A stretch of 33,192 bases of DNA. Origin: Lutibacter sp. (GTDB taxonomy: Bacteria; Bacteroidota; Bacteroidia; Flavobacteriales; Flavobacteriaceae). The notes under the pieces were generated by a model. The model did no database searches, had not been told where the DNA came from, and saw only the letters and a list, made by a program, of their open reading frames with translations. Below, one piece after another: positions 1 to 33,192 of the stretch. The stretch covers positions 1 through 33,192 of the forward strand of contig NZ_WTAR01000124.1 of the NCBI RefSeq assembly GCF_013139515.1. The letters are read 5' to 3'. Every line of letters starts with the position of its first letter. Position 1 is the first letter of the stretch. A program made the position numbers and the translations under genes.

Positions 1-1
1 G

Positions 2-247
2 TTAGAACCCGCAACTTTTGGAATTCCAATACTAATTGGGCCAAATTATCATAAATTTAATGAAGCTGTAGACTTGGTAAAACAAGAGGCATGTTTTACT
101 ATAAATAATTCTAAAAAATTATCCGTACTTTTAAAGAAATTATTTCAGTTAAAAGATTTCAGAAAAAAAGTAGGTGAAAATGCTTTAAAATATGTAATGG
201 ATAAAACTGGAGCTACTACTAAAATTTTATATTATTTAAAAAGATGA
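2..247 (+). CDS. waaA: 3-deoxy-D-manno-octulosonic acid (Kdo) transferase, C-terminal fragment
   Basis: This is the last 81 codons of a gene that begins left of the window. Kdo transferase adds Kdo from CMP-Kdo to the lipid A precursor at the inner membrane, an essential step in making the lipopolysaccharide core. The fragment starts with the GT-B glycosyltransferase signature LEPATFGIPILIGPNYHKF followed by NEAVDL, which matches the nucleotide-sugar-binding end of WaaA (EPA.FG.P...GPN..KF.EA). The rest is the closing helical part of that domain. The stop codon overlaps the start of the following Crp/Fnr gene as ATGA, so the two may be translationally coupled. The 5' end cannot be seen. The call rests on this C-terminal motif alone. 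Confidence 0.8.
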   Translation, partial: LEPATFGIPILIGPNYHKFNEAVDLVKQEACFTINNSKKLSVLLKKLFQLKDFRKKVGENALKYVMDKTGATTKILYYLKR

Positions 248-876
248 GAGAAAAATTAGAAAACTACTTTTCATTTGTATTTGAAAAAGAACTATTAGAT
301 GAAATTGAGCAAGTGGGTACCTATAAAAAACTTCGTGAGAACGAAATTTTAGTTGATTTAGGTGATAGAATGAAAGGTGTACCATTATTATTAGATGGAG
401 CAATTAAAATTGTTAGAGAAGATAAAAAAGGTGAAGAAATACTACTTTATTTTTTAGAAAGAGGTGATACCTGTGCTAGTTCATTTGCAAGCGCAATTTC
501 TAATGGTAAATGTGGAATTAGAGCCATCGCTGAAAAAGAATCGGAAATGATTTTTTTACCTACAGAAAAATTAGATGAATGGTTAGTGAAGTATAAAACA
601 TGGAGAAATTTTGTTATTGATAGTTATAATATTCGTCTAAATGAAATGATGGAAACTATTGATACGTTGGCTTTTATGAGGATGGATGAGCGTCTGTATA
701 AATACTTAACAGATAAGGCTCAAATAATGAGAGACACCTCATTAAACACAACGCATCAAGACATCGCATACGATTTGCACACATCAAGAGTTGTAATATC
801 TAGATTGTTAAAACAACTTGAAAATGAAGGTAAAATTAAGCTGAATAGAAATAGAATTGAAATTTTAGAATTTTAA
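244..876 (+). CDS. Crp/Fnr-family transcriptional regulator (first of two)
   Basis: This is a 210-residue regulator with an N-terminal cyclic-nucleotide-binding-type beta-roll (about residues 20-115), a dimerisation helix (about 120-150) and a C-terminal winged helix (about 150-210). The recognition-helix region is HTSRVVISRLLKQLENEG. It has no N-terminal cysteine cluster of the E. coli FNR type. Two cysteines, in GDTCASS and NGKCGI, lie inside the sensor domain. The ligand is unknown, and canonical cAMP-binding residues are not evident. The ATG overlaps the waaA stop. The gene sits 69 bases upstream of a YeeE/YedE pair whose promoter carries a Crp/Fnr-like palindrome, so it is a natural candidate to act there. 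Family assignment is firm; target and signal are inference. Confidence 0.9.
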   Translation: MREKLENYFSFVFEKELLDEIEQVGTYKKLRENEILVDLGDRMKGVPLLLDGAIKIVREDKKGEEILLYFLERGDTCASSFASAISNGKCGIRAIAEKESEMIFLPTEKLDEWLVKYKTWRNFVIDSYNIRLNEMMETIDTLAFMRMDERLYKYLTDKAQIMRDTSLNTTHQDIAYDLHTSRVVISRLLKQLENEGKIKLNRNRIEILEF

Positions 877-881
877 CACTA

Positions 882-897
882 TGTAACTTTTATTACA
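882..897. promoter_or_regulatory. Crp/Fnr-type operator TGTAA-N6-TTACA
   Basis: A perfect inverted repeat, TGTAA CTTTTA TTACA, lies between the first Crp/Fnr gene and the YeeE/YedE pair. Its half-sites and 6-base spacer have the shape expected of Crp/Fnr-family operators. Its centre (889.5) is 28.5 bases upstream of the first T of the TATTTTTG element at 918, which suits an activator bound beside the -33 region. The same spacing recurs upstream of the oxidoreductase operon. Binding itself is inferred. Confidence 0.7.
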
Positions 898-917
898 CTA
901 CAGCATAATTTAAATAA

Positions 918-925
918 TATTTTTG
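918..925 (+). promoter_or_regulatory. Promoter -7 element TATTTTTG for the YeeE/YedE pair
   Basis: TATTTTTG fits the Bacteroidota -7 consensus TAnnTTTG and lies 20 bases before the ATG at 946. No convincing TTTG -33 element is seen at the usual distance. A weak -33 region next to a perfect upstream operator is what an activator-dependent promoter would look like. Confidence 0.55.
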
Positions 926-945
926 AAAGACTAACTAATTAAATT

Positions 946-1503
946 ATGGAATATATAACTCAGCCTTGGGCCTGGTATGTTGCTGGCCCTGTTATTGCTT
1001 TTATCATGTTTTTGCTTTTTTATTTTGGTGAGCGCTTTGGTGTCTCATCAAACTTAGAAACCTTTTGTTCTATTGGTGGAGCAGGAAAATTCACAGATTA
1101 TTTTAAAATTGATTGGAAACAAAACTCTTGGAATTTAATTTTTGTAGCAGGTGCAATTGCGGGAGGCTTTATAGCTTCAAATTGGCTGTCTCCAAGTGAT
1201 GTTGTTGCATTAAACCCACAAACTATACAAGATTTATCTGACATTGGAATTGCAAATGCAGGAGCCACCTATTTACCCGATGAAATTTTTAGTATTGATA
1301 CCATGTTATCTGTAAAAGGATTTTTCGTGTTATTAATTGCAGGCCTTATGGTTGGTTTTGGGGCGCGTTGGGCAGGTGGTTGTACATCTGGCCATGCAAT
1401 TGTTGGGTTAAGTAATTTAGAAATTCCTTCACTAATTTCAGTTATTGGATTTTTTATAGGAGGATTAGTAATGACCTGGTTTATTTTACCACTAATATTT
1501 TAG
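946..1503 (+). CDS. YeeE/YedE (Sulf_transp) membrane protein, first half of a split pair
   Basis: This 185-residue integral membrane protein belongs to the YeeE/YedE family (Sulf_transp, PF04143), whose studied members import thiosulfate or related sulfur species through conserved cysteines. Hydrophobic segments lie near residues 11-28, 62-80, 123-142 and 160-183. The family motif GGCTSGHAIVGLS places Cys146 in the membrane. A second cysteine, Cys41, lies in SSNLETFCSIGG, which resembles the N-terminal motif of the family. Full-length YeeE proteins are about twice this long, so this protein probably works with the next gene, only 4 bases downstream, as a two-subunit transporter of the PmpA/PmpB kind. 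The nearby oxidoreductase suggests an oxidisable sulfur compound as substrate, but that is inference. Confidence 0.88.
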   Translation: MEYITQPWAWYVAGPVIAFIMFLLFYFGERFGVSSNLETFCSIGGAGKFTDYFKIDWKQNSWNLIFVAGAIAGGFIASNWLSPSDVVALNPQTIQDLSDIGIANAGATYLPDEIFSIDTMLSVKGFFVLLIAGLMVGFGARWAGGCTSGHAIVGLSNLEIPSLISVIGFFIGGLVMTWFILPLIF

Positions 1504-1507
1504 AAAG

Positions 1508-1921
1508 ATGAAGTATATAAAGTTTTTTTTAGTAGGTATTCTTTTTGGAATAGTAATGAGTAAAGCTGAAATAATTTCGTGGTTTAGAATATACGAAATG
1601 TTTAAATTTCAATCGTTTCATATGTATGGGATTATTGGTTCAGCAGTACTATTAGGAATGGTAAGCATGTATTTTTTCAGGAAAAACGTGGTGAAAACTT
1701 TTGAAGGCAATGAAATTCATGTTGCACCAAAAAAAAGAGGCTTATACCGTAACCTTTTAGGAGGAACTCTATTTGGATTAGGTTGGGCATTAGCAGGTGC
1801 TTGTCCTGGCCCTATGTTTGTTCTAGTAGGTAAAGGAGTAGTATCAATTCTAGTCGTAATCTTTGGCGCAACTTTAGGTGCTTTTTTATATGGATTGTTT
1901 AAAGATAAAATACCACATTAA
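1508..1921 (+). CDS. YeeE/YedE (Sulf_transp) membrane protein, second half of a split pair
   Basis: This 137-residue membrane protein has hydrophobic segments near residues 3-18, 38-56, 80-100 and 106-128. The signature GLGWALAGACPGPMFVLVG contains Cys99, the second-half counterpart of the GGCTSGH motif in the preceding gene. It starts 4 bases after its partner's stop, and together the two equal one full-length YeeE protein of about 320 residues. Splitting of YeeE into two small subunits is known in the PmpA/PmpB type. No rhodanese or TusA gene sits next to them, although a rhodanese-like domain occurs in the MoeB homologue farther on. Substrate and direction are not shown by the sequence. 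Confidence 0.88.
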   Translation: MKYIKFFLVGILFGIVMSKAEIISWFRIYEMFKFQSFHMYGIIGSAVLLGMVSMYFFRKNVVKTFEGNEIHVAPKKRGLYRNLLGGTLFGLGWALAGACPGPMFVLVGKGVVSILVVIFGATLGAFLYGLFKDKIPH

Positions 1922-1959
1922 AAGTTGGGTAAAATCCATTTTATATAAAAATTAAGGAT

Positions 1960-2592
1960 ATGAAACTTAATGATATTGTTACAGCTAGTTTTTCGAAACT
2001 ATTTGAAGAAAATTTACTGCAAGAAATATGTAACAATGGGATTTTAAAATATGCCGAGCCCGATAAAATAATTTTAGAAATTAGAAGAGATATACAGTTT
2101 ATACCTTTAATTGTTTCAGGTATTGTAAAAGTTATGCGTCGTGATGGTGATGGAAATGGAATTTTCTTACATTATCTATCTAAAAATCAAACAAGTGCAA
2201 TAGCAATTTCATATGTGTTAGAGGGTGAAAAGAGTGAGATTAGGTTAAAGGCTCAAAGTAATATAACTTACATTGCAGTCCCTTCAAAAGTAGTAAATTC
2301 GTGGTTTTTAAAATACCAATCATGGAGGTCGTTTTATTTCAAGTTGAATCAGCAGCAAACCTCTTTGTTAATTCATAATATTAATGATATTGCCTTTACA
2401 AGTTTAGAGTATAGATTATTAAAATATTTAGAATATACTAGCCAAGTTAGTAATGATAGTACCATTTATAGTAAGCATTTTGATATTGCTCGTGATTTAA
2501 AGGTTTCAAGAGAAGCAGTATCGAGAATTTTAAAAAAGTTAGAAAAAGAAGACATAGTAACTTTAGGTAGAAATAAAATAACACTCAACTAG
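1960..2592 (+). CDS. Crp/Fnr-family transcriptional regulator (second of two)
   Basis: This second 210-residue regulator has the same architecture and exactly the same length as the one at 244: a beta-roll sensor (about 20-115), a connecting helix, and a C-terminal winged helix containing HFDIARDLKVSREAVSRILKK. Beyond the helix-turn-helix the two are only distantly alike, so they are probably old paralogues with different signals. This copy lacks the two sensor-domain cysteines of the first and has a single Cys near residue 24. Its TAG stop shares one base with the GTG start of moaA, which ties its translation to the Moco operon. It may control that operon, the YeeE pair or the oxidoreductase; the sequence does not say which. 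Confidence 0.9.
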   Translation: MKLNDIVTASFSKLFEENLLQEICNNGILKYAEPDKIILEIRRDIQFIPLIVSGIVKVMRRDGDGNGIFLHYLSKNQTSAIAISYVLEGEKSEIRLKAQSNITYIAVPSKVVNSWFLKYQSWRSFYFKLNQQQTSLLIHNINDIAFTSLEYRLLKYLEYTSQVSNDSTIYSKHFDIARDLKVSREAVSRILKKLEKEDIVTLGRNKITLN

Positions 2593-3578
2593 TGGAATTA
2601 ATAGATAAATTTGGAAGGAAGATTACCTATTTACGATTGGCAATTACAGACCGTTGTAATCTACGTTGTCAATATTGTATGCCAGCTCAAGGAATAGACA
2701 TTGTTGATAGGAAAGAGTTGCTTTCTTATAAAGAAATGTATCGTCTTACACGTGTTCTATCTGAATTAGGTGTAAATAAAGTGCGCTTAACTGGTGGAGA
2801 ACCTTTTGTACGTAAAGATTTTGTAAACTTTTTAGAATCACTTTCTTTTAATGATAAGTTAGATGAAATAAACATCACTACAAACGGCGCTTTAATTTCT
2901 AATTATATAGATAAGTTAGAAGCATTAAATATCAACGCTATTAATTTGAGTATTGATAGTTTGCAAAAAGATAAATTTGCCAAAATTACGCGTAGAGATG
3001 TATTTGAAAATGTTTACGATACACTTGAAAAATTAGAAGAAAGCAATTTAAAATTGAAATTAAATGTAGTAGTTCAGTCAGGTTTTAATACCGATGAAAT
3101 TATTGATTTTATTGAGCTTACAAAAAATAAACATATTGCAGTTCGTTTTATTGAAGAGATGCCTTTTAACGGAAAAGGACAACGAAACATTGAAGAAGAA
3201 TGGAACTTTACTAAAATTATTGCTCTTGTAAATGAACATTATTCAACGGTAGAAAAACTTCAAGATAAAAAATCTTCTACATCAAGAAATTTTAAAATTC
3301 CGAATTATAAAGGGACTTTTGGAATAATTCCAGCATTTACAAGAACTATTTGCAATGATTGTAATAGAATAAGAATCACTGCAACCGGTATGTTTAAAAA
3401 CTGTTTATTTGATGGAGGTGTTTTTAATGTAAGAGATTTTATGAGAGATGGTGCAAGTGATGATGAGTTGAAACAATTATTTATTGACACGGTTCATAAA
3501 AAACCAAAAAATGGTTTTGTTGCTGAAGCAGCTCGTGGAAATGATGTTTCAGAAAGCATGTCTACAATTGGCGGGTAA
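2592..3578 (+). CDS. moaA: GTP 3',8-cyclase MoaA (Moco biosynthesis)
   Basis: MoaA is the radical-SAM enzyme that converts GTP to 3',8-cyclo-7,8-dihydro-GTP, the first step of molybdenum cofactor synthesis in the cytoplasm. The 328-residue protein has the radical-SAM cluster Cys22-x3-Cys26-x2-Cys29 in TDRCNLRCQYCMP and the second, substrate-binding cluster at Cys254, Cys257 and Cys271. It also has the LTGGEP motif and the C-terminal double glycine (STIGG) needed for activity. Length is normal for the family. The start is GTG and overlaps the stop of the preceding regulator by one base, and MELIDKFGRKITYLRLAITDRC aligns well with other MoaA N-termini. It heads a run of eight same-strand genes. 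Confidence 0.97.
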   Translation: MELIDKFGRKITYLRLAITDRCNLRCQYCMPAQGIDIVDRKELLSYKEMYRLTRVLSELGVNKVRLTGGEPFVRKDFVNFLESLSFNDKLDEINITTNGALISNYIDKLEALNINAINLSIDSLQKDKFAKITRRDVFENVYDTLEKLEESNLKLKLNVVVQSGFNTDEIIDFIELTKNKHIAVRFIEEMPFNGKGQRNIEEEWNFTKIIALVNEHYSTVEKLQDKKSSTSRNFKIPNYKGTFGIIPAFTRTICNDCNRIRITATGMFKNCLFDGGVFNVRDFMRDGASDDELKQLFIDTVHKKPKNGFVAEAARGNDVSESMSTIGG

Positions 3579-4232
3579 ATGGGTAAAACACATATAAAAA
3601 TTTGTTGTATAAGTAGTGTTGAAGAAGCTAAATTGGCTATAAATTTGGGTGCATCAGCATTAGGTTTGGTAGGTTATATGCCAAGTGGTCCAGGAATTAT
3701 TAAAGATGAATTGATTGCTGAAATTGCAGCGTTTACACCAAAAAACATTGACACATTTTTATTAACTAGCGAAACCAAGGTTTCAAACATTATAGCACAT
3801 CATTCAAAAGTTAATACAACAACCATTCAGTTGGTTGATAATCTTACTGAAGGAACACATCAACAAATCAAATTAGCACTTCCAGACGTAAAGCTTGTTC
3901 AAGTTTTACATGTTTTAAATGAAAACTCAATTAATGAAGCTATACAAGTTTCAAAATATGTAGATACTATTTTATTAGATAGTGGAAATCCAAATTTAAC
4001 AACTAAAGAGTTGGGTGGAACAGGAAGAGTTCATAATTGGGAAATTAGTAAAACTATAGTTGAACGTGTAAATATTCCCGTATTTTTAGCTGGTGGGTTA
4101 AATTCTGAAAATGTGCTAAAAGCAATTCAAAAAGTGAATCCATATGGGTTAGATTTGTGTAGTGGTGTAAGAACGAACGGAAATTTAGATAAAACAAAGC
4201 TATCAGCATTTTTTAAATCGATTAAGAACTAA
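3579..4232 (+). CDS. TrpF-like (phosphoribosylanthranilate isomerase family) protein in the Moco operon
   Basis: This 217-residue TIM barrel has the N-terminal motif IKICCIS, matching the KICG catalytic motif of TrpF with the general-base Cys at position 9. LLDSGNP carries the general-acid Asp134. The phosphate-binding loops ELGGTGR and LAGGLNSENV are present, as is the closing DLCSGVRTNG. So it is a TrpF-fold protein with both catalytic residues. The usual S-P/K-R segment that binds the anthranilate carboxylate reads PSGPG here (residues 35-39), so the Arg is missing. No other tryptophan gene is nearby. It abuts the moaA stop and is followed 11 bases later by moeA. Either it is a displaced TrpF or it acts on another ribosyl-phosphate-type substrate. 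The fold is certain; the reaction is not. Confidence 0.75.
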   Translation: MGKTHIKICCISSVEEAKLAINLGASALGLVGYMPSGPGIIKDELIAEIAAFTPKNIDTFLLTSETKVSNIIAHHSKVNTTTIQLVDNLTEGTHQQIKLALPDVKLVQVLHVLNENSINEAIQVSKYVDTILLDSGNPNLTTKELGGTGRVHNWEISKTIVERVNIPVFLAGGLNSENVLKAIQKVNPYGLDLCSGVRTNGNLDKTKLSAFFKSIKN

Positions 4233-4243
4233 TTAAATAAGTT

Positions 4244-5440
4244 ATGAGTTTAATTACAGCAAATGAAGCATTAGAGATAATTTTAAAAAGTTCTGAAACT
4301 TTTAGAGTTGAAGAAGTTAACTTTTTAAAATCTAACGGAAGAATTTTAAAAGAAGACATTGTAGCCGATCGTGATTTTCCGCCTTTTAATCGTGTAAGTA
4401 TGGATGGAATTGCAATCTCATCTGAAGCATTTAATAACGGGCAGCGAAAATTTAAAATTGAAGGAATACAACCTGCAGGAAGTGAGCAATTAACAATGCA
4501 AAACCCTTTAAATTGTATTGAAGCTATGACGGGTGCTATTTTACCAAATAATACCGATGCTGTTATTCAATATGAATTATTAACCATAGAAGATGGTTTT
4601 GCTACTATAAATTTAGAAGCAGTTAAAGAACTTCAAAATGTTCATTTAAAAGGATTAGATAGAAAACAAGGTGCTATTTTAATCCCTAAAAACACATTAA
4701 TATCTGCTGCTGAAATAGGTGTGTTTGCAACGGTAGGAAAAAGTACTGTTATGGTTGCAAGACAACCAAAAGTTATGGTTATTTCTACGGGGAATGAATT
4801 GGTTGGTGTTTCTGAAACTCCTGAAGATTACCAAATTAGAAGAAGTAATGTTTTTACATTAGTTTCTTTGTTAGAAAAAATAAATATTAAAGCTGAAACT
4901 GCACATATAACAGATGATAAAGACAAGTTATTAAGTAAAATCAATTCGTTTTTAAATGATTTTGATGTGTTGTTGTTTAGCGGAGCTGTCTCAAAAGGAA
5001 AATTTGATTTTATTCCTGAAGTGTTGGATGAATTAGGAGTTAAAAAATTATTTCATAAAGTAAAACAACGTCCAGGCAAACCATTTTGGTTTGGAAAAAA
5101 AGGAAATAAAACAATTTTTGCTTTCCCTGGAAATCCAGTGTCAACATTTGCAAGTTGTTTAAAATATTTTTATCCATGGTATTATAAATCGATTGGAATA
5201 AATTTTGAAAATAAAAATAAAGCAATTTTAGCTGAAGATTACTTCTTTAAGCCAGGCTTAACCTACTTTTTACAAGTAAAAATCACTAAAGAAGAGGGTG
5301 AAATACTTGCAACTCCAATTACTGGAAGAGGTTCAGCAGATTTAGTAAACTTGGTAGATTCTGATGCTTTTTTGGAATTACCAGATGATAGAACTAATTT
5401 CACCAAAGGAGAAGTATTTCCTTTAATAACATATAGATAA
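4244..5440 (+). CDS. moeA: Molybdopterin molybdenumtransferase MoeA
   Basis: MoeA inserts molybdate into adenylylated molybdopterin to give active Moco. The 398-residue protein begins with the MoeA N-terminal domain and has the signature DFPPFNRVSMDGIA (about residues 45-58). TGAILPNNTDAVI follows, then the MogA-like central domain with STGNEL and LFSGAVSKGKFDF, and PGKPFWFG and FAFPGNPVSTF toward the end. The usual SGGVSVGDYD motif is slightly altered to SGAVSKGKFD. Length is normal. It sits between the TrpF-like gene and moaC. No MogA/MoaB adenylyltransferase, which makes its substrate, is encoded in this window. Confidence 0.95.
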   Translation: MSLITANEALEIILKSSETFRVEEVNFLKSNGRILKEDIVADRDFPPFNRVSMDGIAISSEAFNNGQRKFKIEGIQPAGSEQLTMQNPLNCIEAMTGAILPNNTDAVIQYELLTIEDGFATINLEAVKELQNVHLKGLDRKQGAILIPKNTLISAAEIGVFATVGKSTVMVARQPKVMVISTGNELVGVSETPEDYQIRRSNVFTLVSLLEKINIKAETAHITDDKDKLLSKINSFLNDFDVLLFSGAVSKGKFDFIPEVLDELGVKKLFHKVKQRPGKPFWFGKKGNKTIFAFPGNPVSTFASCLKYFYPWYYKSIGINFENKNKAILAEDYFFKPGLTYFLQVKITKEEGEILATPITGRGSADLVNLVDSDAFLELPDDRTNFTKGEVFPLITYR

Positions 5441-5446
5441 AATATT

Positions 5447-5472
5447 GTCATTCTGAACTTGATTTAGAATCT
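5447..5472. repeat. REP-like hairpin remnant between moeA and moaC
   Basis: The 39-base gap contains GTCATTCTGAACTTGATTTA followed by GAATCT. ATTCTGAA and TTTAGAAT pair as an 8-base stem (one G-U) around a 5-base loop. From memory, sequences of the form GTCATTCTGAAC...CAGAATCT are common dispersed hairpins in flavobacterial genomes, so this looks like a copy or decayed copy. It lies only 7 bases before the moaC start codon. Confidence 0.5.
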
Positions 5473-5479
5473 TTCGCTT

Positions 5480-5959
5480 ATGGAAAAAGAATTCACTCAT
5501 ATAGGAGAAAAAAACACTCCAAAAATGGTAAACGTTGGTGATAAAAAAGTCACCAAACTAAAAGCAACTGCTAAAGCCACTATGTTTTTAGGGACAGAAA
5601 TTATTTCACATTTCGAAAATAAAGAATTAACCACTAAAAAAGGGCCGGTATTTCAAACAGCAATTATTGCAGGAATTCAAGCAGTTAAAAAAACTTCAGA
5701 ATTAATACCAATGTGTCACCCATTAATAATTAATGGGGTTGATGTTGCTATTGAAGTTATAGATAAGGAACATATTGAAATTTTATGCACGGTTGCTATT
5801 GAAGGGAAAACAGGTGTTGAAATGGAGGCGTTAACAGGAGCAAATATTGCAGCATTAACGGTGTATGATATGTGTAAATCTATTTCTCAAAAAATGGTGA
5901 TTAAAGAAGTTAAATTAGTTGAGAAATCAGGAGGTAAAAGCGATATTAAAAATGGGTAA
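5480..5959 (+). CDS. moaC: Cyclic pyranopterin monophosphate synthase MoaC
   Basis: MoaC turns the MoaA product, 3',8-cyclo-dihydro-GTP, into cyclic pyranopterin monophosphate. The 159-residue protein has the motifs PMCHPL (Cys79-His80), EGKTGVEMEALTG and TVYDMCKSI. In the last, Asp130 and Lys133 correspond to E. coli MoaC Asp128 and Lys131. Length is typical. It follows moeA after a short gap holding a hairpin repeat, and its end overlaps the mobA-fusion start by 8 bases, so translational coupling is likely. Nothing in the sequence suggests loss of function. Confidence 0.96.
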   Translation: MEKEFTHIGEKNTPKMVNVGDKKVTKLKATAKATMFLGTEIISHFENKELTTKKGPVFQTAIIAGIQAVKKTSELIPMCHPLIINGVDVAIEVIDKEHIEILCTVAIEGKTGVEMEALTGANIAALTVYDMCKSISQKMVIKEVKLVEKSGGKSDIKNG

Positions 5960-7064
5960 ACATCAAAAACATGCAAAGTTAAAATTAAGAGATAATGATA
6001 ATTTTGCTCCAAATGAAATAGCTTTAGTTGGAACAAAATGTGATGTCATTTCAAATTTAGTTACCAAAGTATCTAAAAACTTAACAAATTATAAGTTAGC
6101 TTATTTTGATGCTTCGCATAGTAAAGGTGTTGAGTTAAACTCAGTTCAAAATTTCACATTTCATCATAAAGGTTCTGCAGAAATTTCAGTAAATTCTGAA
6201 GTAAATAAATTCAATCAGCGTGTGCAATTTTCACAGTTTGATTATGTGTTTATTAATGGAAATCATTACCAAGGAGCAAAACAAATTTTAATTTTAGACA
6301 ATGATAAAGAAGCTTCAGTTTTAAAGAGATTGGAAGAGCTAAATAATATTCAATTTGTTATAAAATTAACAGAAGATACTAAGTTTTTTGACTTTTTAGT
6401 TGAGAAAAACCCCCAAATTAAAAACTTACAATGTTATAATATCAATGAAATAGATAAAATTTCAAAACACGTTGAAAATTTAATCAAAGAAAAAACTGCA
6501 TCAATTCAAGGGTTGGTATTAGCCGGTGGAAAAAGTGTTAGAATGGGAACCGATAAAGGAGCACTACAGTTTTACGGTAAAAATCAACGTGATGTTGCTA
6601 TTGAGTTATTAGAAAAAAACAATTTAAAAACGTATTTATCCGTTAGGTCAGCTCAAGAAATTGAGATAGAAAACAAAATTACCGACAAGTTTGTTGGACT
6701 TGGACCGTTTGGAGCTATTTGTTCGGCTTTTCAAGAAAACCCAGATGTTGCTTGGCTAGTTATTGCAACCGATTTGCCATTTGTAAATGATGAGGTTATT
6801 CAATTATTGCTTAAACATAGAAACCCTTCAAAAGCTGCTACAACCATTAAGGGAAAAGACAAACAATTTCCAGAACCACTAATTACCATTTGGGAACCTA
6901 AAAGCTATACGTTATTATTAAATTATTTAGCACAAGGATATTCTTGTCCGAGAAAAGTTCTAATAAATTCTGATGTTGAAATTGTTGAAGTTGATGATAA
7001 TTTCATAAGAAACATTAATACTCCTGAAGAATTTAAAGCTGCACATAAAGAAATAAATGACTAA
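5952..7064 (+). CDS. mobA: MobA-type molybdenum cofactor nucleotidyltransferase fused to a degenerate MobB-like domain
   Basis: The second half (about residues 185-370) is a MobA nucleotidyltransferase, with GLVLAGGKSVRMGTDKGAL at about 187-205 and a later ATDLPF motif. MobA transfers GMP (or a related nucleotide) to Mo-molybdopterin. The first 180 residues begin IALVGTKCDVISNLV and continue into YKLAYFDASHSKG and FDYVFINGNHYQ. This resembles the layout of MobB (P-loop, then a D..H motif, then an EG/NG motif), but the GKT/S of the P-loop is gone. ATG at 5952 was chosen because MGKHQKHAKLKLRD looks like a natural start and overlaps the moaC stop by 8 bases. An in-frame TTG at 5919 would extend it by 11 residues. 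The MobA call is firm; the MobB ancestry is tentative. Confidence 0.85.
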   Translation: MGKHQKHAKLKLRDNDNFAPNEIALVGTKCDVISNLVTKVSKNLTNYKLAYFDASHSKGVELNSVQNFTFHHKGSAEISVNSEVNKFNQRVQFSQFDYVFINGNHYQGAKQILILDNDKEASVLKRLEELNNIQFVIKLTEDTKFFDFLVEKNPQIKNLQCYNINEIDKISKHVENLIKEKTASIQGLVLAGGKSVRMGTDKGALQFYGKNQRDVAIELLEKNNLKTYLSVRSAQEIEIENKITDKFVGLGPFGAICSAFQENPDVAWLVIATDLPFVNDEVIQLLLKHRNPSKAATTIKGKDKQFPEPLITIWEPKSYTLLLNYLAQGYSCPRKVLINSDVEIVEVDDNFIRNINTPEEFKAAHKEIND

Positions 7065-7893
7065 AACACTTCACGTTTTAAATGGTGATAGCACTGCGCA
7101 AATTTTAGAAAAATCTGAGATTAAAGGAGCTATTATTGTTTGGTGAGAATTATTGTGTGATGGTCCTTTGCATAAGAATGTTGGAAGTGATGAGTTTTGG
7201 TTAAACAGGTACGCTTTTTTTGAACGTGAATTAGGAGTTGAAAGATTAGAATATTTCGATAAAACTATCAAAGAAATTGTAAAATTAGAAGATGTATCGG
7301 CTTATAGAGAAGTTGTTTTATGGTTTGAATTCGATTTATTTTGCCAAGTTAATTTATTAGCATTATGCACATATTTGTTAGATAATTATGTGAAAAAGGC
7401 AAATTATTATTTGGTTTGTACAGGTAAGGAAAAAGGAAAAGTGCAATTACAATCGTTATCGGATTATTCATTAAAAGATTATAAAAATTTATACGATAAT
7501 AAAATTTCACTTAGCAAAACTAGTTTAGAGTATGCAAAAGAATGTTGGAACGTGTATGTTAAAAATAATTTTGAACAACTAAAGGGTTTTAACTTCAATC
7601 AATCTTCAAAATTTAAGTATTTACAATTAGCGATCAATCAGCATTTAAATCGTTTTCCATCTGAAAATGGATTTAATCAAATTGAAAACGAAATTTTAGA
7701 AATTATAAATTCTAATTCGTTTTCAGAGTTAGATATTGTCAAAAATCTTTTAACTTGGCAGAAAGAACAGACGGTTTATGGTTTTGGAGATATGCAGTAT
7801 TTTCAGTATCTTAATAAGTTAGAGAAATACTATAGTATAAGTAATAAAAAATACTGTTTAAATGAAAAGGGTAAAGCTAAAATAAATCAATAA
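7057..7893 (+). pseudogene. DUF1835-family gene interrupted by one in-frame TGA
   Basis: Reading from the ATG at 7057 gives MTKTLHVLNGDSTAQILEKS and then GAIIVW, TGA (7144-7146), ELLCDGPLHKNVGSDEFW. This is the DUF1835 N-terminus, where the family has VWRE..C.GP, so the stop replaces an Arg codon (CGA to TGA is one transition). After the stop the frame stays open for 249 codons to 7893, and I see no other lesion. The function of DUF1835 proteins is unknown to me. The gene overlaps mobA by 8 bases and shares TAATG with the moeB homologue, so a stop here could also reduce moeB translation. A restart at TTG 7153 would lose the first 32 residues. A sequencing error, a fresh nonsense mutation and read-through are all possible. 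Confidence 0.75.
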
Positions 7894-8972
7894 TGGACTT
7901 CAATAGAGAGGATTATTTTCAACGTCAAACTACGTTGGCTGAGATTGGAGAAGAAGGTCAAAATTTGCTTCAACAAGCAAAAGTTTTGGTAATTGGTTGT
8001 GGAGGTTTGGGAAGCCCAATTGCAATTTATTTGGCTACAAGCGGAATAGGAGAACTTCATTTAGTTGATTTTGATACAGTTTCTGTTTCAAATTTACACA
8101 GACAAGTGTTTTTTAAAGTTGAAGATATTCAGCACCCAAAAGTTGAGGTTCTAGCAAATGAAATTAAAAAAAGAGCTCCTTTTACCAAAGTTACTTTTAC
8201 CAATAAAGCTGTAAATAAAAACTCTATTTTAGACTTAATTTCAAACTATGATATTGTTGTTGAGGGAACAGATAATTTACCAATTAAGTATTTAATAAAC
8301 GATGCTTGTGTATTAGCAAAAAAACCATTAGTGTATGGATCGTTATATAAATTTGATGGTTATGTTTCAACTTTTAATGTGTTAAATGATGATGGTGATT
8401 TTACATGCAATTTGCGTGATGCATTTCCCGAAATTGCGACTAATATTCCCAATTGTGAAGAAGCAGGAACTTTAAACCCAATTGTAGGTATTATTGCTTT
8501 GTTGCAAGTAAATGAAGTGTTAAAGCTAATTACAAAAACGGGTAAATTATTAACCAATCAATTATTAATATATAATGCGCTTGAAAATAGTCAGTTTAAA
8601 ATAAAATTAAAGAAAAATAAATCATTGATTTTTCAAGATATTTTTAAAAACTCAAATTATTTAGATGCGCATTGTACTACACAAGATAGCGCTTTATTAA
8701 TTTCAAATGAAGAGTTTAAAAAAAGAGTTTCAGCAAAAAGCATTGAAATTATAAGCGTTTTTAATCATACAGATATAGCGTTTCCTTTTGAAGTTCATCA
8801 AAAAATACCATACAAAACTTTTGACATAGAAAGTTTCATTCCTAATTTTGAAAAAGATTATGTAATTATTTGTAAAAAAGGCATAACAAGTTACGATGTA
8901 ACCTTAAAAATAAAGGAAAAATACCCTTCTTTAAATGTGTTTAGTTTGTTTGAAGGAATAAATAATTATTAA
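7893..8972 (+). CDS. moeB: MoeB/ThiF-family adenylyltransferase with C-terminal rhodanese-like domain
   Basis: MoeB activates the C-terminal Gly-Gly of MoaD by adenylation so that it can receive sulfur. The E1-like domain (about residues 1-250) has the ATP-binding loop GCGGLGS (35-41), SNLHRQ and EGTDN. Cys188 in NCEEAGT matches the conserved E. coli MoeB cysteine. The zinc site is mostly missing: Cys172 is present, but the CxxC reads CNLR and no second CxxC is visible. A C-terminal segment (about 275-359) resembles rhodanese, with CKKGITS as its active-site loop and LFEGINNY at the end. This could load sulfur onto MoaD within one protein. Start and preceding stop overlap as TAATG. ThiF-like roles in thiamine synthesis cannot be excluded, but the neighbours favour Moco. 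Confidence 0.88.
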   Translation: MDFNREDYFQRQTTLAEIGEEGQNLLQQAKVLVIGCGGLGSPIAIYLATSGIGELHLVDFDTVSVSNLHRQVFFKVEDIQHPKVEVLANEIKKRAPFTKVTFTNKAVNKNSILDLISNYDIVVEGTDNLPIKYLINDACVLAKKPLVYGSLYKFDGYVSTFNVLNDDGDFTCNLRDAFPEIATNIPNCEEAGTLNPIVGIIALLQVNEVLKLITKTGKLLTNQLLIYNALENSQFKIKLKKNKSLIFQDIFKNSNYLDAHCTTQDSALLISNEEFKKRVSAKSIEIISVFNHTDIAFPFEVHQKIPYKTFDIESFIPNFEKDYVIICKKGITSYDVTLKIKEKYPSLNVFSLFEGINNY

Positions 8973-10742
8973 ATGCAAAAACCACTAGAATTTTATACAA
9001 ATCAAAAATTACATTTTGAAAAAGAATTGATGTTGCTAAAAAAGAAATTAGCAATGTCTAGCGTATTGAGATTAGTCGTTTTTTTAAGCGCAGTTTTAAG
9101 TACATACTTCCTTTTTGATAACATTAAAATAGTAATTCCAATAGCTGCTTTTTGGGTAATTTTATTTCTCTATTTATTATTTAGACATTTCAAATTACAA
9201 ACTAAGAGTAACCTTAATAAAGCGTTACTTGAGATAAATAATACAGAATTGAAGGTTTTAAATAGAGATTATTTTTTATTAAATGAAGGGAATGAATTTA
9301 TAAATCCAGCACACACATTTAGTTATGATATTGACCTGTTTGGAAAAGGTTCTTTTTTTCAATATTGCAATAGAACAGTTACAAATGAAGGTAGGCAAGA
9401 GTTTGTTGAGTTACTATTAAACAATGATATTTCTAACATTAAAGAAAAGCAGCGTGCAATTAATGAACTAAGCCAACACCCAAAGTGGAGACAGCAATTT
9501 TCTGCTTTAGCTAGTTTGGTTAAAGTTGAACATCCAGCTGAAGAAATTGCAGATTGGATTCAGAATTATAAAACAGTATTTTCAAAATTTATAGGTTTTT
9601 TTCCAAAAGTTTTTTCTGTAATTTCTTTAGTTTTAGTTACGCTACTTAGTTTACAAATTATTCCAGAACAACTATTATTAATTTGGTTTTTATTTGGGGT
9701 GGGGATTTCTGGAGCATTTCTAAAAAAGGTTAGTAAATTATATGGAGAAGCTAGTAAAGCAAAAGACACTTTTAAGCAATATCATAAGTTGTTAAATGAA
9801 ATAGAATCAATTTCATTTACCTCAAAAATCTTAAAACAAAAACAGCAGGAAATTCAAACTGAAACACAAAAAGCATCTTTAATTTTCGCGAAGTTTTCTA
9901 AGGTATTAGACTCCTTTGATCAGCGTAATAATTTGATAATTGCTATTATTGGGAATGGTTTTTTTCTACGTGATTTACAACAAGTAAATAAAGTAGAAAA
10001 CTGGATACATAATTATAAAGATAAAGTAGAAAATTGGTTTCAGGTAATTGCTTTTTTCGATGCTCAAAACTCCTTGGCAAATTTCACATTTAACCATCCT
10101 AGTTATGTTTTCCCACAAATTAATACAAGTAAAGGAATAATTTTCTCAAAAAATTTAGGACACCCTTTATTGCATAAATCACAGCGTATTGATAATGATT
10201 TTAGGATTCAAAACAAACAATTTTTTATAGTTACAGGGGCTAATATGGCTGGGAAAAGCACTTTTTTAAGAACAGTTTCTTTGGCAATAGTTATGGGGAA
10301 TATAGGTTTGCCAGTTTGCGCTGATGAGTTTGAGTATGCGCCAATAAAATTAATTACGAGTATGAGAACTTCTGATTCTTTAGCTGATAATGAATCTTAT
10401 TTCTTTTCTGAATTAAAACGATTAAAATTTATTGTTGATCAAATTAAAAATGAAGAGGATTTTATAATATTAGATGAAATTGTAAAAGGAACAAATAGTA
10501 CTGACAAAGCTAGTGGATCAAAAAAATATGTGGAAAAATTAGGGAATTCAAAATCAACAGGGATTATTGCAACACACGATTTAAGTTTGTGTAAGATTGA
10601 GAATGATTTATCAGCAGTAAAAAACTACTTTTTTGATGCTGAAATTATCAACGACGAATTGTATTTTGATTATAAATTAAAGGATGGTATTTGTAAAAAT
10701 ATGAATGCCTCTTTTTTATTAAAAAAAATGAAAATTATTTAA
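8973..10742 (+). CDS. Membrane-associated MutS-like ATPase
   Basis: The C-terminal third of this 589-residue protein is a MutS domain V ATPase: Walker A GANMAGKSTFLRT (about 421-433), Walker B FIILDEIVKGTNSTD (about 495-509) and a signature His in ATHD. The N-terminal mismatch-recognition and connector domains of MutS are absent. Instead there are hydrophobic segments near residues 30-70 and 208-250 that look like membrane spans, with coiled helical stretches between them. Proteins of this shape occur in Bacteroidota and are often called DNA mismatch repair proteins, but nothing here supports mismatch repair. It starts directly after the moeB homologue stop and ends overlapping moaE tail to tail by 4 bases. 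Its function is unknown. Confidence 0.8.
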   Translation: MQKPLEFYTNQKLHFEKELMLLKKKLAMSSVLRLVVFLSAVLSTYFLFDNIKIVIPIAAFWVILFLYLLFRHFKLQTKSNLNKALLEINNTELKVLNRDYFLLNEGNEFINPAHTFSYDIDLFGKGSFFQYCNRTVTNEGRQEFVELLLNNDISNIKEKQRAINELSQHPKWRQQFSALASLVKVEHPAEEIADWIQNYKTVFSKFIGFFPKVFSVISLVLVTLLSLQIIPEQLLLIWFLFGVGISGAFLKKVSKLYGEASKAKDTFKQYHKLLNEIESISFTSKILKQKQQEIQTETQKASLIFAKFSKVLDSFDQRNNLIIAIIGNGFFLRDLQQVNKVENWIHNYKDKVENWFQVIAFFDAQNSLANFTFNHPSYVFPQINTSKGIIFSKNLGHPLLHKSQRIDNDFRIQNKQFFIVTGANMAGKSTFLRTVSLAIVMGNIGLPVCADEFEYAPIKLITSMRTSDSLADNESYFFSELKRLKFIVDQIKNEEDFIILDEIVKGTNSTDKASGSKKYVEKLGNSKSTGIIATHDLSLCKIENDLSAVKNYFFDAEIINDELYFDYKLKDGICKNMNASFLLKKMKII

Positions 10743-11164
10743 GGGTGTGAATTTACCCAAACTTCACCATCTTCAAAATGCTCCTTTTTCCAAATAGGAA
10801 CAGTTTCTTTTAAAGTGTCAATTGCATATTCACAAGCTTCAAATGAAGCTTTCCTATGTGCAGATGAAACAGCAATAATTACAGGGACAGCACCAATTTG
10901 TAATTCACCAACAGCATGATGAATTGCTATTTTATAAATAGAAAATTTTGATAAAGCATTGTCGGCAATTTTTCGCATTTCTTTAATGGCCATAGGTTCA
11001 TACCCACTAAAATCTAGTAAAGTAACTGTTTTCTTTTGTGTAGCATTTCTAACTGTACCAACAAAAGTAGCAATACCTCCACAAGAATCATCTTCAACAA
11101 AATTAATACAATCTTGTAAACTTAATTTTTCTGATGTAATTTTTATGGATGTTCTTTCAGTCAT
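10739..11164 (-). CDS. moaE: Molybdopterin synthase catalytic subunit MoaE
   Basis: MoaE, with thiocarboxylated MoaD, adds the two dithiolene sulfurs to cyclic pyranopterin monophosphate to make molybdopterin. The 141-residue protein has GGIATFVGTVRN, LDFSGYEPMA, HAVGELQIG and SSAHRKASFEACEYAIDTLK. It ends in VPIWKKEHFEDG. Lys119 and Lys126 fall at the positions of the E. coli catalytic lysines. It lies on the opposite strand from the main Moco operon and converges with the MutS-like gene, overlapping it by 4 bases with no terminator visible. Separation from moaD by two unrelated genes is unusual, as the two are often adjacent. Confidence 0.96.
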   Translation of the reverse strand: MTERTSIKITSEKLSLQDCINFVEDDSCGGIATFVGTVRNATQKKTVTLLDFSGYEPMAIKEMRKIADNALSKFSIYKIAIHHAVGELQIGAVPVIIAVSSAHRKASFEACEYAIDTLKETVPIWKKEHFEDGEVWVNSHP

Positions 11165-11241
11165 TATATTTTAACTAATATTTTGCTAATTTAACAAATC
11201 TAAAGTCTATTTTCGCAAAATATTTTATTTAAGTAAGTCAA

Positions 11242-11517
11242 ATGAAAAACACATTTAGAGTAATTAGTTTCTTAGAAGGGTTGTCGTTTATACTATTGTT
11301 ATTTATCGCAACTCCAATAAAATATTTAGCAGAGAATGATTCGTATGTTAAAATGCTTGGAATGCCACATGGACTATTATTTTTGATATATATAGTATTT
11401 GCATTTATGCTAAAATCTGAGTTAAAATGGAGTGCTAAAGTGTTTTTTACGGTTTTATTTGCCTCAATTATTCCTTTTGGGACTTTTTATATTGATAGAA
11501 AATACTTAAGCAATTAG
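11242..11517 (+). CDS. DUF3817 small membrane protein
   Basis: This 91-residue protein has three hydrophobic segments (about residues 5-23, 40-60 and 66-84). The pattern FRVISFLEGLSFILLL, then MLGMPHGLLFLIYI, is typical of the DUF3817 family, whose role is unknown to me. In this family the N-terminal EG and the central HG are the recurring conserved positions. It reads away from moaE and runs head-on into the ceramidase-like gene with one base between the stops. Nothing links it to Moco or sulfur apart from position. Confidence 0.8.
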   Translation: MKNTFRVISFLEGLSFILLLFIATPIKYLAENDSYVKMLGMPHGLLFLIYIVFAFMLKSELKWSAKVFFTVLFASIIPFGTFYIDRKYLSN

Positions 11518-11518
11518 A

Positions 11519-12247
11519 TTACTTTTCTGCTCTTTTTAAATAGGTATTAAGAAGTATAAAAATCCCTACTGCAGCTGCAATATGTTTTAAAGAATGCCCA
11601 CTTATTATTGTTAAAAAGTTATGAATTTCAGAATCGAAATGTTCTAAAATCTTAGCAATTACATAAGCTATTAATAACATCCAATAACCTGAGGTTAAGT
11701 TGTATTTTGATTTGTAAAAAACCAAAATAACAGGAATTGCTAACAACGGATAAAACTGTACAAGTGCATAAAACCGTAAATCTTTAAAAACAACCCAATA
11801 TAAAACGGATAGACCACCGATTATAAGCGCAGGGATTAAAGTTTTTTGTCCAATTTCACGATTTATAAATTCACTAATTATAATTGAAAATAAAGCCATA
11901 AAGGCTATTGTCATTGGAAGTCTGTCCCAAATTAACGTATCGCTAGTTGGGTATAAGTGGTAATAACTTGAGCCAAAAGAAACAAGTGAAACTCCTAAAA
12001 AGAATATTAAATATTGAGCTTTATAATTTGTTATAGATTTTAACTTAAACAAACCTAAAACTCCAACTATTAAAAAAGGGATGTTTGAAATCACATTCCA
12101 AAAATTAGGAATATTAAAAATTGTATTAGTATCGCTAAAGTTGTGGTAATCTTCATTCTGAATAATAGGAGAAAGGAAAAACATTCCTAATATTGCTATA
12201 AAAGCAAGTGAAATTATACTATAATACCCAATTTTATTTTTCTTCAT
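11519..12247 (-). CDS. Ceramidase-like (CREST superfamily) membrane hydrolase
   Basis: This 242-residue multi-pass membrane protein has about seven hydrophobic segments. Three motifs recall alkaline ceramidases and the wider CREST metal-hydrolase group: FWNVISNIPFLIVG near residue 50, GSSYYHLYP...DRLPMTIAF near 100-125, and HSLKHIAAAVG near the C-terminus. These supply the Ser, His, Asp and His-x3-His-type positions of the putative zinc site. Flavobacteria make sphingolipids, so a ceramide-type substrate is plausible but not shown. The ATG at 12247 (MKKNKIGYY) was preferred to the GTG at 12274, which would overlap moaD. It lies 16 bases downstream of moaD on the same strand and may be cotranscribed with it. 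Confidence 0.7.
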   Translation of the reverse strand: MKKNKIGYYSIISLAFIAILGMFFLSPIIQNEDYHNFSDTNTIFNIPNFWNVISNIPFLIVGVLGLFKLKSITNYKAQYLIFFLGVSLVSFGSSYYHLYPTSDTLIWDRLPMTIAFMALFSIIISEFINREIGQKTLIPALIIGGLSVLYWVVFKDLRFYALVQFYPLLAIPVILVFYKSKYNLTSGYWMLLIAYVIAKILEHFDSEIHNFLTIISGHSLKHIAAAVGIFILLNTYLKRAEK

Positions 12248-12263
12248 TTTATTAACTATAAAA

Positions 12264-12506
12264 TTAACCACCACTTACAGGCGGAATAATTGCTACAACA
12301 TCACCTTCTTTAAGAATTACTTCATTAGTTGCATATTCTTCATTTACGGCAACTGCAAATTCATGAATATTTTTTAAAGAGGAGTACTTTAAAATTAGTA
12401 CTGCTTTCAACTCTTCAATAGTAGTTTTTTCTGTTAAATTAAACGAGGTAGAATTTCCACCTACTAAATCGGTTGTAATTCCAAAAAACAAGACTTGAAT
12501 TTTCAT
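12264..12506 (-). CDS. moaD: Molybdopterin synthase sulfur-carrier subunit MoaD
   Basis: MoaD is the ubiquitin-like protein whose C-terminal glycine is adenylated by MoeB, converted to a thiocarboxylate and used by MoaE. The 80-residue protein starts MKIQVLFFGITTDLVG, contains TTIEELKAVL and AVNEEY, and ends EGDVVAIIPPVSGG with the required terminal Gly-Gly. The ATG at 12506 gives the normal MoaD length and N-terminus; the frame stays open 18 codons further upstream without family similarity. It is transcribed divergently from the oxidoreductase operon across a 158-base gap that holds a Crp/Fnr-type palindrome. Confidence 0.95.
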   Translation of the reverse strand: MKIQVLFFGITTDLVGGNSTSFNLTEKTTIEELKAVLILKYSSLKNIHEFAVAVNEEYATNEVILKEGDVVAIIPPVSGG

Positions 12507-12527
12507 AAGTTGATTTATAAATATGTA

Positions 12528-12535
12528 CAAAAGTA
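12528..12535 (-). promoter_or_regulatory. Possible -7 element TACTTTTG for moaD
   Basis: On the minus strand TACTTTTG fits the Bacteroidota TAnnTTTG consensus 21 bases before the moaD ATG. No TTTG -33 element is seen at the right distance. The palindrome at 12594-12609 lies farther upstream than in the other two promoters described here. Confidence 0.35.
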
Positions 12536-12593
12536 ATTTATTCTGGTGAATCAGAACCACTCACTATTTAAATTCATTCTAAATAATTGCTTA

Positions 12594-12609
12594 TGTGAAG
12601 TTCATCACA
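12594..12609. promoter_or_regulatory. Crp/Fnr-type operator TGTGA-N6-TCACA
   Basis: TGTGA AGTTCA TCACA is a perfect inverted repeat identical in its half-sites to the classical CRP/HcpR-type consensus. Its centre (12601.5) lies 28.5 bases upstream of the first T of TAAATTTG, exactly the spacing seen before the YeeE pair, and close to -40 from the likely start site. This fits activation from a class II position. Which regulator binds is not known; two Crp/Fnr proteins are encoded at 244 and 1960. Confidence 0.75.
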
Positions 12610-12629
12610 AAACAAATATGACCAATAGC

Positions 12630-12637
12630 TAAATTTG
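12630..12637 (+). promoter_or_regulatory. Promoter -7 element TAAATTTG for the oxidoreductase operon
   Basis: TAAATTTG is a perfect TAnnTTTG match, 27 bases before the ATG at 12665. No TTTG -33 element stands at 17-20 bases upstream, in keeping with dependence on an activator at the adjacent palindrome. Confidence 0.6.
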
Positions 12638-12664
12638 TTTTAATTCAATTTATTTTATAAAAAA

Positions 12665-14281
12665 ATGAAGTACGGTTTTATTATTGATAATCGAAAATGT
12701 ATTGGTTGTCATGCTTGTACAACAGCTTGTAAATCAGAACATGATGTAGCTGTTGGTGTTAACAGAACATATGTTAAACAAGTAGAAAAAGGAGAATTTC
12801 CAGATACAAGAAGAATTTTTTCAGTAATGCGATGTAATCATTGTACAGATGCTCCTTGTGTAGAAATTTGCCCGGTAGAAGCATTGTATACACGTGAAGA
12901 TGGTATTGTAGATTTTGATAACAACCGTTGTATTGGTTGTAAATCTTGTATGCAAGCTTGTCCATACGACGCGTTGTATATTGATCCTGATACGAATACA
13001 GCAGCAAAATGTAATTATTGTGCGCATAGAGTTGATGTAGGTAGGGAGCCTGCTTGTGTTTCTGTTTGTCCAGAACATGCAATTATTGCGGGTGATATGC
13101 AGAATCCAACTACGGAAATTTCACAATTATTAGCGCGTCAAGCTGTTAAAGTTCGTAAACCAGAAAAAGGCACAAATCCAAACTTATTTTATATAGATGG
13201 TGATGATGCTTCTTTAGTACCTGAAGCAACAGATAAATCAGGTCCAGGATTATGGAATTCTCAGGCAAGAGGTGTAGGGCATTTTGCAAAAGCAGCTGAA
13301 AAAATGATGCATACGAATGATGATGTAGATTTATTGCAAATGTCAATAAATAACGAAATTGAAGCAGCATATCAGAAAAAAGAAAGTAAAAATCCAAATT
13401 ATATTGATGTGTTAACTGGTAAAGCTCGAAGAGTATATGATACACCTGATAAAGGTATACTTTGGGGATGGGAAGTTTCTGCATATGTATTTACAAAAGC
13501 AATTGCTGCAGGAGCATTCTTAATTCCATTTTTAGCAATTATGCTAGGTTATGAAGTTTCTACAACTGCTAAATTATGGTCAGCAGGAATTTCATTGACA
13601 TTTTTAGCATTAACAGGATTATTCTTGGTAATGGACTTGGATAGACCAGATCGTTTTTTAAACGTTTTGTTACGTCCACAATGGAATTCTTGGTTAGTAA
13701 AAGGCGGTTATACAATTACTATTTTCGGGTTGTTAGTAACAGTTTGGGGAGCAATGACATTTTTTGAAATTCAAATAGGAGAAACTATTTTGTTATGGGT
13801 AACTGCTATTTTTGCAGTGTTATTAGCTATTTATACAGCATTCTTATTTGCACAAGCAAAAGGACGTGATTTTTGGCAAAGTCCAACATTACCATTGCAT
13901 ATGTTAGTGCACAGTGTTATGGCAGGTGTTTCAATTTTTATCATAGCAGCCTTAATATTTGGAAGTGAAGATTGGATGAGTATTCTAAAAAACACGATGA
14001 TAATTGCATTGGTAGTAAATTTATTTACACTAATAACTGAATTAACAATTACGCATCCAACAACAGCAGCAAAAACTGTCGTAAAAATGATTACCAAGGG
14101 ACGATATAAAAATCTATTTTGGATAGTTACTGTGTTAATAGGGAATATAATTCCATTGATATTATTATTCTTCGGAACAGGAGAAGTAGCAGCTGTTATT
14201 TCAGGAGTATTTGTTTTAATTGGAATTTTGAGCACAGAGAAAATTTGGGTTGAAGCTCCACAAAGAATTCCATTAGCTTAA
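12665..14281 (+). CDS. Fused 4[4Fe-4S] ferredoxin / NrfD membrane anchor subunit of a molybdopterin oxidoreductase (SoeBC-like)
   Basis: This 538-residue protein joins two subunits that are usually separate. Residues 1-170 are an electron-transfer ferredoxin with four cysteine clusters, beginning CIGCHACTTAC (Cys12, 15, 18, 22), then CNHCTDAPCVEIC, CIGCKSCMQAC and CNYC...CVSVC. After a linker, residues 255-530 form an NrfD/PsrC-type quinone-interacting membrane domain with about eight hydrophobic segments, including WGWEVSAYVFTKAIAAGAF and a conserved MDLDRPDRF. It would carry electrons between the catalytic subunit 17 bases downstream and the quinone pool. No signal peptide precedes the ferredoxin, so it should face the cytoplasm, as in SoeABC sulfite dehydrogenase. 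Polysulfide or thiosulfate reductase relatives remain possible. Confidence 0.85.
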   Translation: MKYGFIIDNRKCIGCHACTTACKSEHDVAVGVNRTYVKQVEKGEFPDTRRIFSVMRCNHCTDAPCVEICPVEALYTREDGIVDFDNNRCIGCKSCMQACPYDALYIDPDTNTAAKCNYCAHRVDVGREPACVSVCPEHAIIAGDMQNPTTEISQLLARQAVKVRKPEKGTNPNLFYIDGDDASLVPEATDKSGPGLWNSQARGVGHFAKAAEKMMHTNDDVDLLQMSINNEIEAAYQKKESKNPNYIDVLTGKARRVYDTPDKGILWGWEVSAYVFTKAIAAGAFLIPFLAIMLGYEVSTTAKLWSAGISLTFLALTGLFLVMDLDRPDRFLNVLLRPQWNSWLVKGGYTITIFGLLVTVWGAMTFFEIQIGETILLWVTAIFAVLLAIYTAFLFAQAKGRDFWQSPTLPLHMLVHSVMAGVSIFIIAALIFGSEDWMSILKNTMIIALVVNLFTLITELTITHPTTAAKTVVKMITKGRYKNLFWIVTVLIGNIIPLILLFFGTGEVAAVISGVFVLIGILSTEKIWVEAPQRIPLA

Positions 14282-14298
14282 TTTAAAATAAAGAAATT

Positions 14299-17202
14299 AT
14301 GGGTTATAAAAAACCATCGTTTATAGAAAATATAGCAGAAAAATTAGGAATTATACCAAATCTGCACAAAGAAGGTTATCAAGAATTTGATGGCGACATG
14401 CGTCAATTTTCTGATGAAGAGGTTGCTCAAATGTATGAGAACTTTCCGCCACCCGAAAAATGGGATAATTGGGAAGAATACAATCCAAAAGTATGGCCTA
14501 AAAAAGAGAACAAAACATATCAAATAATACCTACTACTTGTTTTAACTGTGAAAGTGCTTGTGGTTTGACAGCTTTTATTGATAAGGAAACTCAAGAAGT
14601 AAAAAAGTTTGAAGGAAATCCATATCATCCAGGAAGTAGAGGCAGAAACTGCGCAAAAGGACCTGCATCAATTAATCAAGTAACAGATCCAGATAGGATT
14701 TTATTTCCTCTAAAAAGGAAAGGAAAACGTGGAGATGGAGAATGGGAACGTGTTTCTTGGGATGACGCATTAGATACCATTGCTGCTCGTATTAGAAAAG
14801 CAATACTTGAAGATCGTCATAATGAAATAGCTTACCATGTTGGAAGGCCAGGAAATGAAAAATTCATGAACTGGATTTTACAAGGTTGGGGAATTGATGG
14901 TCATAATTCACACACAAATATCTGCTCTTCAGGAGCTCGTTTTGGATATAATTTATGGTATGGTTATGATAGACCATCACCAGATCACGCTGAAGCTAAA
15001 TTTATTCTATTAATATCTGCACACTTAGAATCTGGTCATTATTTCAATCCGCATGCACAACGTATTATTGAAGGTAAAATGAAAGGCGCAAAATTGGCCA
15101 CCATGGATCCTCGTTTATCAAATACGGCTAGTATGTCAGATTACTGGTTACCATCATACCCAGGAACTGAAGCGGCTGTTTTACTAGCAATGGCTTTAAT
15201 AATTTTAGAAGAAGGATTATACAACAGAGATTATTTAGAGAATTGGACTAACTGGAGAGAATATTTACAAGCGCGTCACAGTGATAAAGAAATCACTTTT
15301 GAAAATTATATTGCTGCAATGATTGACGAGTATAAGGAATTTACTCCAGAATATGCTGAAAAAGAATCAGGTGTAAAAGCTGATATGATTATTGAGATCG
15401 CACATAAGATCGGTGAAGCAGGAGAACGTTTTGCATCTCATAACTGGCGTGCTGCAGGAGCTTCAAACCTAGGTGGTTGGGCAGTTGCACGTTGTTTGCA
15501 TTTCTTAACTGTTTTAACAGGAGCAGTTGGTGCTAAAGGAGGAACATCTCCAAACTCTTGGAATAAATTTAAGCCAACACAACCAAATCCGCCAGCACCT
15601 CAAAAGAAATGGAATGAATTACATTTCCCTAAAGAATATCCGTTAGCATTTTTTGAAATGAGTCAGTTATTACCACATTTCTTAAAAGAAGGAAGAGGTA
15701 AAATGGACGTTTATTTTTCAAGAGTGTTTAATCCAGTTTGGACATATCCTGATGGATTTACATGGATGGAAATGTTTTCTGATGAAACTAAATTTGGTTT
15801 ACACGCAGCGTTAACTCCAACTTGGAACGAAACAGCATTTTATGCAGATTTTGTGTTGCCAATGGGATTAGCATCAGAACGACACGATTTAAATAGCTAT
15901 GCTACACACGGTGGAACTTGGGTTGCTTTCCGTCAGCCAGTATTAAGAGAAGCAGCTCGTAGAAATGGAAAACCAGTTAACTTAACATATGAAGCAAATC
16001 CAGGTGAAGTTTGGGAAGAAGATGAATTCTTTATTGAATTATCTTGGAGAATTGACCCTGATGGAAGCATGGGAATCAGAAAAACATTTGAATCTCCATA
16101 TAGACCAGGTAAAAAAATTACGATAGATGAATATTACCAATATATTTTTGAAAGAATTAAAGGGTTAAACGAAACTGCAAAAGCAGATGGATTTACAGGG
16201 CAATTTGCGGCATTGGAATACATGAAAAAGTATGGCGCTTACGAAATTGAAAAAGGTGAATCCTATAAAATGAATGAAAATCAACTTTCTGAAGAGCAAT
16301 TGAAAGGTACTAAAGTAGACCCTATAAATGATGTAATTTCAAAAGATGGAAAAGGGATTGGTGTTATGATAAATGGAAAACCTTGTGTAGGCTTCCCAAC
16401 ACCATCTCGTAAAAATGAATTCTATTCACAAACTATGGTAGATTGGAAATGGCCAGAATATGCAACACCAACGTATATAAAAAGTCATATTCATAATGAT
16501 GTGTTGGATAAATCAAAAGGTGAATACGTATTGGTTCCAACATTTAGGTTGCCAACATTAATTCACTCACGTTCGGGTAATGCAAAATGGCTTGTAGAAA
16601 TATCGAATAGAAATCCAATTTGGATGCACCCAGATGATGCAAAAAAATGGGATTTCCAAACAGGTGATTTGGTGAAATTAAATACAGATATTGGTTATTT
16701 TATAGATAAAGTTTGGGTAACGCAAAGTATGAAACCAGGCGTTGTAGCTTGCTCACATCATATTGGACGTTGGAGAAGACCACAAGATAAAATAGGAAAC
16801 CGTTGGGCAACTAATACGGTAAATATTGAAGGAGATGGAAAAGGCGCTTGGAAAATGAATACAATTTCAGGTATAAAACCATTCGAATCTAGCGATAAAG
16901 ATTCTAAACGTATTTTTTGGAAAGATGGTGGTGTACACCAAAATATTACACATGCAGTACATCCAGATCCAATTAGTGGAATGCATACTTGGCATCAACG
17001 TGTTAGAATTGAGAAACCGGGTAAAGATGAAAAGTATGGAGATATTTTTGTAGACACCAATAAATCACATGAGATTTATAAAGAATGGTTAGCCATGACA
17101 CGTCCAGCTCCTGGACCGAATGGAGAGAGAAGACCACTTTGGTTTAACAGAGCTTTTAAACCAGACGAGTCAGTGTATTATATTGACAAGAAAGAAGAGT
17201 AA
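14299..17202 (+). CDS. Molybdopterin oxidoreductase catalytic subunit, SoeA/PsrA-like
   Basis: This 967-residue catalytic subunit belongs to the DMSO-reductase superfamily. It has an N-terminal [4Fe-4S] motif, Cys81-x2-Cys84-x3-Cys88 and Cys118 in GRNCAKG. Cys209 in TNICSSGARFG is the probable Mo ligand, and a C-terminal molybdopterin-dinucleotide-binding domain lies at about 760-960. There is no twin-arginine signal at the N-terminus, which is instead a long charged leader (residues 1-75), so the enzyme should be cytoplasmic. Length, lack of Tat signal and pairing with a ferredoxin-NrfD partner fit the SoeA sulfite dehydrogenase subunit; the neighbouring YeeE pair supports a sulfur substrate. 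Polysulfide or tetrathionate chemistry cannot be ruled out. It is followed directly by a terminator. Confidence 0.82.
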   Translation: MGYKKPSFIENIAEKLGIIPNLHKEGYQEFDGDMRQFSDEEVAQMYENFPPPEKWDNWEEYNPKVWPKKENKTYQIIPTTCFNCESACGLTAFIDKETQEVKKFEGNPYHPGSRGRNCAKGPASINQVTDPDRILFPLKRKGKRGDGEWERVSWDDALDTIAARIRKAILEDRHNEIAYHVGRPGNEKFMNWILQGWGIDGHNSHTNICSSGARFGYNLWYGYDRPSPDHAEAKFILLISAHLESGHYFNPHAQRIIEGKMKGAKLATMDPRLSNTASMSDYWLPSYPGTEAAVLLAMALIILEEGLYNRDYLENWTNWREYLQARHSDKEITFENYIAAMIDEYKEFTPEYAEKESGVKADMIIEIAHKIGEAGERFASHNWRAAGASNLGGWAVARCLHFLTVLTGAVGAKGGTSPNSWNKFKPTQPNPPAPQKKWNELHFPKEYPLAFFEMSQLLPHFLKEGRGKMDVYFSRVFNPVWTYPDGFTWMEMFSDETKFGLHAALTPTWNETAFYADFVLPMGLASERHDLNSYATHGGTWVAFRQPVLREAARRNGKPVNLTYEANPGEVWEEDEFFIELSWRIDPDGSMGIRKTFESPYRPGKKITIDEYYQYIFERIKGLNETAKADGFTGQFAALEYMKKYGAYEIEKGESYKMNENQLSEEQLKGTKVDPINDVISKDGKGIGVMINGKPCVGFPTPSRKNEFYSQTMVDWKWPEYATPTYIKSHIHNDVLDKSKGEYVLVPTFRLPTLIHSRSGNAKWLVEISNRNPIWMHPDDAKKWDFQTGDLVKLNTDIGYFIDKVWVTQSMKPGVVACSHHIGRWRRPQDKIGNRWATNTVNIEGDGKGAWKMNTISGIKPFESSDKDSKRIFWKDGGVHQNITHAVHPDPISGMHTWHQRVRIEKPGKDEKYGDIFVDTNKSHEIYKEWLAMTRPAPGPNGERRPLWFNRAFKPDESVYYIDKKEE

Positions 17203-17204
17203 CT

Positions 17205-17230
17205 AAAATCTCGCAATTGCGGGATTTTTT
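17205..17230 (+). terminator. Rho-independent terminator after the oxidoreductase operon
   Basis: A 10-base-pair stem (AAAATCTCGC / GCGGGATTTT, one G-U pair) with the loop AATT runs into a T tract, starting 3 bases after the catalytic-subunit stop codon. Confidence 0.85.
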
Positions 17231-17268
17231 CTACATAATAAACTCATTAACCCAATGTTTTAAAGAGT

Positions 17269-17281
17269 TAATGTAACATTA
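17269..17281. promoter_or_regulatory. 13-base palindrome upstream of maeB
   Basis: TAATGT A ACATTA is a perfect inverted repeat with a 1-base centre, about 25 bases upstream of the maeB -33 element. It could be an operator, but no regulator is suggested by its sequence and such AT-rich palindromes arise by chance. Confidence 0.25.
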
Positions 17282-17305
17282 GTGTAAATATGATAAATGT
17301 TAGCT

Positions 17306-17334
17306 TTTGAATCTATTCAATATACTTAACTTTG
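17306..17334 (+). promoter_or_regulatory. maeB promoter (TTTG-N17-TAACTTTG)
   Basis: TTTG at 17306-17309 and TAACTTTG at 17327-17334 are separated by 17 bases and match both Bacteroidota consensus elements. The -7 element lies 28 bases before the maeB start codon. It follows the terminator at 17205-17230, so it starts a new transcription unit. Confidence 0.7.
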
Positions 17335-17362
17335 TACTTCATTACAATAAATCATAAATATT

Positions 17363-19639
17363 ATGAGTAATTCTAAAAAAAAGAGCGAAGCTTTAAGATA
17401 TCATCAATATCCTACTCCAGGAAAAATTCAAGTTGTTCCAACAAAAAAACACTCTACACAACGTGATTTATCGTTGGCATATTCACCAGGAGTTGCAGAA
17501 CCTTGTTTAGAAATTGAGAAAAACCCAGATGATGCCTATAAATACACTTCTAAAGGAAATTTAGTAGCTGTAATTTCAAACGGAACAGCAGTTTTAGGAT
17601 TGGGTGATATTGGCGCTTTAGCAGGGAAGCCTGTTATGGAAGGAAAAGGGTTGTTATTTAAAATATTTGCTGATATTGATGTTTTTGATATTGAGGTAGA
17701 TACTAAGGATGTTGAGAAATTTATAGAAACTGTAAAAAATATAGCGCCAACTTTTGGTGGGATTAATTTAGAAGATATTAAAGCTCCTGAAGCTTTTGAA
17801 ATTGAAAGAAGATTAAAGGAAGAGCTAGATATTCCTGTAATGCATGACGATCAGCATGGAACTGCTATTATTTCAGCGGCTGCATTAAAAAATGCAATTG
17901 AAATTACAGGGAAAAACATTTCAGAAGTTAAAATAGTAGTAAATGGAGCAGGTGCAGCAGCCATTTCTTGTACAAGATTGTATTTAGCCTTAGGTGTTAA
18001 AAGAGAGAACGTTGTGATGTGTGATAGCAAAGGTGTAATAAGAAAAGATATTGAAAATTTAAACGTTCAAAAAGCTGAATTTGCTACTGACCGAGATGTA
18101 TATACGTTAGAAGAAGCAATGGTTGAGGCTGATGTTTTTATAGGTCTTTCTGTGGGTAATGTTGTAACTCCTAAAATGTTAATAACAATGGGTAATGAGC
18201 CAATTGTTTTTGCAATGGCAAACCCAACACCTGAAATAGATTACAATTTAGCAGTTAAAACAAGAAAAGATATTATTATGGCAACCGGTCGATCAGACCA
18301 TCCAAACCAAGTGAATAATGTTCTTGGGTTTCCATTCATTTTCAGAGGAGCATTAGATGTTAGAGCAACTGGAATTAATGAAAAAATGAAAATGGCAGCA
18401 GTACACGCGTTGGCCAATTTAGCTAAAGAATCTGTTCCAGAACAAGTAAATATTACCTATGGTGAAACAAGTATTCAGTTTGGAAAAAATTACATTATTC
18501 CAAAACCATTTGATCATAGATTAATAACAGAAGTTCCACCAGCAGTTGCAAAAGCTGCAATGGAATCAGGTCTTGCAAAAAATCCAATTACAGATTGGGA
18601 TGCTTATAAAGAAAATTTAGCTGAAAGATTAGGTGCTGGAAGTAAGTTAATGAGAATGTTAATGACAAGAGCAAAGTCAGACCCAAAAACTATTGTTTTT
18701 GCTGAGGCTGATCATTTAGATGTGCTAAAAGCTGCTCAAATAATTCATGAAGAAGGAGTTGGAAAGCCTATTTTATTAGGAGATAAAGCCATTATTAATG
18801 AACTTATGGAGGAAATTAACTTTGATGCTGACCTTCCTATTATTGATCCATTATCGAGGGAAGAAAAAGAACGAAGAAATAAGTTTGCTCAAGTTTATTG
18901 GAAAAAAAGACAACGAAATGGAATTACATTATTAGCGGCGCAAAGATTAATGCGTGAACGTAATTATTTTGCAGCAATGATGGTGAATGAAGGCGAAGCA
19001 GATTCATTAGTTACAGGTTACTCTAGAAGTTACCCAGCAACTGTTAAGCCAATGATTGAGTTAATTGGAAAACAAAGTGGCGTTCAAAAAATAGCAGCAA
19101 CAAACATTATGCTTACTAAAAGAGGTCCAATGTTTTTCTCTGATACAGCTATAAATATTAATCCAACAGCAAAAGAGCTAGCAAATATAACATATATGAC
19201 TTCGGTTGCCATTAAAATGTTTGGTTTTGAGCCAAATATTGCAATGTTGTCATTTTCTAATTTCGGATCTTCAAAATCGCCAATGGTAGAGAAAGTTGCT
19301 GAAGCTACGAAGTTACTTCATGCACGGTTTCCAAATTTAACAGTAGATGGTGAAATTCAAGCAGATTTTGCATTGAACTCAGCATTGTTAAAAGAGAAAT
19401 TTCCATTTTCTAAATTAACAGATAAAAAAGTAAATGGCTTAATTTTTCCAAGTTTAGAGTCAGCTAATATTGGCTATAAATTAATGAAAGAATTTAACGA
19501 TGTAGAATCTATTGGGCCAATAATAATGGGGCTAAAAAAACCAGTTCATATAATACAACTTGGAGCTAGTGTTGATGAAATTGTAAACATAGCATGTGTG
19601 GCAATTGTTCATGCACAAGAAAAAGCAAAAATTAAATAA
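17363..19639 (+). CDS. maeB: NADP-dependent malic enzyme (malic-PTA fusion)
   Basis: MaeB oxidatively decarboxylates malate to pyruvate with NADP, feeding NADPH and pyruvate to biosynthesis. The 758-residue protein has the malic N-terminal domain (to about 160; SLAYSPGVAEPCLEI, HDDQHGTAI), an NAD(P)-binding Rossmann domain (about 165-400; VVNGAGAAAISC, FAMANPTPEI) and a C-terminal phosphotransacetylase-like domain (about 430-758) thought to be regulatory. Length is standard for the long bacterial form. It has its own promoter and is followed 37 bases later by ruvA. Confidence 0.95.
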   Translation: MSNSKKKSEALRYHQYPTPGKIQVVPTKKHSTQRDLSLAYSPGVAEPCLEIEKNPDDAYKYTSKGNLVAVISNGTAVLGLGDIGALAGKPVMEGKGLLFKIFADIDVFDIEVDTKDVEKFIETVKNIAPTFGGINLEDIKAPEAFEIERRLKEELDIPVMHDDQHGTAIISAAALKNAIEITGKNISEVKIVVNGAGAAAISCTRLYLALGVKRENVVMCDSKGVIRKDIENLNVQKAEFATDRDVYTLEEAMVEADVFIGLSVGNVVTPKMLITMGNEPIVFAMANPTPEIDYNLAVKTRKDIIMATGRSDHPNQVNNVLGFPFIFRGALDVRATGINEKMKMAAVHALANLAKESVPEQVNITYGETSIQFGKNYIIPKPFDHRLITEVPPAVAKAAMESGLAKNPITDWDAYKENLAERLGAGSKLMRMLMTRAKSDPKTIVFAEADHLDVLKAAQIIHEEGVGKPILLGDKAIINELMEEINFDADLPIIDPLSREEKERRNKFAQVYWKKRQRNGITLLAAQRLMRERNYFAAMMVNEGEADSLVTGYSRSYPATVKPMIELIGKQSGVQKIAATNIMLTKRGPMFFSDTAININPTAKELANITYMTSVAIKMFGFEPNIAMLSFSNFGSSKSPMVEKVAEATKLLHARFPNLTVDGEIQADFALNSALLKEKFPFSKLTDKKVNGLIFPSLESANIGYKLMKEFNDVESIGPIIMGLKKPVHIIQLGASVDEIVNIACVAIVHAQEKAKIK

Positions 19640-19676
19640 TATTTTATACATTTGGAGTTATTAGAAAAAGAAAAAT

Positions 19677-20258
19677 ATGATAACTCACATAAGAGGTAAA
19701 TTAGTAGAGAAAAACCCTACCTATGCTATAATAGAGACTAGTGGGATTGGATATATACTACATATTTCTTTGAATACTTTTTCGCTTTTACCCAATGATG
19801 AAGCGGTTATATTGTTCACGCATTTAGCTGTAAAAGAAGATTCACATACGCTTTATGGTTTCATAAATAAAATAGAACGTGAAATTTTTAGATTACTTAT
19901 CTCTGTTTCAGGAGTAGGGCCGAGCATTGCACGTACCATGTTATCATCTATGACTACTGATGAAATTCAACAAGCAATTGCTTCAGGAAATGTTGGTGTA
20001 ATTCAATCTGTGAAAGGAATTGGCGCTAAAACTGCACAAAGAGTCCTTATTGATTTAAAAGACAAAATCTTAAAAAGCTACGCAATTGATGAAGATTCCT
20101 TTGTTGAGAGCAATACCAATAAAAATGAAGCGTTATCTGCTTTAGAAGTATTAGGTTTTGTTAGAAAACAATCAGAAAAAATATTAGACAAAATTTTATT
20201 AGAAAATAAAACAGAAAGTGTTGAGAATTTAATAAAAAAAGCGCTTAAAAATTTATAA
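19677..20258 (+). CDS. ruvA: Holliday junction branch migration protein RuvA
   Basis: RuvA binds Holliday junctions as a tetramer and loads the RuvB motor for branch migration. The 193-residue protein has the OB-fold N-terminus MITHIRGKLVEKNPTYAIIE, two helix-hairpin-helix motifs (SVSGVGPSIART at about 79-90, SVKGIGAKTAQR at about 114-125) and the C-terminal RuvB-binding helical domain with ALSALEVLGF-like spacing. Length is normal. It lies directly upstream of sprA with three bases between stop and start, an arrangement shared by many flavobacteria. No ruvB or ruvC is present here. Confidence 0.97.
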   Translation: MITHIRGKLVEKNPTYAIIETSGIGYILHISLNTFSLLPNDEAVILFTHLAVKEDSHTLYGFINKIEREIFRLLISVSGVGPSIARTMLSSMTTDEIQQAIASGNVGVIQSVKGIGAKTAQRVLIDLKDKILKSYAIDEDSFVESNTNKNEALSALEVLGFVRKQSEKILDKILLENKTESVENLIKKALKNL

Positions 20259-20261
20259 GAT

Positions 20262-23200
20262 TTGGAGAAGAAACATTTTATATTTAAAACATATATAGTA
20301 CTTTTTTTGTTATTGTTTATTCAGTCAACAATTAAAGCTCAAACAAATCCAGATATTAAAACTGGAGATACAACAAAGATTTTTAAAGCTAATGACACTT
20401 TAAATTTAAAATTTCCTTTTAAAAATAATCAGTCTGGGAGTTTGTATTTGGCTGATCCTTCTATTTCAGAAATATCTTACGATGCTGAAACTGGAAAATA
20501 TGTGATTCTTGAAAAAATTGGAGATTATTATGTGAAACGACCAGTTTACATGAATCAAGAAGAGTATAAAAAGTATAGACTTAAAAAAGATATGTTTAAG
20601 TACTATAAAGATAAAATTAGTGCAACAAATAGTAAAAAATTGGGAAGTGAAGATGCTCAAAAAAATTTACTACCAACATATTATGTGAATTCTAGCTTTT
20701 TCGAATCTGTTTTTGGAGGTAATACTATTGAAGTAAATGCACAAGGGTCTGTATTAGTGAAATTAGGAATGTTATATCAAAAAGTTGACAATCCACAATT
20801 ATCAGAACGTAATCGAAGCAGTTTTACGTTTGATTTTAATCAAGAAATTAGTGCAAGTATTTTAGCAAAAGTAGGAACTAGGTTAAAAGTTAGTGCACAA
20901 TATGATACACAATCTACTTTTAATTTTCAGAATCAAATAAAATTAGAATACACACCTACTGAAGATGATATTCTTCAAAAAGTAGAAGTAGGAAATGTGA
21001 GTATGCCTTTAAAAAACTCATTAATTGTTGGAGCTCAAAGTTTATTTGGTGTTAAAACGCAATTAAAATTTGGAAATACAACAGTAACAGGTGTTTTTGC
21101 TGAACAAAAATCTCAAACAAGATCTGTAGCTGCACAAGGAGGTGCAACTATTCAAGAATTTGAATTACAAGCTACAGATTATGATGCGAACAGACATTTC
21201 TTTTTAGCACAATATTTTAGAGATAATTACAATAAAGCATTACAAGAATATCCTTTAATAAATAGTCCAGTTAATATTACTAAAGTAGAAGTTTGGGTAA
21301 CCAATAGAAGTGCTTCAACTGTTGATATTAGAAATATTGTGGGTGTTGCAGATCTTGGTGAAGGCGATCCAACAAATATTGGGCCTGCAAATGTAATACC
21401 TGTTCCAGGTTCATTATTTCCTGAAAATGAAGCAAATGATATTTCTTCAATTTTAACAACATCAAATGTTGTGAGAAAAATAGCTACAGTTAGCGATGGA
21501 TTAGCTCCTTTTTCTATGCAACAAGGTAGAGATTTTTCTGTTTTAGAAAATGCTATTAAATTAAGGCCAGATGAATATACAATTCACCCTCAACTAGGTG
21601 TTATTTCATTAAATAGAAGATTGGCAGATTCTGATGTGCTTGCAGTTTCTTATGAATATACCGTAAATGGAGATTCTAAAGTTTATAAAGTTGGTGAATT
21701 TACTAGTGATGGTATTATTGCGCCAGATAATATTGTTGTAAAATTATTACGAAGTGAAATTATTAGTACTCAAATTCCAATGTGGGATTTAATGATGAAA
21801 AACGTATATTCTTTACAAACATATAGAATGCAACGTGATGGTTTTAGATTAGAATTGCTATATGCTGATGATGAAACAGGAGTGCCAATTAATGTGTTGC
21901 AAAATGCAAAAACATTAGGAGTTGAAGATAGAACATTATTAAATTTATTAAATGTAGATAGGTTAGATCAAAGCCAGTTTTTAACACCTGAAGGTGATGG
22001 TTATTTTGATTATGTTGAAGGATCAACGGTAAATTCAGAAAAAGGATATATTATTTTTCCAACAGTTGAACCATTTGGAGAGGACTTAGAATCTAAGTTA
22101 ACACATATAGATGATGAAATATATATATTTAATGAACTATATGAAATAACGCAATCTGAAGCTAAAAATAATTTTCAGCAAAAAGATAAATACTTAATAA
22201 AAGGGTATCATAAATCTGAAAATGCAAACGGAATTCCTTTAGGTGCATTTAACGTGTCACAAGGATCAGTTAGAGTTACTACAGGTGGAAGAGAATTAGT
22301 TGAAGGTGTAGATTATGTTGTTGATTATCAAATGGGTAGAGTTCAAATTGTAAACCCAAGTTTAGAGGCTTCAAATGCGCCAATACAGGTTTCGGTTGAA
22401 AATAATGCAGCATTTAATTTACAAACAAAACGCTTTTTAGGAATTGATGTTGAACATAAATTCTCTGATAATTTAATTGCAGGTGTAAGTATTTTAAACT
22501 TAAATGAAAAACCAATTACTCAAAAGGCATTGTTTGGTCAAGAGCCTATAAATAATACAATTTTCGGTTTAAATGCAAGCTACGGAGCTGAAGTTCCTAA
22601 ATTTACAAAATGGGTAAATAAATTACCAAATATTGATACTGATGTAGCTTCAAATTTTTCAATAAGAGCCGATTTTGCGTATTTAATGCCCGGTTCACCT
22701 AAAAGGATTGAATTAGAAGGCGAAGCAACTTCATATGTAGATGATTTTGAAGGTTCTCAAATTCCATTAGAAATTAAATCAATTCAACAATGGCATATGT
22801 CGAGTACACCACAATTTCAAACAAATTTTGATTTTGGAGGAAATGCTACAGATATATCATATGGTTACAAAAGAGCAAGGTTAGCTTGGTACACAATTGA
22901 TCCGTTATTTTACGGAGGTTCATCATTAAAACCAGGAAATATAGATAATATAGAGCTTTCAAGAGCTGAAGTTAGAAGAGTGCGTTTTGAAGAATTATTT
23001 CCAGAGCAAGATTTAGATTTAACACAATCTACCATAGTTAGAACGTTAGATTTAGCTTATTTTCCAAACGAAAGAGGAAGTTATAATTACGATACAAATA
23101 ATGTAAATGGCGATGGTAAATTCACCAATCCTGAAGATAGATGGGGAGGTATAACTAGAGCATTAACAACTACAAATTTTGAACAATCTAATGTTGAATA

Positions 23201-26200
23201 TATTCAGTTTTGGTTGATGGATCCTTACGATCACTATTCAATTACAAATGAAGAAGGGTTACAACCAGGAGTTGATCCAACAAATATTTCAAATCAGGTT
23301 GGTGATTTATACTTCAATCTTGGTAATATTTCTGAAGACGTTTTAAAAGACGGTAGAAAAATGTATGAAAACGGTTTGCCAGAAAATGATTTAGATACTA
23401 ATTTTGACTCAACAATTTGGGGGAAAATACCGACAAGTCAATCGCTTTTATATGCATTTAGTGATAGTGATAGTGAACGTTTAGCACAAGATATTGGTTT
23501 AGATGGTATTAATGATGATGAAGAACTTCAAAAATTTGGAACAGGGTTTGGTTTAGACCCAGCAAATGATAACTATTCTTATTTTAGAAGTTCTGAATAT
23601 GATAGCAATGATGCATCAGTTTTAACACGTTATAAAAGATATAATAATACGCAAGGTAACTCACCTACCAATAATTTATCTACAGAAAGTTATCCAACTT
23701 CAGCAACAACATTTCCTGATACAGAAGATATTGATAAGGATCAAACCATGAACTCGGTTGAAAGTTATTATCAATACAAAGTATCATTAAATAAAAATGA
23801 TTTAGTTGTTGGTCAAAATAATATTGTTGATGAGAAAAAAGTAACCGTACAACTTGAAGATGGTAGTGAAAAAGAATTTAGATGGTTACAATTTAGAATT
23901 CAAGTAGGAACACCTGATGAGGTTGTGAATGATATTACAGGTTTTAATTCAATTCGTTTTATGCGAATATTTTTAACCAAATTTAAAATGCCAGTAGTAT
24001 TGCGTTTTGGTGAATTAGAATTAGTTCGTGGAGATTGGAGACGTTATACAAAAACATTAGATGAAGCAATAACACCACCTCAAGATTTAACAAACCCTCA
24101 ATTACAAAATTTTGAAGTTGGTGTTGTTAACATTCAAGAAAATGAAGGTAGAAACCCAATTCCTTATATATTACCACCAGGAATTGAGCGAGAAGTGTTA
24201 AGAGGTAGCACTACGTTACAACAACAAAATGAGCAATCAGTTTCGTTAAAAGTTACCAATCTAGAACCTGATGATACAAGGGCAATATTTAAAAATGTAA
24301 GAGTAGATTTAAGGATGTACAAGCACTTAAAATTGTTTTTACATGCTGAAGGAGTTCAAACACAATCACAAGTTCAAGATGGTGAAGTGCAAGCAATTGT
24401 TAGGGTTGGTAGCGATTTAAATGATAACTATTATCAAATTGAAAAATTATTAACAATTTCTGATTATGGAGCTTCAACCCCACTTGATATTTGGCCTGAA
24501 GAAAATAATTTAGATGCTTTTTTAGAAGATTTAGGAAAACTTAAACTGCAGCGATTTGAAGATGGAATAGCTCCAAATGAATTGTATCCAGCAATAAATG
24601 GCTCAATAGAAGATTTGGTAGTAAGGGTAAAAGGAAACCCAAACTTATCTAATATTAAAACCATTATGTTGGGAGTTAAAAATGTTTCAAATACCAATCA
24701 AAGTACAGAAGTTTGGTTTAATGAAATGCGTGTTTCTGAATTTGATAATGAAGGAGGTTGGGCAGCAGTTGTAAGTGCTGATGCTAATTTTGCTGATTTT
24801 GCTGATGTTTCTATGACAGGAAGAATGGAAACTCAGGGTTTTGGTGGTATTGAGCAACGTGTAAATGAAAGAAGTCAAGAAGATACTAAATTATACGATA
24901 TTGTTACCAATGTAAATGTAGGGCAGCTTTTACCTAAAAATTGGGGAATTAAATTACCGTTAAATTATAGTATTTCAGAAGAATTTAAAGATCCAAAATA
25001 CGATCCACAGTACCAAGATGTATTATTTGAAGATGCTGAAAGTATAAATCCAAACAGTAGTAGCGCTAGAGATTATACAAAGCGAAGAAGTTTTAGTTTA
25101 ATTAATGTTAGAAAAGACAGAAACCCAACTTCAACCAAAAAACAACGTTTTTATAGTGTTGAAAATCTATCAGTTTCATACGCGTATAATGAAACATTTC
25201 ATAAAGATTATAACGTTCAAAGATATGTAGATCAAAATGTAAGAGCTTCAGCAAATTATAATTATAGTTTTGAACCAAAAAGTATTGAGCCTTTTAAAAA
25301 CTTAGAATCACTAAGTGGTAAATATTTAAGACTGATAAAAGATATTAATTTTAATTTATTGCCATCAACAATTTCAATAAACTCAAATATAATTAGAAGT
25401 TATAACGAGCAATTATCAAGAAGTTTAATAGAAGGTTTGCCAGAACTTCCAACGTTAAAACAACGTCATTTTATGTTTGATTGGGATTATAGTATTGGCT
25501 ACAACTTAACCAAATCTTTACAGTTTAATTTTAAAGCAGCAAACCATTATATTTATGATGAGTTTGAATCTTCAGAAGATATTCAGTTAATGGATAATTT
25601 CTTTAGCATTGGAAGACCAGATCATTATCACCAAACATTAAGTGGTACTTACAAATTACCTTTAGATAAAATACCATATTTAAATTTTATAAAAGCTAAT
25701 TATGCGTACACTGCAGATTTTGATTGGCAAGCATCATCACAATCGTATGTTAATAAAGTTGGAAATGTAATTCAGAATGCAAATACACACACTATTGGAA
25801 CGGATGTAGATTTTAAGAAATTTTATAAAACTATAGGGTTAGAAAAGTTATTTAGTAAAAAAAGTGCTTCATCAAAACAATCAGGCGCTAAAAAAACGGT
25901 AAATACTAGAAGTTCAATCACTAAAAAGAAAAAAACAGTTGGTGGTAAAATTGGACAAGGATTTTATGATTTACTAACTTCAGTAAAAAAAGCACGTGTA
26001 AATTATTCTGAAAACAATGGTACTTTTTTACCAGGATATGTTCCTGAGATTGGATTTTTAGGACGTGATAATTTTAGTGGAAGCGCAGCACCAACATTTG
26101 GATTTGTTTTTGGAAGTCAAATAGATATTAGACAAAGAGCGGTAGAAAACGGTTGGTTGTTATCACGTGATTCATCTGATCCGTTGGATGTTTATTATAA

Positions 26201-27293
26201 TAAAACATATAGCAGAACACATTTTAACAAGTTAGATGGTACAATTACTATGGAACCATTTAAAGATTTAGATATTGAATTTAGAGGTAATAAAACGTAC
26301 ACTAAAAATAGCTCACAACAATTAGATGTTGTTGATAATAATTTAATTACAGATTCTCCAGTTACTGAATTTGGTAATTTTAGCATCAGTTATAATATGT
26401 TAAAAACATCATTCAAAAATAGTGATGCTAATTTTGAAGAGTTTAAAGCCAACAGAGCTATAATTGCTGAGCGTTTAGCTTTAGAAACCGGACAAGCAAT
26501 TGGTGGTTTTGGTGAAACTAGCCAACAAGTAACTTTACCTGCGTTTATGGCAGCATATTCTGGTCAAGATGCTTCAAAAGTAAGTCTAAAAGCATTCAAA
26601 AATATTCCAATTCCAGGATGGAAATTGAATTATAAAGGATTTATGAAAATGAAATGGTTTAAAAAGAACTTTAGAAGTTTTTCAGTTTCACACAGCTATA
26701 ATTCTTTATATTCAATTACAAGTTTTAGTAATAATTTAGACTATGAACCAAGTAATTTATCAAAAGAAGATATTGCTGGAAATTATTTAAACAAAACACT
26801 TTTCACCAATGTTAATTTATTAGAAGAATTTTCACCGCTTATTAAATTAGATGTGAAAATGAAAAATTCTGTTTCATTTAGTGGAAGAATTAATAAGGAT
26901 AGAGGTCTAACATTAAATTTTAATAACAATACTATTACCCAAATAAAAGGTACAGAATACGTAATTGGTTTAGGCTATAGAATTAAAGACTTAGCTATGA
27001 AATTTAGATTTGGAGGAGATTTAACTAAAGTAAAAGGCGATTTAAATTTAAGAGCAGATATATCTTTAAGAGATAATATTACAGTTATTAGAGCAATAGA
27101 CCAAGATAATGATCAAGTAACAGGCGGTCAGCGTTTACTATCTCTTAAGTTTTTTGCAGATTATGCACTAAGTAAAAGTTTAACAGCTTCATTCTATTTT
27201 GATCAAAGCTCATCTCAATATGCTATTTCAACAACTTTTCCTAGACAATCTGTAAGTTCAGGGTTAAGTATTAGATATGTTATAGGAAATTAA
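20262..27293 (+). CDS. sprA: SprA, type IX secretion / gliding motility outer-membrane translocon
   Basis: SprA (Sov in Porphyromonas) is the giant outer-membrane beta-barrel through which the type IX secretion system exports proteins, including gliding adhesins. The 2343-residue protein is in the size range of known SprA. The N-terminus MEKKHFIFKTYIVLFLLLF followed by IQSTIKAQ is a signal peptide, so the TTG at 20262 is the likely start. Long repeating blocks contain barrel-type alternation, for example LVKLGMLYQK, ADFAYLMPGSPKRIELEG and a C-terminal strand VSSGLSIRYVIGN. A basic, Ser/Lys-rich stretch (about 1865-1900) is a local oddity. It starts 3 bases after ruvA and ends 27 bases before gcvH. 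Presence of SprA indicates that this organism has a type IX system. Confidence 0.95.
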   Translation: MEKKHFIFKTYIVLFLLLFIQSTIKAQTNPDIKTGDTTKIFKANDTLNLKFPFKNNQSGSLYLADPSISEISYDAETGKYVILEKIGDYYVKRPVYMNQEEYKKYRLKKDMFKYYKDKISATNSKKLGSEDAQKNLLPTYYVNSSFFESVFGGNTIEVNAQGSVLVKLGMLYQKVDNPQLSERNRSSFTFDFNQEISASILAKVGTRLKVSAQYDTQSTFNFQNQIKLEYTPTEDDILQKVEVGNVSMPLKNSLIVGAQSLFGVKTQLKFGNTTVTGVFAEQKSQTRSVAAQGGATIQEFELQATDYDANRHFFLAQYFRDNYNKALQEYPLINSPVNITKVEVWVTNRSASTVDIRNIVGVADLGEGDPTNIGPANVIPVPGSLFPENEANDISSILTTSNVVRKIATVSDGLAPFSMQQGRDFSVLENAIKLRPDEYTIHPQLGVISLNRRLADSDVLAVSYEYTVNGDSKVYKVGEFTSDGIIAPDNIVVKLLRSEIISTQIPMWDLMMKNVYSLQTYRMQRDGFRLELLYADDETGVPINVLQNAKTLGVEDRTLLNLLNVDRLDQSQFLTPEGDGYFDYVEGSTVNSEKGYIIFPTVEPFGEDLESKLTHIDDEIYIFNELYEITQSEAKNNFQQKDKYLIKGYHKSENANGIPLGAFNVSQGSVRVTTGGRELVEGVDYVVDYQMGRVQIVNPSLEASNAPIQVSVENNAAFNLQTKRFLGIDVEHKFSDNLIAGVSILNLNEKPITQKALFGQEPINNTIFGLNASYGAEVPKFTKWVNKLPNIDTDVASNFSIRADFAYLMPGSPKRIELEGEATSYVDDFEGSQIPLEIKSIQQWHMSSTPQFQTNFDFGGNATDISYGYKRARLAWYTIDPLFYGGSSLKPGNIDNIELSRAEVRRVRFEELFPEQDLDLTQSTIVRTLDLAYFPNERGSYNYDTNNVNGDGKFTNPEDRWGGITRALTTTNFEQSNVEYIQFWLMDPYDHYSITNEEGLQPGVDPTNISNQVGDLYFNLGNISEDVLKDGRKMYENGLPENDLDTNFDSTIWGKIPTSQSLLYAFSDSDSERLAQDIGLDGINDDEELQKFGTGFGLDPANDNYSYFRSSEYDSNDASVLTRYKRYNNTQGNSPTNNLSTESYPTSATTFPDTEDIDKDQTMNSVESYYQYKVSLNKNDLVVGQNNIVDEKKVTVQLEDGSEKEFRWLQFRIQVGTPDEVVNDITGFNSIRFMRIFLTKFKMPVVLRFGELELVRGDWRRYTKTLDEAITPPQDLTNPQLQNFEVGVVNIQENEGRNPIPYILPPGIEREVLRGSTTLQQQNEQSVSLKVTNLEPDDTRAIFKNVRVDLRMYKHLKLFLHAEGVQTQSQVQDGEVQAIVRVGSDLNDNYYQIEKLLTISDYGASTPLDIWPEENNLDAFLEDLGKLKLQRFEDGIAPNELYPAINGSIEDLVVRVKGNPNLSNIKTIMLGVKNVSNTNQSTEVWFNEMRVSEFDNEGGWAAVVSADANFADFADVSMTGRMETQGFGGIEQRVNERSQEDTKLYDIVTNVNVGQLLPKNWGIKLPLNYSISEEFKDPKYDPQYQDVLFEDAESINPNSSSARDYTKRRSFSLINVRKDRNPTSTKKQRFYSVENLSVSYAYNETFHKDYNVQRYVDQNVRASANYNYSFEPKSIEPFKNLESLSGKYLRLIKDINFNLLPSTISINSNIIRSYNEQLSRSLIEGLPELPTLKQRHFMFDWDYSIGYNLTKSLQFNFKAANHYIYDEFESSEDIQLMDNFFSIGRPDHYHQTLSGTYKLPLDKIPYLNFIKANYAYTADFDWQASSQSYVNKVGNVIQNANTHTIGTDVDFKKFYKTIGLEKLFSKKSASSKQSGAKKTVNTRSSITKKKKTVGGKIGQGFYDLLTSVKKARVNYSENNGTFLPGYVPEIGFLGRDNFSGSAAPTFGFVFGSQIDIRQRAVENGWLLSRDSSDPLDVYYNKTYSRTHFNKLDGTITMEPFKDLDIEFRGNKTYTKNSSQQLDVVDNNLITDSPVTEFGNFSISYNMLKTSFKNSDANFEEFKANRAIIAERLALETGQAIGGFGETSQQVTLPAFMAAYSGQDASKVSLKAFKNIPIPGWKLNYKGFMKMKWFKKNFRSFSVSHSYNSLYSITSFSNNLDYEPSNLSKEDIAGNYLNKTLFTNVNLLEEFSPLIKLDVKMKNSVSFSGRINKDRGLTLNFNNNTITQIKGTEYVIGLGYRIKDLAMKFRFGGDLTKVKGDLNLRADISLRDNITVIRAIDQDNDQVTGGQRLLSLKFFADYALSKSLTASFYFDQSSSQYAISTTFPRQSVSSGLSIRYVIGN

Positions 27294-27320
27294 TATGTAC
27301 AATAAATAATTTAATAAAAA

Positions 27321-27701
27321 ATGAATATACCAGCAGAATTAAAATACACAAAAGACCATGAATGGCTTAAAATTGAAGGAGATATAGCAACAATTGGAAT
27401 AACGCATTTTGCGCAAAGCGAATTAGGTGATATTGTTTATGTTGATGTTGATACCGTTGGAGATACTGTGGATAGAGATGAAGTTTTTGGATCAGTTGAA
27501 GCAGTTAAAACAGTTTCAGACTTATTTATGCCTTTAACAGGTGAAGTAACAGCTTTTAATGAAGGATTAGAAGACGAACCAGAAAAAGTAAATTCAGACC
27601 CTTATGGAGAAGGATGGATGATTGAAATTTCAATTGCTGAAGTGTCTCAATTAAATGATTTATTATCAGCAGAAGATTATAAAGAATTAATTGGAGCGTA
27701 A
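27321..27701 (+). CDS. gcvH: Glycine cleavage system H protein
   Basis: GcvH carries the lipoyl group that shuttles the aminomethyl intermediate between the P and T proteins of glycine cleavage. The 126-residue protein has the H-protein signature [13 protein letters not shown] with lipoyl-lysine Lys63, and [20 protein letters not shown], with DPYGEGWM near the end. Length is normal. It lies between sprA and a VanZ-like gene whose start overlaps its last 11 bases. The P and T genes are not in the window, and the link to sprA appears to be conserved position only. Confidence 0.97.
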
Positions 27702-28062
27702 ACTATATTTTTTAATAGCAATTGCTTTAACAATTGCAATAACCGTTGGAAGTTTAATCACAATTGAAAAAGTTGTTGAACTACCATCAGTTAAATTCTT
27801 TGATAAATTTTTACATGTATCAGCTTATTTTCTACTAACATTTAGTTGGATGTTTTCTTTTTATAAAAGCTTAAAACTTCAAAAGAAAAGAGCCTTTATT
27901 GTACTTGTAATATTTATTTTTGGCATAATTATTGAAATCCTACAAGGAACACTAACCATTTCCAGGCAGGCTGAAACATTAGATTTGATTGCTAATTTAA
28001 CAGGAATAGTTGTCGCTTGGTTGTTTTTCAACATATTTTTTAAAGAAAATAGAATGAAATAA
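27691..28062 (+). CDS. VanZ-like family membrane protein
   Basis: This 123-residue protein has about four hydrophobic segments (residues 4-22, 37-55, 66-86 and 97-115). The VanZ-like features are [17 protein letters not shown], with the usual D-K-hydrophobic-H pattern, and [24 protein letters not shown], matching the E..Q.......D..D...N pattern of the family. VanZ-like proteins have no settled function outside glycopeptide resistance, and nothing here suggests resistance. The start is TTG at 27691, overlapping gcvH by 11 bases; no ATG lies near the N-terminus. Translational coupling to gcvH is therefore likely. Confidence 0.8.
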
Positions 28063-28071
28063 AAAATATAC

Positions 28072-28101
28072 TTGTATTATATATTAAAATTATTAAATTA
28101 G
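28072..28101 (+). promoter_or_regulatory. Possible promoter of the first tonB gene
   Basis: TTG at 28072-28074 and TAAATTAG at 28094-28101 are 19 bases apart. The second element differs from TAnnTTTG at one position. It lies 26 bases before the ATG at 28127. Confidence 0.4.
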
Positions 28102-28126
28102 CGAACTATAAAAAAATTTTTCACAG

Positions 28127-28846
28127 ATGCAAATCAAAAAAAATCCAAAAGCAAATTTAGAAAACTACAGCAAGTTGTTTATGCAATTAGGCTTAGTTTT
28201 AGCACTATTAATAGTGTATTTGGCCATTGAAAAAAAGACGTATGATAGAGTTATTGGAGATTTAGGTCCTGTAGTACTAAATATGGATGAAGAAGAAGAA
28301 CAATTAGAACTTGAAATAATAAAACCACCTGAGCCAAAAACTCCACCACCACCAACTCCAGATGTAATTGAAGTTGTTAAAGATGAAGAAGAAGTTGAGG
28401 AAACAGTAATAGAATCTACAGAAACTGATGAAGATGAGGCAGTTGAAATTGAAGAAATTATTGAAGTTGAAGAAGAAGAAGATGTATTAGAAGATGTGCC
28501 TTTTGCAATTATTGAAGATGTACCAGTTTATCCAGGTTGTAAAGGAAACAAAGCAAAATTAAGAGCTTGTTTACAAGAAAAAATCACGAAACACGTAAAT
28601 AGAAAATTTAATGCTGATTTAGCATCAGATTTAGGATTATCGCCAGGAGTGAAACGAATTTTTGTGATGTTTAAAATTGACAGAAGCGGAAATATTACAA
28701 ATGTACAAGCACGTGCACCTCATAAAAGGCTACAAGCTGAAGCAATTAGAGTTGTTAAGCTATTACCTAAAATGACACCAGGTAAACAACGTGGTCGTCC
28801 AGTTGGTGTAAAATACAGCTTACCAATTGCATTTAAAGTAGAATAA
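28127..28846 (+). CDS. TonB-family energy transducer, tandem copy 1
   Basis: This 239-residue protein is anchored by one N-terminal membrane segment (about residues 18-34). A linker follows, starting with PEPKTPPPPTPDV and continuing as a long Glu/Asp/Val-rich stretch (to about 122). The C-terminal TonB domain (about 125-239) contains VPVYPGCKG, ARAPHKRLQAEAIRVVKLLPKM and ends GVKYSLPIAFKVE. TonB proteins couple the inner-membrane ExbB-ExbD motor to outer-membrane receptors. Two Cys residues in the C-terminal domain (PGCKG and RACL) are kept in all three copies. The acidic linker is unlike the Pro/Lys-rich linker of E. coli TonB. A terminator follows. Confidence 0.85.
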   Translation: MQIKKNPKANLENYSKLFMQLGLVLALLIVYLAIEKKTYDRVIGDLGPVVLNMDEEEEQLELEIIKPPEPKTPPPPTPDVIEVVKDEEEVEETVIESTETDEDEAVEIEEIIEVEEEEDVLEDVPFAIIEDVPVYPGCKGNKAKLRACLQEKITKHVNRKFNADLASDLGLSPGVKRIFVMFKIDRSGNITNVQARAPHKRLQAEAIRVVKLLPKMTPGKQRGRPVGVKYSLPIAFKVE

Positions 28847-28868
28847 AAAAACATAAAATATTTATAGT

Positions 28869-28903
28869 AAAAAGCTCAACCATTATGGTTGAGCTTTTTT
28901 TTT
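28869..28903 (+). terminator. Rho-independent terminator after tonB copy 1
   Basis: A stem of about 13 base pairs (AAAAAGCTCAACC / GGTTGAGCTTTTT), with the short loop ATTAT, runs into a long T tract, 22 bases after the stop codon. Confidence 0.9.
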
Positions 28904-29037
28904 GGTACGTTTATTGTATTAACATAATTTTAACATTTATCCTATAAATACCTCAGTATAAATTAAAAACTTAAATACCACTCTATACAATTAATTTAAA
29001 TATACAGGTACAAAAGGATGATAAAAACTTATAAACT

Positions 29038-29760
29038 ATGGATACAAAAAAGAACCCAAAAGCAAATTTAGAGAATTTTAGTAAATTGTTTATGCAATTA
29101 GGATTAGTTTTATCATTAATTATTGCATACGTTTTAATTCAAAATAAAACAGTTACTACTAAAATTGCTATTGTTGAAGATTTTGGTAGAGTTGATCACT
29201 CTATACCAGAACAAAATGTTGAATATGAAATTGAAAAACCAAAACCCAAAGCTATTCCTAAAACAATACCTCTTGTAGTTATTAAAAAAGAGGATAATGA
29301 GGCTGATTTTGAAGAAACTTTGTTTACTATTATAGACCCTGACGCCCCAGTTGAAGAACCACAATTTGAAGACCCTAATATTGATGATACCATTGATATA
29401 GAAGAAACCGTTCCTTTTTTAATTTTAGAAGATGTACCTGTTTATCCTGGTTGTAAAGGCTCTAATGAAGAACGGAAAGCTTGTTTTATGAAAAAAATAG
29501 GAAAGTTTGTTAATAAAAAATTTGACATTAGTTTGGCCGAAGAGTTAGGTTTAGCCTCAGGAGTTCAAAAAATATACACAATATTTAGAATTGACAAGAG
29601 TGGAAACATTGTTGATATAAAGGCTAGAGCACCTCATAAAAAATTAAAACAAGAAGCCATAAGGGTTATAAATTTATTACCCAAAATGAAACCAGGTAAA
29701 CAGAGGGGGGATCCTGTAAATGTAAAATATTCCTTGCCCATAGCGTTTAAAATTCAATAA
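29038..29760 (+). CDS. TonB-family energy transducer, tandem copy 2
   Basis: This 240-residue paralogue starts MDTKKNPKANLENFSKLFMQ, nearly identical to copy 1, and shares the N-terminal membrane segment and the C-terminal domain (VPVYPGCKG, RIDKSGNIVDIKARAPHKKL, KYSLPIAFKIQ). The linker diverges most: it has PKPKAIPKTIP followed by a shorter acidic region. This pattern, with conserved ends and a free-running middle, is expected when the linker only needs to span the periplasm. It has its own upstream gap of 190 bases, with no clear promoter match, and is followed by a terminator, so it is probably transcribed separately. Confidence 0.85.
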   Translation: MDTKKNPKANLENFSKLFMQLGLVLSLIIAYVLIQNKTVTTKIAIVEDFGRVDHSIPEQNVEYEIEKPKPKAIPKTIPLVVIKKEDNEADFEETLFTIIDPDAPVEEPQFEDPNIDDTIDIEETVPFLILEDVPVYPGCKGSNEERKACFMKKIGKFVNKKFDISLAEELGLASGVQKIYTIFRIDKSGNIVDIKARAPHKKLKQEAIRVINLLPKMKPGKQRGDPVNVKYSLPIAFKIQ

Positions 29761-29762
29761 AC

Positions 29763-29791
29763 AAAAAAACCAACATTATGTTGGTTTTTTT
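29763..29791 (+). terminator. Rho-independent terminator after tonB copy 2
   Basis: AAAACCAACA and TGTTGGTTTT pair around the loop TTA and lead into a T tract, 3 bases after the stop codon. Its sequence differs from the terminator after copy 1, so it was not simply duplicated with the gene. Confidence 0.85.
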
Positions 29792-29946
29792 GTTTATTAA
29801 ATGGAAAAATCGTAACTTTAATACGATATATATATCTTGCAAGGTGTTGCTTTAAGCACATTTTGTTTTCCAATTTCTTGCATTATAAACTTTACTGTTT
29901 AATCAGTTAATAACTAGTTTTTTGTTCCACCTGAAAAAGGCACTAA

Positions 29947-30678
29947 ATGGAAATTAAAAAATACCCTCACGCGGCTCTTGAAAATTATAGTAAAATTTTA
30001 ATTCAATTAGGTTTAGTATTAGCACTTTTTATTGTTAATGAATTTTTAAATATGAAAAGCTACCCAAATGTTATAAAAGAGTTAGCAGGGACTATTGTAG
30101 CTGATGAAGATGTAGAGGAAACAATTGAAGTTAAAATTATTGAGCCTAAAATTAAACCTCCTGTAAAAGCTGTTTTACCTGATAAAATTATAAAAGTTGA
30201 AGATGAAGTTGAAGTTATTGAAACAGTTATTGAGTCTACTGAAGTTGATGAATCAGATGCTATAATTATTGATATAGATAATGATGTTGTGTCAGTTGAA
30301 GAAGAGGAAGATGTTGTTGAGGATGTACCATTTTTAGTTATTGAAAATGTTCCCATATTTCCAGGTTGCAAAGGAAGTAATAAAGAATTAAGAGCTTGTT
30401 TTTCTTCTGAAATGTCAAAATTTGTTTCAAAAAGATTTAATTCTGAATTAGCTTCAGATTTAGGCTTAACTACAGGTAGTATACAAAAGATTTTTGTGAT
30501 ATTTAAAATTGATAAATACGGAAATATTGTTGATATAAAAGCAAGAGCTCCACATAAAAAATTACAAACTGAAGCTATTAGAGTTATTCGGTTATTGCCA
30601 AAAATGACACCAGGAAAGCAGCGAGGTAAAGCTGTTGGTGTAAGATACGGTTTACCTATTGTTTTTAAAGTTGAATAA
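29947..30678 (+). CDS. TonB-family energy transducer, tandem copy 3
   Basis: This 243-residue third copy starts MEIKKYPHAALENYSKILIQ. It keeps the membrane segment, an acidic linker rich in Glu, Asp, Val and Ile, and the C-terminal domain (VPIFPGCKG, ARAPHKKLQTEAIRVIRLLPKM, end GLPIVFKVE). It carries a one-residue insertion (TTGSIQK where copy 1 has SPGVKR). The N-terminus is the most divergent of the three. It converges on the merR-type gene with eight bases between the stops and no visible terminator. Partner receptors are not encoded nearby. Confidence 0.85.
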   Translation: MEIKKYPHAALENYSKILIQLGLVLALFIVNEFLNMKSYPNVIKELAGTIVADEDVEETIEVKIIEPKIKPPVKAVLPDKIIKVEDEVEVIETVIESTEVDESDAIIIDIDNDVVSVEEEEDVVEDVPFLVIENVPIFPGCKGSNKELRACFSSEMSKFVSKRFNSELASDLGLTTGSIQKIFVIFKIDKYGNIVDIKARAPHKKLQTEAIRVIRLLPKMTPGKQRGKAVGVRYGLPIVFKVE

Positions 30679-30686
30679 TTTAAAGA

Positions 30687-31022
30687 TTAAGTATCTATTT
30701 GATTTTTAATATTAATTAGCTCTTCTTTAATCGCTTCTAAACGAGTTATAATTGCATGATTATTTTTTACAGCTTTAGGGTTTTCTTTCATTTTAATTTT
30801 TGCACCCTCTAAAGTAAACCCTTTTTCTTTTACCAAATAATAAATGAGTTTTAGGTTTTTTAAATCTTCCTGTGTAAATAACCTATTTCCTTTATTATTT
30901 TTTTTAGGTTTTAAAATGTCAAACTCTTTTTCCCAAAAGCGTATGTGAGATGTATTTAGCCCAAAAGCTTTAGCAACTTCACCAATTTTATAATATCTTT
31001 TCTCTGGTAAATCTATAAACAT
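30687..31022 (-). CDS. MerR-family transcriptional regulator
   Basis: This is a 111-residue protein with an N-terminal MerR winged helix: YYKIGEVAKAFGLNTSHIRFWEKEF (helix-turn-helix and wing), then NRLFTQEDLKNLKLIYYLVKEKGFTLEGAK. A short helical tail follows. It lacks the cysteines of metal-sensing MerR proteins, and the C-terminal effector domain is minimal, so a small-molecule or protein signal is likely. Its start shares one base with the stop of the upstream M23 peptidase gene, so the two form one operon. This gene pair looks like a conserved flavobacterial arrangement, from memory. Confidence 0.9.
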   Translation of the reverse strand: MFIDLPEKRYYKIGEVAKAFGLNTSHIRFWEKEFDILKPKKNNKGNRLFTQEDLKNLKLIYYLVKEKGFTLEGAKIKMKENPKAVKNNHAIITRLEAIKEELINIKNQIDT

Positions 31023-31993
31023 TAATCTAGTGATTGTCCTTCAATTTGAGCGGCTTTTTGCATTGCTTCAAATTCTTCAGGTGATAAATTTCCATAATAA
31101 AAATCAATAGGGTTTATTTTTGAGCCATTTTTAATAATTTCATAATGTAAATGTGGTGCTTGTGAGCGACCCGTATTACCAACAAAACCAATTAAATCAC
31201 CTCTCTTTACTTTTTGACCCTTTCTAACATTATATTTACTCATATGTGCATATAAAGAAATATAGCCAAAACCATGGTTAATTCTAACGTGTTTTCCATA
31301 TCCAGAAGATCTTTGGTCAGCTCTAATTATTTTCCCATCTCCGGAAGCGTAGATTGGAGTCCCTCTTGGAGCTGTAAAGTCCATTCCCCAATGTTTTTTT
31401 CTTGCTTTAGTAAAAGGGTCAGACCTCCACCCATAACCTGAAGCCATTCGTGTTAAATCTTCCTTTTTTACAGGTTGAATAGCAGGCATTGCAGCTAACA
31501 AACCTTCTTTATTTTCAGCTAATTTAACAATCTCATCTAAAGATTTAGATTGAACATATAATTGTTTTGATAAAATATCCATATTTTTAGTTACGTCAAT
31601 AACCATTTTAGAATTATCAAAACCTTCCAAAGCTTTATATCTATTTAAACCTCCAAAACCAGCTTTTCTTTGCTCTTCAGGAATTGGGTTTACTTCAAAA
31701 TATAAACGGTAAATATTGTTATCTCTTTCTTGAATATCTTTTAATATTTTTTCAAGTTGAACAATTTTTTTATTGTGTAATTCTTCATTTAACTTAACAA
31801 ATTCTAATTCACGTCTAAATTCTTTTTCTTTAGGCGATTCAAAAACAGGAGCTAAAACTACAAACCCTATAAACATGAATATTAAGGCTGCTATAATTGT
31901 AAGAAAAAACTTTTTAAAAGTATCACTTTTTTTAGGTGTTATCTTTTGGTAAGATAGTGTATCTGAATCGTAATAATATTTTACCTTCGTCAT
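31022..31993 (-). CDS. M23-family (LytM-type) metallopeptidase, membrane-anchored
   Basis: This 323-residue protein has one membrane segment near residues 28-50, a coiled-coil stretch (about 53-95) and a C-terminal M23 peptidase domain (about 180-300). The zinc ligands and catalytic residues are all present: His201-x3-Asp205 in HWGMD, His250 in LYAHMS, and HLH at 281-283. It should therefore be an active peptidoglycan endopeptidase facing the periplasm, not a degenerate activator like EnvC. It is transcribed divergently from alaS across a 220-base gap and cotranscribed with the MerR gene. Confidence 0.92.
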   Translation of the reverse strand: MTKVKYYYDSDTLSYQKITPKKSDTFKKFFLTIIAALIFMFIGFVVLAPVFESPKEKEFRRELEFVKLNEELHNKKIVQLEKILKDIQERDNNIYRLYFEVNPIPEEQRKAGFGGLNRYKALEGFDNSKMVIDVTKNMDILSKQLYVQSKSLDEIVKLAENKEGLLAAMPAIQPVKKEDLTRMASGYGWRSDPFTKARKKHWGMDFTAPRGTPIYASGDGKIIRADQRSSGYGKHVRINHGFGYISLYAHMSKYNVRKGQKVKRGDLIGFVGNTGRSQAPHLHYEIIKNGSKINPIDFYYGNLSPEEFEAMQKAAQIEGQSLD

Positions 31994-32213
31994 AAATAGA
32001 AATTATGTTATTTTTGCATCATAAAACGTCATAATATTTATTAATATTGCGATGCGTAATTTACAAAATTACGAAATGTTTTACTAAAGTTGTTAAACAT
32101 AAAGTATTTAGCAAATAATTAACAAACAAAATAATGTTAAAGAGCTATTAATGAATTAAGTAATAGTAAACTTTAAGTATTGGAGTAGCCAGTAATAAAT
32201 TAAGATATAATAC
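31994..32213. other. Intergenic region between the divergent M23 peptidase and alaS genes
   Basis: This 220-base AT-rich gap must hold promoters for both directions. A minus-strand TAATTTTG (32064-32071) and a plus-strand TATTTTTG (32009-32016) fit TAnnTTTG, but neither has a clear -33 partner. I see no hairpin, RNA gene, T-box-like structure or open frame that I can support. Confidence 0.5.
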
Positions 32214-33192
32214 ATGAAATCACAACAAGTCCGTAAAGAATTTTTAGACTTTTTTGCTTCCAAAAAACACGCTATTGTGCCATCTTTTCCTATGGTATTA
32301 AAAAACGATCCAACATTAATGTTTACCAATGCTGGAATGGTACCTTTTAAAGAATACTTTTTAGGTCAGAAAAATGCTGTTGATAAACGCGTTTCAGATA
32401 CGCAAAAATGTTTGCGAGTTTCTGGAAAACACAACGATTTGGAAGAAGTTGGTAAAGATACTTACCACCATACCATGTTTGAAATGCTTGGGAATTGGAG
32501 TTTTGGAGACTACTTTAAAGAAGAAGCTATTGCTTGGGCTTGGGAATTTTTGGTTGATGTTTTAAAAATTGATAAAGATTGTTTATATGTAACAGTTTTT
32601 GAAGGTGCTAAAGAAGATGGTTTATCATACGACCAAGAAGCGTGCGATTATTGGAAAAAATATATTAGTGAAGACCGTATTATTAACGGAAATAAAAAAG
32701 ATAATTTTTGGGAAATGGGTGCTCAAGGACCTTGCGGACCTTGTTCTGAAATTCATGTAGATATTCGTTCAGCTGAAGAAAAAGCGCAAGTTTCAGGAAA
32801 AAGTTTGGTAAATATGGACCATCCTCAAGTGGTGGAAATTTGGAACTTAGTATTTATGGAATTTAACCGTAAAGCTGATGGCTCTTTAGAAAAATTACCT
32901 GCCCAACATGTTGATACCGGAATGGGTTTTGAACGTTTATGTATGGTTTTACAAAATGTGCAATCTAACTATGATACCGATGTTTTTACACCGCTAATTA
33001 GAGAAGTTGAAGCAATTACCAACAACGATTATGGTAAAAATGAGGAGATTGATATTGCCATTCGTGTAATTTCAGATCACGTTCGTGCGGTAGCATTTGC
33101 AATTGCCGATGGGCAATTACCATCAAATACTGGTGCTGGTTATGTTATTCGTCGAATTTTAAGAAGAGCCATTCGTTATGGGTTTACATTTT
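32214..33192 (+). CDS. alaS: Alanyl-tRNA synthetase, N-terminal part (runs off the window)
   Basis: AlaS charges tRNA(Ala) with alanine. The visible 326 residues are the class II aminoacylation domain: [19 protein letters not shown], then [16 protein letters not shown], the motif 2 region [34 protein letters not shown] and DTGMGFERL (motif 3 region). [23 protein letters not shown] follows. The sequence ends inside this domain, so the editing and C-Ala domains lie beyond the right edge. The ATG at 32214 gives the normal AlaS N-terminus. Confidence 0.97.

Follow-up and report, generated by a model that had tools for sequence, protein, structure and literature searches.

We suggest that the inverted repeat at positions 882-897 of the window is best interpreted as an activator site, of class II type, that belongs to a sulfur regulon. 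The window is the whole 33,192-nucleotide stretch of Lutibacter sp. DNA that was analysed, contig C78 of a metagenome bin (157 contigs, 90% complete; genome label G000). The regulon would comprise genes for YeeE/YedE transporters, a Psr/Soe-type molybdenum oxidoreductase, SulP permeases, a persulfide-dioxygenase-like protein, rhodaneses and an SQR-like protein. In the reading that we prefer, to which we give a probability of roughly 0.68, the Crp/Fnr regulator Crp1 would drive yeeE and crp2 through a TGTAA box in class II fashion and its paralogue Crp2 would read TGTGA boxes, with a Val or Glu residue of the recognition helix discriminating between the two. The features of the window that enter the argument are the following.

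244-876, forward strand: crp1, Crp/Fnr regulator of 210 aa (Pfam cNMP_binding and HTH_Crp_2; recognition helix H-T-S-R-V-V-I-S-R; Cys77, Cys90)
882-897, forward strand: A-type operator TGTAACTTTTATTACA, centre 889.5, 5 bases past the crp1 stop and 48 bases ahead of yeeE1; kept before yeeE in relatives
918-925, forward strand: -7 promoter element TATTTTTG (TAnnTTTG), 28.5 bases from the A-type operator centre
946-1503, forward strand: yeeE1, YeeE/YedE half-transporter (Sulf_transp)
1508-1921, forward strand: yeeE2, second YeeE/YedE half (DUF6691 / Sulf_transp)
1960-2592, forward strand: crp2, Crp/Fnr regulator of 210 aa (HTH_Crp_2; recognition helix K-V-S-R-E-A-V-S-R)
2592-7064, forward strand: moaA, moeA, moaC and mobA-like genes (molybdenum cofactor) with a PRAI-family gene between, by profile matches
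12594-12609, forward strand: G-type operator TGTGAAGTTCATCACA, centre 12601.5, before the FeS-NrfD gene
12630-12637, forward strand: -7 promoter element TAAATTTG, 28.5 bases from the G-type operator centre
12665-14281, forward strand: fused FeS (Fer4)-NrfD subunit (Pfam NrfD, Fer4_11)
14299-17202, forward strand: molybdopterin oxidoreductase catalytic subunit, Psr/Soe-like (Pfam Molybdopterin)
23924-23939, forward strand: third match to TGTRA-N6-TYACA, inside a 2343-aa ORF

The coordinates and the 28.5-base spacing between TGTAA-N6-TTACA and TAnnTTTG given in the preliminary description are right, and the second box that it pointed out 11.7 kb away has the identical spacing. Its "perfect palindromes" are perfect inverted repeats in the 5-base half-sites, but not in the six inner bases. 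The third box has no TAnnTTTG at the operator distance on the forward strand and, since it also sits inside a 2343-aa ORF, is probably a chance match. The flavobacterial TAnnTTTG element spans -12 to -5, according to the available part of PMC9723704; the operator centre is therefore predicted near -40.5 (or near -41.5 at a spacing of 29.5), which would be class II geometry.

The window has three matches to TGTRA-N6-TYACA where 0.36 would be expected, and none of 100 shuffles reached three. Across the genome, the box by itself shows an enrichment of just about twofold (44 places versus 23 for the reversed pattern), while the box followed by TAnnTTTG 18-22 bases downstream was detected six times, versus 0 for the reversed pattern. 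The spaced box-promoter composite is non-random, although bare boxes are common. Contig C156 accounts for two of the six composites; on it, 19 genes of the island recur in unchanged order with 64-98% protein identity, as far as malic enzyme. A true duplication of the island was considered and set aside, a co-binned relative being likelier given this identity range in a bin of 157 contigs; C156 probably holds the relative's copy, and its two composites are thus not independent. Downstream of the A-form composite at C16:35352 (L253, box at 4354) no ORF of at least 90 aa was found on the same strand in the stretch read. Across 38 Lutibacter genomes the A form with promoter (GTAAC-N4-GTTAC) was counted 83 times versus 5 for the reversed pattern, and the G form with promoter (GTGA-N6-TCAC) 82 times versus 2.

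The yeeE promoter was compared in 34 readable upstream regions (33 genomes and the C156 copy), with G014 left out for its contig edge and G004 and G006 for having no yeeE match. A full box was detected in 27 of the 34, one more region has 7 of the 8 core positions and six have none; of the 27, 24 have TAnnTTT at exactly 28.5 bases. Conservation lies in the half-sites, and the inner four bases vary. The regions of G024 and G060, read beyond the 34, have no box. Upstream of FeS-NrfD, GTRA-N6-TYAC at 28.5 bases was present in all 31 readable regions (19 and 12, in two batches), with the form G/G in 20, hybrid in 11 and A/A in none. The preliminary description is supported in taking these for Crp/Fnr-type boxes, and their fixed distance to the promoter is kept in relatives.

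The yeeE box is absent in five of six genomes without the oxidoreductase versus three of the 30 regions that have it (Fisher p = 8e-4, uncorrected for shared descent). The exception that has the box without the oxidoreductase is G016 (62% complete), and the box is absent in G012, G026 and G028 despite the presence of crp1 and the oxidoreductase. A rule by which the genomes lacking the yeeE box are those lacking Crp2 was rejected, and a missing oxidoreductase is the better fit, because G009 and G024 keep Crp2 yet have no box. Among 33 further loci, mostly from more distant relatives, the composite precedes yeeE in six and is absent there in the other 27. In five of these loci (L153, L154, L155, L157, L160) a crp1 relative stands beside yeeE; in all five its helix is R-V-V-x-S-R, and yeeE is preceded by TGTAAC with the promoter. 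The sixth composite before yeeE is from Arenibacter (L156), with no crp1 match in the locus. L153 and L157 show the compact row crp1-yeeE1-yeeE2-FeS/NrfD-Mo subunit with no crp2 or moaA match between, and the position of the FeS-NrfD and Mo subunits directly after yeeE2 ties the transporter to the oxidoreductase.

Both YeeE/YedE halves match PF04143 (Sulf_transp) above cut-off, which places them in the family. The crp2 gene follows yeeE2 after a 38-base gap and overlaps moaA by one base; it is probably cotranscribed with yeeE1-yeeE2 and moaA. The best solved match of the oxidoreductase catalytic subunit is 2vpw, deposited as thiosulfate reductase, and the enzyme may be either a reductase of sulfur compounds or, Soe-like, an oxidase of sulfite. 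By eye, the FeS-NrfD and Mo subunits (12665-17202) have no N-terminal export signal, and a cytoplasmic Soe-like sulfite oxidase would for this reason fit better than a periplasmic Psr.

The preliminary description had the boxes flank one gene island, but they are found beyond it as well: in the genus, other recurrent box sites precede sulfur genes too, among them a second sulfide-oxidation cluster on contig C14 and a rhodanese gene. The box targets on C14 are two SulP permeases, an MBL-plus-rhodanese protein of the persulfide-dioxygenase (PDO) type, a rhodanese lipoprotein and an SQR-like protein that scores 255 bits on the type III SQR model against a cut-off of 525; the names persulfide dioxygenase and SQRa come from domain make-up and our own reading, with no curated model behind them. 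In 14 genomes an A-form box is followed, some 100-125 bases on, by the start of a rhodanese-domain match (Pfam-checked in one). Both box forms are present within one sulfide-oxidation cluster.

Crp1 belongs to the Crp/Fnr family by PF00027 and PF13545, both above cut-off. Its predicted model (pLDDT 82.6) has, among the 50 structure matches listed, Z scores of 13.8-16.0 over 124-206 residues with rmsd of 2.1-14.5. The PDB matches include NtcA, and the best is 3dv8, which has R-E where Crp1 has R-V; the likeness of Crp1 to NtcA is thus confined to the R-V residues. Crp2 is placed in the family by PF13545 above cut-off together with a predicted N-terminal domain that resembles Crp/Fnr structures (top match 2gau, Z 15.7, rmsd 2.5 over 136 residues; the comparison covers mainly residues 1-147), and PF00027 (cNMP_binding) was not reported for it at the limit used. 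The recognition helix reads R-V-x-x-S-R in all 34 Crp1 sequences extracted and R-E-x-x-S-R in all 28 of Crp2. Because these are the helix residues of NtcA (R-V) and CRP (R-E), the predicted targets are GTAAC for Crp1 and GTGAT for Crp2. Cys77 of Crp1 is invariant in 21 of 21 aligned sequences, five outgroup ones included; Cys90 was discarded as a sensor cysteine, being present in 34/34 Lutibacter Crp1 sequences but replaced by Ser in the five outgroup ones.

We compared the box forms with the presence of Crp2. An orthologue of crp2 was not found in G004, G014, G019, G020 and G060, where the best matches are paralogues of 32-34% identity or none; the lack in G014 is soft because the bin is 87% complete, and G015 and G035 were scored as carrying Crp2 on contig-edge fragments of 33 and 47 residues. 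Counted per genome and not corrected for descent, as are all the box-form counts, all 28 readable genomes with Crp2 have G/G at SulP and none of the four readable ones without it does; these four show A/A twice, A/G once and, in one, an A half-site followed by a broken one (two of 34 SulP1 rows, G006 and G010, were partial and left out). The SulP gene of G020 is just 34% identical to SulP1, so its row is weak; this genome has no Crp2, yet it has hybrid boxes with one G half-site. The SQRb box is G/G in 15 of 15, all in genomes with Crp2, with TAnnTTT at the distance in ten; these are the 15 of 34 counted, since 17 had no match in the fetched stretch and two matched at just 27-28%. The rhodanese-lipoprotein box is A/A in all 18 readable genomes, two of them without Crp2 (18 of 34 counted; nine partial, four absent, three without a recognised box). 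The PDO boxes (25 of 34 counted, nine without a recognised box) are hybrid in eight of 22 genomes with Crp2, and the G/G rows of G012, G026 and G029 have no TAnnTTT at the distance. Summed over composites, the five genomes without crp2 have two G-form and eight A-form sites and the 33 with crp2 have 80 and 75; the two G-form sites without Crp2 are those of G019 and G060. The lineages without Crp2 are few, G019 and G060 are sisters and the rooting is by midpoint; the pattern may go back to only one or two events.

A single clade of 11 genomes has GTGAT-N4-ATCAC before yeeE, with the Crp1 helix unchanged in 11/11 and the Crp2 helix unchanged in the seven read. The yeeE target is accordingly not tied to Crp1, as G boxes stand there with the Crp1 helix unaltered. 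The view, already put forward in the preliminary description, that the G/A difference separates the targets of the two Crp/Fnr paralogues is supported, not proven: the helices and the SulP boxes agree with it, and this clade and the hybrid A/G boxes argue against a rigid form of it. The hybrid boxes suggest a dual input or a relaxed reading.

These last observations are where a single regulator comes in, either Crp1 or Crp2 reading both forms, with the A/G base tuning affinity or the order of induction. The yeeE promoter itself is A-boxed in most species read and G-boxed in one clade, FeS-NrfD and PDO often have hybrid boxes, and A and G forms co-occur in one sulfide-oxidation cluster, all of which a single reader would accommodate. 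We consider it unlikely, given that G/G SulP boxes were seen only with Crp2 and that, in the sequences read, the helices differ at the very residue expected to read this base, a residue that is invariant within each paralogue.

Several further Crp/Fnr proteins were detected. A third Crp/Fnr gene, on contig C69 (L251:3513-4187), has the helix T-A-R-E-V-I-S-R and is immediately followed by GTGACTACAGTCAC with TAATTTTG; sites like this one adjoin weak Crp matches in G009, G015, G017 and G018. An Fnr-like protein on C128 has the helix T-E-S-A-I-R, without the leading Arg. G019 and G060 (L318, L319) carry a crp1-like paralogue with the helix R-V-V-V-S-R and a G-D-T-C motif, and the matches to crp2 of 31-36% identity in other Lutibacter genomes may be relatives of this paralogue. 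By its R-E helix, the Crp of C69 could read G boxes too.

It is quite improbable that one of these proteins reads one box class while Crp1 and Crp2 act elsewhere. All three are Crp/Fnr proteins, the R-E helix of the C69 Crp goes with a box right after its own gene and the crp1-like paralogue has an R-V-V helix; against this, G013 and G021 have no C69-type match yet carry G boxes, no crp1-like paralogue was found in the present 90%-complete bin, which has A boxes, and the C128 helix misses the leading Arg. Repressor sites or vestigial boxes are very improbable: six of the 34 readable yeeE promoters do lack a full or near-full box, but a centre predicted near -40.5 would leave the -7 element uncovered and take the place of the -33 element, the spacing is held at 28.5 bases, and loss of the yeeE box tracks loss of the oxidoreductase.

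In the preferred reading, with Crp1 on TGTAA boxes and Crp2 on TGTGA boxes, a Crp1 dimer would bind the two TGTAA half-sites at 882-897, with their centre at about -40.5 from the transcription start. As a class II activator it would recruit RNA polymerase to transcribe yeeE1-yeeE2-crp2, probably along with the molybdenum-cofactor genes after them. Crp2 made from that transcript would in turn recognise the TGTGA boxes of the FeS-NrfD/Mo oxidoreductase and, elsewhere in the genome, those of SulP and SQR-like genes. The discriminating residue would be at the second base-contacting position of the recognition helix, Val183 in Crp1 and Glu185 in Crp2. The pairing of paralogue and box, the binding, the activation, the operon and the cascade are what we infer from the sequences compared. 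As a guess, Cys77 of Crp1, a candidate thiol sensor, would respond to sulfane sulfur or to redox changes.

A fuller two-tier version of this scheme seems possible, though doubtful. Crp1 would sense sulfane sulfur through Cys77 and control yeeE, crp2 and the cofactor genes by TGTAA, Crp2 would control the oxidoreductase, SulP and SQR-like genes by TGTGA, and hybrid boxes would take both inputs, perhaps through a Crp1/Crp2 heterodimer. Where a G box stands at yeeE and crp2 lies behind yeeE2, crp2 would be under its own product, so the change of one base per half-site in the one clade would have put yeeE-crp2 under Crp2 in a self-sustaining loop.

If the preferred reading is true, the Crp1/Crp2 boxes would provide a readable operator code for the sulfide-oxidation pathway and a natural case of paralogous activators separated by a single base and a single residue. 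Genomes exist on either side of the switch, and the division of targets by duplicated regulators, an old question, would become testable in cultured species such as L. agarilyticus, L. litoralis, L. maritimus, L. oceani, L. flavus and L. citreus.

In the part of the open-licence literature available to us, we found no description of a Crp/Fnr regulator of sqr/pdo-type genes in Bacteroidota and met no report of sulfur genes under class II control by Crp/Fnr paralogues that a one-base code tells apart. BigR, FisR and CstR are persulfide-responsive and control sqr, pdo, rhodanese or YeeE-type genes; together with SqrR they belong to regulator families other than Crp/Fnr. The candidates here share sulfide-oxidation genes (sqr, pdo, rhodanese or YeeE-type) as targets with SqrR, as far as the accessible part of its literature goes, and differ from SqrR, BigR, FisR and CstR in being predicted Crp/Fnr activators. 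Transcripts of sqr and pdo rose in Bacteroidota, among other groups, after sulfide addition to sediment (available sections of PMC12345210), and a paper on the sulfide response of Acinetobacter names Crp 16 times in the text accessible (PMC7315123).

NtcA binds GTA-N8-TAC and activates in class II fashion from about -41.5, responds to 2-oxoglutarate and controls nitrogen genes, according to the accessible portion of PMC3898017. Crp1 shares with it the Crp/Fnr fold and R-V at two base-contacting helix positions (three NtcA alignments), and the A-type box contains GTA-N8-TAC at what is predicted to be a class II distance. Crp1 differs in scoring 42 bits on the NtcA model against a cut-off of 244.95, in coming from Bacteroidota (NtcA from cyanobacteria) and in adjoining sulfur genes. 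The E. coli CRP box is TGTGA-N6-TCACA, the same as the G form here, and Val in place of Glu181 in CRP reportedly moves the preference to an A-containing half-site. The base contacts of CRP are Arg180, Glu181 and Arg185 (available part of PMC12531629; helix positions also in that of PMC2633013), which the R-E-x-x-S-R of Crp2 matches, whereas on the CRP model Crp1 and Crp2 score 42.5 and 26.7 bits, both below the cut-off of 266. Taken together, class II control by Crp/Fnr proteins is known, and its use with a one-base paralogue code at sulfur genes, as suggested here, would be new.
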